This document shows, piece by piece, positions 1-64,000 of a stretch of 64,000 nucleotides of DNA. Position 1 is the first letter of the stretch. The number at the start of each line of letters is the position of its first letter. Position numbers and translations under genes: made by a program. Where the stretch lies: NCBI RefSeq assembly GCF_041583195.1, contig NZ_JBFHGL010000005.1:62001-126000 (forward strand), given 5' to 3'. The notes beneath the pieces are model-generated. The model saw only the letters and a list, made by a program, of their open reading frames with translations, did no database searches and was not told the origin of the DNA. Source of the stretch: Sulfurimonas sp. GTDB lineage: Bacteria > Campylobacterota > Campylobacteria > Campylobacterales > Sulfurimonadaceae.

Positions 1-91
1 TAGCGGAAAACACTTTGATCCTGAACTTGTAGATATATTTTTAGAAAATATAAACTATATAAAAAGTATTTTCAACTCTTTTTCTAAGTAA
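1..91 (+). CDS. HD-GYP domain protein, C-terminal end (partial)
   Basis: Only the last 29 codons are in the window; the frame is open at base 1 and stops at 89-91. The peptide begins SGKHFDPELVDIFLEN, which matches the conserved end of HD-GYP c-di-GMP phosphodiesterase domains, where a Gly-x-His-Phe-Asp-Pro stretch precedes the last helix. HD-GYP proteins hydrolyse c-di-GMP, often as response-regulator outputs. The ABC transporter gene starts only 5 bases after this stop, so the two are probably cotranscribed. Whether the missing part holds a receiver domain or intact HD and GYP residues cannot be seen. Confidence 0.75.
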   Translation, partial: SGKHFDPELVDIFLENINYIKSIFNSFSK

Positions 92-96
92 TATAT

Positions 97-1866
97 ATGC
101 AAAACTCTCCAATAACTCTTAAATCTATTGCCAAGCTTATTTTAAAAGACAAAAAAACACTAATTTACGGTCAGATTGCCACTATTTTAGCTATTTTAAT
201 AAGTGTCCCCGTACCACTTATGCTCCCTATTCTTGTAGATGAAGTGCTTTTAGACAAACCTGCACATTTTGTAAGTGTAATTGATCACTTTTTTACAGAT
301 GCAAATGCTTTTGTGTATATAGGCATAGTTACTTTAGCAGTCATATTTTTACGTTTTTTATACTACCTTTTTACAGTTTTAATAACTAAAATTTTTACAA
401 AAATAGCAAAATATGTAACTTTTAAAATTAGAGAGAGATTACTTAGACACCTTAAAGTATCATCAATGAATGAGTACGAAACACTTGGAAGCGGTGCAAT
501 TACGGCAAATCTTATAACTGATGTAAATACTCTTGATAGTTTTATAATGAATGTAGCAAGTAAACTTGTTTCATCTGTGCTTATGCTTTTAGCTGTAGGT
601 GCAGTTATGATCATGATAGATCCTATAATGGGTCTACTTATACTTATAATACAGCCAATCATAATGATCCTTAGTAAAAACATGAGTAAAAAGGTCGGTG
701 TACTTAAGAAAAAAGAAAATGCCGCAATAGAGAAGTTTCAAGACAATGTTGGTGAAACTCTGGAGCTTTACGGTCAAATAAAAGCAAGCAACAAAGAGAA
801 TTTTTTCTTCTCTGATGCTATTAAACACGCCAAAGAGGTACAAAAAAGCTCAAACGAGTTTGGGTTTAAAAACATAGCTTATGAAAGGCTCTCATATACG
901 ATCTTTTTAACAATGTATGAGATACTTAGAGCATCTGGACTTTTACTTGTCGCATACAGTGATCTAAGCATTGGGATGATGTTTGCCATGTTTGGATATA
1001 TCTGGTTTATCATGACGCCTGTACAAGATATTTTGGGTATGCAGTACTCATATTCATCTGCCATGGCTGCACTGGAGAGACTAAACAAAATACTAACACT
1101 TAAGACAGAAAGGTCATCTACAAAACAACTCCAAGGCAATGGAGTAGATATAACTCTTGAGCATCTAAACTTTTCATACATAAAAAACAAACCGACCCTC
1201 AAAGATATATCTATGAATATAAAAAGCGGTTCAAAAATAGCACTTATCGGTGCAAGCGGTAGTGGAAAAACAACTTTAGCTCAAGTTATATCAGGATTTT
1301 ATGAGAGAAACAGTGGTGAGCTTAAATTCAATAATATAAATATTGATGAGCTTGATAAGCACTCACTTCGCTCAAAAATATTTTTAGTGCTGCAAATGCC
1401 TATTCTTTTTAATAACACATTGCGTTTTAACATAACTATGGGTGATCACAGTATAAGCGATGAACAGATATATCAAGCTTTAAAAATTGCACAGCTGAGT
1501 CAAATGATTGAGGGTATGGATGATGGTTTAGATACTATAGTCGGGCGTCATGGAATCAGGCTCTCAGGCGGTCAAAGACAGCGTCTTAGCATAGCACGTA
1601 TGATAATTGCCAATCCGGATGTTGTGATCTTTGATGAATCGACCTCAGCGCTGGACGTCCATACAGAAGTTAAATTAAATGCGACTCTAGAGCCAATACT
1701 TAAAGATAAAACAGTGATCACAATAGCGCACCGTCTAAGTACGGTTAAGGGAGCAGATATGATCTATGTACTTGATGATGGAAAGATAGTACAAGAGGGA
1801 ACTCATAATGACCTAGAGGCTGAAGAAGGTCATTATATGGAGTTCATAAAAAAACAGTTAATTTAA
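97..1866 (+). CDS. ABC transporter, fused permease and ATP-binding protein (ABCB/MsbA type)
   Basis: A 589-residue half transporter with an N-terminal exporter-type membrane domain (about residues 1-330, roughly six hydrophobic helices) and a C-terminal nucleotide-binding domain (about 345-589). All ATPase motifs are present: Walker A GASGSGKTT at 385-393, signature LSGGQRQRL at 489-497, Walker B VVIFDE at 509-514 and the switch histidine H545 in TIAHRLST. Members homodimerise in the inner membrane and export lipids, peptides or drugs; the substrate cannot be read from the sequence. The start lies 5 bases after the HD-GYP stop with no clear Shine-Dalgarno, consistent with translational coupling. 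The convergent mntP ends 5 bases downstream. Confidence 0.93.
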   Translation: MQNSPITLKSIAKLILKDKKTLIYGQIATILAILISVPVPLMLPILVDEVLLDKPAHFVSVIDHFFTDANAFVYIGIVTLAVIFLRFLYYLFTVLITKIFTKIAKYVTFKIRERLLRHLKVSSMNEYETLGSGAITANLITDVNTLDSFIMNVASKLVSSVLMLLAVGAVMIMIDPIMGLLILIIQPIIMILSKNMSKKVGVLKKKENAAIEKFQDNVGETLELYGQIKASNKENFFFSDAIKHAKEVQKSSNEFGFKNIAYERLSYTIFLTMYEILRASGLLLVAYSDLSIGMMFAMFGYIWFIMTPVQDILGMQYSYSSAMAALERLNKILTLKTERSSTKQLQGNGVDITLEHLNFSYIKNKPTLKDISMNIKSGSKIALIGASGSGKTTLAQVISGFYERNSGELKFNNINIDELDKHSLRSKIFLVLQMPILFNNTLRFNITMGDHSISDEQIYQALKIAQLSQMIEGMDDGLDTIVGRHGIRLSGGQRQRLSIARMIIANPDVVIFDESTSALDVHTEVKLNATLEPILKDKTVITIAHRLSTVKGADMIYVLDDGKIVQEGTHNDLEAEEGHYMEFIKKQLI

Positions 1867-1871
1867 CTTTA

Positions 1872-2423
1872 TTAAAATAAAGTGTGTTCTATAAGTATTT
1901 TTAAACCTATAGCTATTAATATTATACCGCCTAAAAGTTCAGCTTTACTTTCTAAAAAAGCTCCCCCTCTTGCACCAAGTAAAACACCGCCGTAACTAAA
2001 AATGAATGTAGTTAGTCCAATAACAAAGACTGAAAGCAAAATGGTTGTTGACATAAGCATCAATGTAAAACCTGCGGCCATTGCATCTATACTTGTAGCT
2101 ATTGCCAACAATAAAAGAACTTTATTTGTAATTATTGAGATTTCATCTTCAACCGGTTCTCCAAAACTCTCATATATCATTTTACCACCGATTAGTGCAA
2201 GCAGTATAAAGGCTACCCAGTGATCAACTGACTCTATAAACTCTGAAAGTCCAATACCTGCCAAATAACCTATAAGGGGCATAAAACCCTGAAAAAATCC
2301 AAATAACAACCCGACTTTTAAAGCTAATGTTTTGTTTAATGTTACTTTTTTAGCCCCTAAACCCAAAGATACTGCAAAAGCATCCATACTTAAAGCTACA
2401 GCTAGAATAATAAGTTCAATCAT
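1872..2423 (-). CDS. mntP: manganese efflux pump MntP
   Basis: A 183-residue protein made almost wholly of hydrophobic segments, with the six-helix arrangement and length of the MntP/YebN (DUF204) family. The conserved membrane aspartates are visible: LSMDAFAVS near residue 14 and the second-repeat equivalent SIDAMAAGF near residue 113, reflecting the internal duplication of the family. MntP exports Mn2+ across the inner membrane. No Mn-sensing yybP-ykoY riboswitch fold is evident upstream, where only about 45 bases separate it from the next gene on the same strand. It converges on the ABC transporter with a 5-base gap. Confidence 0.93.
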   Translation of the reverse strand: MIELIILAVALSMDAFAVSLGLGAKKVTLNKTLALKVGLLFGFFQGFMPLIGYLAGIGLSEFIESVDHWVAFILLALIGGKMIYESFGEPVEDEISIITNKVLLLLAIATSIDAMAAGFTLMLMSTTILLSVFVIGLTTFIFSYGGVLLGARGGAFLESKAELLGGIILIAIGLKILIEHTLF

Positions 2424-2470
2424 ATCTCACCAATGTTTTTTTCGAAATTATACTTTATAATTTAAAAATA

Positions 2471-2962
2471 TTAAAACGGAAGTTTTCCCATAACCACATC
2501 ATTTGTATTTACATATTGTGCACAACCTACTCCGCCTAGTTTTATACAAGCATCTTTCCATACTTTTGAATGTCCCTCATCTTTTATTGAGAAATCACCT
2601 AATTTAAACATTAAAGCGTGTGCATATTCATGTGCTATTACACTCTCTACCATATAATCAATACTCTCTTGCATTACATTTTTGTTCAGGTATATTTTCA
2701 CATCTCCGTCTTTATAAACTGTTAATCCGTAGAGCCTGCCTTTAAACTTGTCAGTAACTATAAGAGGAACTTTATAAGCTCTACCGTAGTGTTGTTGCAT
2801 GAGAGTTAAAACTTCATTTTCCTTTTTAGATATTCTGTTTTTGTAACTCTGAGGTATATCATTATGTTTAAATTGATAATCGTCGTAATAATTTTTAGAT
2901 AAATAGATAAGTGCGGTTATTGTAAGAAGGATAAAAGCGTATTCGAGTTTTTTTACAAACAA
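2471..2962 (-). CDS. membrane-anchored SprT-like zinc metallopeptidase
   Basis: A single N-terminal hydrophobic segment (EYAFILLTITALIYL) is followed by a domain with the HEYAH zinc signature and a downstream GHSKVW that supplies the third ligand, the SprT-like (HExxH...GH) arrangement. The active site probably faces the periplasm. The frame is open up to an ATG at 3010, but I prefer the TTG at 2960-2962: it has an AAGG ribosome site 8 bases before it and puts the membrane segment at the N terminus. The extra 16 residues of the longer form would be encoded across a hairpin (2981-2999) that looks like a transcript terminator. Substrate unknown. Confidence 0.75.
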   Translation of the reverse strand: MFVKKLEYAFILLTITALIYLSKNYYDDYQFKHNDIPQSYKNRISKKENEVLTLMQQHYGRAYKVPLIVTDKFKGRLYGLTVYKDGDVKIYLNKNVMQESIDYMVESVIAHEYAHALMFKLGDFSIKDEGHSKVWKDACIKLGGVGCAQYVNTNDVVMGKLPF

Positions 2963-2980
2963 AACTAACACCTTAAATTT

Positions 2981-2999
2981 AGAGGGCCAAAAGCCCTCT
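2981..2999 (-). terminator. hairpin between the 26-codon ORF and the SprT-like gene
   Basis: A perfect 7-bp stem (AGAGGGC and GCCCTCT) closes a 5-base loop. On the minus strand it follows the 26-codon reading frame by about 30 bases and precedes the SprT-like gene. The downstream tract (TAAATTTAAGG) is only moderately U-rich, so it may be a weak terminator or attenuator rather than a full stop. Confidence 0.5.
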
Positions 3000-3029
3000 A
3001 TTGTATACATAAAGCCTTAGACGAAAGGA

Positions 3030-3110
3030 TCAGCCTCCTCCGTCGTCAAACATATTCATTATTCTCACCATTGTTAAAAATTCTTTGTTGTAATCTTTTA
3101 AATGTCTCAT
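3030..3110 (-). CDS. small ORF, 26 residues, ending DDGGG
   Basis: ATG at 3108-3110 is preceded by AAAGGATTTGTT, a good Campylobacterota ribosome site with 6-base spacing, and the frame runs 26 codons to TGA. The peptide reads MRHLKDYNKEFL, then TMVRIMNMF, then DDGGG. It is charged at the N terminus, amphipathic in the middle and ends in acidic residues plus three glycines. It lies between carbonic anhydrase (upstream) and the SprT-like protease (downstream), all on the minus strand, and is followed by a hairpin. I do not recognise it. It could be a small protein, a leader peptide or chance; the ribosome site is the main support. Confidence 0.45.
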   Translation of the reverse strand: MRHLKDYNKEFLTMVRIMNMFDDGGG

Positions 3111-3205
3111 AACAAATCCTTTATCAGTGAAGCATCTAGTACTTAGGGTTAGTGACAAAGCTTGAATACAAGAATTACGTAGCAATAGTTATTCCATTGA
3201 GATGA

Positions 3206-3946
3206 TTATTTCATAACCTTACGAGCATTTATAGGTTGAACAGGTCTGTTATTAGCATGGTGAAACAAGTGTAAAAACTCTTCAGTTTGCGCTTTTGAAA
3301 CATGAGAATAGTTTTTTAGAACCATCCATCTAACACCTTCAGAACACGGAGGAGTTGTAAGTGAACCGTTAAATCTATAATATGCTTTGTCTTTTGGCAT
3401 CATTGTTGCAAACATCTCAGCAGGCATTATACAGCGGTTAGACTCACCAGCTTTATGAGGCATTCTTGACCAAAGTTTTTTAAGGACCTTATTATCTTCC
3501 CCATCTTCATACATTAAAGCAACAACTGCAAGAGTTCCATCTTTGTCTGCGTGAACGAAGTGAGCTTCTAGTGGAAAGTTTTTACTCTCTATTTGATTTT
3601 CACTAGGTGTATGAAAATGGAACTGTTTTAAATCAAAAGTTTTACCATCAATCTCTATAGAGCTTCCGTCTTTTACATTTATTTGAATTGTATGCCCATT
3701 ATTGATAATCTCCGTAGCTCTAGTTGTATAGTTAAATTTAATCTCTTTTAAACCTTCAGTTGCAACAGTTACCTCTTTAGAGATATTAATTGGAGATTGA
3801 CTTTTTCCTTGTTTACACATACCGAACTTCGGACTTAAATCACCCCAGTGCTGTGGACCCTCATGTCCAGTATAACCCCAATGTGTACCTGCTACAAGTG
3901 CAGAACTACAAGCTAACGTATAAACTAATGACTTAATAATTTTCAT
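3206..3946 (-). CDS. periplasmic alpha-class carbonic anhydrase
   Basis: A 246-residue protein with a signal peptide (cleavage likely after ALVAG, residue 20) and a complete alpha-carbonic anhydrase fold. The zinc histidines are H110 and H112 in QFHFHTPSEN and H129 in EAHFVHAD; GSLTTPPCSEG is the conserved loop near the substrate pocket. C44 and the cysteine of PPCSEG are placed for the usual disulfide. It interconverts CO2 and bicarbonate in the periplasm, as in Helicobacter alpha-CA of nearly identical length, and would help supply inorganic carbon or buffer pH in an autotroph. The ribosome site AAAGGATACTTAAG precedes the ATG. Confidence 0.95.
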   Translation of the reverse strand: MKIIKSLVYTLACSSALVAGTHWGYTGHEGPQHWGDLSPKFGMCKQGKSQSPINISKEVTVATEGLKEIKFNYTTRATEIINNGHTIQINVKDGSSIEIDGKTFDLKQFHFHTPSENQIESKNFPLEAHFVHADKDGTLAVVALMYEDGEDNKVLKKLWSRMPHKAGESNRCIMPAEMFATMMPKDKAYYRFNGSLTTPPCSEGVRWMVLKNYSHVSKAQTEEFLHLFHHANNRPVQPINARKVMK

Positions 3947-4001
3947 CTTAAGTATCCTTTGTATTATTTTTAATAATATATCTTATCTTAATAAAATGTA
4001 T

Positions 4002-5243
4002 TTAAAATGTTTCTTGGATCATTTTATCAAACTGATTCACTTTAATCATAGCTTGTGATACTATTTGTTGCATATCTTCTTCATTTAGATTATATTTTTT
4101 TATAAACTCATTTATATGAGATGAATCTGCATTTTCTATGTATCGTGTCATAACCAGAAGCTGTCCAAAAAAACCATTTGCTTCAAACATAGCTTCTTCA
4201 ACCTCTTCTGTCACCCGAAGTTTATGTAAAAACTCTCGATGTTCTATTTGAAACAATAGATGTATAAGTGACAACATCCCTACCAAATATGCCGTCGATT
4301 TTTCAGACATTGATGAATCAGGTTTTATGAGTTTTAAAAGTCCAACCATGATCTCTGTTCTATTTATAACCATCAAAAGCAATGGATGGTTTGGCTTATC
4401 ACCGTTATCTTTTGATGAGACCATAAATATTAAAAGCCAGTTTGCCAGTGCATCACGTCCTAGTAGATTTATTATCTGATTCATCGATGATATTTGTGAA
4501 CGAAAAGAGAAAAATGATGAGTTGATAAACTGCATTAATTTTAAAGCCAAGGCATGATTTTTTTCTAATTCTAAAACAATCTCTTTAGTAGTAGCATTGT
4601 TTTGTATAAGATTCCAAAGCTCTAAAATTTGAGTCTGTGATGCATTAAACGATGTTGTTTTTATAATATTTGGTCTCTTTAGATAGTAACCCTGAAAATA
4701 ATCAACACCTTTTTGTTTATAAAGTTCATACATATCATGTGTTTCTATTTTTGAAGCAATGATTTTTTTATCTTTTGATTTTAAATACTCAATAAGCTTA
4801 TCTACATATGGTTCATCAGAGTGTAGTGCATCTATTTTTACATACTCTACATACTTCAATAAAGGTACCAAAGTTTTAATAGTCGATTTATTTATTATTG
4901 AATCATTTAAACCAAATCTAAAACCTTTTTCTATCAAGTTTTTGAGTTTTGGAATAAGTTTTTTATCTAAAAAAGATGACTGTAAAATCATCAGTGTAAA
5001 CTGCTCTTTTGAAATAGTATTCATAATACTATTTGATAAAAATTCTGCATCTACTCTCAAAAATCCGTTATAACACCCTACTACGTTCTCAAGTCCAAAA
5101 TCATTAAGAACTTTTGCCATAGACGTGGCAGATGCTGATAGATTGTTAGAATCTATATCCTCATCATCACTTCTATACAAGATATCATAAGCAAAAATTT
5201 CATAAGATGAGTTATTAACAACTTGACGACCCAATATACTCAT
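4002..5243 (-). CDS. EAL-HDOD signalling protein (degenerate EAL)
   Basis: 413 residues of YuxH-type architecture: an EAL-like domain (about 1-195) followed by an HDOD domain (about 200-400). The start FAYDILYRS replaces the catalytic GxEALxR signature, while KIETHDMYELYKQKG and DYFQGYYLKRP match the later EAL-HDOD consensus. The catalytic acidic residues are therefore missing and phosphodiesterase activity is unlikely; binding or scaffolding is more plausible. HDOD domains in related proteins link to chemotaxis, twitching or stress signalling. The ribosome site AAAAGGGGAACAG precedes ATG 5243. A shorter relative lies at 43717-44541. Confidence 0.82.
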   Translation of the reverse strand: MSILGRQVVNNSSYEIFAYDILYRSDDEDIDSNNLSASATSMAKVLNDFGLENVVGCYNGFLRVDAEFLSNSIMNTISKEQFTLMILQSSFLDKKLIPKLKNLIEKGFRFGLNDSIINKSTIKTLVPLLKYVEYVKIDALHSDEPYVDKLIEYLKSKDKKIIASKIETHDMYELYKQKGVDYFQGYYLKRPNIIKTTSFNASQTQILELWNLIQNNATTKEIVLELEKNHALALKLMQFINSSFFSFRSQISSMNQIINLLGRDALANWLLIFMVSSKDNGDKPNHPLLLMVINRTEIMVGLLKLIKPDSSMSEKSTAYLVGMLSLIHLLFQIEHREFLHKLRVTEEVEEAMFEANGFFGQLLVMTRYIENADSSHINEFIKKYNLNEEDMQQIVSQAMIKVNQFDKMIQETF

Positions 5244-5332
5244 CTGTTCCCCTTTTTAACATTTGCTAGATAGATATTTTATCATAAAAATATTTGAGAT
5301 ATAATTATAAATACTAATAAACAGAGGGACAA

Positions 5333-5530
5333 ATGGGTTGGACTTGTCAACATGATCACAAAGGTTATTGTAAACTACTGAAAAAAGATTGTCTGCCTGG
5401 GATGAAAGGGTGTATTTTAAAAAAAAGTGAATATATATTCTCTAGCGGAAGCTACGAAGAAGATAAAAAACGTGACGATGAAAAAAAAGAGCAAGATATA
5501 GATTTTGCGGCTCTAGCTAAGAGTAACTAG
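5333..5530 (+). CDS. small Cys/His-rich protein, function unknown
   Basis: 65 residues starting MGWTCQHDHKGYCKLLKK, with C5, H7, H9, C13, C20 and C27 in the first half and a charged, lysine- and aspartate-rich second half. The Cys/His pattern suggests metal or Fe-S binding, but no known finger is matched. A strong ribosome site (AGAGGGA, 5 bases before the ATG) and an upstream TATAAT-like box support expression. The gene converges on the dCMP deaminase gene and their 3' ends overlap by 18 bases. Probably a lineage-conserved hypothetical; no function assigned. Confidence 0.72.
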   Translation: MGWTCQHDHKGYCKLLKKDCLPGMKGCILKKSEYIFSSGSYEEDKKRDDEKKEQDIDFAALAKSN

Positions 5531-5956
5531 TTTTTCTATAATCACTCCATTATCTTCTATAAATTTTGAAATAACTTCAGAATGGTTATGCTCATACTCT
5601 TTTTCATAAACTATACGTTTAATTCCACTCGCAATAATGTTTTTTGAACAATCTGCACACGGTTCAAGTGTTACATAAATAGTAGCACCTTCAATAGAGA
5701 TACCTTGACGTGCAGCCCAGATAATAGCATTCATCTCTGCATGGATCTCGTAAGTCTTAGACCATTCGTGATGTTCTTGCGTATATTCGCCTTCCCAATG
5801 TTCTGAGCAGTTTGTATATCCTGCCGGTGTACCGTTATAGCCTGTACTTAATATACGTCCATCTTTAACAATAACTGCACCAACCTGCTTGGATACACAC
5901 TTAGACGCACTGGCGATTTCCGTTGCTATATTTATGAAGTTTTGATCACTTAGCAT
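5513..5956 (-). CDS. dCMP deaminase (ComE/RibD-family cytidine deaminase)
   Basis: 147 residues with the zinc-dependent deaminase signature: H72-A-E74 (zinc ligand and proton-shuttling glutamate) and P-C100-A-D-C103 (two further ligands). Family members convert dCMP to dUMP, the substrate for thymidylate synthase, which fits ThyX encoded at 47.7 kb. The start overlaps no other gene, and the upstream SurA-like gene on the same strand stops 3 bases before, giving a tight operon with AGAG as a modest ribosome site inside the preceding gene's end. Confidence 0.9.
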   Translation of the reverse strand: MLSDQNFINIATEIASASKCVSKQVGAVIVKDGRILSTGYNGTPAGYTNCSEHWEGEYTQEHHEWSKTYEIHAEMNAIIWAARQGISIEGATIYVTLEPCADCSKNIIASGIKRIVYEKEYEHNHSEVISKFIEDNGVIIEKLVTLS

Positions 5957-5959
5957 TTT

Positions 5960-6796
5960 TTACTCTGGCATTCTTAAAACTTTAATATTAGCACTTAACT
6001 TCATTCTCTCAAAAAATTCCCCAAGTACCATCTCACGTTTGCTACCCATTATTGTAGAGATTATCTGGTTTTTTACACTCTCAATTCCTGCTTCTTTAAC
6101 ATCCTCTTTTGCTTTAATGTAAAAGCTCATATAGCCGCCTTGACCGTTTGGAACTATTTGCGAAAAAGTATTTACAGAAGTATTTGACAAAAGAGATGCC
6201 AACTCAGGTGCAACTTTTTCATATTCTATATGCTGCTCATTCGTTTGAATATCCGGCGCATAAAACATAGGGTTATCTATCTTCTCTTTTAGCCTATCAG
6301 GTGATGCAGACATATATATAACTACATCAAAAGCACCAGGATGAACAAACTCGCTCTTATGAAGTTCATAGTATTCTTTTATCTCTTGCTCTGATGGCTT
6401 TGAAACTGATGAGTAAGCTATTGCACCATAAAGTTTTTGAGACATAAGTTTCTCTTTTATCTTATCTTTTAGTTGCGCCGATGTTAGTCCGTTTCTATTT
6501 CTCACAACTTCATAAAACTGACTAACACTCATATTGTTTCTTTCAGCTGTTTGTTTTATATCATCATATACTTCAGAGCTACTTACATCAATTTTGCGCT
6601 CTTTTATCTCAAGCTCTTCAAGTTTTTTTCTTACTAAAATATCTTTTGCCTGATCTGCCGAAATATTTGCTGATTCCATCTGCTCTTTTATCTCATGCAA
6701 TGTTATTGGACTACCTTTAACAGTTACAGCTACACCATCAATCAACTCTGCAAAAACTACACTCGATAAAAACAATACTAATAATATTTTGTACAT
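5960..6796 (-). CDS. SurA-like periplasmic chaperone / peptidyl-prolyl isomerase family protein
   Basis: 278 residues with a signal peptide (cleavage after VVFA, about residue 16), then a helical region resembling the SurA N-terminal domain (ITLHEIKEQM, LVRKKLEELEIKE). It also resembles the PEB4/CBF2-like proteins of Campylobacterota. The C-terminal region (about 150-240) occupies the place of a parvulin domain but keeps few recognisable parvulin residues, so isomerase activity is uncertain. The expected role is escorting outer-membrane proteins through the periplasm. The ribosome site TTAGGATTTTT precedes ATG 6796. It is followed by the dCMP deaminase gene after 3 bases. Confidence 0.78.
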   Translation of the reverse strand: MYKILLVLFLSSVVFAELIDGVAVTVKGSPITLHEIKEQMESANISADQAKDILVRKKLEELEIKERKIDVSSSEVYDDIKQTAERNNMSVSQFYEVVRNRNGLTSAQLKDKIKEKLMSQKLYGAIAYSSVSKPSEQEIKEYYELHKSEFVHPGAFDVVIYMSASPDRLKEKIDNPMFYAPDIQTNEQHIEYEKVAPELASLLSNTSVNTFSQIVPNGQGGYMSFYIKAKEDVKEAGIESVKNQIISTIMGSKREMVLGEFFERMKLSANIKVLRMPE

Positions 6797-6891
6797 AAAA
6801 ATCCTAACTAAATTATAATAAGCGATATTTTACCAAGCTTAAACAAATAATTATGTTAAACTTTCACAAATAAAAAAAGGGGCATTTTTAT

Positions 6892-8604
6892 TTGACTAAG
6901 AATATTATTATATTTTTTCTATTGTTATCCAATATTTTACTTGCAGATACTCTGTCTATAGACTCAAAAAAATTTGTTTTTGATCAATTTAATATTTTAA
7001 AACTTATAGACTCATCAAACAAACTATCTATAAAAGATGTAAAAGATATTGAGTTTAAAACTCAAGTTACAAACTCTTACTCAAACGGTTTTTTAACACA
7101 TCAATCTATATGGCATAAATTTTCAATTAAAAACAATCTATCGGAGAAAGCAGAATTTATTTTTCATGATGAAAAATACTACTTAGCGGCAGAATTAGAT
7201 TTTTTTGTTTTAAACTCAGAAGGTGATATTATATATTCACACTATGGCGGTTTTAACAGAACTGATCATAAAAAACTAAATACTACTAAAAGCCTAAGTT
7301 TTTACAGAACATCTATAGAACCAAACCAAACATATACATTTTTAATTAAAACATATTTTGAAAGTGGGAACTCAGGTCTATACCACTACAAAATAGAAGA
7401 TCTGGATACACATATATATTATGGATTATATGATAATATTTTTCAAGCATTTTTACTTGGTGGGATTTTAGTTCTCATTTTATATAACCTCTTTATATAT
7501 TCATACACTAAAGACAGCATATATATTTACTATGTATCATACCTATTCTTCTCTTTCGTTATAGGTTTTGTATTTATGAGCGGATTTGCATTTAAGTTTT
7601 TTGACCTGTCTCAAAACACTTGGATTCACAAAGCGACTTATGCAACACCTTTAACACTTATGTTTATTATGATTTTTACATCTAAAATATTTGAGATGAA
7701 AAAATATTATCCAAAATTACATAAGTATTTTTCACTTTCAATATATTTTGTAGCTGCATATATAGTTTTGTCAGTTATTTTTGGTCTTTTGGAGTACCTG
7801 CCTTTTATAATGGTTTTTGCAATGATTATGGGCTTTGTTCTTGTATTTATCGGTATATACATGACATACAAAAAGAATCTACTTGGTATTGTTTATCTTG
7901 TCTCTACTGCTATATATGCCGCTTTTGCAGTAATAACGATCATCTATTATTTAGGGTACCTACCTACAAACTTATTCACATCAAATACACTTATGATAGG
8001 TTCACTTATTGAGGGTATTGGTCTATCTTTACTATTAGCATATAGAATCAACGTACTAAAAAAACAAAACTCATCATTAGAACTTCTATCTTCAACTGAC
8101 GGTCTTACAAATCTATATAACAGAAGACACTTTAACGAGGTCGCTCCAAGAGAACTAAACCGTGCAAAACGTGACAAGAGAATCTATGCATTTACCCTTT
8201 TGGATATAGACAACTTTAAAAAGTACAACGATACCTACGGGCATCAAGAGGGAGATAAAGTTCTAATACAAGTAGCTAAGACTTTAAAAAATAGCTTTAA
8301 ACGCTCGCACGATATAGTGTTTAGACTTGGCGGTGAAGAATTTGGTGTTATCTTCAGCGCAAAAACTGTAGATGAAGTAAAAGTCCTTGTTGAAAGAGCT
8401 AGAGAAAATATAGAAGCTCTAAATATTGAACATAAACTAAATGAACCATCAAACGTAGTTACTGCTTCTTTTGGGCTTGTAATGAGTAAAATGGATAGTT
8501 TTAAATCGGAAATAAATATGGATAACTTATATAAAGATGTAGACACACTTCTATACGAAGCTAAGGCCGAAGGTAGAAATCAAGTTCGCAGTAAAGTTTT
8601 TTAA
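6892..8604 (+). CDS. diguanylate cyclase with 7TMR-DISM sensor
   Basis: 570 residues: signal peptide, an extracytoplasmic DISM-type beta-sandwich domain (about 30-170), seven predicted membrane helices (about 180-390) and a C-terminal GGDEF domain (about 400-570). The active-site loop is GGEEF at 480-484, and the product-inhibition I-site RxxD is present as RSHD five residues before it, so it should make c-di-GMP and be feedback regulated. 7TMR-DISM sensors bind carbohydrate-like or other small ligands in the periplasm; the ligand is unknown. The start is TTG with AAAAGGGGC upstream, and no better ATG exists before the signal peptide. Confidence 0.9.
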   Translation: MTKNIIIFFLLLSNILLADTLSIDSKKFVFDQFNILKLIDSSNKLSIKDVKDIEFKTQVTNSYSNGFLTHQSIWHKFSIKNNLSEKAEFIFHDEKYYLAAELDFFVLNSEGDIIYSHYGGFNRTDHKKLNTTKSLSFYRTSIEPNQTYTFLIKTYFESGNSGLYHYKIEDLDTHIYYGLYDNIFQAFLLGGILVLILYNLFIYSYTKDSIYIYYVSYLFFSFVIGFVFMSGFAFKFFDLSQNTWIHKATYATPLTLMFIMIFTSKIFEMKKYYPKLHKYFSLSIYFVAAYIVLSVIFGLLEYLPFIMVFAMIMGFVLVFIGIYMTYKKNLLGIVYLVSTAIYAAFAVITIIYYLGYLPTNLFTSNTLMIGSLIEGIGLSLLLAYRINVLKKQNSSLELLSSTDGLTNLYNRRHFNEVAPRELNRAKRDKRIYAFTLLDIDNFKKYNDTYGHQEGDKVLIQVAKTLKNSFKRSHDIVFRLGGEEFGVIFSAKTVDEVKVLVERARENIEALNIEHKLNEPSNVVTASFGLVMSKMDSFKSEINMDNLYKDVDTLLYEAKAEGRNQVRSKVF

Positions 8605-8662
8605 CCTACATATAACCAATTTTTGTCTACAATTTCACAACTATTTATATAAAGGTCTTTTC

Positions 8663-10060
8663 ATGGTTGTAACACGTTTTGCTCCATCTCCAACAGGATA
8701 CCTACACATCGGCGGTTTACGTACTGCACTTTTTTCGTACCTTTGGGCTAAAAAAAATAATGGAAAATTTGTTCTTCGTATCGAAGATACAGATAAAGCA
8801 AGAAATTCAGAAGAAGCTGCAGAAGCTATTTTGAAAGCTTTTGAATGGTTAGGGCTAGAGCACGACGGTGAGATCGAATACCAAAGCAAACGTGATGATA
8901 TCTATGCAAAATACATAAAACAGCTTTTAGACGAGGGCAAAGCATATAAGTGTTATATGTCACGTGAAGAGCTGGATGCACTGCGTGAAGAACAGATGGC
9001 AAACAAGCAGCGTACAAAATATGACGGGCGCTACCGTGATTTTGACGGTACTCCGCCTGAGGGTGTTGAGCCTGTTATCCGTATAAAAGCTCCTTTAACT
9101 GGTGAGATTTTAGTACGTGATGGTGTAAAGGGTGACATCTCTTTCCAAGCTGAAGATATTTTAGATGATTTTGTTATTGCCAGAGCTGATGGAAGCCCGA
9201 CATACAACTTCGTTGTAGCGATCGATGATGCCCTTATGGGGATCAATGAAGTTATTCGCGGGGATGATCACTTAAGTAATACACCTAAACAAATAGTTGT
9301 TTATGAAGCATTAGGTTTTGAAGTTCCTAAGTTTTACCATGTACCGATGATCCATAACTCTGAAGGTAAAAAACTATCTAAACGTGACGGTGCAACAGAT
9401 GTTATGGCATATAAAGAGATGGGTTACACTCCTGCTGCACTACTAAACTTTTTAGTACGTCTTGGTTGGAGTCACGGTGATCAGGAGATATTCTCTATGG
9501 AAGAGATGATTCACCTTTTCAATCCTGAAGATATAAACAAATCAGCTTCGATCTACAACACTGAAAAGCTAGACTGGTTAAGCTCGCACTATATCAAAAA
9601 CACATCTAACGACGAGTTAGCAGAACTACTAACAGATTATGATCTTGTACTAACAAGCCATGATAAAAAAGAGATCCTTTTAGATGCTCTAAAAGAGCGT
9701 GCAAAAACTTTGGCAGAACTTGCAAATATGGCAAAAGAGATCTTAACGACACCGACAAGTTTTGATGAAAAAGCTGCTAAAAAAGCTTTTAAAGGTGACG
9801 CTATAACTATACTAAATACTTTTGGGGCAAAGCTATCTGCTACAGAAAACCCTCATTTACCGGCTGAATATCACCATTTAATGGAAGATGTAATAAACGA
9901 GATGGAGATCGGTTTTGGTAAGATCGGTCAACCTCTTCGCCTAGCACTTCTTGGAAAAATGGGTGGTCCAGGACTTGACGTAGTTATGTCAGTGATCGGT
10001 AAAACAGAAACTATGCTTCGTATAGCTAACGCTATAACTGCTAATACTAACAACGACTAA
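8663..10060 (+). CDS. gltX: glutamyl-tRNA synthetase
   Basis: 465 residues of class I aminoacyl-tRNA synthetase, close to the usual bacterial GluRS length. The HIGH motif appears as HIGG (15-18) in RFAPSPTGYLHIGG, and KMSKS as KLSKR (237-241). RIEDTD and the anticodon-binding C-terminal region follow. It charges tRNA-Glu; Campylobacterota commonly carry two GltX paralogues, one of which charges tRNA-Gln as part of the transamidation route, and sequence reading alone does not show which this is. The ribosome site AAAGGTCTTTTC precedes the ATG. A hairpin overlaps its stop codon. Confidence 0.96.
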   Translation: MVVTRFAPSPTGYLHIGGLRTALFSYLWAKKNNGKFVLRIEDTDKARNSEEAAEAILKAFEWLGLEHDGEIEYQSKRDDIYAKYIKQLLDEGKAYKCYMSREELDALREEQMANKQRTKYDGRYRDFDGTPPEGVEPVIRIKAPLTGEILVRDGVKGDISFQAEDILDDFVIARADGSPTYNFVVAIDDALMGINEVIRGDDHLSNTPKQIVVYEALGFEVPKFYHVPMIHNSEGKKLSKRDGATDVMAYKEMGYTPAALLNFLVRLGWSHGDQEIFSMEEMIHLFNPEDINKSASIYNTEKLDWLSSHYIKNTSNDELAELLTDYDLVLTSHDKKEILLDALKERAKTLAELANMAKEILTTPTSFDEKAAKKAFKGDAITILNTFGAKLSATENPHLPAEYHHLMEDVINEMEIGFGKIGQPLRLALLGKMGGPGLDVVMSVIGKTETMLRIANAITANTNND

Positions 10061-10078
10061 AGAGTTTTGCTCTTTAGT
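10056..10078 (+). terminator. hairpin after gltX
   Basis: A 9-bp perfect stem (ACTAAAGAG and CTCTTTAGT) with a 5-base loop includes the gltX stop codon in its left arm. It is followed by TAAAAAAC rather than a T-run on the plus strand, so termination efficiency is uncertain. Confidence 0.5.
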
Positions 10079-10199
10079 TAAAAAACTATCTTCACACCAT
10101 TCCCATATAACTTTCATTTATATATTAATTTATTAATTAAGCCTTAATTATATTTTATGCAATAAAATCAAACTTTAAACATATAGGAAAGGAAGTAAT

Positions 10200-11069
10200 A
10201 TGAAACAGGTTATAAATATATATAGAAAACATAAAGCGACAGTTGATATCTATTTAACTAACTTTGTCACAAATATAAAAGATGACCCTATAAAAGCTTC
10301 TCAGAGCATATTAGACAACAATAAATATGTTCAACTTATATATGCCGTTGACAAAGATTTTAAACAGATAAGCCCCGTAATATGCAAAAAAGAGAATGAT
10401 TCTGCAAATGTAGGTAATGATAAGAGTCATTATTTTCATAAAATGATTCTTGATGATGAAAATATGTATATATCTAACCCTTATATACACCATCGTACAG
10501 GTAAAGCAAGTATATCCGTGGTTTATTTTAAAGATGATACTTATTATGTGTTTGACATAAATTTGATCTATCTTTTGGAAGAATTAAAATTGATAGACTT
10601 TAACCATACACATGATAGAGTAAAACGAACAGTATATTTTTTAGGATCGTCAACTCTTACACTTGTAGCTATCAGCCTTATTCTATACGGGCTTTACATA
10701 TTTGGACAATATATCTTTTTAAATAATGAACTTGATTTATTACACGATAGTTTTAAAGCAATTATTGCAGTAACCCTAGGTTTAGCAATTTTTGATTTAG
10801 CTAAGCAAATATTTGAGCATGAAGTATTATTTCAAACACTAGAGCATGATGAAGATAAACAGTATAAAGTGCTTGGTCGCTTTTTAATATCTATAATCAT
10901 AGCTTTATCGATCGAAACCTTACTTGTAGTTTTTAAAACTGCATTATCCGACAAAGTGGAGAATATGTTGTCCGCATTTTATCTGATTATAGGAACAACT
11001 TTTATGCTTGTGGGTCTTGCATGGTTTTACAAAACGATCATTAGAAGTAGTTGCGAATTTAAAAATTAG
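10200..11069 (+). CDS. membrane protein with PDC-like sensor region
   Basis: 289 residues. The N-terminal part (about 25-135) resembles a PDC/Cache sensor domain (features such as DKSHYFHKM, YISNPYIHH, TGKASISVVYF, YYVFDINL). The C-terminal half contains four hydrophobic helices (about 148-170, 182-203, 230-252, 258-280). Unlike ordinary Cache receptors there is no membrane helix before the sensor domain, so that domain should sit in the cytoplasm unless inserted unconventionally. The ribosome site AGGAAAGGAAG just before the ATG makes this start firm. It is followed 15 bases later by the efflux permease gene. Function unknown. Confidence 0.7.
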   Translation: MKQVINIYRKHKATVDIYLTNFVTNIKDDPIKASQSILDNNKYVQLIYAVDKDFKQISPVICKKENDSANVGNDKSHYFHKMILDDENMYISNPYIHHRTGKASISVVYFKDDTYYVFDINLIYLLEELKLIDFNHTHDRVKRTVYFLGSSTLTLVAISLILYGLYIFGQYIFLNNELDLLHDSFKAIIAVTLGLAIFDLAKQIFEHEVLFQTLEHDEDKQYKVLGRFLISIIIALSIETLLVVFKTALSDKVENMLSAFYLIIGTTFMLVGLAWFYKTIIRSSCEFKN

Positions 11070-11084
11070 AGGTACAATTAACTT

Positions 11085-12194
11085 ATGGAACTATTATTAG
11101 AATTTTTTACCGCTCTATACGAGCTTAGCAATGCAATGGCTTGGTATATACTTTTTGGACTTGTGTTTGCAGGTATACTGCATGAAATCGTACCAGACAG
11201 TATAGTAACAAAGCATTTAGGTAATGAGACTGTATCATCAGTTGCAAAATCAACGATTTTTGGTATACCTTTGCCTGTTTGTTCGTGCGGTGTTATACCT
11301 CTGGCTACAAGTATAAAAAAAAGTGGTGCAAGTAAAGGTGCTACTCTAAGCTTTTTAATCTCGACACCTATAACTGGTGTTGATTCAATACTCGCAACCT
11401 ATGGTATGTTTGGATGGGTTTTTACGATATACAGAGTGCTTACATCAATGATTATAGCCACTATAGCCGGAATTCTTTCAAACATTTATGACAAAGAAGA
11501 AGAAAAACCAGCTATGAGTTTTTCTGCAATCAATACAAACAACAAACCGTCAAACACTCAGATGTTCTCAACAACAACGAATTTTGCATCAAAACAGGAA
11601 GAGAGTTGTGAGTCTGGTGGTTCTTGTTGTAGTTCAAATAAAGAAGAAAAAGCTAAATTCTCTTTTTCAAAAGCTATGAAGTACGCATTTGTTACTCTAC
11701 TTGGAGATATTGCAAAACCACTATTTTTGGGTTTAGTGATCGGAGCACTTATAACTATAGCTATACCTCAAAATCTAAGCGATATACTAACTGAATATTC
11801 TTGGGTTTCTTATATGTTAGTTATAGCCGTAGCCGTACCTATGTATGTTTGTGCTACAGCTTCACTACCTATAGCTGCAGCTTTTATGCTTAGCGGTGTA
11901 AGTGCAGGGGCAGCATTTGTTTTTCTAACTGCAGGTCCTGCGACAAATACTGTTACAATAAGCGTTGTTAAAAAGATGTTAGGTGTTAAAAGCTTATACA
12001 TATATCTTGGTAGCATTATTATCGGAAGTATGATTTTTGGACTCGGGCTTGATTATGTATTTAATATTACTCAGATAGACCCTTCATCTCTTGTTCATAT
12101 AAATGAAGAATTTAGTTATTTAGACATTACGAGCAGCATAATTCTTTGGTCTTTTGTATTGTTCTTTATGATAAAATCATATATAAAAAAATAG
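11085..12194 (+). CDS. SO_0444-type Cu/Zn efflux permease (DUF318 family)
   Basis: 369 residues with about ten membrane helices in two halves joined by a hydrophilic loop (about 135-195). Conserved cysteine motifs are present: PVCSCGVIPL in the first half and YVCATASLPIAAA in the second, plus ESGGSCCSS in the loop, which probably binds metal. This pattern matches permeases named SO_0444/SO_0445-family Cu/Zn efflux transporters. In those systems an ArsR-type regulator is often adjacent; none is seen here. The gene sits between the PDC-like protein and an alpha/beta hydrolase with gaps of 15 and 7 bases, so the three probably form an operon. Confidence 0.85.
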   Translation: MELLLEFFTALYELSNAMAWYILFGLVFAGILHEIVPDSIVTKHLGNETVSSVAKSTIFGIPLPVCSCGVIPLATSIKKSGASKGATLSFLISTPITGVDSILATYGMFGWVFTIYRVLTSMIIATIAGILSNIYDKEEEKPAMSFSAINTNNKPSNTQMFSTTTNFASKQEESCESGGSCCSSNKEEKAKFSFSKAMKYAFVTLLGDIAKPLFLGLVIGALITIAIPQNLSDILTEYSWVSYMLVIAVAVPMYVCATASLPIAAAFMLSGVSAGAAFVFLTAGPATNTVTISVVKKMLGVKSLYIYLGSIIIGSMIFGLGLDYVFNITQIDPSSLVHINEEFSYLDITSSIILWSFVLFFMIKSYIKK

Positions 12195-12201
12195 GTATAA
12201 A

Positions 12202-12732
12202 ATGAAAAAAATTTTAATTGTTCACGGTTGGGGCGGAAGCGATTATCCACATTGGCAAAGCTGGCTTGCAGGAGAGCTTGCAAAAGATTACGGTTGTGTA
12301 TATTTTTTAAAGTTTAGCGATGTAGAAAACCCTACAATTAAAGAGTGGAGTCAAGAGCTTTTAGATGCTATTGATGATTTTAATCCGGATATAGTCATTT
12401 GCCATTCACTTGCCAATACACTCTGGTTTCATTTAGCAAATCAAAATAAACTAAAAAAAGTTCAAAAGCTGTTTTTAGTCGCACCACCAAGTATGCATTG
12501 TCCTATTGAAGAGCTTAGTGAGTTTTTTCCTTGTAAAATACCAAGCAATCTTTATGCAGAAGATATACTACTGATAGGTTCAACAAACGATCCTTATATG
12601 GATGAGAGTGAATTCATAAGAGTTCAAGCAGAACTTGGTGTTGATATGGAATTATTAAAAAATGCCGGACATATAAACACAGATAGTGGTTTTGGTGAAT
12701 GGAATTGGATTTTAGAACAAGTTAGAAGCTAA
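12202..12732 (+). CDS. RBBP9/YdeN-type serine hydrolase
   Basis: 176 residues of compact alpha/beta hydrolase. HGWGG (8-12) forms the oxyanion region, S69 in ICHSLANT is the nucleophile (a variant of GxSxG in which Cys replaces the first Gly, common in this family), an aspartate in STNDPYM and a histidine in NAGHINTDSG complete the triad. Length and motif order match RBBP9/YdeN proteins, whose bacterial substrates are undefined. The start is 7 bases after the efflux permease stop with AGGTATAAA as ribosome site. A long-stem hairpin terminates the unit just after the stop. Confidence 0.85.
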   Translation: MKKILIVHGWGGSDYPHWQSWLAGELAKDYGCVYFLKFSDVENPTIKEWSQELLDAIDDFNPDIVICHSLANTLWFHLANQNKLKKVQKLFLVAPPSMHCPIEELSEFFPCKIPSNLYAEDILLIGSTNDPYMDESEFIRVQAELGVDMELLKNAGHINTDSGFGEWNWILEQVRS

Positions 12733-12736
12733 CTTC

Positions 12737-12780
12737 AAAGCTAACATCTTAGATGGGAATAACAGGAAATGTTAGCTTTT
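12737..12780 (+). terminator. terminator of the PDC-permease-hydrolase operon
   Basis: An 11-bp stem, AAAGCTAACAT (12737-12747) with ATGTTAGCTTT (12769-12779), encloses a 21-base loop and ends in TTTT. GCTAAC also occurs at the stop codon, offering an alternative smaller hairpin with the same right arm. Confidence 0.65.
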
Positions 12781-12885
12781 AGTATTTAAGGAGGTTTCTA
12801 AAAGAGTAGCAGTACCCTTTTTTCAGATCTAATTATAAAAAAAAATAATGTGAATTTAGTGTGATGATGAAAAATAAAAAGTTAA

Positions 12886-12910
12886 AGTTTACAAGCGTAA
12901 ACTATTTTTT
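12886..12910. terminator. bidirectional terminator candidate
   Basis: A perfect 7-bp stem AGTTTAC/GTAAACT with AAGC loop (12886-12903). On the plus strand it is followed by ATTTTTT; on the minus strand by TTAACTTTTTATTTTT. It can end transcripts from the hydrolase side and from dbpA or the 25-codon ORF. Confidence 0.65.
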
Positions 12911-12966
12911 CTAATGTTAAATATTAATATTTTTAACTTTAATAAAAACTTATCATAAAGCTTCAT
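12889..12966 (-). CDS. small ORF, 25 residues, hydrophobic-basic
   Basis: ATG at 12964-12966 follows AAAAGGGGTATATC, the same type of ribosome site used by neighbouring genes, with 6-base spacing. The peptide is MKLYDKFLLKLKIL then IFNIRKNSLRL, alternating lysine/arginine and aliphatic residues like an amphipathic membrane-binding helix. Its stop codon lies inside the terminator stem. It follows dbpA by about 95 bases on the same strand. It may be a small membrane-active protein or chance; composition and size recall type I toxin-like peptides, but no antisense RNA has been identified here. Confidence 0.35.
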   Translation of the reverse strand: MKLYDKFLLKLKILIFNIRKNSLRL

Positions 12967-13060
12967 GATATACCCCTTTTTTTATTAAATAATAGAAAAA
13001 TAATATCATCATTAGAATGAAAATAACATTAACTTTTTAAACAAGTTTATTTCATAAATA

Positions 13061-14422
13061 TCACAAAATCCAGCTAGTAAATTTTCTCTTTTTAATTAAT
13101 ATATTTTTTGTGATATTTTTCATCATAGGAGTTTTTATAGCTACATATGTTTGCCTGTCGTAAATATCTATTTTACCGATATTATCGCCATTTAATCCAC
13201 CATCGCCTGTAAGCGATCCGAGTACATCGCCTTTTCTTAATTTATCTTTTTTACCACCCTCAATCACAAGTGTAAAAAACTCTGGTTTCATCTCAAAACT
13301 ACTTGTATCAGGGAACTCATTTATCTTTAAGAATTCTCTTTTTTCATCATTATAAATTTCAACACTTTCCAACTCATATTTTGCATAAAAAGTAGCACTG
13401 ATTCCTTTTGCTCCTGCACGCCCAGTACGACCGATTCTATGAGTGTAAATCTCTTTTGAATGTGGCAAATTATAATTTACTACCATATCAAGATCTTTTA
13501 TATCTAATCCTCTGGCCGCTACGTCTGTTGCAACTAACACACGGCAACTTTTGTTAGCAAACTGCACTAACACATCGTTACGTTCATACTGCTCCAAGTC
13601 ACCGTGCAAAGCAAGAGCGTCTATATTTGAATCCTGTAATTCTTCTGCCAACTCATCACATTCTATCTTTGTATTACAAAACACAATTACATCTTTTGGT
13701 TTAAAAGAGGCAAAAAGACCGATCAAGGTTTTAACTTTTAACTCCTCATCAACTTCATAAAAATACTCATCTATCTCATTTGCAGCCTCTTGAATCTGAG
13801 CTTCAACTTCCACAGGATCATCTAAAATTGATTTACACAACTCTATTATCTCATCTGGATACGTAGCTGAGAAAAGAAGAGTTTGTCTTTGTTTTGGAGC
13901 AAACTCTATAACATTTTGAATCTCTTCTATAAAACCCATGTCAAGCATTCTGTCTGCTTCATCAAGTACCAGCATATTAAGATCTTCAAGATTTAGCGAG
14001 TTCTTATTTAGATGTTTTAAAACACGCCCAGGCGTTCCAACAATTATATGAGCCTGATGTCTTAGTGATGATTCCTGATATCTAAAAGACACACCTCCAC
14101 AAAGTGTTAAGATCTTTATATTGTGTGTAAACTTTGCAATTTGACGAAGCTCGCGTGCAACCTGATCAGCAAGTTCACGTGTGGGACAAAGGACAAGAGA
14201 CTGGATACGAAATTTTTTAACATCTAGTTTGCTTAAAAGCCCGATTCCAAAAGCTGCCGTCTTACCGCTTCCTGTTTTTGCTTTAGCAATCAGATCGCGT
14301 GATTCAAGTATAAAAGGCAGTGCCTTTTCCTGAATAGGAGTCATTGTTTTATACCCAATATTATCTAGGTTTTTAACCATTGTATCTGAGAGTTTTAAAG
14401 AGGAGAATTTTTGTGTTTTCAT
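13061..14422 (-). CDS. dbpA: ATP-dependent RNA helicase DbpA
   Basis: 453 residues. The DEAD-box core is complete: Q-motif region TPIQEKALP, Walker A AKTGSGKT (48-55), DEAD in VLDEADRMLD, SAT in LFSATYPDE, and HRIGRTGR. The C-terminal 75 residues form the DbpA RNA-binding domain (EGGKKDKLRKGDVLGSLTGD and IGKIDIYDRQTYVAI), which in E. coli targets hairpin 92 of 23S rRNA during large-subunit assembly. A TATACT box (14429-14434) lies only 6 bases before the ATG and no Shine-Dalgarno is visible, so the mRNA may be leaderless. It is downstream of a TrmH-type gene. Confidence 0.93.
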   Translation of the reverse strand: MKTQKFSSLKLSDTMVKNLDNIGYKTMTPIQEKALPFILESRDLIAKAKTGSGKTAAFGIGLLSKLDVKKFRIQSLVLCPTRELADQVARELRQIAKFTHNIKILTLCGGVSFRYQESSLRHQAHIIVGTPGRVLKHLNKNSLNLEDLNMLVLDEADRMLDMGFIEEIQNVIEFAPKQRQTLLFSATYPDEIIELCKSILDDPVEVEAQIQEAANEIDEYFYEVDEELKVKTLIGLFASFKPKDVIVFCNTKIECDELAEELQDSNIDALALHGDLEQYERNDVLVQFANKSCRVLVATDVAARGLDIKDLDMVVNYNLPHSKEIYTHRIGRTGRAGAKGISATFYAKYELESVEIYNDEKREFLKINEFPDTSSFEMKPEFFTLVIEGGKKDKLRKGDVLGSLTGDGGLNGDNIGKIDIYDRQTYVAIKTPMMKNITKNILIKKRKFTSWIL

Positions 14423-14428
14423 AACGCA

Positions 14429-14434
14429 AGTATA
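14429..14434 (-). promoter_or_regulatory. -10 box of dbpA
   Basis: TATACT on the minus strand, ending 6 bases before the dbpA ATG. A start site at the usual distance would coincide with the ATG, and no ribosome site is present. Inferred from position only. Confidence 0.4.
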
Positions 14435-14450
14435 ACCGAATTAGTCTGTA

Positions 14451-15233
14451 TTAACCAGCGGAATTAACAAACTCGTACATTAAAATAGATGCTGCTACGG
14501 ATACATTAAAACTTTTTACATCCTCTTGCATCTCTATATTAACAACCTCATCACATACATCTAATACTTCTTTAGATATTCCATGTCCTTCACTTCCCAT
14601 AACAAGTACCCATTTATGATCAGGTTTTACATTTTTTAAAGGGATTGAATCTTCACTTAATTCAGCTGCATAAACTTTATAACCATTGTCTTGCAATTCT
14701 TTTATAGTTCTAATTATGTCAGTGTATATGCTGTATTTTAATCTGCTAACATAGCCCATAGAAACTCTTAAGGCACGTCTTCCATAAGGATGTGGCGATT
14801 GTTTTGGCAGTAAATAAGAGCTAACCCCAAGACCTGCCATACTTCTTGCGATTGAACCGACATTTTCACTTGAGGTTATATTATCAAGCATCACTATATT
14901 GTTGCCAAGCTGATCTAAACTGCACTCTTTTGGTCTTATTCCATGAAGCATACAGTTATGATGAATCTTATGTCCTACTAAATTCTGCATTTGCTCTTTT
15001 GTAGCCTTATAGCAAACTATATTATCTCTATTTTTTAAAAGATCAACATGCTTTTCATAGTACTCTTGTGTTGCAAGTATACTTTTGACTACAAGATCAC
15101 TTTCTAAAAGTATGTTTACAACTTTTGGGGAGTCTGCTACAAAGGAGTTTTGTTCATCAAAAATATTGTCTCTCATCTGATGATATATTTGTAATTCATC
15201 AGAGTTTATATCATTTATTTCCACTAATCTCAT
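14451..15233 (-). CDS. TrmH/SpoU-family RNA methyltransferase
   Basis: 260 residues with the SPOUT fold motifs in the C-terminal two thirds: motif 1 SENVGSIARS, motif 2 LVMGSEGHGIS and motif 3 NVSVAASILMYE, which build the knotted S-adenosylmethionine site. The N-terminal about 100 residues are a substrate-recognition extension. Family members 2'-O-methylate ribose in tRNA or rRNA; the exact target nucleotide is not readable here. It starts 3 bases after the stop of the PAS-GGDEF gene and is followed by dbpA, another rRNA-directed protein. Confidence 0.88.
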   Translation of the reverse strand: MRLVEINDINSDELQIYHQMRDNIFDEQNSFVADSPKVVNILLESDLVVKSILATQEYYEKHVDLLKNRDNIVCYKATKEQMQNLVGHKIHHNCMLHGIRPKECSLDQLGNNIVMLDNITSSENVGSIARSMAGLGVSSYLLPKQSPHPYGRRALRVSMGYVSRLKYSIYTDIIRTIKELQDNGYKVYAAELSEDSIPLKNVKPDHKWVLVMGSEGHGISKEVLDVCDEVVNIEMQEDVKSFNVSVAASILMYEFVNSAG

Positions 15234-15236
15234 ATT

Positions 15237-16613
15237 TTAAGATGCACAAGACATAACTCTGTTTCTGCCTTTTCTTTTTGCTTCATATAAAAGTCTATCT
15301 ACCCTGTTGAACATATCTGTTTTGCTTTCTTTGTCTTGATATTCTCCAACACCAAAACTTGAAGTAATTTTTCCTGCAGTTGAAAAGCTCTCTTGCTCAA
15401 TTTTTATTCTGAGGTTTTCAGCAAGTTTTGTAGCATTTTCCAAGTTAGTACCAGGAAGAAGAGCTACGAACTCTTCACCACCCCATCTGGCAAAAATATC
15501 AACTCTTTTTAAATTTTTTGTAATTAATTCAACGATTCCTTTTAAAACTTCATCGCCTACATGATGTCCAAAATTATCATTAATTGATTTAAAGTGATCA
15601 ATATCAAGCATAATTATAGAAAGAACATTTTTACTAACCTGAGCTTTTTCTATCTCTAAATCAAAAAATTTCTCAAATTTTGTACGATTAAACGCACCAG
15701 TTAAGCTATCAATTGATGCTTCTTCTTCTAAAGACGTAGTCATATTATATAGCTCGTCAATTCTATTTTTCATAGCCATATTCAATGTACTAAGCTGATC
15801 TTTTGTTTCTTCAAATTCTGTAACGTCGTGACGAATTGCAATATATTCAACAATATCCCCATCAACATCAAGAATAGGGATGATAGTAGAATCAACAACA
15901 TATTTTCTTCCGTCTTTACGCATATTTGTAACGACACCGTGCCAAGCCCTTTTACTTTTTATGGTGTCCCATAGCTCTTTAAATACACTACTTGGCATCA
16001 TAGGGTGGCGAACTATAGAGTGAGGTTTTCCTATAAGTTCAGCCTTTGAATAACCGCTTATCTCACAGAACTTATCGTTTGCATATGTGATTATCCCTTT
16101 TGTATTTGACTTTGACACAATATTACTAAGATCAACAGCTTTTTTATACTCGTTTAGAAGGTTAGAGTGTTCATCTTTGAAATTGATCTCATCTTTTTGA
16201 ATCTGGGTATATACGTCTGAAAGATCTTTGGCTATATTTATAGATACTGATTCTAAATCTTTTTGTAAACCGAAAGACAAAAACTGATGTTCGTAAAAAA
16301 CATCTGATATTGCGTTTTTAAGGGCTATAAAAAGTTCAAACAGTTCAAAGTTGGTAAAAGAGTTATCACTTAATATTTTTAAAAACTGCATTTTTATAGG
16401 ACATTCCGCAATAGTTAGCTTCCATTGCATAACGCTTATAAAACAATCTAAAAAATCATAAAACACCTTTCTGTCTGTATCTGAAAGCTTCATAGAGTGT
16501 CTTACAAAAATAGTCTCAACTGATTCACAAACTACCCATTTATCAATAATATTGTTTCTATTAATTCTTAAAAAATCAGCAAACTCTTTTAATTCGACTA
16601 TCTTTTTATTCAT
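15237..16613 (-). CDS. diguanylate cyclase with PAS domain
   Basis: 458 residues: an N-terminal helical region (about 1-140, starting with FADFLRINRNNIIDKWV and reminiscent of RsbRD-type N domains), a PAS domain (about 160-275) with IVRHPMMPSSVFKELW, and GGDEF (about 300-458) with the active loop RWGGEEF. The PAS sequence is like the FAD-binding Aer family, suggesting redox or oxygen sensing. No RxxD I-site is present (KRVD at that position), so product inhibition is not expected. No membrane segment, thus cytoplasmic. The ribosome site AAAGGGGTGTAACTGA precedes ATG 16613. Confidence 0.88.
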   Translation of the reverse strand: MNKKIVELKEFADFLRINRNNIIDKWVVCESVETIFVRHSMKLSDTDRKVFYDFLDCFISVMQWKLTIAECPIKMQFLKILSDNSFTNFELFELFIALKNAISDVFYEHQFLSFGLQKDLESVSINIAKDLSDVYTQIQKDEINFKDEHSNLLNEYKKAVDLSNIVSKSNTKGIITYANDKFCEISGYSKAELIGKPHSIVRHPMMPSSVFKELWDTIKSKRAWHGVVTNMRKDGRKYVVDSTIIPILDVDGDIVEYIAIRHDVTEFEETKDQLSTLNMAMKNRIDELYNMTTSLEEEASIDSLTGAFNRTKFEKFFDLEIEKAQVSKNVLSIIMLDIDHFKSINDNFGHHVGDEVLKGIVELITKNLKRVDIFARWGGEEFVALLPGTNLENATKLAENLRIKIEQESFSTAGKITSSFGVGEYQDKESKTDMFNRVDRLLYEAKRKGRNRVMSCAS

Positions 16614-16690
16614 TCAGTTACACCCCTTTATCATCCTAATTACAATATTTTACCATTTATATACAAAAAATAAATTTAACAAACTTAGTG

Positions 16691-16696
16691 TATAAT
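16691..16696 (+). promoter_or_regulatory. -10 box of mlaA operon
   Basis: Perfect TATAAT immediately upstream of two tandem ATG codons (16700, 16703). The predicted start site falls at the second ATG, and no ribosome site is visible; the operon may begin with a leaderless mRNA. Confidence 0.5.
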
Positions 16697-16699
16697 TTC

Positions 16700-17449
16700 A
16701 TGATGAAAATATTTATATCTTTTGTATTAATTTTAACATTTAACGTTTATGCTAGTGAAGATTTTGAAGACAGTTTTGAAAATGAGTTTGAACAAGAACT
16801 GGTAGCCGAAGAGAAAGAGGGAGAGGTCTTTGATCCTCTATACGGGTACAACAGAGTTATGACAGATTTTAATGATGTCGTTATGATCAATGTTTTTCAG
16901 CCGGTAATAGATGGGTATAAATATGTTGTGCCACGACCTGCTAGAAAATCTATAGATAACTTTTTTAATAATCTGTATTATCCAATAAGTTTATGTAACA
17001 ATCTATTACAGCTAAAGTTTAAACACTCAGGTAATGAAACGTTGCGTTTTATAACAAACTCAACTTTAGGACTTTTGGGGCTTTTTGATGTAGCAGATGA
17101 ATGGTTTGATATCAAACCACATAAAGAAGATTTTGGGCAAACGCTTGGACATTACGGTGTTGGTTCAGGTTTTCCAATTGTTATTCCATTTCTTGGTCAA
17201 TCAAACTTAAGAGACTTTGGTAGTCTTTTTGTTGATGCTTATGCTGATCCTATATACTGGTACACTTCAGATATAGATGATGATATGGTATCATACGGGA
17301 CATATATAGGTATAAGATCTTTTAAATTGCTCAACGACTATTCACTCAGTGAGATTAGTTATGAGGATTTTACAAAAGATGCAATCGATCTATATCCGTT
17401 TATACGTGATGCATATGAACAAAATAGAAATAAACTAATAGGGGAATAG
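16700..17449 (+). CDS. mlaA: MlaA/VacJ-family outer-membrane lipid asymmetry protein
   Basis: About 250 residues: signal peptide (after NVYA), an acidic linker and the MlaA domain with DPLYGYNRVMTDFNDV, RPARKSIDNFFNNL and GQTLGHYGVGSGFPI. MlaA removes mislocalised phospholipid from the outer leaflet of the outer membrane. Unlike E. coli MlaA there is no lipobox cysteine after the signal sequence, so it is probably not lipidated. A GTG at 16688 would lengthen the frame, but it lies upstream of a perfect TATAAT, so I start at the tandem ATGs (16700 or 16703). First gene of a unit with mlaC and an MMPL transporter. Confidence 0.9.
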   Translation: MMKIFISFVLILTFNVYASEDFEDSFENEFEQELVAEEKEGEVFDPLYGYNRVMTDFNDVVMINVFQPVIDGYKYVVPRPARKSIDNFFNNLYYPISLCNNLLQLKFKHSGNETLRFITNSTLGLLGLFDVADEWFDIKPHKEDFGQTLGHYGVGSGFPIVIPFLGQSNLRDFGSLFVDAYADPIYWYTSDIDDDMVSYGTYIGIRSFKLLNDYSLSEISYEDFTKDAIDLYPFIRDAYEQNRNKLIGE

Positions 17450-17451
17450 TT

Positions 17452-18036
17452 GTGAAAGTAGTTTTAAGTTTTTTAATTGGAATTTTTTTACCTCTTTATC
17501 TAAACGCACAAAGCAGTGATGAAAAGCTGTTGCACGATAAAATGAGTGTGATTTCTAAAAACTTTTTTAACATTTTAAACGATGAGAAAAATGATTCTCA
17601 AATGCGTAGAGATAAAATAATAAAAGAGGTTATACACCTTTTTGACTTTGAACTTATGGCAAGATTGTCATTAGAAAAAAATATAAAAAAATCAATCTCT
17701 CAAGAGGAATATAAAGAGTTTACTGAGATATTTGAAACTTATATCAAAAACTTTTATCTTGATAAACTTGATCTGTTAAAGGGTTCAACTTCGACAATAA
17801 AAGATGTAAAACAAAGCAAAAAAAACCGTATCACCGTTAATGCTTCAGTTGATTCTAAAGAGAGTTCAACTTCGGTTGTATATAAGTTTTACAAAACAAA
17901 ACAGAACAAATGGCTGATCTATGATTTAGAGATCGCTAATGTGAGCATACTAAAAAGTTACCGTGCACAATTTAGCAGTTATCTAAGTGAACACACTTTT
18001 AATGAGTTGTTAATAAAACTTAAAACACAAGCATGA
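17452..18036 (+). CDS. mlaC: MlaC/Ttg2D-family periplasmic lipid carrier
   Basis: 194 residues with a signal peptide (cleavage after LYLNA, about residue 19) and the MlaC fold pattern: helical N-terminal part (LFDFELMARLSL, EFTEIFETYIKNFY) and a beta-rich second half ending WLIYDLEIANVSILKSYRAQF. MlaC ferries phospholipid between outer-membrane MlaA and an inner-membrane partner. The start is GTG, 2 bases after the mlaA stop with AGGGGAATAGTT as ribosome site. It overlaps the MMPL gene by 4 bases (ATGA), so the three are translationally coupled. Confidence 0.88.
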   Translation: MKVVLSFLIGIFLPLYLNAQSSDEKLLHDKMSVISKNFFNILNDEKNDSQMRRDKIIKEVIHLFDFELMARLSLEKNIKKSISQEEYKEFTEIFETYIKNFYLDKLDLLKGSTSTIKDVKQSKKNRITVNASVDSKESSTSVVYKFYKTKQNKWLIYDLEIANVSILKSYRAQFSSYLSEHTFNELLIKLKTQA

Positions 18037-20396
18037 TAAAGAATCTTTACGAAAAAATTATCCTAGGATATCCTAAATATATACTTATTTTTGTATCTCT
18101 ATTTATATCTTTTTTAGCTTATGAAGCATTCAATCTAAAAATTGATGCATCTGCTAAAACACTGCTTTTGGAAAATGATAAAGATCTCGCATACTCCAGA
18201 GAAGTTTATAAAAGATACAAAACACTAGACTTTCTTTTAATAGCTTACACACCAGAAACAGCTTTACTAGATGATATAACCCTTAACAATATCAGAAATA
18301 TATCATCGGATCTAGAAAAAATTCCGCTTGTTGACTCTGTAAATACAATACTAAATATCCCTCTACTTCAATCATCAAACCTATCTTTTGCAGAACTTGC
18401 AAACGGTGCAGTAACTTTAAACGACAAAGGTGTAGATAAAAAAGCTGTTAAACATGAGCTTTTAAACAACCCTTTATATGTTGAAAACTTTGTAAGCAGG
18501 GACTTTAAAACAACTTCAATAATGATCAATTTAAAAGACAACACTTCTAAAGAGATCAATCATAAAACAATACTAGAAGTACGTGCTGTTATGCAAAAAT
18601 ATAAAGCTGATGCAAAAATGTTCCTAGGCGGAGCAAATATGATAGCCGATGATATGATCACCTATGTTAAAAGTGATCTCAAAGAGTATGGTTCAATTGT
18701 TCTTGTTCTATTAATTGTAATTCTATATATAGTTTTTAAAGAGATCAAATGGGTACTTATTCCATTAAGTATTCTTTTTGCATCTATTGTCGCTTCTACA
18801 GGTGTGTTAGGTTTTTTTGGATGGGAAGTTACGGTTGTATCTTCAAACTTTATATCTTTTCAACTCATACTTACAACATCTATTGTTATTCACCTAGTTG
18901 TAAGGTATAGAGAACTTGCTTCAAAAGAGAACGAGCTGATTCAAAAAGATTTAGTTCTAGCAACCGTATCATCTATGGCACAACCTACATTCTTTGCTAT
19001 TTTAACTACAATAGCAGGTTTTTCATCACTAGTCTTTTCAGGAATTTTACCAGTTATAAATCTTGGCTGGATGATGAGTACAAGTTTGGTATTATCATTC
19101 TTTCTTACATATGCAATGTTTGGCTCTATAATGATGTATCTAAAACCATCAAAACCAAATATAACTTTTGAAAAAAAATATGCTATTACACAGCTTCTCT
19201 CAAACATGGTTCAAAAACACTATGTTGCAATATATGTAATGTCTATTTTAATGGTAGTTTTTAGTATTAGCGGTGCATCAAAACTTATAGTTGAAAATAG
19301 CTTTATAAATTACTTTAAATCATCTACCGAGATATACCAAGGGATGAGTATAATTGATCAAAAACTCGGAGGAACTACACCTCTAGATGTAACAATAGAT
19401 CTTATTGAAGATACTCCTCAAGAAGACTCAAGTAATAATATGGGTTCATATGACGATTCACTTGATGAATTTGAAGATGAGTTTAGCAGTGGGGAACAAG
19501 AGAATCAATACTGGTTTACATCAACCAAGATGCAAAAAATAGAAAAGGTCCATGCATATTTGGAGTCTATTCCGGAACTTGGGAAGGTTCTTTCTTTCGG
19601 GACTGTTTTAAGAGTGGGTAAAAGCATAAATGAAAATAAAGAATTAGGTAATTTTGAGCTTGGTCTACTATATAATGAATTCCCAGAAGATTTAAAAAAA
19701 CAGGTTTTAAAACCATATCTTAGTATTGAAGATAATCAAGTACGCTTTAATATACGCATAGTTGATTCTAACCCTGAACTTAGAAGAGATGAACTTTTAA
19801 AGAAAATAAAACATGAACTTCACGAAAAACTAGGAATTAAAAAAGAACATATTCACCTATCAGGGCTAATGCTTTTATACAACAATATGCTTCAGAGCCT
19901 ATTTAATTCTCAAATAGTGACATTAAGCATAATGGTTGTATTTTTATTCTTCATGTTTTGGGCTTTATTTAGATCATTTAGAATAGGACTTGTAGCTATT
20001 ATTGCAAATATAATCCCTATCGGTATAGTATTTGGTTTTATGGGCTGGTTTAATATACCGCTTGACATAATGACGATCACTATCGCTTCTATTAGTATAG
20101 GTATTGCGGTAGATGACACCATTCACTACCTTTATAGATATAGAAATGAATATTCAAAACTGGGAAATTATATAGAAGCTATGCAGACATCACATACAAG
20201 CATTGGTCATGCTATGACATATACTTCACTCGCAATATCTATAGGTTTCTTGGTATTGGTGTTATCCCCGTTTACTCCGACTATATATTTCGGGCTTTTA
20301 ACGGTTGTGGCTATGCTTGTAGCACTTGCTACGGATCTTCTTCTACTTCCAAGGCTTGTTATAAGATTTCATGCCTTTAAAGGTTTATCTTCTTGA
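18033..20396 (+). CDS. RND/MMPL-family transporter, HpnN-like
   Basis: 787 residues with the duplicated RND layout: helix 1, a periplasmic domain (about 35-215), helices 2-6 (about 220-375), helix 7 (about 395), a second periplasmic domain (about 420-615) with an acidic low-complexity insert near 455-490, and helices 8-12 (about 620-785). FFGWEVTVVSSNF and SISIGIAVDDTIHYLYRY are typical of the family, and the membrane aspartates of the latter likely carry protons. Coupling with mlaA and mlaC by ATGA overlap indicates a lipid-export or retrieval role in place of the MlaFEDB ABC complex, which is not in the window. Confidence 0.88.
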   Translation: MIKNLYEKIILGYPKYILIFVSLFISFLAYEAFNLKIDASAKTLLLENDKDLAYSREVYKRYKTLDFLLIAYTPETALLDDITLNNIRNISSDLEKIPLVDSVNTILNIPLLQSSNLSFAELANGAVTLNDKGVDKKAVKHELLNNPLYVENFVSRDFKTTSIMINLKDNTSKEINHKTILEVRAVMQKYKADAKMFLGGANMIADDMITYVKSDLKEYGSIVLVLLIVILYIVFKEIKWVLIPLSILFASIVASTGVLGFFGWEVTVVSSNFISFQLILTTSIVIHLVVRYRELASKENELIQKDLVLATVSSMAQPTFFAILTTIAGFSSLVFSGILPVINLGWMMSTSLVLSFFLTYAMFGSIMMYLKPSKPNITFEKKYAITQLLSNMVQKHYVAIYVMSILMVVFSISGASKLIVENSFINYFKSSTEIYQGMSIIDQKLGGTTPLDVTIDLIEDTPQEDSSNNMGSYDDSLDEFEDEFSSGEQENQYWFTSTKMQKIEKVHAYLESIPELGKVLSFGTVLRVGKSINENKELGNFELGLLYNEFPEDLKKQVLKPYLSIEDNQVRFNIRIVDSNPELRRDELLKKIKHELHEKLGIKKEHIHLSGLMLLYNNMLQSLFNSQIVTLSIMVVFLFFMFWALFRSFRIGLVAIIANIIPIGIVFGFMGWFNIPLDIMTITIASISIGIAVDDTIHYLYRYRNEYSKLGNYIEAMQTSHTSIGHAMTYTSLAISIGFLVLVLSPFTPTIYFGLLTVVAMLVALATDLLLLPRLVIRFHAFKGLSS

Positions 20397-20816
20397 GTTT
20401 AAACCTTTAGTTATTGAATCGTTTATCTCCGATTTATAGTCAGGATTATTTTTAACAAGTTCTTTGTCTAATTTCAAGATCATATCTTTAGTAGCATTTT
20501 TGTGTCTGCATAGAGTAACAAATATTTCCATGTATGCATCAAATTTAGGGTTAATTCTAACCCCTAGCTTTTCTGGAATATTTTTGTGATATTTCAAAAC
20601 CATATCTACAGCTTCGGCAAGTTCTTCCTTTGTCGAAGTACGGTTTCTAATAACATGTCTGATTGAGTCTAAATCTGTTTTCTTTTTCGGTTCTGATGGA
20701 GTAACATACTCTTTTTTAGTTGTTAAATCAACTTTTGGTTTTAGCATTATAAAGATTAATAACCCTAGTATTACAACTAAACCTGCTATTGCTTCTATTA
20801 ATATACTAGCTTCCAT
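20385..20816 (-). CDS. membrane-anchored protein, function unknown
   Basis: 143 residues: one N-terminal helix (about 5-26, IAGLVVILGLLIFIML), a charged linker and a soluble helical C-terminal domain (about 50-143) with regular Lys/Glu-rich helices. No catalytic motif is recognised. The gene converges on the MMPL transporter and overlaps its end by 12 bases. AAAGGCAAC serves as ribosome site. The domain faces the cytoplasm if the N terminus is out. Probably a lineage-specific conserved protein. Confidence 0.68.
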   Translation of the reverse strand: MEASILIEAIAGLVVILGLLIFIMLKPKVDLTTKKEYVTPSEPKKKTDLDSIRHVIRNRTSTKEELAEAVDMVLKYHKNIPEKLGVRINPKFDAYMEIFVTLCRHKNATKDMILKLDKELVKNNPDYKSEINDSITKGLNSRR

Positions 20817-20883
20817 ATGTATGTTGCCTTTTGTTTTTATATCGGCATTATATCTAATTCTATTGAGGTATATTGAAAATTAA

Positions 20884-20971
20884 TGGTGGACAATGAGGGA
20901 TTCGAACCCTCGATAGGTTGCCCTATACTCGCGTTCCAGGCGAGCGCCTTCGACCACTCGGCCAACTGTCC
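20884..20971 (-). tRNA. tRNA-Ser (anticodon GGA)
   Basis: A complete class II tRNA with long variable arm. The 7-bp acceptor stem pairs GGACAGT with ATTGTCC (one G-T); D stem GCC/GGC; anticodon stem CTCGC/GCGAG with loop CTGGAAC, anticodon GGA; T arm GAGGG TTCGAAT CCCTC. The 3' CCA is encoded at 20884-20886. Reads UCC and UCU serine codons. The discriminator base reads as A (20887), where bacterial tRNA-Ser normally has G. Confidence 0.95.
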
Positions 20972-21041
20972 ACTGTAGTGAAAGCGAATTTTACAGTTAT
21001 ATAGCCCAAAAACGACTTAAAAAAGTGGGTGGCAGAATTTT

Positions 21042-21353
21042 TTACATTCTACCTTTGCCCATACCTTGACCTTGCCCCATACCTTTCTTCATACCTTGAC
21101 CCATGCCTTTTTGCATACCTTGACCTTGTCCCATACCTTTTCCTGGTCTAGTATTGAAACGTTCTTTTTGTTCCTGATTCATTGATTTATAACGATTTTG
21201 AAGTTCATAGTGAAGTTCATTTCGCTCTTGTTGAGTCTTAGGCGTCCCTCTAAGTTCTAGTAATTCATCTGTACTCATACTACCATAATTTGCAGCATAT
21301 AAACCCATTGAACTAAACAACATTGCTACTGCAATTAGTTTAAAACTTTTCAT
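21042..21353 (-). CDS. DUF1104 periplasmic protein with Gly-Met-Gln repeat tail
   Basis: 103 residues with a signal peptide (cleavage after GLYA), then NYGSMSTDELLELRGTPKT, the signature region of the DUF1104 family found in Campylobacterota. The last about 35 residues are a low-complexity tail of repeated GMGQGQGM and KGMGQGM units ending GKGRM, rich in Met, Gly, Gln and Lys. Methionine-rich repeats of this kind could bind Cu(I) or other soft metals, but that is inference. The ribosome site AAAGGATTCGTT precedes the ATG. DUF1104 function is not established. Confidence 0.82.
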   Translation of the reverse strand: MKSFKLIAVAMLFSSMGLYAANYGSMSTDELLELRGTPKTQQERNELHYELQNRYKSMNQEQKERFNTRPGKGMGQGQGMQKGMGQGMKKGMGQGQGMGKGRM

Positions 21354-21473
21354 AACGAATCCTTTAAAATAAATTTATATAAGCATTATAACACCTTATT
21401 TCACAATTGCCTTTAAATCTTTTTTTTGTCTCTTTTAGATATCATACGAAAAAAATAAATGGGGAGAGATGGT

Positions 21474-23399
21474 TTGTTAAACTTTACATCTTTTTTAAAA
21501 CTCCTAAAAGAGTCTTTTAGAGATCTATTACCTATTATACTGGTTATATTATTTTTTCAATTGGCAATAATCCAAACAGTACCAGATAACTGGCTAAGTA
21601 CTACTATAGGTCTAACCATAGTCGGTGTAGGTCTAGCTGTATTTTTACTTGGACTAGAAGTTGGAATATTCCCGGTTGGGGAAGGCTTAGCAAGAGATTT
21701 TGCACATAAAGGCTCCACTATATGGATCATCCTTTTTGCCTTTATGATAGGTTTTGGTACTACTATAGCAGAACCTGCACTTGTTGTTATTGCAGATAAA
21801 GCAGCAGCTATAAGTAGTGGTCGTATAGATGCCAATACTCTCCGTACTGTAGTAGCCTTATCTGTTGGTTTTGCTATAGTTCTTGGTGTATGGAGGATTA
21901 TAAAAGGTCATCCTATTCACTATTATATAATAGCCGGATATATCCTTGTTGTAGCATCTACTACGGTCTCTCCACACGAAATAGTCGGTCTTGCATTTGA
22001 TCTCGGTGGTGTGACAACTTCAACAGTAACAGTACCTCTTGTTGCAGCACTTGGTATCGGTTTAGCATCTACAATAAAGGGGCGCAATCCTGTACTTGAT
22101 GGTTTTGGACTGATAGCTTTTGCATCTTTAACTCCAATGATCTTCGTTCAGTTTTACGGTATCTTCGTATACGAATATGTAGAAGCTACAGAGAGTGTAA
22201 AACAAGTAGCTACTCATGTAGCTGAGACATCTGCTGTTTATAACTTATCTGTTGTAAACATATTAAAAGGGATTATGGGTGTTATAGGGGATGTAGCACC
22301 TATTCTTTTAGTTATTCTATTCTTTCAATACATTGTGCTTAAAAAGCCTATTGAGAACTTTAGAAATGTAGTTATAGGCTTTGGTTTAGTTATTATTGGT
22401 CTTGACGCATTTATTGTCGGTTTAGAGATGGGTCTTTTCTCTCTTGGTGAAATGATGGCATTGCAACTTACAGAGAATGATTCACATGTAATAATCTACT
22501 CTTTTGCATTTGCTATAGGTTTTTCAACCACTATGGCGGAGCCGTCACTAACAGCTATTGCAAAAAAAGCTCAACAAATATCTGATGGAAAGATCAACGA
22601 CTTCGTACTACGTATGTTCGTAGCATTAGGAGTTGCTATCGGTATAGCTCTTGGTTCATTTAGAATTGTTCACGGAGGTGACATTGTTTATTATATCTCT
22701 GTGGGTTATATATTTGTTATTGTTTTAACTTTTATTGCTCCAAAATACATAATACCTATTGCATATGACAGTGGCGGGGTTACAACTTCAACAGTTACAG
22801 TTCCACTAGTTGCTGCTCTTGGTTTAGGTCTAGCGACAAATATACCTGGACGTGATCCTCTAATAGATGGTTTTGGACTTATTGCCTTTGCTTCACTTTT
22901 TCCTATGCTAACAGTTATGAGTTATGGTGTTATAACTGAGAAAATCGGTGTCAAAGGTGAACAGGAAAAAGAAGAACTTCATATGGAAGAGCTTCGTCAT
23001 GCACTCGAACATGCAGAAGATATGGGTCTATCAACCGTAAATATTCAAGGTACGGACAAACGCCACTCTTACTCTATGCAGTTCTCTGCCGTACACGTTA
23101 TTGTCCCTCATGATAGAGAAGATGAAGCTGTACTGGCTGCAAAAGAAGCCGGTGCTCGCGGTGTAACAATAATGCAGGCTCATGGAATGGGACTTGATGA
23201 GATGGATAACTTTTATAATCGCTTACACTCTGAAGCTACTGATTCTAACTTAATGTTTATAACACCGACGAGAAATGTAGATACTATTATCAAAAAAGTT
23301 ATGAAAGATCTAGATATTACGGGAAGTGGAGAAGGTATTGCATATTCATACCCTATTACGCATTTAAAAGGTTTAACACTCAAACTTGCAGATCTATAG
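21474..23399 (+). CDS. DUF1538 membrane transporter fused to a PII-like domain
   Basis: About 641 residues. Two homologous DUF1538 membrane units (about 1-240 and 255-500) each contain [34 protein letters not shown] and [18 protein letters not shown]-terminal soluble domain (about 535-641, with [20 protein letters not shown] and [14 protein letters not shown]) is PII-like and so probably binds nucleotide and gates the transporter. In many bacteria the PII-like partner is a separate adjacent gene; here it is fused. Substrate unknown. I choose the TTG at 21474 because GGGGAG sits 7 bases before it; the ATG at 21459 lacks a ribosome site. Confidence 0.82.
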
Positions 23400-23405
23400 C
23401 AAAAG

Positions 23406-24047
23406 CTATAGACTGTATGCAAATCTTTCAGGGTCTATATAACACTTGTCTTTTTTTATAAGTATTGACTCATCACCCTTTTTAGCTTTTTTAAAAAACT
23501 CTTTTTCTATCTTTTTACGTTTTTCTTTTTTGTATCCGCTTGATTTTAAAAACTCTTTTAAAGAGACCCAGTTTTCTTCTATGATAGGTTCACTGTGAAC
23601 TTCTAGTGTTTCGATCTCGGCATCAACACTATCTTGTATTTCAGGTTTTGACTCTAACATCAAGTTTGAGGAGATCATGTTAATTATGTTTTTTAACTGT
23701 TCATCTTTTTCTTTATAGATGCTCTCTATCTTCTCACGCTCTTCTATAAGCATTTGCTCTTTTTGATCACGTAAAGAACGAGTTTCATCTTCAAGTTTTT
23801 CAACTTTTTGTTGAAGTTTTGAGTTTTGTTCTTCTAAAAATTCATAATACTTTGTATCAGGGCTGTTTGGTTTTGAGGGTGAAGTTTTTTTAGACTTTGA
23901 AGCGCTTGAAGATTTCTCATCTACATTTACATATTTTTGTCCGCCTACCATTTCACTTGCTAGTGAACCGCGTCTTATTCTATTATGAATCGCCTCTTTA
24001 GAAACTCCGAAAAACTCAGCTGCATCAGCTACACTCATCTTTTTCAT
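23406..24047 (-). CDS. helix-turn-helix DNA-binding protein with coiled coil
   Basis: 213 residues. The N terminus (about 1-45) is an excisionase/MerR-like winged helix-turn-helix (SVADAAEFFGVSKEAIHNRI then GGQKYVNVDE). A Ser/Lys-rich linker (about 45-65) leads to a long coiled coil (about 66-130, LQQKVEKLEDETRSLRDQKE), then an acidic stretch and a basic C-terminal helix-turn-helix-like segment (VSLKEFLKSSGYKKEKRKK). Probably a dimeric DNA-binding or nucleoid protein. It converges on the DUF1538 gene with a 6-base gap and lies 13 bases after yajQ on the same strand, suggesting cotranscription. Confidence 0.72.
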   Translation of the reverse strand: MKKMSVADAAEFFGVSKEAIHNRIRRGSLASEMVGGQKYVNVDEKSSSASKSKKTSPSKPNSPDTKYYEFLEEQNSKLQQKVEKLEDETRSLRDQKEQMLIEEREKIESIYKEKDEQLKNIINMISSNLMLESKPEIQDSVDAEIETLEVHSEPIIEENWVSLKEFLKSSGYKKEKRKKIEKEFFKKAKKGDESILIKKDKCYIDPERFAYSL

Positions 24048-24060
24048 GATAATCTTCCTA

Positions 24061-24558
24061 TTATCTCATATTTTCAAATGTTAGTGGAGCTTCCCACTCG
24101 CCTGACCGAATCTCTCTCATAACTTTCTGCAGATCATCAAGATTTTTACCCTTGACTCTAATGCTGTCACCCTCTATTTGAGCAGTAACTTTGAGTTTTA
24201 ACTTTTTAATATCGGCTGTTATTTTTTTGGCTTCTTTAGACTCTATATAATCTACAACTTTAAAAGTAGCCTTTCTTGTACCACCAGATGCATCTTCAAC
24301 TCTAAGTTCATCTAAAACTTTTGAGCTAAGCCCCTGTTTTAAAAACTTTGATATTACAATGTCTTTTAGTGCATCTAGTTTATTATCACTTGAAGCAACA
24401 AGTATTAAAGCTTTCTCTTTTTCTTTAAAAGTAACTTCGTATGTAGTACCTTTAAAGTCGTATCTGTTTGCTACTTCCCTGTCTACTAAATTGATAGCAT
24501 TTTTAAAATTTTGCAAATCTATTTTTGCCGTTATATCAAACGAGTGTTCCTTCGCCAT
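24061..24558 (-). CDS. YajQ-family cyclic di-GMP-binding protein
   Basis: 165 residues, the usual YajQ length. Starts MAKEHSFDITAKIDLQNFKNAI, which resembles the family's N-terminal segment, with NRYDFKG, and ends REIRSGEWEAPLTFENMR. YajQ proteins form two ferredoxin-like folds; Xanthomonas and Pseudomonas members bind c-di-GMP and modulate transcription, while the E. coli protein was described as binding nucleotide and RNA. It fits the c-di-GMP-rich content of this window. A TATAAT box and the ribosome site AAGGGATTATTGT lie upstream of the ATG. Confidence 0.92.
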   Translation of the reverse strand: MAKEHSFDITAKIDLQNFKNAINLVDREVANRYDFKGTTYEVTFKEKEKALILVASSDNKLDALKDIVISKFLKQGLSSKVLDELRVEDASGGTRKATFKVVDYIESKEAKKITADIKKLKLKVTAQIEGDSIRVKGKNLDDLQKVMREIRSGEWEAPLTFENMR

Positions 24559-24615
24559 ACAATAATCCCTTATAACTGTTTGGATAATTATAACACAACT
24601 AAAAACTTGTTAGTT

Positions 24616-25302
24616 CTAAAAACTGAGTCCTCCGCCAAAATTACCAAAGTTTGGATCCATATATCCGTATTGAGAAGATTTCATTCTAAGTTTTTCGATG
24701 TCGGCTTTGCTTGAAATATCTTGTGGACAAACCATTGTACATTCATTACACAGTGTACAATCCCAAATACCTGTAGATTGTACAGTGTCGATCTTCTCTT
24801 TCACATCGGCATCCCTAACATCACTAACATACTTATAAACACGTGTAAGTGAGAACGGTCCTTTAAATTCACTATTTACTGCATAAACAGGACAAGCACT
24901 ATAACATGAACCACAAAGTATACAGTCACTCTGAACTTCGTTTAGTTTTTCTGCTTCTTCACTAACATCAGGTGTAGTATCACATGAGTTTAACCATGCT
25001 TTACTCTTAGCGTTAAATTCTAAAGCTTTGTCCATATCTACAACAAGATCACGGATAAGTGGTACATTTTTAAGAGGTTCTATAACATCACCGTCTTGAG
25101 GTTTGTATGTACATGCAAGAACTTCTTTTTCATTAGCACGCATTGCACAAGAACCACATACACTACTTCTGCATCCACTACTGTATGTAAGAGTCGGATC
25201 TACTTTTGTTTTAATAAAGTTGAGAACTTCTAAAAGTGTTGAACCCTCTTGGCTAGCCACATCATACTCTACCAATTCTTCTCTTTGTATTTTTATCTTC
25301 AT
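24616..25302 (-). CDS. sdhB: fumarate reductase/succinate dehydrogenase iron-sulfur subunit
   Basis: 228 residues with three cluster motifs: [2Fe-2S] CRSSVCGSCAMR with a later Cys, [4Fe-4S] CILCGSCYSACP, and a third motif CTLCNECTMVCP. In E. coli-type enzymes the third motif lacks the second Cys and holds [3Fe-4S]; the extra Cys here predicts a [4Fe-4S] cluster, as in non-classical (type E) and archaeal enzymes. It overlaps sdhA by 4 bases (ATGA). No cytochrome b or CCG-domain anchor gene follows; yajQ is next. The complex is probably soluble or uses an anchor encoded elsewhere. Transfers electrons to the flavin subunit. Confidence 0.9.
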   Translation of the reverse strand: MKIKIQREELVEYDVASQEGSTLLEVLNFIKTKVDPTLTYSSGCRSSVCGSCAMRANEKEVLACTYKPQDGDVIEPLKNVPLIRDLVVDMDKALEFNAKSKAWLNSCDTTPDVSEEAEKLNEVQSDCILCGSCYSACPVYAVNSEFKGPFSLTRVYKYVSDVRDADVKEKIDTVQSTGIWDCTLCNECTMVCPQDISSKADIEKLRMKSSQYGYMDPNFGNFGGGLSF

Positions 25303-26873
25303 GATGCTACAACTCCATTTATATCTACTATTGTATGTTTGCTATATGCTTCATCTATGACAGGATAGTCACTTCTAAAGTGTGCTCCACGACTCTCTTC
25401 TCTATCAAGTGCACCTTTTAATACAAGACGGCTCAGCTCCAGCATATTTTTAAATTCTAAAAACTCAATTAGGTTAGTGTTATAGATCTTAGATTTATCT
25501 TGTACACCCATTAAAGGTAATTTAGAGAGATACTCTTTTACAGTATTTAAACTCTCTTGTAGTGCTTCTTTGTCCCTTGAGATACCTACATTTTTATAAA
25601 ACATATTCCCCATAGATTCTCTTAACTCATAAAAATCTATCTCATTTGTATACTCGCTTATTTCATCAAGTATATTTGAATCTAAACTAGCAGCTTTTAT
25701 ATCATCTGTATTTTGGGCAAACTTAGATGCACTAATACCAGCTTCTTTACCAAATACAACTAACTCTAGCAGCGAATTTCCGCCTAAACGGTTTGCTCCG
25801 TGAACTCTATGATTTGCACACTCACCACATGCAAACAAACCGCTAACTATTGTTTGAGAATCTTTAGAGACCTCTATTCCACCCATAGTATAATGTGCTA
25901 CAGGTTTAATGGGGATAAGATCATTTACTGGATCAACATTCTCATAAAGTTTTGCAAGTTTTCTCTCTTGAGGTAGTTCATGATCAATAAACTCCTCACC
26001 TAGATGACGAATATCTAAAAATATATCCTCACCCTTTGCTATCTCTTCATGTATAGCAAGTGCTACCTTGTCACGTGGAAGAAGTTCATCAACAAAACGC
26101 TCTCCCTTTGAGTTTAAAAGATATCCACCTGCACCGCGGGCAGATTCAGATATTAAAATAGATGAGTTTTTAAGAGCTGTTGGATGAAACTGTACAAACT
26201 CCATATCACTAACTCTAGCCCCTGCTCTAATTGCAGCAGCCAAACCATCACCACTTGTACCTACTGCATTTGTCGAGTGCTTATCGTAAATACGCGCATA
26301 TCCACCCGTTGCTAGAATTACGGCAGGTGCTTCATAGATCTCAATCTCACCGTTGCGTTTGTTTAAAACACTAACACCACTAACCTTATTCTCCGTAGTT
26401 AGTATATCTAACAGAAACATGTCGTTCTTTATCTCAATACCGCGTTTTAAAACTTGATCGTAAAGTGTATGAAGTATTTTAAGTCCTGTATAGTCTTGGG
26501 CATAGCAGGCTCTGTCACCTGTAGCACCACCAAGACGACGATGAGCTATTTTTCCATCACTAGTACGTGAGAACTGAACGCCGATATTATCTAGCCACTC
26601 CAGTGCATTTGGAGCCTCACTACACATTTTTGTAACTTCATCTTCATTTGCAATACCTGCAGCAGACTTTAATGTATTTGCAATGTGTTCTTCAACAGAA
26701 TCGTTTTCTGAGTGTTTTAAAACCGCATTAATTCCACCCTGAGCCATAGATGTCTGGCTTCTAGTTGGATAATCTTTTGTCAAAATGGTAACGTCACTAC
26801 CATTATCGTGTGCATTGATTGCAGCAACTAATCCTGCTCCACCGGCACCAACAACTAAAACTTTATTTTTCAT
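25299..26873 (-). CDS. sdhA: fumarate reductase/succinate dehydrogenase flavoprotein subunit
   Basis: 524 residues. The FAD dinucleotide fold GAGGAGLVAAINA opens the protein with no Tat signal, so it is cytoplasmic. HRRLGGATGDRACYAQDYTG, QFHPTALKNS and GECANHRVHGANRLGGNS are SdhA/FrdA signatures. The position of the covalent-FAD histidine (RSHT in E. coli) reads RSQT, so FAD should be noncovalent, a state that in E. coli mutants keeps fumarate reduction but loses succinate oxidation. That favours the reductive direction. It is shorter than usual SdhA; L-aspartate oxidase was considered but the RLGG/ANHRVHGANRLGG pattern and the SdhB partner argue against it. Confidence 0.88.
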   Translation of the reverse strand: MKNKVLVVGAGGAGLVAAINAHDNGSDVTILTKDYPTRSQTSMAQGGINAVLKHSENDSVEEHIANTLKSAAGIANEDEVTKMCSEAPNALEWLDNIGVQFSRTSDGKIAHRRLGGATGDRACYAQDYTGLKILHTLYDQVLKRGIEIKNDMFLLDILTTENKVSGVSVLNKRNGEIEIYEAPAVILATGGYARIYDKHSTNAVGTSGDGLAAAIRAGARVSDMEFVQFHPTALKNSSILISESARGAGGYLLNSKGERFVDELLPRDKVALAIHEEIAKGEDIFLDIRHLGEEFIDHELPQERKLAKLYENVDPVNDLIPIKPVAHYTMGGIEVSKDSQTIVSGLFACGECANHRVHGANRLGGNSLLELVVFGKEAGISASKFAQNTDDIKAASLDSNILDEISEYTNEIDFYELRESMGNMFYKNVGISRDKEALQESLNTVKEYLSKLPLMGVQDKSKIYNTNLIEFLEFKNMLELSRLVLKGALDREESRGAHFRSDYPVIDEAYSKHTIVDINGVVAS

Positions 26874-26922
26874 ATTATAGTTTCCTTATTTAGCTATCAC
26901 GAATTATACAAGAAACTTTCCT

Positions 26923-27258
26923 TTGAGATATTTAGAGTATAATATAAAGAGTAAAATTAAGGGATTTAATATTTTTAGCATCACTTATAAAGAATTTCAG
27001 CAAGCTGTTGAGACACTTGGTCTTATCGGTGTTGAAACAAAAGACGGTATAAAAAAGCGTTATCAAAAGCTCTCTCGTGAATTTCATCCTGATATGCCAG
27101 ATGGTTCAACCGAAAAGTTTCAAGAGATAAATAAAGCGTACAAAATTCTTATGGAGTACGTAGATAATTTTAGATTCCGTTTTACAAAAGAGGAGTTTGG
27201 AAATCAGCGTCCCTTTTCAGTTGATGATGATTCCAATTCAAATCACATAGCAAAATAA
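26923..27258 (+). CDS. J-domain protein (DnaJ-like)
   Basis: A J domain (about residues 20-80) with the HPD tripeptide in REFHPDMPDGSTEKFQEINKAYKIL, which stimulates Hsp70 (DnaK) ATPase; no zinc-finger or substrate-binding domain follows, so it is a minimal co-chaperone. The frame is given from the TTG at 26923, but a TATAAT box (26938-26943) lies inside that extension. The likelier start is the ATT at 26971, six bases after TTAAGGGA, giving IFSITYKEF. No ATG, GTG or TTG exists between there and the J domain. Its 3' end overlaps the convergent yqaA-like gene by 16 bases. Confidence 0.8.
   Translation: MRYLEYNIKSKIKGFNIFSITYKEFQQAVETLGLIGVETKDGIKKRYQKLSREFHPDMPDGSTEKFQEINKAYKILMEYVDNFRFRFTKEEFGNQRPFSVDDDSNSNHIAK
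26938..26943 (+). promoter_or_regulatory. -10 box of the J-domain gene
   Basis: Perfect TATAAT. A start site near 26950 would leave a 21-base leader holding TTAAGGGA before the ATT at 26971, and would exclude the upstream TTG as start. Confidence 0.5.
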
Positions 27259-27650
27259 GCTATAGCCACGTAGCGAGCAACTCTCAAAGTACCTGCAATT
27301 ATTAAAAATACTAAAAAGTTCAGTCTTAAAACACCTGCAACTAACGTTAGAGGATCACCAATAACAGGCAACCATGAAAAAAGCAGTATCGGATAGCCGT
27401 ATTTTTTTCCATATTCCAAAGAGTTTTTGCCTACTTTACTTTTCTCTAGTCTTTCATGAGTTTTCTCATAAAGCCAGTATCCAAACCAGTAGTTAACTAT
27501 AATTGCTAAAACATTTCCTATTGAAGCTACAATAATAGCTGTAGACTTTGGCATATCGTTTGCGATCGCAGTTACAAAAGCTATCTCGGAAGAGAAAGGA
27601 AAGATGGTAGCTGCCAGAAATGCTGAAATAAAAAGTGCTACTTCTGGCAT
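27243..27650 (-). CDS. YqaA-family (DedA/SNARE-associated superfamily) membrane protein
   Basis: 135 residues with about four hydrophobic segments. The N terminus FISAFLAATIFPFSSEIAF and the middle SWLPVIGDPLTLVAGVLRL match the YqaA branch of the DedA superfamily, in which the conserved Pro/Gly/Asp loops re-enter the membrane. DedA-type proteins are linked to lipid flipping and proton-dependent envelope homeostasis; the YqaA branch is uncharacterised. It starts 9 bases after the stop of the upstream dehydrogenase gene on the same strand and is the last of a purT-dehydrogenase-yqaA run. Confidence 0.85.
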   Translation of the reverse strand: MPEVALFISAFLAATIFPFSSEIAFVTAIANDMPKSTAIIVASIGNVLAIIVNYWFGYWLYEKTHERLEKSKVGKNSLEYGKKYGYPILLFSWLPVIGDPLTLVAGVLRLNFLVFLIIAGTLRVARYVAIAYFAM

Positions 27651-27659
27651 ATTTGCAAC

Positions 27660-28583
27660 CTAAAAACTCGACTTTATATTTTCGATAATTGAAGCTATCA
27701 AAGTATCTCTAGCCTCATCTGAAGCCCAAGCTATATGTGGAGTAATATATAGCTTGTCTTTATTTTTTATGCTTAAAAGAGGATGATTTTGCACCATTGG
27801 TTCTTTGCTTAATACATCAAGACCAAATGAAATATTTTTCTCATCTATAATCTTAACAACAGCATCCTCATTTACTATACCGCCGCGCCCAAGGTTTAAA
27901 ACAATAGCCCGGTCTTTACACATTAACAACTGTTCATAATCCAAAAGATTGTCAGTTTTTTCATTTAAAGGTGCATGTATTGAGATAATGTCTGATTCTT
28001 TTAAAAGTGTTTGCAGATCAACCTGCTCAAAAGTATTATCTGAGTTTTGTCCACTAGTTGAATAGTAAGAGATATTTGCTCCAAAAATTTTAGCTATATT
28101 TGCAACACCTTTTCCAATTGTTCCTAAACCTATGATCCCCCATTTTTTGTTCTTGATCTCAAAAAATGGTTTTGATATATCTGTAAAAATCTGGCTTTTA
28201 GAATAACTTCCATCTTTTACAAACTCATCATAATAGCGAGAGTGTCCTATTAGATAAAAAAGCATACTAAATGTATGCTGGATCACTGAATCAGTTGAAT
28301 ATCCTGCTACATTTTTAACTTCGATTCCTCTTTTTGCCGCAGCATCAAGGTCAACATTATTCATCCCTGTTGCAGCGATACAGATAAGTTTTAAATTTTT
28401 TGCTTCACTCATTAATTCATCTGTTATAAGAACTTTGTTTGTTACTATAACATCTGCATCTGTTATACGTGAAGCTGTTTGTTCACTTGAAGTGGTCTGG
28501 TAAACTTCTACATCACCAAACTGATTAAATGCGCTTAGATCAGTATCTCCAAAAGTCAGTGCATCTAAAATAGCTATTTTCAT
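27660..28583 (-). CDS. D-2-hydroxyacid dehydrogenase (NAD-dependent)
   Basis: 307 residues with split catalytic domain and a central Rossmann domain (about 100-275) carrying GIIGLGTIGKG. Catalytic residues expected for the family are visible: Arg in NLGRGGIVNE, Glu in VLSKEPM and His in ITPHIAWAS. Candidate substrates are hydroxypyruvate, glyoxylate or pyruvate; sequence alone does not decide. The start codon overlaps the purT stop by one base (TAATG), so it is translationally coupled to a purine biosynthesis gene, which may simply reflect operon packing. Confidence 0.88.
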   Translation of the reverse strand: MKIAILDALTFGDTDLSAFNQFGDVEVYQTTSSEQTASRITDADVIVTNKVLITDELMSEAKNLKLICIAATGMNNVDLDAAAKRGIEVKNVAGYSTDSVIQHTFSMLFYLIGHSRYYDEFVKDGSYSKSQIFTDISKPFFEIKNKKWGIIGLGTIGKGVANIAKIFGANISYYSTSGQNSDNTFEQVDLQTLLKESDIISIHAPLNEKTDNLLDYEQLLMCKDRAIVLNLGRGGIVNEDAVVKIIDEKNISFGLDVLSKEPMVQNHPLLSIKNKDKLYITPHIAWASDEARDTLIASIIENIKSSF

Positions 28584-29746
28584 TAAACATCTCTTACTTT
28601 TTTAATTAGCTCGCGCGACTTCTCTAGTGCTTTTTCAACTTTATCAAAAACAAGTGCTACGGCTAAACGACGCCCTTTATGAGCTTCTGGTTTTCCAAAT
28701 ACTCTCACATATGAGTTATCAGTAAATAAAGATTCATCTACTTCAACTACAGGTGCATATGAATCTACTTCAGATTTAAATGCAGCAGATGCGCCATCAC
28801 CATAAAATGTAAATCCAAGTGGTAGACCAAGAACCGCACGCAAGTGAATTGCAAATTCACTCTGGCTTTGTGTTATTAAAGTTACCATACCCGTATCGTG
28901 AGGACGTGGGCTTACTTCTGAGAAATAAACTGTATCACCTTTTACGAAAAGCTCAACACCAAACAGTCCTTGACCACCTAAACCATCAGTTATACGTTTT
29001 GCAATGTCTTGAGCATTTTCCAATGCTTTAGGACTCATCTGCATCGGCTGCCAAGAAAATACATAATCACCATCACGCTGCTCGTGACCTATAGGCTCAC
29101 AGAAAACTGTCTCATTACCGTTTCTCGCAGTTAAAAGAGTAATCTCATAATCAAAATCAACAAATGCTTCTACAATCAATTCGCTTGCATCACCGCGAGC
29201 TTCTTTTGCTTCTTCCCAAGAATGAGGAATATCTGCTTCACTACGAGCTACAGATTGACCGTGACCAGATGAACTCATAACTGGTTTAATAACAACAGGA
29301 AAACCCAACTCTTTTGCTGCTTCAAGTAAACCTTCTTGAGTCGTTACAAATTTATATGGGCCTGTTTTTAGTCCAAGCTCTTCTGCGGCAAATGTACGAA
29401 TATTTTTTCTATTCATAGTTTTACTAACTGCATCTGCATTAGGAATAACGTTAAAACCCTCTTTTTCTGCTTCAAAAAGAGCATCTATAGATAAAGCTTC
29501 AACTTCAGGAAGGATAAAATCTGGTTTCTCTTTACGGATGATCTCTAAAATTGCATCTTTATTTTGCATATTTACAACGTATGAGCGATGAGCAACTTGG
29601 TGTGCAGGAGCATTTTCATATTTATCAACTGCTATAGTCTCAAGACCTAGTCTTTGAGCTTCAATAACAACTTCTTTTCCAAGTTCACCTGAACCTAGTA
29701 ACATTACTTTTTTTGAGTTTGATTTAAGGGGTGCGCAGAATTGCAT
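28583..29746 (-). CDS. purT: phosphoribosylglycinamide formyltransferase 2 (PurT)
   Basis: 387 residues of ATP-grasp enzyme. N-terminal Rossmann-like motif [20 protein letters not shown], the ATP-grasp core with [16 protein letters not shown], and Mg-binding [25 protein letters not shown] are all typical of PurT. It formylates GAR using formate and ATP, the folate-independent route for the third step of purine synthesis. Length matches E. coli PurT (392). First gene of the unit with the dehydrogenase and yqaA-like gene. Ribosome site AGAGGAATTATTC precedes the ATG. Confidence 0.94.
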
Positions 29747-29800
29747 TATGAATAATTCCTCTTGTAAAATATAAGAGGAATTATATCAAAATAGATTTAA

Positions 29801-31942
29801 CTACTGTTTTAGTCCAATTAAGGTTTGAAGTAACTGATCAGACGTAGTAATAGTTTTACCGTTTGCCTGGAAACCACGTTGTACAATAATAAGCTGAGTA
29901 AGTGAGCGTGAAAGGTCAACGTTTGACGCCTCTAACGCCGATGCCTGAATAAATCCACGTCCTGCTGTAGCAGCCGTACCGATAATAGGTTCACCTGAGT
30001 TGGCAGTTTGGATAAATACGTTTCCACCCTCAGTTGAAAGACCCTCATTATTTGTAAACTTAGCCATACCTATTTGAGCAAGACCGAATGAGCGACCGTT
30101 TGAGAACGAACCAACTAATGTACCGCTTTGATCGATTCTGATACCAACTAAATCACCACCAGTATAACCATCTTGAGATATACCTGAAGTTGCCGAAGGA
30201 CTATCAAAACTTGTCATACCATCAAATGAACTACCAGTACCAAAGCTAAGAGCAACTTGCTGATCAGGAGCTGATCCGTTGTTACCGCTAAATGAGATGT
30301 TTGGTGGATCATAAGTAGCTAACGATCCGTCATTGTTAAATCTAACAGTACCGGTTTTCTCATCAAACGGTGCAATAGTATCAATAGTTGCAGGTGCTGG
30401 AACTGAAATTTTCATAGCCCAAGTAGAACCTGTACTTGTATCAAGTGCTGTTTTTCTAAACTCCATTCTAAGAGTGTGTTTTGAACCAAGTGAATCAAAG
30501 ATATCAATAGAACTCGAATGTGTTGCAGCATTAAAACTTTGTGAAAATGCTTTACCACCACTCGCAACAGGAAGTACTGCATTAAGTGCGCTCATGTTTG
30601 TAGTAAAACGTGTATTTTCAGTAATACCAGCTTCTACAATAGCCGTGATCTGAAGATTTATATCATAATCTTCAGCTGAACCACCTGGATTTTGAATCTC
30701 AAATTTACCCTCTTCATTAACTTCAATCGTTACATTTCCAAGAACAGCATCATTGTCGTGATCTTGTGCTTGTTCTTCCATAGCTAAACGTAGATCTGCT
30801 ATTGTTTGGAATGTTTTATCAGCACCAACAATACTTGAACCGCCAGCTGGGTCATAGCGGTATCTATAAGCAGTTTGGTCTAAACCGTCAGTTCCAGCAG
30901 TTAAACCAAATCCTGAACCATCAGCACCACCAACAGCCGTTAGACGGATATTGTGTGAAGCTGATGAGCTAGAGTTTGTGTTTATAAGATTCATTGTATT
31001 GGTAGCAGAATCATACGATGCTTCAACACCAGTAATAGACGACTGAGCATTAATAGCCGAAACATATCTAGCAGCATTTTGTGCAGCTGTATTAGCAGCT
31101 AAACCACCAGTAGTTGTGATCTGTTTAGTAGTACCATCATCCAGTGTAAATGTTATATCAAGCTCAACCGCACCGGCTGAAACATTACCAGCTGCAGCGT
31201 GAGTAGAGCTTTGAAATGCTATCCATACACCCTGATCTTTTTGAAGTTGGAACGCTTCACCTGTTTCATTAAACATTACACCCATATCACCAGACTCAAT
31301 TGGATTTCCATTTGCATCTAATGCAGGTGGTGTAGGAGCTGCAGGTTCCGGTCCACTTGGAACTCTATAAGCAGGTGAAAAACTATCAACATTAGGACCT
31401 GAATTAAGATTTGCTTTTAGTACAACCTCTTCGGTAGCTCTAGCGGGTGTTGTTAAACCAGGTGCTATATTTATATTTGTGATTGGTGCAGACGAGTCAA
31501 CTTTTCCAGTTACACTATCTCTAAGCCAACCTTGAACGATAAAACCGTTATTATCAACAAAGTTACCCTGTGCATCAAACTTAAAGTCACCTGCACGAGT
31601 ATATTTATAAGTATTACCACCATCTGGAGATACTATATAAAAACCATCCCCTTGAATAGCAACGTCTGTATTTTTATCTGAGTTTTGAACAGAACCTTGA
31701 GCAAATATTCTTGTCATTGAACTAACAGTAGCACCAAGACCTACTTGAACAGGGTTTTTACCACCAAGCTGACCTTGAGGAGCTGTAGCAATTGCTTTAG
31801 TCTGAGCTAATAAATCTGAAAAGTTTGCACGGGAGTATTTAAAACCAACCGTATTTACATTTGCAATATTATTTGATTCCACATCCATCGCAACTTGATG
31901 AGATTGCAGACCGGATACACCGGAAAAAAGTGATTTTAACAT
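29801..31942 (-). CDS. flgE: flagellar hook protein FlgE
   Basis: 713 residues. The conserved N-terminal rod segment MLKSLFSGVSGLQSHQVAM leads to NNIANVNTVGFKYSRANFSD, and the C terminus ends with SNVDLSRSLTQLIIVQRGFQAN, the two coiled-coil ends that pack in the hook. The large middle domain (about 150-600) is exposed and lineage-variable; hooks of Campylobacterota use such long FlgE proteins. It is exported by the flagellar type III system. A sigma-54 promoter lies at 31999-32016 and the ribosome site AAAGGATTTAAA precedes ATG. Upstream is a second, shorter flgE-like gene. Confidence 0.95.
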   Translation of the reverse strand: MLKSLFSGVSGLQSHQVAMDVESNNIANVNTVGFKYSRANFSDLLAQTKAIATAPQGQLGGKNPVQVGLGATVSSMTRIFAQGSVQNSDKNTDVAIQGDGFYIVSPDGGNTYKYTRAGDFKFDAQGNFVDNNGFIVQGWLRDSVTGKVDSSAPITNINIAPGLTTPARATEEVVLKANLNSGPNVDSFSPAYRVPSGPEPAAPTPPALDANGNPIESGDMGVMFNETGEAFQLQKDQGVWIAFQSSTHAAAGNVSAGAVELDITFTLDDGTTKQITTTGGLAANTAAQNAARYVSAINAQSSITGVEASYDSATNTMNLINTNSSSSASHNIRLTAVGGADGSGFGLTAGTDGLDQTAYRYRYDPAGGSSIVGADKTFQTIADLRLAMEEQAQDHDNDAVLGNVTIEVNEEGKFEIQNPGGSAEDYDINLQITAIVEAGITENTRFTTNMSALNAVLPVASGGKAFSQSFNAATHSSSIDIFDSLGSKHTLRMEFRKTALDTSTGSTWAMKISVPAPATIDTIAPFDEKTGTVRFNNDGSLATYDPPNISFSGNNGSAPDQQVALSFGTGSSFDGMTSFDSPSATSGISQDGYTGGDLVGIRIDQSGTLVGSFSNGRSFGLAQIGMAKFTNNEGLSTEGGNVFIQTANSGEPIIGTAATAGRGFIQASALEASNVDLSRSLTQLIIVQRGFQANGKTITTSDQLLQTLIGLKQ

Positions 31943-31998
31943 TTTAAATCCTTTGCTATCTATCCCCTTTTGAGATAGTTATCTTAGTAAGAAATATA

Positions 31999-32016
31999 TA
32001 GCATATAGTGTTCCAA
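31999..32016 (-). promoter_or_regulatory. sigma-54 promoter of flgE
   Basis: On the minus strand TTGGAAC-ACTATA-TGCTA, with GG and GC separated by exactly 10 bases, matching the RpoN -24/-12 consensus and the TTGGAAC type seen in Campylobacter. It lies about 57 bases before the flgE ATG. Hook genes are known RpoN targets in Campylobacterota. Confidence 0.8.
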
Positions 32017-32060
32017 CTTTTGAAATAAGTAAAAAATTCATATTACTATAAATATTACTT

Positions 32061-32080
32061 GTTCCAACTTTTGTTGGAAC
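32061..32080 (-). terminator. hairpin after the second flgE
   Basis: A perfect 8-bp stem GTTCCAAC/GTTGGAAC with an AAAA loop, immediately after the stop of the 32082 gene. The right arm repeats the -24 element of the flgE promoter, but no GC follows at -12 distance. It lacks a strong T-run. Confidence 0.45.
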
Positions 32081-32081
32081 C

Positions 32082-33341
32082 TTATGCACTCATATTTAAA
32101 GCTTTTTGGATCATTTGATCAGCTGTAGTTATCGATTTTGAGTTTGCATCGAATGAGCGTTGTAAGATAATAAGTTGAGTTAAAGACTCTTCAAGTGCAA
32201 CATTTGAGTTTTCTAATCTGTATGTTGCAAGTTGCGCACCGATAATATTTTCACCTTGTGCATTTTGCATAAAAAATGGCTCACCAGAATTTGTTGTTGC
32301 CTTAAAGTTAGCACCACTTACACGCTCTAATCCTTGATTATTACGAAAGTGAAAAACTGCAATCTGTGCAATTGAAACTTGCTTACCGTTTGTAAATGTA
32401 GCCACAACTTCTGCATTTCTGTTTACATCATATCCTATTAAGTCTCCAGCTGGAACTCCATCCGAAGAAGAAGTTGATGATATAGGAGTATTGGCAATCG
32501 ATGCTACACCTGTATAACCAGAACCAAGATCAATAGAAACTTGTGCACCGTTATTATTTATAGATGAAAGTGTAGTTGATCCTATAGAACCGTTTGAATT
32601 AAAATTTACAACGCCATTTTGTGTATCGTATATGATTGTACCATCAAGAGATTCTGCTGTAGCTACTACATCCCATTGTGTCCCGGCTGCTGTTATTTGC
32701 GGATTTGAAAATGTAAGTTGTAGATGATTTCTATTACCTTCTGGGTCAATAGCACTTGCACCAATAGTACGTGCTACGTTTTCAGTACCAATATTACCTG
32801 CAAAAGTAGCATATGTAGTTGGTTCTGCAGGATATACTAAAGTATTTGGAAAACTTAACTTTTCTACTTGTGTAACATCGCCAAGAGGTGCATCTTGAGA
32901 ATCGTTTGTAACCGAGTTTGTAGCAAGGTCTATATTTCCTGCCATACTACCTAGAACATATTCACCAACAGGGTTAACAAGATCTGAATTTTGATCAAAC
33001 GTAAAAGATCCAGCACGAGTATACATAGCTTCACCACTATCATCCAAAATACCAAACCATCCATCACCCTCTAGTGCCATGTCAGTACTTCTATCAGATA
33101 GTGCAAAAGATCCCGTTTCTGTTCTCATTGTACTTGACTGAAGTTTAGAACCTATACCTATACTGTTTGATATACCTGAAGCAGCAGCTGTCAAAGCATC
33201 TTCAAACAGATTTGCAAATTCGGCATTATAGGCACGGAATCCTACAGTTGATATATTGGCTATATTATTAGCTTCTACATCTATTGCAGCTTGACCTGAT
33301 TTTAAACCAGATATTCCCGTATAAAAAGCTTGAGTCATCAT
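32082..33341 (-). CDS. flagellar hook-basal body protein, second FlgE
   Basis: 419 residues, with ends like FlgE: MTQAFYTGISGLKSGQAAID and NNIANISTVGFRAYNAEF at the N terminus and SNVALEESLTQLIILQRSFDAN at the C terminus. It is about the length of E. coli FlgE (402) and much shorter than the 713-residue FlgE next door. It is the third gene of the fliK-flgD-flgE unit, the position of flgE2 in Campylobacter. It could be the true hook subunit, a hook-length or cap-region variant, or a rod-hook adaptor. ATG 33341 could instead be ATG 33338; a ribosome site TAAGGAGTTTATT precedes both. Confidence 0.88.
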   Translation of the reverse strand: MMTQAFYTGISGLKSGQAAIDVEANNIANISTVGFRAYNAEFANLFEDALTAAASGISNSIGIGSKLQSSTMRTETGSFALSDRSTDMALEGDGWFGILDDSGEAMYTRAGSFTFDQNSDLVNPVGEYVLGSMAGNIDLATNSVTNDSQDAPLGDVTQVEKLSFPNTLVYPAEPTTYATFAGNIGTENVARTIGASAIDPEGNRNHLQLTFSNPQITAAGTQWDVVATAESLDGTIIYDTQNGVVNFNSNGSIGSTTLSSINNNGAQVSIDLGSGYTGVASIANTPISSTSSSDGVPAGDLIGYDVNRNAEVVATFTNGKQVSIAQIAVFHFRNNQGLERVSGANFKATTNSGEPFFMQNAQGENIIGAQLATYRLENSNVALEESLTQLIILQRSFDANSKSITTADQMIQKALNMSA

Positions 33342-33351
33342 AATAAACTCC

Positions 33352-34053
33352 TTAGTATACTTCCACTACTTGGTCAAGTGGAACATAATTTGAACCAAGT
33401 TTAACAAGTGCTTTACCATCTTCAAATCTTACAGATTCAATAGGATATGCACCCAGTCTTGTTTCTTGTTTTGTACCATCTGGAGAGTAATATGTTGAAT
33501 TAACTCTATATATACCACTCTCTGCATTATTGCCTAAAACATTTTTACCGTCCCAGTCAAACTGATAAACACCGGCATCTCTTTGATCTAATGGATCACC
33601 GTTTGCATCTGTCGGCATCTCTATAGGAATAGATGCTATTGTATTTCCGTCTAAATCTGTAATATCAACCGTACCACTTTTAATATCTTCTGGAAAATAG
33701 ATCTCAAAAGATGTAATAGAACCCTCATCGTGTGTAATACCATCAGTACCAAGATCGGCTCTTTTACCAATTGCAGCAATTGTTGAGAACTCTTGTGTAT
33801 TAGCCATAGAACTAGATAGACTCTCTAAAGCTTTATTTGTATTTTCAGAAGATTCCAAAGCAGCTAATTGTGAAGTTTGAGTTAAAATCTTTTCACTATC
33901 CATAGGTTCAGTAGGATCTTGATATTGAAGCTGTACTAAAAGCAGCTTCATAAAATCATCTTTACCTAAAACTGTTTTATCAGCAGCAGAAGCTGTGCTT
34001 GTGCCAACTACACCATTTGTAGCTAAATTGTCCCCATATGCATTAATTGCCAT
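33352..34053 (-). CDS. flgD: flagellar hook assembly protein FlgD
   Basis: 233 residues. The N-terminal signature LGKDDFMKLLLVQLQYQDPT is the FlgD export/cap region, followed by the tudor/fibronectin-like FlgD_ig domain (about 115-200, DITDLDGNTIASI, YQFDWDGKNVLG). FlgD caps the growing hook and lets FlgE subunits add beneath it; it is discarded when the hook is done. It lies 10 bases after fliK and 10 before the second flgE, in one operon driven from the sigma-54 promoter at 35575-35593. Ribosome site AAAGGATATGTT. Confidence 0.92.
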   Translation of the reverse strand: MAINAYGDNLATNGVVGTSTASAADKTVLGKDDFMKLLLVQLQYQDPTEPMDSEKILTQTSQLAALESSENTNKALESLSSSMANTQEFSTIAAIGKRADLGTDGITHDEGSITSFEIYFPEDIKSGTVDITDLDGNTIASIPIEMPTDANGDPLDQRDAGVYQFDWDGKNVLGNNAESGIYRVNSTYYSPDGTKQETRLGAYPIESVRFEDGKALVKLGSNYVPLDQVVEVY

Positions 34054-34063
34054 AACATATCCT

Positions 34064-35518
34064 TTATGCGTAGTTCGGAACTACAATTTCAAGCGAGCTT
34101 AAAACTTCTTCGTTTTGTTCTTCTTTATCAAAGTAGTTATACTCTTGACTCGCTTGTTGGTTCTGGCTGTGATTTTGCTGTTGATTAGCTTGACCACTAT
34201 CTGAACCGCTATTAAAATTTAATGAAGCATTTTGTATTCCATTATTATTTAGCTGAGCTCTTAGATCATTTGCATTCATAGCAAGTGCATTGATTGCAGC
34301 ATTGTTTGATGTTATGTTTACATGTAAGTTTTTACCACGCTGAACTACAGTCAAATCTACTTCACCTAATCTTTGCGGGTTAAGTTGAACTTTAATTCTT
34401 GTAAAGGGTGCTTTATAATTTTCGATTGCCTGTTTAACATCTTGTGAAAGATATTTAGTCATCTGTTTAGCTTCGTTTAACTTCACTTCAAAACTATCTG
34501 CTTTTGGTGCATTAAATCCATCAACTTTTGATGTATTTTGCTCAGAACTATCACCTCTTAAAAGACTCTCTAATGATTTTTGAGCCTCAGTTGTCGCACT
34601 TGGAGCAATAACCCTTGCAGTTGCAACTGAAAAGTCTGATGTTAGTTTTGAAATACCATCACTTTTTTGTCCCTTTTCACCGCGAAGTAAAAGTTTAAGC
34701 GTTTCATCTGCTCTTTCTTTTGCAGTTTTTGGCTCAGGAGTTTTAAACTCTCTTGCTTGTAATGTCTGCTCTGTAGTTACAGCTTGTTGAGTCTGTGCTT
34801 TAAATAGTGGTGTCTCTTTTACAGTACTTACAGAAGCTGTTTTAACTTCATTTTTTACTTTTTGACTCTGTTCATTAAAATCTATATCAGCATTTTGTGA
34901 TTGATTCTTTTGTTGAGCCGCCTCTTTTTTTGTGTTTAATTTAAGATTAGGTGTATCTATATCAGTCGCTTTAGCATCTGATTTTTTTTCACTCTTAGTA
35001 TGTTTGTCAGTATCTAATAGTTCAGATTCAATAGATTTTAGACTCTTATGTTCATTTACTTTTTCTACTGTGATTTTTGATACGTCAATATCAAATTTTT
35101 TAGCAAGCTGTACCAAACCTTTTAAAGTTTTCGGTAACTCATCAATTTGAGCTTTTTTATAACCATCTGTTTGGGTTATTTGATGTTTTAAGTACTCTTT
35201 TGCATCTTTAATAAGTGCTTTTAACTCTTCAGAAGTAAGATTTTTTGTAGCTGCTGGATTAAGATCTAAAGGATCGTTTTTTAATAGAGCTAACAGCGTA
35301 TCTTCTTTACTTGTTTTAGCAGAGCTAACTTCAAGATCTTTATCGTCAAGTGCTAAAACCAAAGCCCCGTTTTGTAGTGTTTTTGTATCTTTACCTTTGG
35401 CACCGTGTAAAAGTTCACTAAAAGAGAGTGTTCCTTTTGTCTCGTTTGCTTCACTAGGAGTTGATAAATTTAATGGTGATGTCGATTTTGAATCGCTTTT
35501 AGTGCTAATTGCTACCAT
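34064..35518 (-). CDS. fliK: flagellar hook-length control protein FliK
   Basis: 484 residues. The C-terminal about 90-residue Flg_hook domain is recognisable by RIKVQLNPQRLGEVDLTVVQ, VNITSNNAAINALAMNA and LRAQLNNNGIQNASL, before a Gln/Asn-rich tail. The rest is low-complexity Lys/Thr/Ser/Glu-rich sequence, expected for the extended molecular ruler part that senses hook length and switches export from hook to filament. First gene of the fliK-flgD-flgE unit; the ribosome site AAGGAGAAAATT precedes the ATG, about 57 bases from the -12 element of its sigma-54 promoter. Confidence 0.9.
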   Translation of the reverse strand: MVAISTKSDSKSTSPLNLSTPSEANETKGTLSFSELLHGAKGKDTKTLQNGALVLALDDKDLEVSSAKTSKEDTLLALLKNDPLDLNPAATKNLTSEELKALIKDAKEYLKHQITQTDGYKKAQIDELPKTLKGLVQLAKKFDIDVSKITVEKVNEHKSLKSIESELLDTDKHTKSEKKSDAKATDIDTPNLKLNTKKEAAQQKNQSQNADIDFNEQSQKVKNEVKTASVSTVKETPLFKAQTQQAVTTEQTLQAREFKTPEPKTAKERADETLKLLLRGEKGQKSDGISKLTSDFSVATARVIAPSATTEAQKSLESLLRGDSSEQNTSKVDGFNAPKADSFEVKLNEAKQMTKYLSQDVKQAIENYKAPFTRIKVQLNPQRLGEVDLTVVQRGKNLHVNITSNNAAINALAMNANDLRAQLNNNGIQNASLNFNSGSDSGQANQQQNHSQNQQASQEYNYFDKEEQNEEVLSSLEIVVPNYA

Positions 35519-35574
35519 AATTTTCTCCTTAGTTTCCCTTATTTTTGGGATTTTATATTTAATCTATATAAATA

Positions 35575-35593
35575 AAGCATAAAGAGTTCCAAA
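35575..35593 (-). promoter_or_regulatory. sigma-54 promoter of fliK-flgD-flgE operon
   Basis: Minus strand TTTGGAACTCTTTATGCTT: GG at 35590-35589 and GC at 35578-35577 with 10 bases between, the RpoN spacing, and the same GGAAC type as the flgE promoter. It overlaps the divergent sigma-28 promoter. Confidence 0.8.
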
Positions 35594-35606
35594 CTTTTGT
35601 CGATAT
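35580..35606 (+). promoter_or_regulatory. sigma-28 (FliA) promoter of the small secreted protein gene
   Basis: TAAAGAGT (35580-35587), 11 bases, then GTCGATAT (35599-35606), matching the FliA consensus TAAAGTTT-N11-GCCGATAA in spacing and most positions. The predicted start site falls at or next to the ATG at 35614. Overlaps the opposing sigma-54 promoter by 14 bases. Confidence 0.65.
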
Positions 35607-35613
35607 AAACTTC

Positions 35614-35874
35614 ATGAAAAAAATATTTTTATATGCGATGCTAATTGTTTCTTTGTCTGAGGCTAGTTCTTTTGAAATAAAAGAGAATAATAAGATGTTT
35701 GATCTGTCCATGTTTAATACAGATTCAAATAAAAGAGTAGTACATACAGATCGAGAAGTAAAATGCAGAATGGTATGTGATCGAAAGATCAACAAAGAGG
35801 AGTTATTAAAATCTGCAATTAGTTTTTATAAAAACTCAAAAGATTATCATTTTGAAATTAATTCATATAAATAA
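35614..35874 (+). CDS. small secreted protein under flagellar sigma-28 control
   Basis: 86 residues with a signal peptide (MKKIFLYAMLIVSLSEASS) and a mature part of about 67 residues with two cysteines (VKCRMVCDRK) that could form a disulfide. No family recognised. Its promoter looks like a FliA (sigma-28) site whose start point would fall at the ATG, and no Shine-Dalgarno is visible, so the mRNA may be leaderless. Divergent from fliK, suggesting a late flagellar-class gene. A non-structural secreted or periplasmic motility factor is plausible. Its 3' end overlaps the convergent gene by 28 bases. Confidence 0.65.
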   Translation: MKKIFLYAMLIVSLSEASSFEIKENNKMFDLSMFNTDSNKRVVHTDREVKCRMVCDRKINKEELLKSAISFYKNSKDYHFEINSYK

Positions 35875-36263
35875 GATATATCCTTCTTGCAATACTTTTT
35901 AACACCTACCTGCAAAGACTCTATAATTTCATCACTATTTTCCCCATCTTTTGGATAAGACACCATATAACTTGATATATCTTGTTTAAAGAATTTGTCA
36001 AACATCGCTTTGACAACTCCTGCTCCGTACTTATCAGTATATGGAAGAAGAAAAAAATAATCTTTTTGTGAGTTTACAACAGAATCAGAATGTCTAAGCA
36101 CATTCTCTATGGACGACTTAATATCTTTGCCTTTGTGATCCGTTAAATCACAATAAAGAATAGTTAAACTCTCAGCTCTATTTTCGTCAAGTCTGCTGGT
36201 AATACCGATATTTAATTCTATTAGCTGTTTAAGATCAGAATATTTAAAATGAACACCTGCCAT
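35847..36263 (-). CDS. degenerate GGDEF-like protein
   Basis: 138 residues. The middle follows the GGDEF-domain skeleton (LTILYCDLTDHKG, then VLRHSDSVVNSQKDYFFLLPYTDKYGAG), where a cyclase would have RxxD, GGDEF and the following ILLP strand. Here the active loop reads NSQKDY, so cyclase activity is excluded; RHSD sits where the I-site RxxD would be. It may be a c-di-GMP-binding or decoy domain, or merely share the nucleotide-cyclase fold. The ribosome site AAGGGGTAGTTGT precedes the ATG. Assignment to the fold is by pattern only. Confidence 0.6.
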   Translation of the reverse strand: MAGVHFKYSDLKQLIELNIGITSRLDENRAESLTILYCDLTDHKGKDIKSSIENVLRHSDSVVNSQKDYFFLLPYTDKYGAGVVKAMFDKFFKQDISSYMVSYPKDGENSDEIIESLQVGVKKYCKKDISYLYELISK

Positions 36264-36303
36264 ACAACTACCCCTTATTTAATATAAAATAGTATATCTA
36301 AAA

Positions 36304-37284
36304 TTACAAAATATTATACTTATTAGCTTCTTCTCTACTCTCTAGTGCTGATGCATTTTGCTCAACATCATCAAAAGATATAATATAAGTATCTTCCGGC
36401 TTTGCTTTTGTGTATGTAAGCATTATATTTGCTGCTAGAGTTTTATCTTCTTCACATGCACTTTTACTTAAAAGCCCATGAGGTCCAGGAATTCCAATAG
36501 TTCTTAAATGGAAGTATTTGTCATTATCAATATCTTGTAAAAATGTATTCTCATCCTGGTTGCGTCCAACTACAAGTTTTGCACCATTTGGTAGTCTAAG
36601 ATGACGACCAAATTTCATAACAGGAATATCTTTTACTTCAAAATCCTTCTCATGATCCATATAGTCAAACATCTTTTTACCAAAGTTCTCATCTGTTAAA
36701 AGACATCCACCGCCTGGAGATTCAAAATCTTCTAAACCGATCTCTTTTGCAAGCTCTAACTGTCTGTCACGACTGCGTCCTACTATGCCTTCAAGCTTTT
36801 CTCTGTCTACCCAGCCATTTTCCTCTGCAATTGTAGGTTTCATTGCTTTTGCAGACATTGGACGAAGTAAAAGTCCTTCTACATCACCGTCTTGTACAAC
36901 AGTTTGAAGTGCATCTTTGTTTTGACTCATTGGGCGCTGACCCATAACTTCACCGCTTATTAAAAAGCTTGCACCTTCAGCTTCCATAATTCTCTTAGCA
37001 ACAGCAAACATCTTTGCATGACAGTCAATACATGGGTTAAAGTTCTTCCCATAACCGTGTTTTGGTGAGAAAAGTACGTCTTGTAAGTATTCATCTTCAA
37101 TATTTACTATCTTTAACTCTGCACCAACTTGTTTACACATGTTTTCCATATGTTCACGTCTGTCTTTAGTACTACCAAAACCTGTAGATATATTTACAGC
37201 TACTACGTCTATGCCTTGATCAATTATAAGTTTCATTGCTAGTGTGGAGTCTAATCCACCTGAGAAAAGAGCTATTGCTTTCAT
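36304..37284 (-). CDS. PP-loop ATPase, ThiI/MnmA-like tRNA thiolation family
   Basis: About 326 residues. The PP-loop ALFSGGLDSTLAMKL begins the protein, followed by NFNPCIDCHAKMF, ISGEVMGQRPMSQ and SPGGGCLLTDENFGKKM. CIDCH and GGGC provide cysteines for persulfide or Fe-S chemistry, as in tRNA sulfurtransferases. The closest named families are ThiI (4-thiouridine) and MnmA (2-thiouridine); the C-terminal domain (about 200-326) is neither THUMP nor rhodanese, so the exact modification is unsure. I start at the ATG 37284, which has AAGGAAAAAA directly upstream, rather than ATG 37308. Confidence 0.78.
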   Translation of the reverse strand: MKAIALFSGGLDSTLAMKLIIDQGIDVVAVNISTGFGSTKDRREHMENMCKQVGAELKIVNIEDEYLQDVLFSPKHGYGKNFNPCIDCHAKMFAVAKRIMEAEGASFLISGEVMGQRPMSQNKDALQTVVQDGDVEGLLLRPMSAKAMKPTIAEENGWVDREKLEGIVGRSRDRQLELAKEIGLEDFESPGGGCLLTDENFGKKMFDYMDHEKDFEVKDIPVMKFGRHLRLPNGAKLVVGRNQDENTFLQDIDNDKYFHLRTIGIPGPHGLLSKSACEEDKTLAANIMLTYTKAKPEDTYIISFDDVEQNASALESREEANKYNIL

Positions 37285-37357
37285 TTTTTTCCTTGTTAAG
37301 GCCCCCATAAATAATATTATGGACTCACCTAAATTTGATGAAATTTTAGCATAATTT

Positions 37358-38989
37358 TTATTTTAACTTTTCAATTATCCCTCTAAGTTTTCGTATCTCA
37401 AAAGCTTTTTGCTCAAAAGGGATATCTTGACGCATATTTATCTTTTTTAACTCACGGTTATAATGTTTAGATAAAAAAGTATTAAGTTCTAATTGAAGTT
37501 CATCCTCACTTTCAATAACTTTAATACTTTCATCAACCGAAATTGCCATAATGCTAGGATCGCTGATTTGATTTGAGATTACTAATGAAAATTCATTTTG
37601 ATGAAACTGCAGTATGGATGGATCTAAAACATCTAAAACCTGTGTAAGCATATGTGGTTTTTCAAGTAGAGTTTTTATCAAACTTAGTTCCCACATGTCC
37701 CTATGCGATGAGTTGTTAATAACTTGTGTGTTATTTGTTTGAGTATTGTTAGTTTGGTTAGCTAACCTTACAAAAGAAGGACTAATCGAGAGTCTTGATG
37801 CTAAATAAGTTTTATACTCCTCTTGAAGTATAGGTGAGAGTGTTTTAAGATAAGCTATCCCATCTTGCATACATGCTTCTTTTGCCTTTGGATCTCTTAG
37901 ATCATAAAGAGATAAGATCTCATCAAGTACAAATTCAATAAATGGTTTAGGACTTCGAAACATAGACGCCAAATCTTCTATACGCCCATCTTTTACCATA
38001 TCTGCAGGATCTAAGCCTCCACCAAAAATTACAACACCACCGCTAAATCCGCTTGCACTTAAAAGCTTACTTGCTTTTAGTGCAGCTGCACGACCTGCTT
38101 TATCACCATCATATGCCATAATAACTTTTGGCTCACCTTTTCTTAAAAGCGGTAGGTGTTCAGGTGTTAGAGCCGTACCCAAAGTTGCAACGGCATTACT
38201 AAAGCCTGCTTGGTGAAGCATAATAACATCAAGATAACCCTCTGTTATAATGATCTCTTTTGTTTTATGGAGTGTTTGTTTTGCATGATGATATGCATAT
38301 AAAAGGCGTGACTTATTAAAAAATGGCGTCTCAGGCGAGTTAACATATTTGGCCTGATGTCCGCTGATAGTCCTACCGCCAAATCCGACTAACGCTCCGT
38401 TTGCAGAGTGTATAGGGAATGTTATACGTTCGATAAAACGTGAAAAATATCTACCGTTGTCATATCCTACTACCCCCATATCTACAGCCTCTTTAAGCGT
38501 AAACATTTGTGAAGTAATATAGTTCATAGTTGACTGTGAATCTGGTGCATAACCTATACCAAATTTCTCGACACTACTCTCATATATTCCACGTTCGTGC
38601 AGATAACTTGTAGCATCTTGACGTGATGTAAGCAAACTTTGGTAGTATCCGTTTAACTTGTCCATAACTTGTGAGCGCGGTTTGTTATTTTTTTTGTCCG
38701 TGTATGAAAGTGTAAAGTTATAAGTATCTGCTAACTTTTCTATAGCTTCAGGATAGTTTAGCTTCTCATACTCCATAGTAAACTTAATGCTGTCACCACC
38801 GGCACCACAACCAAAACAGTGGTATATTTGTTTTGAAGGGCTCACAACAAAAGATGCAGTTTTTTCATCGTGAAACGGGCATGGTGCTTTAAAGTTTGCA
38901 CCTGCTTTTTTCAGCTCTACATACGAACCTACTACATCAACAACATCAAGTTGTGCCTTTAAGGCATCTATGGACTCTTGGGTAATCAT
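37358..38989 (-). CDS. dnaG: DNA primase DnaG
   Basis: About 543 residues. The N-terminal zinc-binding domain has CPFHDEKTASF and YHCFGCGAGGDS (C-x2-H ... C-x2-C). The catalytic core follows with the toprim motif EGYLDVIMLHQAGF and AYDGDKAG. The C-terminal helicase-binding region is about 430-543. It makes RNA primers at the replication fork with DnaB. The frame is open to an ATG at 39007, but a TATAAT box (38997-39002) lies between; the start at 38989 gives MITQESIDALKAQ, the usual DnaG beginning, with no Shine-Dalgarno, again suggesting a leaderless message. Confidence 0.94.
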   Translation of the reverse strand: MITQESIDALKAQLDVVDVVGSYVELKKAGANFKAPCPFHDEKTASFVVSPSKQIYHCFGCGAGGDSIKFTMEYEKLNYPEAIEKLADTYNFTLSYTDKKNNKPRSQVMDKLNGYYQSLLTSRQDATSYLHERGIYESSVEKFGIGYAPDSQSTMNYITSQMFTLKEAVDMGVVGYDNGRYFSRFIERITFPIHSANGALVGFGGRTISGHQAKYVNSPETPFFNKSRLLYAYHHAKQTLHKTKEIIITEGYLDVIMLHQAGFSNAVATLGTALTPEHLPLLRKGEPKVIMAYDGDKAGRAAALKASKLLSASGFSGGVVIFGGGLDPADMVKDGRIEDLASMFRSPKPFIEFVLDEILSLYDLRDPKAKEACMQDGIAYLKTLSPILQEEYKTYLASRLSISPSFVRLANQTNNTQTNNTQVINNSSHRDMWELSLIKTLLEKPHMLTQVLDVLDPSILQFHQNEFSLVISNQISDPSIMAISVDESIKVIESEDELQLELNTFLSKHYNRELKKINMRQDIPFEQKAFEIRKLRGIIEKLK

Positions 38990-38996
38990 AAATGAG

Positions 38997-39002
38997 ATTA
39001 TA
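38997..39002 (-). promoter_or_regulatory. -10 box of dnaG
   Basis: Perfect TATAAT on the minus strand, 7 bases before the dnaG ATG at 38989; a start point at the usual distance coincides with the ATG. Confidence 0.45.
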
Positions 39003-39121
39003 TCCATATGTGCTTTAAATTTGAATGTAATATAATATTATTTATACTTATTATATATATAACTTAAGCATATTTTTATGCCTGATTGATAGAATTCTAC
39101 AAATAATTTAAAAGGACAAAC

Positions 39122-39586
39122 ATGACAAAAATCATCATTTCTATTTTAGTAACATTAACTTTCTCACTAACAGCATCTGCATATGATCAAGCAAAAGCCG
39201 AGTCTTTCAATAAGTTTTATTCAAACTTTACTCATAATGCGTGTGCAAACTCAAAACTTTTTATCGAAGCAGAAGAGGTTATTCAAAAAATAGTTAAAAA
39301 AGAAAGCTATGTACTATTAGATGTGAGAACTAAAGCTGAAAAATCAATAGCAGCTATCAGTGAGAAAAATAGCTTAGATATCGAGCTGAAAGATCTGTTT
39401 AAAAAAGAAAATTTAGATAAATTACCAAAAGATAAAACAATTTTTCTTGTTTGTCACAGCGGGACTAGAGCTGTTTTAGCAGCTCCTGGACTATTACAGC
39501 TTGGATTTAAAAATATTCACATTGTTAAAGGCGGATTTGTAGCCATAGCTAATGCAGCTAATCCAAAAAATACATTTACTAAATAA
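39122..39586 (+). CDS. periplasmic rhodanese-like protein
   Basis: 154 residues: signal peptide (cleavage after LTASA), then a rhodanese domain (about 45-150). VLLDVRTKAEKSIA is the conserved LDVR segment, and the active loop is VCHSGTRA, with the cysteine that would carry a persulfide. Single-domain periplasmic rhodaneses are common in sulfur-oxidising Campylobacterota and may handle sulfane sulfur. One extra cysteine (NACANSK) is in the N-terminal part. Ribosome site AAAAGGACAAAC precedes the ATG; TAGAAT upstream may be its -10. Confidence 0.88.
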   Translation: MTKIIISILVTLTFSLTASAYDQAKAESFNKFYSNFTHNACANSKLFIEAEEVIQKIVKKESYVLLDVRTKAEKSIAAISEKNSLDIELKDLFKKENLDKLPKDKTIFLVCHSGTRAVLAAPGLLQLGFKNIHIVKGGFVAIANAANPKNTFTK

Positions 39587-39612
39587 AATTAGGCAAAACA
39601 AAATAATTTGGA

Positions 39613-39618
39613 TATAAT
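39613..39618 (+). promoter_or_regulatory. -10 box of rpsU
   Basis: TATAAT about 40 bases before the rpsU ATG, giving a leader of about 33 bases. Confidence 0.5.
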
Positions 39619-39657
39619 TCGAGTTCAAAAATTTTTAAAGAAAGTGGGTGATGTGAT

Positions 39658-39870
39658 ATGCCAGGTATCGTACTACGTGCAGATGATAATTTTGATGCAG
39701 CTTATAGACGTTTCAAGAAGCAGACTGACCGTAACTTAATCGTTACAGAAGCTCGTGCTCGCCGTTTCCATGAAACAGAAACTGAAAAGCGTAAAAAATT
39801 CAAAATTGCATCTCGTAAGAAAATGCTTAAACGTCTTTATATGATGAGACGTTACGAATCACGCCTATAA
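39658..39870 (+). CDS. rpsU: 30S ribosomal protein S21
   Basis: 70 residues, the usual S21 length, highly basic. Contains [16 protein letters not shown] and [12 protein letters not shown], typical of S21. It binds near the 3' end of 16S rRNA and helps initiation on Shine-Dalgarno messages. It stands alone rather than in the rpsU-dnaG-rpoD arrangement of E. coli, although dnaG lies 0.7 kb away on the other strand. A strong hairpin terminator overlaps its stop. The upstream sequence has GTGGGTGATGTGAT before the ATG. Confidence 0.96.
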
Positions 39871-39892
39871 TATAAGCCTTCGGGCTTATATT
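39869..39892 (+). terminator. rpsU terminator
   Basis: Ten-base perfect arms AATATAAGCC and GGCTTATATT around a stable TTCG tetraloop, starting at the rpsU stop codon. The T-tract is short (ATATTC). Confidence 0.75.
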
Positions 39893-39906
39893 CGCACAAA
39901 CTACTT

Positions 39907-41982
39907 TTAATTAGAACTAACTCTATTTCTTCCATTCTCTTTTGATCGATATAAAAACTCATCAGCACTCTTATATATTTCGTCCATATCTTGTATTGAA
40001 TTAGCTTCAATTGATACTAATCCCATAGAAGCAGTAACATACTCTGAAGCCGAATTATTTTCATGTTCAATTTTAAGGCCTTCTATATTTGAGCGAACAA
40101 TTTCTGAGAACTCCTTAGCTGTATTTAAATTTTCCGCACTAAATACTATTCCGAACTCTTCACCACCAAGTCTAAAACAATAATCATCAGCCCTTCTAAG
40201 TGAATTTTTAAGTACCTGAGCAACTTCCTTAAGTACAGTATCTCCCATTTGATGTCCGTATGTATCGTTATATTGTTTAAAATGATCGATATCCATAATT
40301 AAAAAATTAACTGACTTATTTTCCCTTTTGGATCTGTTTACAACCTCTTCAAAAACCTGATTAAAATGTCTTCTATTATAAATTCCAGTTAAACCATCAG
40401 TAATAGATATCTGCTCAATACGTTTTTTATCTGTAATATCATGACGAATTGCTGTATATCCAGTTTTATTTCCTTTTGAATCGTATGTAGGAGATATAAT
40501 TGCTTCAACCCAGTAAAAACCACCATCTTTTTTTAAGTTTTTAATCTCACCTGTCCAAGTTTTATCTGAAACAATTGTATTCCACATATTTTTATAGATG
40601 CTGCTTTGCATATCTGGATGTCTAACTATATTATGCTTTTTTCCTATCAGCTCTTCTCTTGAATAACCGCTAATTTCACAAAAAGCCTTTGAAACATATG
40701 TAATTGTCCCTGCTAGATCTGTAGATGATGTTATTACCTCTTCATCTATTAAAGATATATACTCTTCTATTTGCTTTTCATGCTCTTTTTTTTCTGAAAT
40801 ATCATATGAAAGTCCCATATAACCTATTAAGTTATCAGTATCTGGTTCAGTTAATTTCGAAATATGGATTAATGCGGGAAACTCTTTGCCGTCTTTTGCA
40901 ACATAAGTCCATTCATCACTATTTTCTAGACCTAATTCACTTTTTAATACAAAAACTTTAAATCCTGGTGTTAAATCTATAGAAAATTTTTCACTTAGCT
41001 CTTTTGCTCTTTGTATAACTTCATCTTTTTTATGAAAAATTGCAGGTGACTGTTTGCCTATTAATTCTTCAGCCTTGTATCCTAACAATTTTTCTGCTGT
41101 TTTATTAAACATAGTAATAGTACCTGATGTGTCTGTAGCAACTATAGCAAAAGAAGAGTTATCAAATACAGTTTCCATATATGCTTTTGTCAACATTGTT
41201 TCGTTTAAAATTTTTTCTAACTCTTGCTGCTTATCTTTCAACTCGTTTTCTACTAAAACTTTTTGTGTAATATCTAATACTGTACCGATAGATTTAACAA
41301 CTACATTATCCTGTACAAGATGTTCACAACGCTCTTCAACATATTTTACTGTTTTGTCTTTTGTAATAACTCTATGTGTAATTTTATATGGAGAGAGATC
41401 TTCTATAGATTTTGAATAGGCATTATTTACAAGGTCATGATCATCAGGGTGAATATATTTTAAAAAAGCTTCATAAGTTGCGTCAAACTCTTGTGGTTCA
41501 AGACCAAATATTCTATATACTTCATCTGACCAATACAGTTCATTTTTGATTAAATCAAGTTCCCAGTGACCTATATGTGCGATTCGCTGTGCTGAATTTA
41601 AAGCTTTTTGTTTCTCTTCAAGCTTTTTTTGTAATCGTTTTTTATCAGTTATATTTCTGATAACAACAACCATCATACTGTGCTTGGTATTTAAAGTAAC
41701 TGTTATTTCTACATCTATTGTAGAACCGTCTTTTTTCCTATGTATTGTCTCAAATCGGGCTGAACCATTTTTGTGAATGTAATCGATACGTTGTTGTATT
41801 ATTTCAGGTGTATCTATCACCTCAATATCATTAACGCATAGTTGCAATAGTTCTTCACGAGTATAGCCTACCATATCAGCGTATGATTGATTTACATCAA
41901 CCATACAACCTTTATCGTTGAGAATCCAAAAACCATCTTTGGAAACTTCTATAATAGACTTATAAAATTCGCTATTAATCAT
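39907..41982 (-). CDS. diguanylate cyclase with four PAS domains
   Basis: 691 residues: four PAS segments (about 5-125, 135-250, 265-395, 405-520) and a C-terminal GGDEF domain (about 525-691). The fourth PAS has HNIVRHPDMQSSIYKNMWNT, the Aer-like FAD-binding type; the others are generic PAS/PAC (GCMVDVNQSYADMVGYTREE; IVATDTSGTITMFNKTAEKL). The cyclase is intact, with RLGGEEF and the I-site RxxD (RADD) five residues before, so product-inhibited synthesis is expected. No membrane helix, so a cytoplasmic multi-signal sensor. Ribosome site GAGGAATAGTA precedes the ATG. Confidence 0.9.
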   Translation of the reverse strand: MINSEFYKSIIEVSKDGFWILNDKGCMVDVNQSYADMVGYTREELLQLCVNDIEVIDTPEIIQQRIDYIHKNGSARFETIHRKKDGSTIDVEITVTLNTKHSMMVVVIRNITDKKRLQKKLEEKQKALNSAQRIAHIGHWELDLIKNELYWSDEVYRIFGLEPQEFDATYEAFLKYIHPDDHDLVNNAYSKSIEDLSPYKITHRVITKDKTVKYVEERCEHLVQDNVVVKSIGTVLDITQKVLVENELKDKQQELEKILNETMLTKAYMETVFDNSSFAIVATDTSGTITMFNKTAEKLLGYKAEELIGKQSPAIFHKKDEVIQRAKELSEKFSIDLTPGFKVFVLKSELGLENSDEWTYVAKDGKEFPALIHISKLTEPDTDNLIGYMGLSYDISEKKEHEKQIEEYISLIDEEVITSSTDLAGTITYVSKAFCEISGYSREELIGKKHNIVRHPDMQSSIYKNMWNTIVSDKTWTGEIKNLKKDGGFYWVEAIISPTYDSKGNKTGYTAIRHDITDKKRIEQISITDGLTGIYNRRHFNQVFEEVVNRSKRENKSVNFLIMDIDHFKQYNDTYGHQMGDTVLKEVAQVLKNSLRRADDYCFRLGGEEFGIVFSAENLNTAKEFSEIVRSNIEGLKIEHENNSASEYVTASMGLVSIEANSIQDMDEIYKSADEFLYRSKENGRNRVSSN

Positions 41983-42061
41983 TACTATTCCTCAGCGTAA
42001 AATATAATAATCTAACTTCAATTCATGTATTATACTTATTTTTATAATATAACAAAAACTT

Positions 42062-43666
42062 TTATTTATGTTTTAATGAAAGCTCAACAAGTTTTGAAGA
42101 TAGTTCATAATTGGAATCAACTATTTCAACATCTTTAGTTTTGTTCAGATAGCTGTTTTCTTCATCAGAATCAACTTTTACTACAATGTTTGCATCTTTG
42201 AAATAATCTTTCAGAGCATCTATAATAAGTATTTTTTGATGCTCACTCTGCACGGTTACAATAACACTCGAGCTCTCTTCTACTTTTAAAGACTCCATAA
42301 CCGGAAGTTTATTCAGGTGCCCAAAATATGCCATGTAGCCTATTTTTCTAGCTTTAAGTACATGCTGTAAGTTGTCAGAAATAATAATAAAATCTATATC
42401 TTTTTCTTTAAGTTCTTTTGCTACGCTTCTACCAAGAGTACCAAATCCTGCAATTATGATGTGTTTTTGTTTATCAATTGGTGTAATAACGTCTGCTTCG
42501 TAGAACTCTTTTTCAAAATATGAAGATATTTTATAAATATTAGTCAGAATAAATGGACTAACAATCATAGTTAGAAAGATTATTATGAGTAAAAGGTTTG
42601 CAAGATCTGCATTAATCAACTGATTTGATGAAGCCATATCAAGAACTACAAAACCAAATCCACTCACTTGAGATAGTGCAAGAGCAGTTTTGACAGAGGT
42701 GTTTTTATCACTCTTTCTTTTTATAATGAAATAGATTATTACAGTTTTTATTATCATAACAAGTATAAATAACAAAACAACTTTGTGAAGGTTTGATAAA
42801 AGATAAACCATATCTATCTTCGTACCAACACTAAAAAAGAATACTCCCAAAAGTAAGTTCTTATAACTCAAGATATCTGATTCAACTTTGATGTTGTACT
42901 TCGTATCGGCTATAAGAACACCAGCCAAAAATGCTCCCATAGAGTATGTAAATCCTATCTCGTGAGTTAGTATTGACATACCTATTACAATTGTGAATAT
43001 TGCACCTAAAAAGATCTCTTCTAGCTGTGTATTGGCAGCAAACTTTAACATCGCTTCAACTATCTTATCACCTACATAAAAAACAAACAAAGTTATAAAA
43101 ACAAGAGCTATAACTGTTTTTAAAATAATCTCTGTTATAGAGATATCTGCACCATGAGATAAAAAACTTATCAAAAGAAGAATCGGAATCACTGCTAGAT
43201 CTTGGAAAATCAAAATTCCCACAACTTTTTTACCATAAGGGGTAACAATATCTTTAGATTCTTGCAAATAAGGCATAATAATGGCAGTTGAAGATAGAGA
43301 AAATGCCAAAGATATTATTATAGATGTCTGAGAATCAAGTCCAAAGATATAAAAACAAAATATAAAAAATAAAGCAGTGTTAAAGATCATCTGAAGGGCA
43401 CCGGCTACAAACAGTGTGTCTTTCATCTTTTTAATTTTCTCAAAACTAAGCTCTAACCCGATTGTGAACATTAAAAATACTATACCAAACTCGGCGATCA
43501 AGTTTAAAGCATCAATTTTAGTAGTATTAAAATCAAAAAGGTAGCTAATTATGATCCCTGTGAATATATAGCCTACAACGTGTGATACGTTATATCTTTT
43601 AAATATAATATTCATCAATGTAGCTAAAAATATGGTGGCAAAAATTGCTAAAAGTAAAGTTTCCAT
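42062..43666 (-). CDS. CPA2 cation:proton antiporter with TrkA-N domain (KefB-like)
   Basis: 534 residues: about 12-13 membrane helices (1-380) with family motifs EFGIVFLMFTIGLELSFEKI and FSLSSTAIIMPYL, then a cytoplasmic RCK/TrkA-N Rossmann domain (about 395-525) with IIAGFGTLGRSVAKEL. CPA2 antiporters exchange K+ or Na+ for protons; the TrkA-N domain senses NAD(H) or glutathione adducts in KefB/KefC. No separate KefF/KefG ancillary gene is adjacent. It is divergent from none and lies 50 bases after the EAL-HDOD gene on the same strand. Confidence 0.9.
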   Translation of the reverse strand: METLLLAIFATIFLATLMNIIFKRYNVSHVVGYIFTGIIISYLFDFNTTKIDALNLIAEFGIVFLMFTIGLELSFEKIKKMKDTLFVAGALQMIFNTALFFIFCFYIFGLDSQTSIIISLAFSLSSTAIIMPYLQESKDIVTPYGKKVVGILIFQDLAVIPILLLISFLSHGADISITEIILKTVIALVFITLFVFYVGDKIVEAMLKFAANTQLEEIFLGAIFTIVIGMSILTHEIGFTYSMGAFLAGVLIADTKYNIKVESDILSYKNLLLGVFFFSVGTKIDMVYLLSNLHKVVLLFILVMIIKTVIIYFIIKRKSDKNTSVKTALALSQVSGFGFVVLDMASSNQLINADLANLLLIIIFLTMIVSPFILTNIYKISSYFEKEFYEADVITPIDKQKHIIIAGFGTLGRSVAKELKEKDIDFIIISDNLQHVLKARKIGYMAYFGHLNKLPVMESLKVEESSSVIVTVQSEHQKILIIDALKDYFKDANIVVKVDSDEENSYLNKTKDVEIVDSNYELSSKLVELSLKHK

Positions 43667-43716
43667 GATCTTATTATATAGGATTTAATCTATTTTGTAG
43701 TTTGAAGGTCTGCTTA

Positions 43717-44541
43717 TTAAACAGCCACTTTTGAATACACTAACATTAAAACCCAGTTTGAAAAGCTTGTAATTCCTAGTTCACTAATAAGATCATACGT
43801 GCTGTCACTTTCGAAATTAAAATTTTCACAATAACTTAAAAAGTAATATTTCAGATCTTCATGTTGTTCTATATACTCTGCCAACTCATGCTTGCTTGTA
43901 GAAGCTTGCAGTAACTTATATATACCGTGGACACTGTTTTTTGATAGTTCTACCATCTCAATAGTCATATTTATTGGTTCAGATATATAATAACCTTGAA
44001 AATGTTCTATTCCCAAGTTTTTCATAACCTCTAAAGATGTTTTGTTCTCAACCTTATGTGCAATTATCGTATGGGATTCTTGTAAGAGTTTTATATCTTC
44101 CATATCATTTTCGTCTAGTGTTGAAGCAATGACTTTTAAATATGTAAACTCTTTTATATTAGATGAAATTTGTTTTCTCCAGCCTGAGCTAAAGTCCAGA
44201 TTGTCTAAAGAAAATTGATATCCTAAACTTCTCATATGGTGTATTACATCCATCTCAACATCATCTAAAGATATATCAAATACAAAATTATCTTTAGGCA
44301 AAAACTCTATAAGCCCACTTGCTAAAAACTTAGTATCGATATTTAAAAAGATTTTTGAGTTCTCATCTATAAAACTGTTTTTTGTTCTATTGAGAAGAGC
44401 AAGAGCCAAATAACTCGTAGCATATCTGGCATTTACCTCACCGTCTTGAAAAAGGTCTTTAAAAAGCCATTCAAAACCGAAGATTTTTAAATCCTTATCC
44501 AGTACCAATTGCCTTGACAAACTACATCTATTCAAATTCAT
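43717..44541 (-). CDS. short EAL-HDOD-like signalling protein
   Basis: 274 residues, related in design to the 413-residue protein at 4002-5243: a degenerate EAL domain (about 1-195; FGFEWLFKD in place of the EAL signature, and KVENKTSLEVMKNLG, EHFQGYYISEP near the end), then only about 75 residues of HDOD, ending in LGITSFSNWVLMLVYS. The equivalent point in the longer protein is about residue 275, so the HDOD domain is cut roughly in half. The reading frame beyond the stop shows no obvious continuation. Probably a stable shortened paralogue without enzyme activity, or a decaying one. Confidence 0.75.
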   Translation of the reverse strand: MNLNRCSLSRQLVLDKDLKIFGFEWLFKDLFQDGEVNARYATSYLALALLNRTKNSFIDENSKIFLNIDTKFLASGLIEFLPKDNFVFDISLDDVEMDVIHHMRSLGYQFSLDNLDFSSGWRKQISSNIKEFTYLKVIASTLDENDMEDIKLLQESHTIIAHKVENKTSLEVMKNLGIEHFQGYYISEPINMTIEMVELSKNSVHGIYKLLQASTSKHELAEYIEQHEDLKYYFLSYCENFNFESDSTYDLISELGITSFSNWVLMLVYSKVAV

Positions 44542-44604
44542 TTCCTAATGAGATATTATAATATTAGATTATAATATTTTTTAACTTAAATAGTTTTAAT
44601 GATT

Positions 44605-45702
44605 TTAAACTCTTCCGTAAATCTCGTTATAAAAACTTAGTGCATATCTATCGCTCATTGATGCTATATAGTCTGCTATTACTCTATGCTTGTCTCTTGT
44701 ATCTAACTGCATATAATAATACTTTGGAAGCATTTTCTCTTCATCCATCAAAGCTTTATATATACCCTCAACAGCCTGCTTACCTGCATACATCTTTCTA
44801 ACAATCTTTTTGTGATGATACATTTTTTGATGAAGTAGTTTTTTCAGTTTTTTTATCTTAGTCTCAAGTGCCAAATCAAAACCTATCGGGATCTCATCTT
44901 TTGCATCAAATGTAGCTGCAAAAACCTCTGAGTTGTCCACCTTGTCTCTTGAGTAATCAAGCAAAGAGTATACAAGGTGGTTGATCATATGTGAACTAAA
45001 GCGGTATCTGAACATCTCTTCTTCAGATTCGTCTATCCCCTCAGCCTCAACTTTTTCTAAGATCTCACATGCAAGTTCACTCTCTTTAAGATCATCAAAT
45101 GTTATTAAACCAGAGTTTACACCATCATCTATATCGTGACTTATATATGCGATCTCATCTGCACGATCAACTATCATAGCTTCTATTGAGGGGTGAGTAT
45201 TTAGGTTGAACATATCATCTATGCTTTGTGGTAAAAAAGATTTATTGTATGGGTATGAATGTTTTAATATACCCTCTAGTGTAGCAAATGTAAGATTTAA
45301 TCCATCGAAGTTTTTGTAGCGCTTTTCAAGTTTTGATACTACACGAAAAGATTGAAAGTTATGCTCAAAACCGTTTTTAAAACCATCAGCCTTTAGACAC
45401 TCATCCAGAGTGTCGCCTCCAACATGACCAAAAGGTGTATGTCCCAGATCATGTGAGAGTGCTATCGCTTCTGCTAAAGATTCGTTAAGCCCGAGATCAG
45501 ATGTGATAGAGCGGGCAATCTGACTAACCTCTATAGAGTGTGTTAGACGTGTACGAAAAAAGTCACCCTCATGGTTTAGAAAAACTTGTGTTTTATACTC
45601 TAGTTTTCTAAAACTACCAGAGTGAATAACTCTGTCTCTATCTCTTGCATAAGGATTGCGAAAATCTTTATCTATTTTAAAGAAGCGATCACTTGGTTTC
45701 AT
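44605..45702 (-). CDS. dgt: dGTPase-like dNTP triphosphohydrolase (HD superfamily)
   Basis: 365 residues. The HD metal site is complete: RLTHSIEVSQIAR (first His), ALSHDLGHTPFGH (His-Asp pair with the conserved GHTPFGH) and EIAYISHDIDDG (last Asp). The N terminus DFRNPYARDRDRVIHSGSF is typical of the family. It hydrolyses dGTP or other dNTPs to nucleoside and triphosphate and influences dNTP balance. It starts 4 bases after the phnA stop on the same strand. Length is shorter than E. coli Dgt (505) but normal for the short bacterial subfamily. Confidence 0.92.
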   Translation of the reverse strand: MKPSDRFFKIDKDFRNPYARDRDRVIHSGSFRKLEYKTQVFLNHEGDFFRTRLTHSIEVSQIARSITSDLGLNESLAEAIALSHDLGHTPFGHVGGDTLDECLKADGFKNGFEHNFQSFRVVSKLEKRYKNFDGLNLTFATLEGILKHSYPYNKSFLPQSIDDMFNLNTHPSIEAMIVDRADEIAYISHDIDDGVNSGLITFDDLKESELACEILEKVEAEGIDESEEEMFRYRFSSHMINHLVYSLLDYSRDKVDNSEVFAATFDAKDEIPIGFDLALETKIKKLKKLLHQKMYHHKKIVRKMYAGKQAVEGIYKALMDEEKMLPKYYYMQLDTRDKHRVIADYIASMSDRYALSFYNEIYGRV

Positions 45703-45706
45703 GAGA

Positions 45707-46219
45707 TTATGATTTTTTTAGATATTGAGTAAGGATGTGAATCTTCACACCGTTCACGCGACCTTCTATATGTTTGTCATCACCAGGAACAAGACCGATA
45801 TTTCTAACAGCTGTACCGCGCTTTGCAGTAAAACCTGTTCCTTTAACATCTAGATCTTTTGTAATAACTACAGTATCTCCAGCTTGAAGTTCAACTCCGT
45901 TTGCATCTTTATACACAAGTTTACTTGACTCTGCAGATATAGCCTGTTCAGCCATTTTTTGTTCATCTTCTTCTAAATACATCATATCTACCATATCTTG
46001 ACGACCAAGTTTAGTAAGAAGAATATAGCTTAACACTTTTGTGTTAGAGTCCTCACTCCACATAGAATCATTTAAACAGTTAAAGTGGTTCTCATCTAGT
46101 TCACCGCTTGTGATTTGAGAATTACAATTTGAGCATAAAGTTACCGTTGCATCTGATGGTTCTATTTTATACTCTACCAAACCTTCAGAACTTCCGCATA
46201 AATCACATATATCTTTCAT
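45707..46219 (-). CDS. phnA: PhnA-family zinc-ribbon protein
   Basis: 170 residues. N-terminal zinc ribbon with CDLCGSS and CSNCNSQ (two CxxC pairs, about 5-35), a helical middle, and the C-terminal PhnA domain (about 100-170) with KDANGVELQAGDTVVITKDL and GRVNGVKIHILTQYLKKS. Despite the historical name (alkylphosphonate uptake), PhnA proteins of this type are not tied to phosphonate use and function is uncertain. It precedes the dGTPase gene by 4 bases. Ribosome site AAAGGAAAAAA directly precedes the ATG. Confidence 0.88.
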   Translation of the reverse strand: MKDICDLCGSSEGLVEYKIEPSDATVTLCSNCNSQITSGELDENHFNCLNDSMWSEDSNTKVLSYILLTKLGRQDMVDMMYLEEDEQKMAEQAISAESSKLVYKDANGVELQAGDTVVITKDLDVKGTGFTAKRGTAVRNIGLVPGDDKHIEGRVNGVKIHILTQYLKKS

Positions 46220-46339
46220 TTTTTTCCTTTATGATGCAAATAGTTTTGACGAGTAAATGTTTAAAAAACATTTAGCCGTAAAAACATTATATTTACAGTA
46301 TTTTTTTAAAATTTTATCGAATTATACCCTATTTGGCAT

Positions 46340-47503
46340 CTAAGCTTTTATAACTGTGTTTCTTCCTGCCTTTTTTGCTTTATATAATGCGTTGTCAGCT
46401 CTTTTCATCGTAGCAAACGGGTCCTTGTCGTTTTTAGAGTTTTTGACTATCCCTACAGATATATTTATAAAGATCTTCTTGGCACTTTTTTTATTTCTAA
46501 CACTAAATGGTGTTTTTGCGATATTTTCTCTTAAAGTATCTGCATGGATATAAGATTCGTCAAGATCTTTTGAAGGAAACAGAAGTGTAAACTCTTCACC
46601 CCCGTAACGATATGCCTTTCCTCCACCGCTAACGTTAGCCAGTTTGGAAGCCACCATCTTTAAAACTTCATCACCCGTATCGTGCCCGTAGGTGTCGTTA
46701 AACTTTTTAAAGTGATCTATGTCACACATTGCCAATGTGTATTTACGACCCAGTTTTGCCATATCTTCGATCAATGCACGTCTGCCCGGAAGTGATGTGA
46801 GCTCATCATAAAATGCAAGCCTGTAAGCTTCACGTATCAGTAATACCAAAATAATCAGTGTTATAGCTATGAAGCCAAGCTCAATAGCATAATCAACTCT
46901 TACAAAATACAGTGTCATATAAAATGAAATTAAAATAACTAAAAAAGCAGTGTTATACATCAAAAAATGGTTAAACATAACTAATACTACAATAACAAAC
47001 AGTATAAATAAGCCAAGCACAAGACTGATATCACTAAGGGGATAAGCGTTAAATGCAAATATTTTTATTTTAAAAATATCCAGTATAGCTTCGCTTGGAT
47101 TTTGTATAAACCAAAAAACAATTCCAACTTCAAAAGCTATGAAAGCTATTTTCAAATAACCCCATACACTTAAAAGACCACGTTCCGACAAAAATAAAAA
47201 AAGTAGCAGGTGTGCAGGAAAAACCAATGTCATATATTTAAATAAAAGTGTAGCTTTAGGAGGTGAAAGAAATTCAAAACCCATGTATATAAATACAAGA
47301 GGAAACACTACAAATAAAAATCTATTTCTATTAAAGTGCCAAGATATAAATAAAACTATGGCACTTAGTATGTAAAAAATATATGGAGTTATCCCAAGCA
47401 GAAAACTTGGAATTTTATTTTGATAGTAAGTTAAAAGTGCAAAAACAGTTGCAACTAATAGCGGTATAGCTAAGTTAACAGCTATCGACTTAAGAGAGTT
47501 CAC
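46340..47503 (-). CDS. membrane-bound diguanylate cyclase
   Basis: 387 residues: eight or so hydrophobic segments in the first about 220 residues form an uncharacterised membrane sensor, followed by GGDEF (about 228-387). The domain is complete, with LTSLPGRRALIED, CDIDHFKKFNDTYGH and the active YRYGGEEF. There is no RxxD I-site, so it may lack product inhibition. The start is GTG, its G shared with the lipoprotein stop (TAGTG). It ends an apparent operon thyX-lipoprotein-cyclase. Confidence 0.9.
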   Translation of the reverse strand: MNSLKSIAVNLAIPLLVATVFALLTYYQNKIPSFLLGITPYIFYILSAIVLFISWHFNRNRFLFVVFPLVFIYMGFEFLSPPKATLLFKYMTLVFPAHLLLFLFLSERGLLSVWGYLKIAFIAFEVGIVFWFIQNPSEAILDIFKIKIFAFNAYPLSDISLVLGLFILFVIVVLVMFNHFLMYNTAFLVILISFYMTLYFVRVDYAIELGFIAITLIILVLLIREAYRLAFYDELTSLPGRRALIEDMAKLGRKYTLAMCDIDHFKKFNDTYGHDTGDEVLKMVASKLANVSGGGKAYRYGGEEFTLLFPSKDLDESYIHADTLRENIAKTPFSVRNKKSAKKIFINISVGIVKNSKNDKDPFATMKRADNALYKAKKAGRNTVIKA

Positions 47504-47724
47504 TACTTATTGAACTCCACGCTCTCTTCATCTTTGAGTTTTGTTTTGTCAGTTTTATGAAATGCTTTTTCAGCTTCTTCTTCGTTATAAACCCTACACT
47601 CTTTAGGTATCGTTGCATGAGGATCAGATGCTATTTGATCACACATAGTAGCGTTAAATGTGAAGTATGAGCATCCACCTAAAATAAATGCAAAAACTAT
47701 ACTTGTTAAAATTGTTATTTTCAT
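47503..47724 (-). CDS. small lipoprotein, function unknown
   Basis: 73 residues. A lipoprotein signal peptide with lipobox LGGC (Cys18) implies lipidation; the mature part of about 55 residues has two further cysteines (TMCDQIA and KECRVYN) and a charged tail. It is translationally coupled on both sides: its ATG overlaps the thyX stop (TAATG) and its stop overlaps the diguanylate cyclase GTG. The coupling to the cyclase suggests a periplasmic or membrane accessory, but that is inference. Confidence 0.72.
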   Translation of the reverse strand: MKITILTSIVFAFILGGCSYFTFNATMCDQIASDPHATIPKECRVYNEEEAEKAFHKTDKTKLKDEESVEFNK

Positions 47725-48554
47725 TATTTACTCTTTACTATTAAATCTAAATATTTTTTCGGTGTAGCTTTTTTCATCTCTTCTGCAAGCCAACGAATTT
47801 GAAAAAATGCAGCTCCACTGTCACGAAGCGTAAAATAATTTTTTAGACTTCTAAGATTAAATGTTACAACCATATCAACTTTTACATTATCGCTGATTAT
47901 GTGTTTAAAAGCATCGCCTACGTTACGTTTTTTCTTTCCCTCTTCAAGTGCATCATAAAGTTCTGACGAATCTTTTATCTCATCCAATAAAGATAACGAA
48001 CTCTTTGCAACAGAAATCTCATAAAAATTATCAACTACACTCTGCTGATATGCTAACTTGTCAAACATTGCACCAATCTCTAAACGGTTATAATCTCTGT
48101 CACATGTAACAAACATATCAAAACCTAGAACTTTTTTTATAAAAAACTCTTTATTTCCGCGTGCAGCTACATAAGCATTTATAACCGAACTCATAGTATA
48201 ACGCGTACTTCTAACACTTATTGCCTGTATACGGTGGCGTGCATGTTCTTGCAGTACCCCACGGCTTGTACCTCGAACTAAAAAAGAAAGATTGGCATGT
48301 TCTAGTATAGAGTGGTGGAAATATGTCCAGGCAAGATCATCTAAAAGTTTAGATTCTTCTATAGAGTTGATATCGTTACACATTTCTGATGTAGGCATAG
48401 AGTTTTCTATATCTTTTATAACATCGTTCTCAGAGTTTGAGAATGAATCATAACAAGTCCTAGCTGCACTCTCAGCTACACCGATACCCGTGTCTTGAAG
48501 TAAAACAACCTCAGGTTTTGAATATTTTATGCCGTATTCTTCTACTATTTCCAT
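47724..48554 (-). CDS. thyX: FAD-dependent thymidylate synthase ThyX
   Basis: About 276 residues. The ThyX motif RHR-x7-S-x-R is present as RHRIQAISVRSTRY, with flanking FHHSILEHANLSFLVRG and the C-terminal RDSGAAFFQIRWLAEEMK. ThyX methylates dUMP using methylenetetrahydrofolate and FADH2 and replaces ThyA in many Campylobacterota; it would use dUMP from the dCMP deaminase at 5.5 kb. The frame is open to a TTG at 48617, but I prefer ATG 48554, preceded by GGAG with 7-base spacing, giving MEIVEEYGIKYSKPEV. First gene of a three-gene coupled unit. Confidence 0.93.
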   Translation of the reverse strand: MEIVEEYGIKYSKPEVVLLQDTGIGVAESAARTCYDSFSNSENDVIKDIENSMPTSEMCNDINSIEESKLLDDLAWTYFHHSILEHANLSFLVRGTSRGVLQEHARHRIQAISVRSTRYTMSSVINAYVAARGNKEFFIKKVLGFDMFVTCDRDYNRLEIGAMFDKLAYQQSVVDNFYEISVAKSSLSLLDEIKDSSELYDALEEGKKKRNVGDAFKHIISDNVKVDMVVTFNLRSLKNYFTLRDSGAAFFQIRWLAEEMKKATPKKYLDLIVKSK

Positions 48555-48687
48555 CAAACCACTCCACATAAGATGAATGAATTTTACCATATTTGGCTTA
48601 AAAGGATTTATATCCAAAATGTAATTTTATAGTAACATCTAAGTAATCTATACAGTTTATCATTTCAAAAAATATATGGAGTTAAAA

Positions 48688-49356
48688 ATGAAAGTTTTAA
48701 TTTTTTTACTGCTAACTATATTTACTTTAAATGCAGATACAAAACAAAATACTATGTTGGATAGTTTTAAACAAAATATCAGTGCAGCTAATGCAGTAGT
48801 TAAAAGAGGAAACTATCATAGATATGACGAATACAGAAACGGTATAGAGTCAACTATCGATCATGTACAAAAATTGGATATCAGCCAGAAAGAAAAACAA
48901 GCACTTCAAGAAGATTTGCAAACATATGCAAAAATAATAAATGGTTTATACAAAAAACTACATACAAAAGCACCAAACTTTAAAAAACACTACAAAAACT
49001 CAGCATACAACCAATATAGTTTTGATAAAAAAATATCTAGTATAGGTTATAGACCAATAATAAGAGCTTGGTATAGACTTAATAAGATAAAAAACAGATA
49101 TGTAAAAAAACCAGATGAAGAGTTAGAAAAAAACTTTTATAAGAACTGGAAAATTATAGTTGATAATATTACAGAGCTTTACCTTGATGAAGAGATCGAA
49201 GAACCATTATTTGCATATCTAGATGAATATAAAATGTACTTTGATGAAATCAGTATTGCATACAAAAGTGTAGAGTATGAAAATATAAAAAGACTAAAAC
49301 CGCTATCTTATAAAATAAAAGCCAAAATGGAGTTTTTAAACCCTATCAAACTTTAA
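48688..49356 (+). CDS. secreted helical protein, function unknown
   Basis: About 222 residues with a signal peptide (MKVLIFLLLTIFTLNA) and an all-helical, Lys/Tyr-rich mature part with no cysteine. No family recognised. Start at 48688 because GGAGTTAAAA precedes that ATG; an ATG 12 bases upstream is in frame but overlaps the ribosome site. Divergent from thyX and convergent with pcm, whose end it abuts. Probably periplasmic. Confidence 0.7.
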   Translation: MKVLIFLLLTIFTLNADTKQNTMLDSFKQNISAANAVVKRGNYHRYDEYRNGIESTIDHVQKLDISQKEKQALQEDLQTYAKIINGLYKKLHTKAPNFKKHYKNSAYNQYSFDKKISSIGYRPIIRAWYRLNKIKNRYVKKPDEELEKNFYKNWKIIVDNITELYLDEEIEEPLFAYLDEYKMYFDEISIAYKSVEYENIKRLKPLSYKIKAKMEFLNPIKL

Positions 49357-49995
49357 CTACTTTTGGACTCCGTTAAGTACGGGTACAAAATCACACTCTT
49401 CAAGTTCTTCGCTCATAATATTGTCACCGACTTTTCTAAAACGGGTTATAACCTGTTTGTTATCTTTTTGCATTGGCGCTACTATAATTCCGCCATCACT
49501 TAGTTGATCGAAAAGTTTTAGAGGTATCTCTTTTGCTGTAGCTGAGAAAAGTATTCTATCGTACGGTGCATATTGAATCCATCCGTTTTGCCCATCGTCT
49601 GTGCGTACATGAACATTGTGAATAGATAGATCTTTAAATTTTTGCTTTGCCTGAGTAGCTAGAGACTCTATGCGCTCTACAGTAAATACGCCGCGAAACA
49701 TATGTGAAAGTACAGCAGCCTGATAACCGCTTCCACAACCAACTTCTAAAACTCTATCGGCACCTTTTGCTTCTAAGTACTCACTCATTTTTGCAACAGT
49801 CAAAGGAGAGCTGATCCACTGCGCTGATCCTAGGGGAAGTGCATCTAGTTTATATGCACTATGTGTAAATCCGCTTGGAACAAATATCTCTCTGTTTGTT
49901 TTTGCTATAGCCTCTTTTACTTGTTCACTTAGTTTAAAAATTTTGTCACATTCATCTGCTAGACGTCTTGTCTTTGTCGCCGTTATTCTATCCAA
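49357..49995 (-). CDS. pcm: protein-L-isoaspartate O-methyltransferase
   Basis: 212 residues. The S-adenosylmethionine site VLEVGCGSGYQAAVLSH, plus PLGSAQWISSPLTVAKM and TVERIESLATQAK are Pcm motifs. It methylates isoaspartyl residues in aged proteins for repair. Its start overlaps the stop of the carbon-nitrogen hydrolase gene by 8 bases. Both may act in protein or metabolite damage repair, since some neighbouring C-N hydrolases are repair amidases; that link is inference. Confidence 0.93.
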   Translation of the reverse strand: MDRITATKTRRLADECDKIFKLSEQVKEAIAKTNREIFVPSGFTHSAYKLDALPLGSAQWISSPLTVAKMSEYLEAKGADRVLEVGCGSGYQAAVLSHMFRGVFTVERIESLATQAKQKFKDLSIHNVHVRTDDGQNGWIQYAPYDRILFSATAKEIPLKLFDQLSDGGIIVAPMQKDNKQVITRFRKVGDNIMSEELEECDFVPVLNGVQK

Positions 49996-50719
49996 TACCT
50001 ACATCCAAATATTTTCTCATTTTCTTAATCTCTTTAGGATTATATTCTGCACTTAAGCAATGGTTATTCCCTTTTTTCAATACTTCTCCAAAAGGTGTTG
50101 TAATACCAATATGTCCAGAGCAATCTTTATTTTCTGAATCACTCGCAATAACATAACACTGATTTATAACTGCAAGTGCGCTTGTTAGTGTTTTAAAATT
50201 CCCACTTCGTAGTTTTCCCCACCATGCAGGTACCATTATGATATCTGCACCCTCGAGCTTTTGCCAAAGTGCTTTAAAACGAAGTTCGAAACAAATAAGT
50301 ATTCCGATCTTAATGCCATCTATCTCAAAGATTTTTATATCATCTTCACTGCCTGGTGCCATGTATTTATGCTCATCTCCAAGTTTGAAAAGTTTGCTTT
50401 TTGCCTGAGTATGGACTATCTCACCATCTTTAAAAACATTAGCAATATTATATATATTAGAGTTTTTCTTCTCTATAATAGTTACTACGACTGTTTTGTT
50501 CTTAGATATATTTTTTATTGCCTCTTTGGCAGTAGCTGCAAATTCACATGCCTCTTCAAGGTTCTCATAATCAAAACCAGTTAGACAAACTTCAGGAGCT
50601 AAAATAATTGAGTCTGTTTGTGTTTGTTTTACAAGATCGAGTAAGGTTTGTAGATTTTTTTCATAATCGCTTGTGGTTACAAAAGAGAGTGAGCATAAGT
50701 TTTTAATGATATTCTCCAT
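49988..50719 (-). CDS. carbon-nitrogen hydrolase (nitrilase superfamily)
   Basis: 243 residues. The Glu-Lys-Cys triad is visible: Glu in LAPEVCLTGF, Lys in QAKSKLFKLGDE, and Cys in GILICFELRF. The N-terminal LCSLSFVTTSDYEKNLQ is typical of the fold. The enzyme cleaves an amide or nitrile C-N bond; candidates are omega-amidase (NIT2/YafV-like), deaminated-glutathione amidase or a carbamoyl hydrolase, not decidable by eye. It is cotranscribed with pcm (8-base overlap). Confidence 0.85.
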   Translation of the reverse strand: MENIIKNLCSLSFVTTSDYEKNLQTLLDLVKQTQTDSIILAPEVCLTGFDYENLEEACEFAATAKEAIKNISKNKTVVVTIIEKKNSNIYNIANVFKDGEIVHTQAKSKLFKLGDEHKYMAPGSEDDIKIFEIDGIKIGILICFELRFKALWQKLEGADIIMVPAWWGKLRSGNFKTLTSALAVINQCYVIASDSENKDCSGHIGITTPFGEVLKKGNNHCLSAEYNPKEIKKMRKYLDVGIG

Positions 50720-50756
50720 TGTTTTTATGAATTATATCTTTAAAAACTTTAATTAT

Positions 50757-51200
50757 TTATTCTTTATCTTCCTCATACTGCTCACTAAACTTAGCCAACA
50801 GATAATCAACACTTTCCAAAACTAACGCATCTAACTCTGTGGCATCTACCTCTATAAAATCTGTCGCTTGATAAGTTATAGCGAAAGTTTCAGTGCCGTC
50901 TTTTCTAAATGTTTTTACTTCTTCACCTAGTTCAAGTTTTATATATACATAATAAACTTCATCACCCTCTTTTTCCTCTAAAGACAGCATCATAGACGGT
51001 GCATCTTGCATACCTACTTTTACACCGTTATCTTCTAAAGCTTTTTTGATCTTTGCTTTTATAGTTTCAACTGTTGAGGCTTTTAAATAAGCAAGTTTGT
51101 TCGCAACATATATAGTATTAGTTTTATCTAAACCGCTTAGAGTCCAAAAACCTGCACCATATAATGAACAAGCTAATAATAATGATAGTAAGTATTTCAT
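50757..51200 (-). CDS. periplasmic protein, function unknown (DUF302-like size)
   Basis: 147 residues: signal peptide (cleavage after SLYGA), then a mixed alpha/beta domain with ASTVETIKAKIKKALEDNGVKVG, suggesting a small open-faced fold similar to DUF302 proteins, and a highly acidic C-terminal end. No catalytic residues recognised. It begins directly after the thioredoxin-like gene (one base beyond its stop), and the pair is an operon, so a role in redox or envelope stress is plausible but unproven. Confidence 0.6.
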   Translation of the reverse strand: MKYLLSLLLACSLYGAGFWTLSGLDKTNTIYVANKLAYLKASTVETIKAKIKKALEDNGVKVGMQDAPSMMLSLEEKEGDEVYYVYIKLELGEEVKTFRKDGTETFAITYQATDFIEVDATELDALVLESVDYLLAKFSEQYEEDKE

Positions 51201-51629
51201 CTATTTACCTTTATATAGTGTTTTAACTTCTGCAAGGTTTTTCATAAACTCTTTCTTTTTAATATAACCTGCTGTTTGGAAAAAATCTTTTCCCGTTTTT
51301 GGATCTATAAAAAACACTCTAGGAGTCATAGACGTCTGAAACTCCTTTGGGAAAGTCTCAATATCAAACTTTTTATCTACTACTAAAGTAACGATGTTTT
51401 TGTCTAGATAACTCTTCACCTCTTGTGAACTTAGAGTCTTACGCTCAAACTTACGGCACCATGGGCAATAATCAGCTCCCAAAACCATCATAAGAGGTTT
51501 ATTTGTAGCTTTAGCCTTATTTAAAGCCGTTTTATAATCACGTTCAAACCCCTCACTCTTGGCATATTCATCTACATTTGCACCAAATAAACCTGCACAT
51601 ATCATTATTAATAAAAGTAACTTTTTCAT
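51201..51629 (-). CDS. periplasmic thioredoxin-fold protein (SoxW-like)
   Basis: About 142 residues with a signal peptide (KKLLLLIMICAGLFGA) and a thioredoxin domain with active site ADYCPWCRKFE (CPWC) and cis-Pro in SMTPRVFF. This belongs to the thioredoxin-like/SoxW group found near sulfur-oxidation and cytochrome genes in Campylobacterota; it likely keeps periplasmic cysteines or cysteine persulfides reduced. ATG 51629 is preferred; another ATG two codons upstream (51635) is possible. Divergent from the MerR-type regulator, which might control it. Confidence 0.85.
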   Translation of the reverse strand: MKKLLLLIMICAGLFGANVDEYAKSEGFERDYKTALNKAKATNKPLMMVLGADYCPWCRKFERKTLSSQEVKSYLDKNIVTLVVDKKFDIETFPKEFQTSMTPRVFFIDPKTGKDFFQTAGYIKKKEFMKNLAEVKTLYKGK

Positions 51630-51726
51630 AAACATCCATCTATTTAAATTTTAAAAACGTAAAGTTTAACTTAACGTTTAAAATTATAAGTTATAATTCT
51701 TATATAAATATTAAGAAGGTTTATAC

Positions 51727-52401
51727 TTGGCATACAAAATATCTGAACTGGTTGCACTGACAAACGTTCCCAAATCTACTATACTTTACTACATTAGAGA
51801 GGGTCTGCTTCCTGAAGCAAAAAAAATCAAATCTAATGTGCATAGATATAATGATGAACATTTAGAACTTATAAAATATATCAAATATATGCAAAATGAG
51901 ATCGGCAGCACAAATGAGCAGATCAAACTAGCACTTCAAAATAAAAATAAATCAATTTCCAGTTCTTTTACCATGCTTGCACCTTTGATGCAGACTTTAC
52001 TAAACATACCTGCAGGAAGTACACACTATACAAAAAATGAGTTTATAAATTTTTATGATTTTGACATTACTCTTGTAGATCAACTACTTGATGATGGAAT
52101 ATTATTACCTGTAAGTGAAGATGATTATACGGAAAAAGAAGCATCTATAATTAGAATGATAGAAAACTTTGCAGACGTAGGAATTGATTACGATCTGATT
52201 AAAAATTATGTCTCTCATGCAAAAGAATTAGCGGAGATTGAACAGCAAATGCAGTCAAAACTATGTGCTGTAAGAGATGATGAAAATTTTTCTACATTAT
52301 GGAAAATTATGTTTGATACATTGTTTAACGCTAAAGAATATATCTTTAGCCGTTATACATATAAAACTTTATATAAAACTATAAAAGATGAGATTTCTTA
52401 G
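51727..52401 (+). CDS. MerR-family transcriptional regulator
   Basis: 224 residues. N-terminal MerR helix-turn-helix (about 1-70: [41 protein letters not shown]) but without the cysteine metal site of classic MerR. The longer C-terminal helical domain (about 80-224) is unrelated to known ligand domains. The start is TTG with AAGAAGG upstream. Divergent from the periplasmic thioredoxin gene with a 91-base shared promoter region containing TTAACTTAACGTT-like repeats, a likely operator. Overlaps nrdB by 4 bases at the 3' ends. Confidence 0.82.
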
Positions 52402-53420
52402 AAATCATCATCAAAAGAAAGTGATCCTTTTGAATAGTTACTTACAGTACCTTCAAAGAAATTAGTTTTTTGATCATTAAACTTAGCAAAGTCATCAACC
52501 CACTTGATTGGGTTTGATACATTGTATAATTTTTCAAATCCAACAGATTCCAGTCTATCATCAGCTAAATATTTAATATATTGTTCAACTATTTCATTTG
52601 TAAGACCTAGTATTTGACCTTGAGTTATATATTGACCCCATTTAATTTCAAGATCAACCGCTTCTTTAAACATCTCTATAACTTCATCTTTTAACTGCTG
52701 AGTAAATAGATCAGGTCTCTCTTTTCTAAGTGTATTTATAAGGTTTTTAAATAGCACTAAGTGAGTAACTTCATCTCTTTGGATAAAACGGATCATTTGA
52801 GCAGATCCTAGCATTTTTCCTGAACGTGCAAGCGTATATATATAAGTAAAACCGCTGTAAAAGTATATACCCTCTAAAATCTGATTTGCAAAACAAGCTT
52901 TTACAAAGTTGTGCTCTGTAGGTTCAAGCGATAATTTGTCATATGTACGGAAAATTGCGTCATTTTTAGTCTTAAGCATCATATCTTTACGCCATAGATC
53001 ATAGATCTCTTCAGAATTTGTAGAGATAGAATCAACCATAACCGCATAAGACTGTGAATGTAGAGCTTCTTCAAAAGACTGGCGAACAAGAATAAGGTTG
53101 ATCTCCGGTGATGTTACATACGGATTTACATTATCGATTAGATTATTAGTTTGCAGTGAATCCATAAAGATCAGTTGTGAAAGAGCCTTATCATAAGCGT
53201 CTTTTTCAGGAGCTGTAAGGTTTTTATAATCATTAACATCTTTAGTCATATCTACTTCTTTAGGGAACCAAGTGTTGTTTAACATAACTTCCCACAGATT
53301 ATAAGCCCATTGGTATTTAATATTATTAAGCTCAAAAATACCTGTCGGATTTCCGCCAAATATTCTTCTTTCGTTTACATTCTCTTTTGATTCAGGGTTA
53401 TATATTTTTTTTCTATCCAT
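52398..53420 (-). CDS. nrdB: ribonucleotide reductase class Ia beta subunit
   Basis: 340 residues. The radical centre is intact: D87 in FMDSLQTN, E118 and H121 with Y125 in [11 protein letters not shown] (EALHSQSY aligns with E. coli ETIHSRSY, Y122), and later EGIYFYSGF and DEVTHL ligands. The C-terminal SLSFDDDF is the tail that docks on NrdA. Class Ia enzymes need oxygen to build the tyrosyl radical. nrdA is not adjacent. Ribosome site AAGGAAACCTTGC. Overlaps the MerR gene by 4 bases at the 3' end. Confidence 0.94.
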
Positions 53421-53645
53421 GCAAGGTTTCCTTATAACAAAATAGTTTTTGTTTTAATTCAAAGTTTATCATTATATCTCTCCAATTATTTGAATAAGCT
53501 TTACAAAATAAAAGTTAATCAACTAATCTATTTTGAGTGTCTAAATTTTGTACTTTTATATAAATTCTGCTAATATTGAGATATAATTTTTATGTTTTAT
53601 TACGTTGTATTGTTTTATCACAAAATTATCACAAAGGATGATGTT

Positions 53646-54740
53646 ATGGGCTTATTTGGGGAAAAAGGGGTACCTTTAAGAGAATACACTCTCTTAATAG
53701 ATGAAAAAAAAGCATTACAAAATGAGAACAAAGAACTTTTAGAAAAAATAAACACTCTAGAAGAACAAATTAAAAAGCAAGATTCTAAAGTTTCAGATAG
53801 CATTTCAGATAAACTTATGTCATCTCAAAACCTGCATTTAAAAGCAAATATAGTTGACGTTCAAAGTAATCTTGCCGAGTCTGTTGAATCATCTAAACTA
53901 AGTGTAGGTAGATCTGAGGAGCTTGTTCAAAACATAACAAACGTATCAAATAAAACAAAAGAGATAGTATCAACTCTTGATCAGTTAAATGAGTTATCTG
54001 ATGAATCTGTACATACAGTTGAAGGATTATCTTCTAGAACTGAAGAGATCACAGGTATATTAACACTTATTAAAGATATATCTGATCAAACTAATCTTCT
54101 AGCCTTAAATGCTGCGATCGAAGCAGCTCGTGCAGGTGAACACGGTCGTGGATTTGCCGTAGTTGCAGATGAAGTACGTAAACTTGCAGACAGAACAGAT
54201 AAAGCAGTTTCTGAGATTAACATATCACTTCAGTCAATGAAACAGGATGTTGATAGCATGAGCGAACAATTTAAGCATGTTCAAAACGGAGTAAACGGAT
54301 CAAACCAACTTATAAGTGAACTAGATGAATCACTTCAAGAAAACTCTGCTGAAATAGAATCAACTTTCAAAGATATGCACTATACAACAGATAGAGTATT
54401 TATGTCTTTAGCAAAACTAGATCATATTTTATGGAAAGTAAATACTTACTATTCAGCTACAACAAGAGAAGAACAGTTCAAATTTGTAGATCATCACAAT
54501 TGCCGCTTAGGTAAATGGTATGAAGAGGGTGATGGAAAAACAAATTTCGCACATACTGAACATTATAAAGAATTGGAAGCTCCTCATGCCATTGTCCATA
54601 ATGGTACCCACAAAGTATTTGATCTAATTGCTCAGGAAAATCCAGATACCAACAAACTAAAAGCTGCTTTTGATGAGATGGAGAAAGGTAGTGACGAGGT
54701 ATTTAAAATACTTGATAAAATTCTTCATGATAAAGATTAA
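53646..54740 (+). CDS. soluble methyl-accepting chemotaxis protein with CZB domain
   Basis: About 364 residues, no membrane helix. A coiled-coil N terminus (about 15-60), the chemoreceptor signalling region (about 65-250) with hairpin tip [20 protein letters not shown], and a C-terminal CZB domain (about 270-364; His and Cys ligands in [12 protein letters not shown] and [16 protein letters not shown]) that binds zinc in TlpD-like proteins. TlpD-type receptors sense oxidative or pH stress via zinc release. Start at ATG 53646 with AAAGGATGATGTT; an upstream in-frame ATG (53592) would add 18 hydrophobic residues but lacks a ribosome site. Confidence 0.9.
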
Positions 54741-54811
54741 ATAAACTAATAATTTTTTATTTAAAACTTTCATACTAAAATAATCCCTCATATATTTAAA
54801 AAGGAGACGGT

Positions 54812-55732
54812 ATGAAAGTTATAATATTTTTCATACTGCTATTTACTACAATGCAAGCAATAGATTTAAAACCTTACCAACAAAAAGCTGATTCACTGAG
54901 TGAACTTGAATACAATGTAATTGTCAACAAAGCAACTGAACATCCATATACAGGGCTTTATCTAGATAATAAAAAACACGGTATCTACAAATGTAAACTA
55001 TGCGGTACACCTCTGTACAAATCAGATGACAAGTTCAATTCAAACTGCGGCTGGCCTAGTTTTGATGATGAAATTGAAGGCGCTGTTAAACGTGTACCAG
55101 ATGCTGATGGCAGACGTGTAGAGATCGTTTGTGCAAAATGCGGCGGACACTTAGGACATGTATTTGAAGGTGAGAATTTTACAAGAAAAAATACACGCCA
55201 CTGTGTAAACTCAGTCTCTATAGACTTTGAAGAAACACAAGCTGATCCAAATATGGCAAAAGCATACTTTGCAGGTGGATGTTTCTGGGGCGTTGAGTAT
55301 TATATGCAACAGATCGAAGGTGTAAAAGAGGTGATCTCTGGTTTTATGGGTGGACATGTAAAAAACCCAACTTACTATGAGGTTGTAAGGACTGATACAG
55401 GGCACTTGGAGACTGTTGAAGTTATATATGACAAATCAAAAGTATCTTACAAACAGTTAGCCAAGACTTTCTTTGAGATCCATGACCCTACTCAAGAAAA
55501 CGGTCAGGGACCAGACATTGGTGCACAGTATTTATCAGCTATATTTGTAAATAACGATCGCGAGCGTGAGACTATAAATGAGCTGATCAAAGAATTGAAA
55601 TCAAAAGGTTACGATGTAGTTACAATGGTAAAAGATGCGGACGAGTTTTATCAGGCTGATGAATCACACCAGAACTATTACAATAAAAAAGGCTCACTAC
55701 CTTATTGTCACGGATATGTTAAAAGGTTTTGA
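54812..55732 (+). CDS. msrB: MsrB-MsrA fused methionine sulfoxide reductase, secreted
   Basis: 306 residues: signal peptide (after TMQA), MsrB domain (about 20-140) with structural Zn cysteines C61, C64, C107, C110 and catalytic C131 in RHCVNS, then MsrA (about 148-306) with catalytic C157 in GGCFWG. MsrB reduces R- and MsrA S-methionine sulfoxide; fused forms repair both in the envelope. The order MsrB-MsrA is the reverse of the gonococcal PilB fusion. Ribosome site AAGGAGACGGT. A long inverted repeat begins at the stop codon. Confidence 0.93.
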   Translation: MKVIIFFILLFTTMQAIDLKPYQQKADSLSELEYNVIVNKATEHPYTGLYLDNKKHGIYKCKLCGTPLYKSDDKFNSNCGWPSFDDEIEGAVKRVPDADGRRVEIVCAKCGGHLGHVFEGENFTRKNTRHCVNSVSIDFEETQADPNMAKAYFAGGCFWGVEYYMQQIEGVKEVISGFMGGHVKNPTYYEVVRTDTGHLETVEVIYDKSKVSYKQLAKTFFEIHDPTQENGQGPDIGAQYLSAIFVNNDRERETINELIKELKSKGYDVVTMVKDADEFYQADESHQNYYNKKGSLPYCHGYVKRF

Positions 55733-55809
55733 CCAAAGTCTGTAATTTCTGGAGCTCGTATTTTGAAAAAAATATGAAGCCCGAGAAATTACCATAGAGA
55801 GACTTTGGT
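55732..55809. repeat. 78-base imperfect inverted repeat (cruciform)
   Basis: Outer arms ACCAAAGTCT/AGACTTTGGT (10 bp), then GTAATTTCT/AGAAATTAC (9 bp), with a 7-base one-sided bulge (CATAGAG) on the right between them, and a further AT-rich inner stem. It overlaps the msrBA stop. It is far longer than ordinary terminators here and lacks a T-run. Structure resembles a cassette-type attC fold in size, but R-box motifs are absent. Role unknown; it may terminate msrBA. Confidence 0.55.
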
Positions 55810-55826
55810 TACACCCTAGGGTGTAA
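55809..55826. repeat. 18-bp perfect palindrome
   Basis: TTACACCCTAGGGTGTAA, perfectly self-complementary, just beyond the cruciform. The first bases GTTACACC also begin the typA hairpin at 57769. Possible operator or terminator; no function shown. Confidence 0.5.
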
Positions 55827-55852
55827 TCTTTGAAACTACTAGAGTTTTAGAA

Positions 55853-55921
55853 ATTTAACGTTTAAGTTGAGAAATAAATTGGCCGCAGGGTAATTTATTT
55901 CTCTCTAAAATTTTGTTAAAT
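55853..55921 (-). mobile_element. integron attC-like recombination site
   Basis: On the minus strand the site runs from R'' ATTTAAC (55921-55915) to R' GTTAAAT (55859-55853), which fit RYYYAAC and GTTRRRY and are perfect complements. Between them are 11- and 9-base spacers, a perfect 12-bp inner stem (AATTTATTTCTC and GAGAAATAAATT read on the plus strand, 55892-55903 and 55869-55880) and an 11-base terminal spacer. The 69-bp length is canonical. The stop codon of the preceding gene ends 1 base before R''. The integrase would cut between G and TT of R'. Confidence 0.75.
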
Positions 55922-55922
55922 G

Positions 55923-56840
55923 CTACACAAAAACAGAACTATACACATACCATCCACCAAGTGCAGCTAATATTAATGAAACGATTGCTCCCCCTATAGG
56001 AGACTCGCTAGTTAACATTGCACTGACTTCAGAAATCAGTTTTTTCGTTTCTATATCATTTAATCTATCTATACCACTTGGAATAGATTCTTTTAGCCTT
56101 TTTCGTTTTACAGTCGTTAGCATAGAAAGATCAAGATCAATATATGAAAATATAACTTCTATAGATTCTCCTTTGTGCAATGGAGTTTCACCACGTTTTA
56201 TTGCTAATAACTGCTTCTTTAATTTTGGAGCCTCCCATAGAAGTGCAAAGAAAACTAGTAGAAATAACATTGAAAATATACCAACAAGATATACTAAGAA
56301 TCCAACATTTCCGTTTATTGTTACTTGTTCTTCCGCTTTCATTGTTTTTAAGTCTCTTACATTTTTAATTCTTGCAGAAGAAATAAATTCTGGGTCTTTA
56401 ACATCTGAAAGGATTGAAAATACTATTAGATCTCCTGGATTTAATAGTTTAAACTCTAGTGAAATAGACTTTTCATCAATAACAATATTTTTATCTATAT
56501 TCTCAGGGCTACTTTTTACTATTTCAGCTTCAAGAATATTTCCCTCTTTTAGAGTAATTTTTGGATTAGAAATTAACTCATCAACAGTTACAGCTTTTCT
56601 TCCAGTATTCTTGATTTCAAAAGATGTTTTTGATAATGAATCAACCTGTCTTCCTCCATAAAGAATTTGTAATTTCTCTACATTACTTTTTTTCTCTACA
56701 ATTGTTGCAGTCCTATCTATAGTTAACGTAACTTCAGCAGAAGAATTCCATAAATCCCATGCAATTGGAATAATTACACCTAGTAAGGCTATAAATAATC
56801 CCATGATTGTTAATGAAATTCCATTATTTGTTTTTGCCAT
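55923..56840 (-). CDS. cassette-encoded membrane protein, function unknown
   Basis: 305 residues: an N-terminal helix (about 8-30), a beta-rich extracytoplasmic domain (about 35-175) with an Ig-like pattern FEIKNTGRKAVTVDE, a second helix (about 178-202), a basic cytoplasmic region (205-280) and a C-terminal helix (about 285-303). No family recognised. It fills a 1006-bp unit bounded by an attC-like site at its 3' end and an identical half site before its 5' end, as in an integron gene cassette. Its ribosome site is weak (GATGGACTAAAAAG). Cassette proteins are often of unknown, niche-specific function. Confidence 0.8.
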   Translation of the reverse strand: MAKTNNGISLTIMGLFIALLGVIIPIAWDLWNSSAEVTLTIDRTATIVEKKSNVEKLQILYGGRQVDSLSKTSFEIKNTGRKAVTVDELISNPKITLKEGNILEAEIVKSSPENIDKNIVIDEKSISLEFKLLNPGDLIVFSILSDVKDPEFISSARIKNVRDLKTMKAEEQVTINGNVGFLVYLVGIFSMLFLLVFFALLWEAPKLKKQLLAIKRGETPLHKGESIEVIFSYIDLDLSMLTTVKRKRLKESIPSGIDRLNDIETKKLISEVSAMLTSESPIGGAIVSLILAALGGWYVYSSVFV

Positions 56841-56858
56841 CTTTTTAGTCCATCTTTT

Positions 56859-56894
56859 ATTTAACGTTTAAGTTGAGAAATATTTGTTATATAC
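56859..56894 (-). mobile_element. collapsed attC-like half site
   Basis: The 24 bases at 56859-56882 are identical to 55853-55876, the R' half of the attC-like site (same GTTAAAT box and start of the inner stem). The left half is missing: only ATATAAC (56892-56886), close to RYYYAAC, stands about 34 bases before R'. Loss of the central hairpin by deletion would explain this. It marks the 5' border of the cassette. Confidence 0.6.
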
Positions 56895-57026
56895 TTAGTC
56901 TTCTTCTTGAGTTGGTTGCTCTAAATAAGACTCATCGCTTTCCATAGTTATTGTTAGTTCTGGTGCATCCACTTCTGGCGGGACTTCTTCTTGATTATCA
57001 TCTTCATTTTTATATTCTTCACTCAT
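56895..57026 (-). CDS. small acidic protein, 43 residues, in the accessory island
   Basis: ATG 57026 lies one base after the TGA of the 57028 gene and is preceded by GGAG with 8-base spacing, so it is coupled to that gene. The peptide starts MSEEYKNEDDNQEEVPPEV and is strongly acidic throughout (about 17 Asp/Glu, almost no basic residue), without predicted structure. It ends just before the collapsed attC. Too short for family assignment. It may be a partner or antidote-like companion of the adjacent membrane protein; that is inference. Confidence 0.6.
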   Translation of the reverse strand: MSEEYKNEDDNQEEVPPEVDAPELTITMESDESYLEQPTQEED

Positions 57027-57027
57027 A

Positions 57028-57543
57028 TCATTTACTCCATTCTAAAATTAATATTAACACAATTGATATAGATAATGTCCAAATAGTACCACTAATATCA
57101 GTATATGCTTTTTGCACAAAATCTAATTTCTTACTATAGTTTTCTTCAACTTTTTTTATTGCTTCAGAATACCTTTTACTTAGTCCAAGGTAGACTGTTT
57201 CTTTTGTATTTTTTTTAAAATACGATATTATCTTATCATCAGATGGCATTTTTACAATATCTGAAAGTTTAATAGCTCTAAAAACTAAACTCCATGAAGA
57301 TAAAAAGCAAATAAAAGTAATAGCAACAGATAGTATTATTAACCATTCTAATAAATTATTAGGTGGAATTATTCCTTCAATAATTTGTCTGATTAAAAAT
57401 AAATAAGCACCCAAAGCAAATGTAATAGCACTTAAATATTTTAATGCTTTTTCTTCAAGGCGTCTATACCTATTAACTTCTTCATCAAATTGGTTCTTTT
57501 GATATTCAAAAAGAAGTTTATATTTTTCACTATCAACACTCAT
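57028..57543 (-). CDS. three-helix membrane protein, SLATT-like layout
   Basis: 171 residues: a charged amphipathic N terminus (about 1-33, with NRYRRLEEKALKYL), two close membrane helices (about 34-55 and 66-88), a cytoplasmic middle (90-145) rich in Lys/Glu, and a C-terminal helix (about 150-168). This layout resembles SLATT-type and related pore-forming or effector proteins found in conflict systems, but I recognise no defining motif. Ribosome site AAAGGGACATTTAT and a TATAAT (57585-57590) lie upstream. It sits in the integron-like island with a coupled 43-residue acidic peptide. Confidence 0.7.
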   Translation of the reverse strand: MSVDSEKYKLLFEYQKNQFDEEVNRYRRLEEKALKYLSAITFALGAYLFLIRQIIEGIIPPNNLLEWLIILSVAITFICFLSSWSLVFRAIKLSDIVKMPSDDKIISYFKKNTKETVYLGLSKRYSEAIKKVEENYSKKLDFVQKAYTDISGTIWTLSISIVLILILEWSK

Positions 57544-57573
57544 ATAAATGTCCCTTTTAGTATATAATTATTT

Positions 57574-57580
57574 ATTCAAC
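57574..57580 (-). mobile_element. possible GTTRRRY core at the outer edge of the island
   Basis: Minus-strand GTTGAAT fits the R' box (GTTRRRY) and lies 31 bases before the 57028-57543 gene, where the leading border of a first cassette or an attI-type core would be. A TATAAT box (57585-57590) directly precedes it. No matching hairpin partner is convincing upstream. A single 7-base motif is weak evidence. Confidence 0.3.
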
Positions 57581-57584
57581 GAAC

Positions 57585-57590
57585 ATTATA
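57585..57590 (-). promoter_or_regulatory. -10 box driving the island genes
   Basis: Perfect TATAAT on the minus strand about 42 bases before ATG 57543. A start site near 57578 would lie at the GTTGAAT core, so the cassette genes seem to have their own promoter at the island edge. Confidence 0.45.
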
Positions 57591-57768
57591 TATAGATTAG
57601 CTTGATATTATATAAATATATGAACACTAAAAATGTTAATTTAAATTATGTTTTCATTGCAATGTAGCATGTTTTGGCCAAAAAGCATAAAATCTTTAAA
57701 ATACCAATGTACATTTTGTCATTTAATTTTTTAGAAGTGTATGATGAAAAAAGAGATGAGTTTAGTTA

Positions 57769-57792
57769 GTTACACCTCGAAAGAGGTGCAAC
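57769..57792 (-). terminator. typA terminator
   Basis: Minus strand GTTGCACCTC-TTTC-GAGGTGTAAC: a 10-bp stem with one G-T pair, 19 bases after the typA stop. No T-run follows. Begins with the same GTTACACC (plus strand) as the palindrome at 55809. Confidence 0.6.
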
Positions 57793-57810
57793 TAGTTTGT
57801 AGTATAAAAA

Positions 57811-59613
57811 CTATTTTCTAGAAGCGCGTTTACGCTCAGTTTCAGTAAGGAATTTTTTACGAATACGAATATTCTCAGGAGTAATCTCAAGAAGTTCATC
57901 ATCCTCGATCCACTCTAGTGCACGCTCTAAAGACATGTCACGTGGTGGAACAAGTTTAATAGCATCATCAGCACCAGATGAACGAACGTTCGATTGTTGC
58001 TTACCTTTGATCGGGTTAACAGTTAAGTCATTGCTTTTTGCGTGCTCACCGATAATCATACCCTCATAAACTTTTGTCTGAGGTTTTACATACATAACAC
58101 CACGTGCTTGTAAGTTAAAGATTGAGTATGCTACTGCTTCACCGTTTTCACTTGAAATTAAAGCACCATATTGGCGAGATTCAACTTCACCGCTGAATGG
58201 ACGGTATTCGATGAATGAGTGGTTCATTACACCTTCACCTTTAGTGTCAGTTAAGAACTGTCCACGGAAACCGATTAATGAACGAGCAGGGATCTCAAAC
58301 TCTATACGTTGGAAACCTTGACCCATTGGAACCATTGATTTCATCTCAGCTTTACGCTTACCAAGACGCTCGATAACTGTACCGCCTAGATCTTCAGGAA
58401 CGTCAATTACTAAGTGCTCAAACGGCTCACATTTAACGCCTTCGATCTCTTTTCTGATAACCTCTGGACGAGAAATACCAAACTCAAAACCTTCACGACG
58501 CATATTCTCAGCAAGAACAGTAATTTGAAGCTCACCACGACCTGAAACTTTAAATTTACCCTCACCAACAACTTCATATTTCATAGCAACGTTAGTGTTC
58601 ATCTCAGAATCAAGTCTGTCTTTGATCTTGTTAGATGTAACGTGTTTACCCTCTTGACCTGCAAGTGGAGAATCGTTAACTGAGAATACAACTGTTAAAG
58701 TTGGCTCTTCAATGTGCATTGGATCAAGTGCTACAGGATTAACAGGATCACAAATAGTGTCACCAACGTCAATAGTCTCTAAACCAGCCATAGCAACGAT
58801 ATCACCAGCTTCAGCCTCTTCAATCTCCATACGGTTAAGACCGTGGAAACCAATAAGCTTAGTGATACGACCTTTTACAAACTCACCATCAGCTTTTGCA
58901 AGAACAACATTATCACCTTTTTTGATAGTACCGTTGAAAATACGGCTAATACCGATCTTACCAACATAGTTATCATAGTCAAGTGTAAATACCTGTGCTT
59001 GAGCAGGGTTATCTTTACTACCTTCTGGTTCAGGGATATGCTCTAAAATAGTTTCGAAGATACATTGGAAATCTCCACCCTCTTCATCCATATCTAATTT
59101 TGCAATACCATCACGAGCAGCAGCATAGATAACAGGGAAGTCTTGTTGATCATCAGTTGCATCCATATCTGCAAAAAGGTCAAACATCTCATCAACAACA
59201 CGATCTGGATCAGCTGAAGGTTTATCTATCTTATTGATAACAACGATAGGTTTTTTACCCATCGATAACATTTTCTTAACAACGAATTTTGTTTGCGGCA
59301 TAACACCTTCGTATGCATCCACTAACACTAACACACCATCAACCATTTTTAATACACGCTCAACCTCACCACCAAAATCGGCGTGACCCGGAGTGTCAAT
59401 AATGTTGATCTTGTGATCTTTATAACGAATAGCAGTATTTTTTGAAAGAATCGTAATACCACGCTCTTTTTCTAAATCATTACTATCCATAGCACGTTCA
59501 TCATGTTGCTCATGATCACCAAATGTTCCAGACTGCTCTAACAGTCCATCAACCAATGTAGTTTTTCCATGGTCAACGTGTGCGATAACAGCAATATTTC
59601 TAATCTTTTGCAT
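57811..59613 (-). CDS. typA: translational GTPase TypA/BipA
   Basis: 600 residues, normal for TypA. G motifs: G1 [11 protein letters not shown]2 ERGITI, G3 [11 protein letters not shown]4 NKIDKPSAD. Domains II and III follow and the C terminus carries the TypA-specific region ([19 protein letters not shown]). TypA is an EF-G-like GTPase aiding ribosome assembly and stress growth. The upstream TATAAT and ribosome site CAGGAACTTTGC are clear. A hairpin follows the stop. Confidence 0.96.
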
Positions 59614-59747
59614 TGCAAAGTTCCTGAGATAAATTTTTCGCGATTATACCCAAATAAATGTTATATTCTTGTAAAACTAATGGTATAATTGTTGAATATT
59701 AAGGAAAAATAAATATAACTCTAAAAATATTATTTTTCAGCTAAAAA

Positions 59748-60947
59748 GTGGCATATATGATTGAATATCCAAATAAATTAGATATTATCTTTGATAAATT
59801 GCAAAAATATAATATTAAACCCGTTATTGTAGGCGGGTATGTTAGAGACTATTTTTTTAATAAATATGAAAAAAGCTCTAAACGTCTGACAAAAGATATA
59901 GACATAGAACTATACAATGCCGAGTCTTTCGAACAACTTCAAAATATTTTATGTGAATTTGGTAATCCAAATCTAAATGGCAAAAATTTCGGAGTTATCA
60001 AACTAAAAGTTGATGATTTAGATATTGACTTCTCTCTTCCAAGAACTGACAATAAAGTATCTTCAGGTCATACTGGCTTTGAAGTAGACACATATTCGGA
60101 CATATCTTTTCATAAAGCAAGCTCAAGAAGAGATTTTACGATCAATGCTATAGGTTTTGATATATTTAATAAAAAAATATTAGATCCTTTTGGAGGATTA
60201 GAAGATTTAAAACAAAAAAAATTAAAAATGGTAAGCCAAGAAACATTTATAGAAGATCCTTTAAGAGTTCTAAGAGCTATGCAGTTTTGTGCTAGATTTG
60301 AATTAAAACCGGATTACGAACTAATAGATGCAGCTTCTAAAATGTGTGAAAATAATCTTTTAGATGAACTACCAAGAGAGAGAATATATGAAGAGTTTAA
60401 AAAGCTTTTTTTAAAGGCAAAACATATATCCATAGGTCTAAATTTTTTAAAAGACGTGAATGGGTTTATATACTTTAGTGAACTAAATATGTCAGAATCT
60501 GACTGGCATATTAAGTTAAAATATATAGACAGTGTTGATAAAACAAAGTTAGATAACGCTACTAACATAGCAGTAGTGTTAGCACTGTTATGTTATAAGA
60601 TGGAAGAAAACGCAAAACAAAGTTTTTTAAATAAAATAATAAATAAAAAAACAACTTTAAAAACTATAGACTATCTGCACCATATTGATTCTTATTTAGA
60701 AAGTATTGATAAAAAGGATTTTGATAACACTCTAAAATATAAAATTTTAAAAGATATAGATACAAACACATTAAAAATATACTTAGAAGCCAAGTCTATA
60801 TCTGAGGATATAATTAGAAAAATATATAGTATAAAACCTATAGTTCATGGTAAAGATCTTATGAAATCGGGATTTAAACCATCTAAAGAGTTTGACTCTC
60901 TATTGCAAATGATCTACGAGGTACAACTGTTAAAACTCTTTAACTGA
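59748..60947 (+). CDS. CCA tRNA nucleotidyltransferase-type protein
   Basis: 399 residues of class II nucleotidyltransferase. KPVIVGGYVRDYFF and TKDIDIELYN hold the GG and the catalytic DxD (Asp-Ile-Asp) residues; RRDFTINAIGFD and EDPLRVLRAMQFCARF are the CCA-adding/poly(A)-polymerase family head-neck motifs. The C-terminal half is shorter and less conserved. It may add or repair CCA, though the tRNA here encodes its CCA. The start may be GTG 59748 or ATG 59757; neither has a strong Shine-Dalgarno. The convergent 60940 gene overlaps its end by 8 bases. Confidence 0.85.
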   Translation: MAYMIEYPNKLDIIFDKLQKYNIKPVIVGGYVRDYFFNKYEKSSKRLTKDIDIELYNAESFEQLQNILCEFGNPNLNGKNFGVIKLKVDDLDIDFSLPRTDNKVSSGHTGFEVDTYSDISFHKASSRRDFTINAIGFDIFNKKILDPFGGLEDLKQKKLKMVSQETFIEDPLRVLRAMQFCARFELKPDYELIDAASKMCENNLLDELPRERIYEEFKKLFLKAKHISIGLNFLKDVNGFIYFSELNMSESDWHIKLKYIDSVDKTKLDNATNIAVVLALLCYKMEENAKQSFLNKIINKKTTLKTIDYLHHIDSYLESIDKKDFDNTLKYKILKDIDTNTLKIYLEAKSISEDIIRKIYSIKPIVHGKDLMKSGFKPSKEFDSLLQMIYEVQLLKLFN

Positions 60948-61407
60948 GTGTACGCATTCGATCAGCTACATCAGATTTAAAGTTTATCTTATCAGCAGCC
61001 TTACTTATAGACTCTTTTATTTTATTTTCATATATCTGTTTGTTTTCTTTATCATATTTTTTGATAATTTTTTCATACGTTTCTAAAAACTTTTGAGATA
61101 TTTCCAGTCCATAAATACTGATCTTTTTATTTGATAATATTAAAATAACCAACTCAAAAACTTTTTTCATTTTAGAGTCCATATCATCTTCTTTTAGATA
61201 ACACTGTCCTGTATTTTCATTTTTAAGAGTTATCTTTTTTAATATCTCAGATAACCCATATTCACTGACTTCAAATTCACTAAACTTTCCGTTAACATAA
61301 AGTCTCATATCATTAAGATCCATCTTCTCTATTTTTTCTAATAGTTTTTCATTTTTAGAATCTTTGTTTGTGTTCTTGTTTCCAAGTATTTTGGAAAATA
61401 TACCCAT
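60940..61407 (-). CDS. hypothetical protein
   Basis: 155 residues, soluble, predicted mostly helical and Lys-rich with a short N-terminal MGIFSKILGNKN that could be an amphipathic membrane-binding tip. ITLKNENTGQCYLKEDDM and ELVILILSNKKISIYGLEISQ mark a compact domain. No family recognised. It lies 30 bases after queF on the same strand, in a run with the degenerate GGDEF-EAL protein. The ribosome site AAAAGGCCTGAAAA precedes the ATG. Confidence 0.65.
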   Translation of the reverse strand: MGIFSKILGNKNTNKDSKNEKLLEKIEKMDLNDMRLYVNGKFSEFEVSEYGLSEILKKITLKNENTGQCYLKEDDMDSKMKKVFELVILILSNKKISIYGLEISQKFLETYEKIIKKYDKENKQIYENKIKESISKAADKINFKSDVADRMRTLS

Positions 61408-61437
61408 TTTTCAGGCCTTTTAATTAAAAAAAGATAG

Positions 61438-61821
61438 CTATTTATTTATCTTTTCACTATCTATCTCTATAACTGTGTGGACATTTCCTCTAGGGTTAAA
61501 ATCGGCTACTATCTTCATATATTTAGGCTTTAGCTTCTCATCTAAAAGATCATATATCTCATTTGCTGCACCCTCATGTGATATATGTTTATTCATAAAA
61601 GAGTTAATATACAGCTTTATGGCTTTTAACTCTACAACCCATTCATTAGGGATGTATTCTAAATAAATCGTCGCAAAATCAGGATAACCGCTTCTTGGAC
61701 AAAGCGACATAAACTCCGGAAGAGTTATTTTTATTAAATAATCTTTTTTGTGCTCATTTGGCCAGATCTCTAAATCTTTTTCTACATCAAATTCTACAAT
61801 CTCTTTTTCACCGTATTTCAT
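61438..61821 (-). CDS. queF: 7-cyano-7-deazaguanine reductase QueF
   Basis: About 127 residues, the short (type I) QueF form. LCPRSGYPDFATIYLEY contains the active cysteine (Cys forming the thioimide with preQ0) and the conserved SGYPD, and ELKAIKLYINSFMNKHISHE the Glu-rich/His motif. It reduces preQ0 to preQ1 with NADPH in queuosine tRNA synthesis. ATG 61821 is preferred because AAGGATAATATA precedes it; an ATG at 61836 lies in the overlapping upstream gene. The upstream degenerate GGDEF-EAL gene's stop (61826) lies just before this start, so it is coupled. Confidence 0.92.
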   Translation of the reverse strand: MKYGEKEIVEFDVEKDLEIWPNEHKKDYLIKITLPEFMSLCPRSGYPDFATIYLEYIPNEWVVELKAIKLYINSFMNKHISHEGAANEIYDLLDEKLKPKYMKIVADFNPRGNVHTVIEIDSEKINK

Positions 61822-61825
61822 TATA

Positions 61826-63238
61826 TTATCCTTCATATATTGTTTCTAGATTTGATAGATATTTTCCTTGAGTGTAATCAATATCTAACTCTTTTATCTT
61901 TTCTAATGTTTGTTTAGTTTCTATCATCTTCATCCAGATCTTAGTATCACTGTCTTTTACCATTTTACTAAAACCGTTTACTATGTTGTAATAGTGCTGA
62001 TCCTCTATATCTTTTGTATAGATGCCATCCATCCTTATAGCATCAACATCTAATTCTCTAAAATATAAAAAGCTTGACTGATATGAACCCATTTTATCTA
62101 TAGTTATTTTTACACCGAGTTTTCTTATGTTTTTGAGTATATCAGAATATCTTTGAGCATATGAATAGTACTCTTTTTCACTCAAAATAAACATAATTCT
62201 GTTTTTTATATGTGGGTTTAAATCTATAAGCTCTTTTAGTTTCAAAAAGAAGCTCCTGTTTCTGATAGACGTAGGTGATACACTTAATGCAAGCATTACA
62301 TCACTCTCTTCTATGCAGTTTTCCACACTTTTTTCAAGGATCATATAATCATAATCAATCATTAATCTAAGTCTGTTTAAAACTTTAATATATGACTTTT
62401 GGTGCATATATTTACCATCAGGTCTTTTTAACTTCGCAAAACATTCTCTCATAACTACTTTGTCACCGTTATAAACATCCTGCTTCATTAACATAAAATT
62501 TTTAGATCTTACCGCACTTATTACATATTGTTCAAGTTCATTTGGCTTTATATCTTCACCGATATATTTAACATCTTTAGTTTTATTTTTTTTAAACTCT
62601 TTAATCTCAAATAGATTTTCTACCATATATTCTAGATCATTTGAGAAAAATGTATCGTTCATGGCAACTTGAACTTTTATCTCTATATCATCTATTTTAA
62701 GATCATCTGCTTTTAAATTCATTAACTCTATCATAGTCATAAATTCACTGCTAATGCCTTTTAAACCAAGTATGAAATCACCACCTTTTACATGTCCGAT
62801 TGGGAAGTTAGTTATATTATTATCTTCTAAATATTTACATATCCATAAACCAACTTCATATAAAACTTTATCACCACTTTTAATGCCATAACGGTTGTTT
62901 ATATCATTTAAATTATCTAATGAGATCAGTACTAAGGTATATTCTTTATTGCTTTTTAGTTCTTTTTTAATATATCTGTACAGATATGTTCTTGTAAATA
63001 CTTTTGATACGTCATCTGTTATTTTTTTTTGATAACCTCTGTATATAAGATAAAATATAAAATATATCCCAAATATTAATACGATCAAAGATTCAATATA
63101 AAAAGCAGAATTTAAATTTTCATATGTAGATATAAATGTGTGTAAAATTAGTGCAAACATAAGAGCGAAGATGGGTAAACCCATTCTTAACGCTAATCTG
63201 AAGCGATATTCACGCTCTTTTTTTTCTGGTAGGTACAT
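61826..63238 (-). CDS. membrane GGDEF-EAL protein with both catalytic sites degenerate
   Basis: 470 residues: two membrane helices (about 15-35, 42-62), a GGDEF-fold domain (about 75-210) whose active loop reads HVKGGDFIL (no GGDEF), and an EAL-fold domain (about 225-465) in which the EAL signature is MRECFAKLKRP and the DDFGxG loop is DKMGSYQSS. The key Glu, Asp and metal ligands are lost in both, so it is neither cyclase nor phosphodiesterase; c-di-GMP binding or protein interaction is more likely. It starts immediately after gyrB's stop and abuts queF. Confidence 0.85.
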   Translation of the reverse strand: MYLPEKKEREYRFRLALRMGLPIFALMFALILHTFISTYENLNSAFYIESLIVLIFGIYFIFYLIYRGYQKKITDDVSKVFTRTYLYRYIKKELKSNKEYTLVLISLDNLNDINNRYGIKSGDKVLYEVGLWICKYLEDNNITNFPIGHVKGGDFILGLKGISSEFMTMIELMNLKADDLKIDDIEIKVQVAMNDTFFSNDLEYMVENLFEIKEFKKNKTKDVKYIGEDIKPNELEQYVISAVRSKNFMLMKQDVYNGDKVVMRECFAKLKRPDGKYMHQKSYIKVLNRLRLMIDYDYMILEKSVENCIEESDVMLALSVSPTSIRNRSFFLKLKELIDLNPHIKNRIMFILSEKEYYSYAQRYSDILKNIRKLGVKITIDKMGSYQSSFLYFRELDVDAIRMDGIYTKDIEDQHYYNIVNGFSKMVKDSDTKIWMKMIETKQTLEKIKELDIDYTQGKYLSNLETIYEG

Positions 63239-64000
63239 CTAAACGTCTAAGTGTTTAACATCTTTTGCGTGTGTTTCAATGTAGTTACGGCGAGGTTCTA
63301 CTTCATCACCCATAAATAGTGTAAATGCATCAGAAGCTACTTCTGCGTCATCAATAGTTACCTGTAGTAATGTGCGGTTTTCAGGTGTCATAGTTGTTTC
63401 CCATAGCTGATCAGGGTTCATCTCACCAAGACCTTTGTAACGCTGAATATATGCACCTTTTTTAGCATAAGATGTGATGTCTTCTAATACTTCTAAAATA
63501 TCTTTACCAAGATCGATATCCCACTCTTTAATTTTGTTATATACAAAATTTGCCTCATTAAAGTGAGGAGCTGCAAAAAGTTCATCATTTATAAGTAACT
63601 CTTCCATACCGTCGTTTGTTTGAACAAAAAGATGAATTGAATCTTCAGATATAACTTTAGTAAGTATGTTATTTCCATTTTCTGTTAAAAATTTCTCAAC
63701 TTCAACATACATCTTATCGTAAGCTAGACTTACTAAATCAGGGTTTTCTATAAAATTACGGATTAGATCAATAAGTGCATAACGGCGCTCAAGTGCTTCT
63801 AATGATCCACGATAGTGATCCACCATTTTAAAGAAAGAGATCAGATCATTTTGTCCAATAGATTCAACTTCTAAAGATTCAACACCATTTTCGATCAGAT
63901 AATCGTTTAGAGTACGGTCATTTTTAAAGTAGATCTCTTTTTTACCTTTTCTGTAAAGGTATAGAGGCGGTTGAGCTAAATATAAATATCCATTCTCAAT
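63239..64000 (-). CDS. gyrB: DNA gyrase subunit B, C-terminal part (partial)
   Basis: The frame is open to base 64000 and continues beyond the window; 253 codons are seen. The segment includes [19 protein letters not shown] (end of the TOPRIM domain), and [19 protein letters not shown] followed by the C-terminal [14 protein letters not shown], which are typical of GyrB; ParE differs in these regions but cannot be wholly excluded. GyrB supplies ATPase and TOPRIM functions for supercoiling. An internal ATG at 63826 is not the start, since homology runs on upstream. Confidence 0.93.

Follow-up and report, generated by a model that had tools for sequence, protein, structure and literature searches.

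When attC sites are found in a chromosome with no integrase beside them, it is not obvious whether they arrived as loose gene cassettes or are what remains of an integron. This question is raised by a locus between the housekeeping genes msrBA and typA in a 64,000-nucleotide stretch of the genome of Sulfurimonas sp., hereafter called the window. Complete integrons and integrase-free arrays (CALINs) occur about equally often, and how CALINs arise has been debated on indirect evidence, in part for want of good descriptions of attI sites beyond class 1 (PMC9024848). The proposed sources are intI loss, insertion off-target and rearrangement (PMC8618304; PMC9024848). A preliminary description of the window proposed an isolated, excisable pair of cassettes. 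The features that bear on this proposal are collected in Table 1.

Table 1. Features of the insert between msrBA and typA, in window coordinates.
Feature	Position	Strand	Basis
Whole insert, from the msrBA end (55732) to the typA stop at 57811	55733-57810	.	Comparison with G013
Hairpin TTACACCCTAGGGTGTAA, msrBA side	55809-55826	.	Sequence
Intact 69-bp attC, terminates second cassette	55853-55921	-	Pattern, fold, held-out model R2
Second cassette gene, 305-aa membrane-type protein	55923-56840	-	ORF; remote homologue behind attI elsewhere
Collapsed attC of first cassette, R'' box and L'-R' half, 34 nt	56859-56892	-	Match to deletion product; weak model matches
43-aa acidic ORF, second ORF of first cassette	56895-57026	-	ORF
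First cassette gene, 171-aa membrane-type protein (phrog_23273)	57028-57543	-	ORF; profile match
attI with -10-like box TATAAT (57590-57585)	57566-57645	-	Model R3
intI 5' leader and first four codons (57741-57752, ATGATGAAAAAA)	57706-57752	+	87% identity (47 nt) with the start of the intact G022 intI
Hairpin adjoining typA, attI side	57769-57792	.	Sequence; G013 empty site with one such hairpin

The site that terminates the second cassette had been described as a canonical 69-bp attC, and its anatomy agrees. The R'' and R' boxes (ATTTAAC and GTTAAAT) are perfectly complementary and fit the pattern RYYYAAC ... GTTRRRY, the inner stem is a perfect 12 bp, and 1 base separates the site from the stop codon of the 305-aa ORF. 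Its bottom (recombining) strand, which is the plus strand of the window, folds at -15 kcal/mol, compared with -3.8 +/- 1.4 for shuffled sequences (z -7.9), and leaves two T residues unpaired in the L arm. When the window was searched for complementary R boxes with an inner stem of 10 bp or longer, this site alone was found, and 200 simulated sequences of the same length (64 kb, order-1 Markov) contained no match. A covariance model built from six sites of the same genome (R1; window, C2 and C6) matched many sites beside intI in relatives, with matches in 94 of the 135 genomes of the genus. We also used a held-out model, R2, which was built solely from 44 attC sites of relatives, each no more than about 20 kb away from intI. 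In this model, 17 of 23 stem pairs show two-sided changes among the relatives, and the covariation score was reached by none of 500 shuffles. The window site was the top R2 match among the window, the other arrays of its genome and those of the closest relative, G013, scoring 83.2 bits (E 9.8e-16; the calibration of the models was short, which makes their E-values rough). Judged by these sequence criteria, it is a genuine attC, and its recombination by IntI is predicted.

The preliminary description had noted that 24 bp of the attC half-site recur 1006 bp away. This repeat is present and exact (56859-56882), and it proved to be the 3' half of a second, collapsed attC, so that the locus holds two cassettes. 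Read on the minus strand from 56892 to 56859, the collapsed site is ATATAACAAATATTTCTCAACTTAAACGTTAAAT. Removal of 35 nt between CAAA(T) repeats from a normal 69-bp site (that of C2, C6 or G013) yields the 34-nt form, with differences confined to point changes. Because this deletion reproduces the sequence, the 34-nt site is best read as an attC that lacks its hairpin. No stable fold was found for it, and the covariance models gave weak matches. A 35-nt loss of this kind is what slipped-strand deletion at a palindrome would be expected to leave. In two other arrays, L034 (3811-3840) and L025 (9364-9395), attC has decayed in a different way: short R''-L'' stubs (ATAACAAATYAGAGG) stand directly before the next gene and fuse adjacent cassettes.

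The interval between msrBA and typA measures 2,078 bp in the window. In G013 (TypA 98%, MsrBA 90%), only 37 bp separate the two genes, and this empty site holds one hairpin; similar hairpins flank the window insert, one at each end. In ten other relatives that have the msrBA-typA arrangement the interval measures 46-417 bp, and neither attI nor attC was present in those sequences that were read. The insert is therefore derived in its own lineage, and the proposed insertion between msrBA and typA holds when the junction is compared among relatives. Vertical inheritance of the locus was dropped, since the junction is empty there. Between msrBA and the array lies a further, 76-nt hairpin (55733-55808; -19 kcal/mol, z -8.1). 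Tested as a repeat, this hairpin proved to be single-copy in the genome; it has no attC end boxes.

The other end of the insert is more informative about descent. On the minus strand, cassette 1 is preceded by ...TATATAATGTTCGTTGAATAAATAATT, a stretch that adjoins intI in relatives. In 18 of 18 intI-linked cases, the distance between AATAGTT and a fixed IntI codon is 257-295 nt, and the sequences diverge immediately past GTT, which fits a crossover at G|TT. In the window the crossover reads AATA(A)|TT (57568/57567), the conserved G being mutated to A. A sequence-only model made from the 18 intI-linked attI sites of relatives (R3) matched the minus strand of the window at 57568-57645 with an E-value of 1.3e-10 (6.2e-10 in a genome-wide search). 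The TATAAT-like box is kept in the intI-linked sites; a generic promoter scan gave no excess, and the box is regarded here as a putative promoter element. By this comparison, the array starts with an attI site. The attI pattern was not found in IMG/VR. After the last attC, a conserved right end (GTTAARTTTCTAAANCTCTTAT) was seen in the window, in C6 and in G013 only; it could be a displaced right arm of attI, a reading for which three cases make a small sample.

On the far side of attI, the leader is colinear with those of G022 and G008 up to the start of intI, and the match runs on over the first four intI codons before it ends beside the typA hairpin. This intI stub amounts to only about 12 nt of coding sequence and was identified via the colinear leader. 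The claim that no integrase lies nearby can be extended to the genome as assembled, in which other attC sites are present: no match to the integron-integrase family TIGR02249 in the 22-contig assembly attained the cut-off, the best (4.6e-16) being Xer-like, although a gap between contigs might still hide an intI. Other tyrosine recombinases are present. IntI above this cut-off was found in 52 of the 135 genus genomes, and the N-terminal domain PF13495 was tried as an intI marker and proved uninformative. Broken intI genes, with internal stops or reduced to fragments, were observed in G016, G050, G111, G128, G129 and other genomes, consistent with frequent integrase loss in Sulfurimonas.

Since attI, the intI leader and the first four intI codons are present, the locus is better described as an integron without its integrase gene than as an isolated pair of cassettes. 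Very probably, it represents an integron of the type found in Sulfurimonas that has degraded, in which attI, leader and cassettes were kept and intI was lost but for four codons. This reading draws on the anatomy of the locus, its homology to intact integrons, the absence of intI and the empty site in relatives. The order along the locus would be intI stub, leader, attI, cassette 1, collapsed attC, cassette 2 and intact attC. As to past IntI action, promoter use and the order of events, we infer the following course. IntI would once have inserted circular cassettes at attI, by recombination of a folded bottom-strand attC with double-stranded attI at G|TT, thereby placing the cassettes beside the promoter inside attI. 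Later, intI would have been lost except for its first four codons. Slipped-strand deletion at the CAAA(T) repeats would then have removed 35 nt from the hairpin of the first attC, and the crossover G of attI would have changed to A after the loss of intI. The two cassettes would now be frozen, because no IntI is encoded in the genome as assembled, and would probably still be read from the attI promoter. The earlier notion of an excisable cassette is thus too simple: one attC has no hairpin, the attI crossover is mutated and no IntI is encoded, so that the intact attC could be mobilised only by IntI supplied in trans.

The cassette contents were examined for signs of their origin. Cassette 1 (57543-56859) carries the 171-aa and 43-aa ORFs, and cassette 2 (56858-55853) carries the 305-aa ORF. 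The 171-aa protein matched phrog_23273 (3.5e-34), and small Acinetobacter plasmids encode homologues that are 40% identical to it; among 399 order genomes it was found in no further one, and it was absent from phage records and IMG/VR. On one plasmid (NZ_CP043954.1, 3216-3885), the homologue is likewise followed by a tiny charged ORF, of 51 aa as compared to 43 aa in the window, the two being dissimilar in sequence. Remote homologues of the 305-aa protein occurred in 4 of the 399 order genomes; searches of genome contigs and of plasmids yielded no relative. In L220, a locus from another family of the order, a remote homologue is the first gene behind an attI of the same type as in the window (E 4.5e-12) and attC-like sites come after it, which supports the 305-aa gene as a cassette gene. 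The L220 stretch (1366-2890) comprises an attI without intI on its left, the homologue, an attC-like site, a GNAT gene and a broken attC, and the orphan-attI arrangement thus occurs beyond Sulfurimonas. Neither the 305-aa nor the 171-aa protein matched a functional family in Pfam or NCBIfam; all that can be said is that both cassette products are accessory membrane proteins.

The window array has counterparts in its own genome and across the genus. Six attI hits were found in the genome, with attC downstream on C2, C4, C5 (the window) and C6, and none of them with intI; outside the window, four attC sites stand in a row behind attI on C2 (L025) and one each on C4 and C6 (L026). Allowing up to 3 mismatches, the attI core occurred 95 times in 64 of the 135 genus genomes and 0 times in a reversed control. 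Eighteen of these sites lie 236-282 bp from intI, 75 are without intI, and 2, at contig ends, are undecided. Among 40 orphan attI loci inspected, 19 had attC within about 4 kb downstream, all in the expected orientation. No common replacement gene occupies the intI position of the orphan sites. Named records with the exact attI core were mostly Sulfurimonas metagenome-assembled genomes, and IntI was found in the fetched stretch of 2 of 8. Nothing on orphan attI sites was found in the literature searched, which took in few subscription journals.

These numbers bear on whether intI was lost in place. It is also possible, though somewhat doubtful, that the array arrived already without intI, as an attI-headed unit carried by duplication, transformation or another route. 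Such arrival would be in keeping with several attI-headed arrays in one genome and with 75 of 95 attI-core sites lacking intI. It would also suit the left ends of the orphan sites, where homology to intact leaders stopped 77-99 nt from the crossover in 17 of 45 cases and at 235-281 nt, which is the intI start, in 19 of 45, with few between. These sites were, however, selected for missing intI, and some represent one locus in two species; conservation of attI and its promoter, erosion or a discrete unit could each produce the two groups of left ends. A G048 array that occupies another chromosomal location has an intI stub similar to the one in the window (ATGATGAAAAAAGRGATGA), which is at most a hint that intI-less units move, and the shared stub is very short. 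Against arrival without intI, the C2-orthologous locus of G013 retains both ends of intI, its N-terminal codons and its last 24 residues (the latter 91.7% identical), and has lost what lay between, so that loss in place does occur. Moreover, the C2 locus of the window's own genome keeps only 76 nt, which means that short leaders can arise by erosion.

A broader form of this idea is that attI-headed, intI-less arrays spread through Sulfurimonas as units of their own, copied or moved after the loss of intI, perhaps by IntI acting in trans; we consider this unlikely. That the spreading unit would be a discrete attI-promoter module with cassettes, whose left boundary falls either where intI starts or some 77-99 nt from the crossover, seems equally improbable. 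If true, such a spreading module would give one genome several attI entry points.

A different route would be off-target insertion, in which two loose cassettes entered a secondary (attG-type) site by IntI in trans at a place that was never an integron. CALINs are known to arise by insertion of this kind (PMC8618304), and it would account for attC without intI in a lineage-specific insert; as in such insertions, the window cassettes lie outside an integron with no adjoining intI. However, attG sites need a short core only, whereas cassette 1 is preceded by some 80 bp of attI and by the intI leader up to the start codons of intI, and off-target insertion of cassettes brings neither attI nor an intI leader. 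This origin is thus very improbable. There is virtually no chance that the attC-like hairpin is a chance palindrome, a terminator or a REP-type repeat with no link to integrons, although hairpins are common near gene ends and another long one lies at 55733-55808, because the R2 match (E 1e-15), the lack of any pattern match in simulated sequences, the sequence identity shared with attC sites behind intI in relatives and the covariation of stem pairs all speak against it, as does an Rfam scan that gave just chance snoRNA matches below the gathering score; the terminator and REP identities were accordingly dropped.

The degraded integron of the window belongs to a known kind. It shares with CALINs the possession of attC-bearing cassettes without an integrase, and it differs in having kept attI and the intI leader, an indication that it was once an integron. 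By default, IntegronFinder 2 calls a CALIN from at least two attC sites without intI (PMC9024848); the window, with one full and one collapsed attC, falls below this default if the full site alone is counted, and the C2 array of the same genome, with four, is a CALIN by this measure. In Xanthomonas, the integrons at ilvD have a deleted or frameshifted intI and a retained array, and about half of the genomes have CALINs elsewhere too (PMC12444791). The window resembles them in having lost its integrase and kept its array, but the Xanthomonas platform stands at one ancestral place, whereas the Sulfurimonas genome has several attI-headed arrays at different places. Integrons in Campylobacterota were already known (PMC8618304), and an In0 and a CALIN have been listed for S. 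autotrophica (PMC10295459). Compared with complete chromosomal integrons of Sulfurimonas, the window has the same attI, leader and attC family, with intI reduced to four codons. As far as tested, the attI of the genus, as defined by comparison, the frequent attI-headed arrays without intI and the collapsed attC appear to be new.

A genus-wide attI could serve as a marker, in that arrays with attI would descend from integrons and those without it may be off-target insertions. With many such arrays in related genomes, the origin of integrase-free cassette arrays becomes directly addressable. The window suggests that an integron decays in stages, leaving an intI stub, an attC whose hairpin was deleted between short repeats and a mutated attI crossover. 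It is unusual for one genome to have up to several attI entry points, the majority of them without intI, and this arrangement raises the question of whether orphan attI sites receive cassettes from an IntI encoded elsewhere.

Two further observations concern the cargo of related arrays. In the intI-less C6 array of the same genome (L026, G000:C6, 9670-13150), an attI-like leader and a DUF6367 gene are followed by attC, then by the anti-phage system Olokun (OloA 2.3e-56, OloB 8.6e-137) and then by the array end; the defence system appears to ride there as cassette cargo. In L129 (7173-7355) and in the first cassettes of L178, L189, L190, L198, L205 and L214, a GC-rich hairpin (e.g. GTTCATCCTCGCCGTTGGCGAGGATGAAC) stands in place of a gene. 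These hairpins start right after the attI crossover and are possibly cassettes that consist of a hairpin without an ORF.
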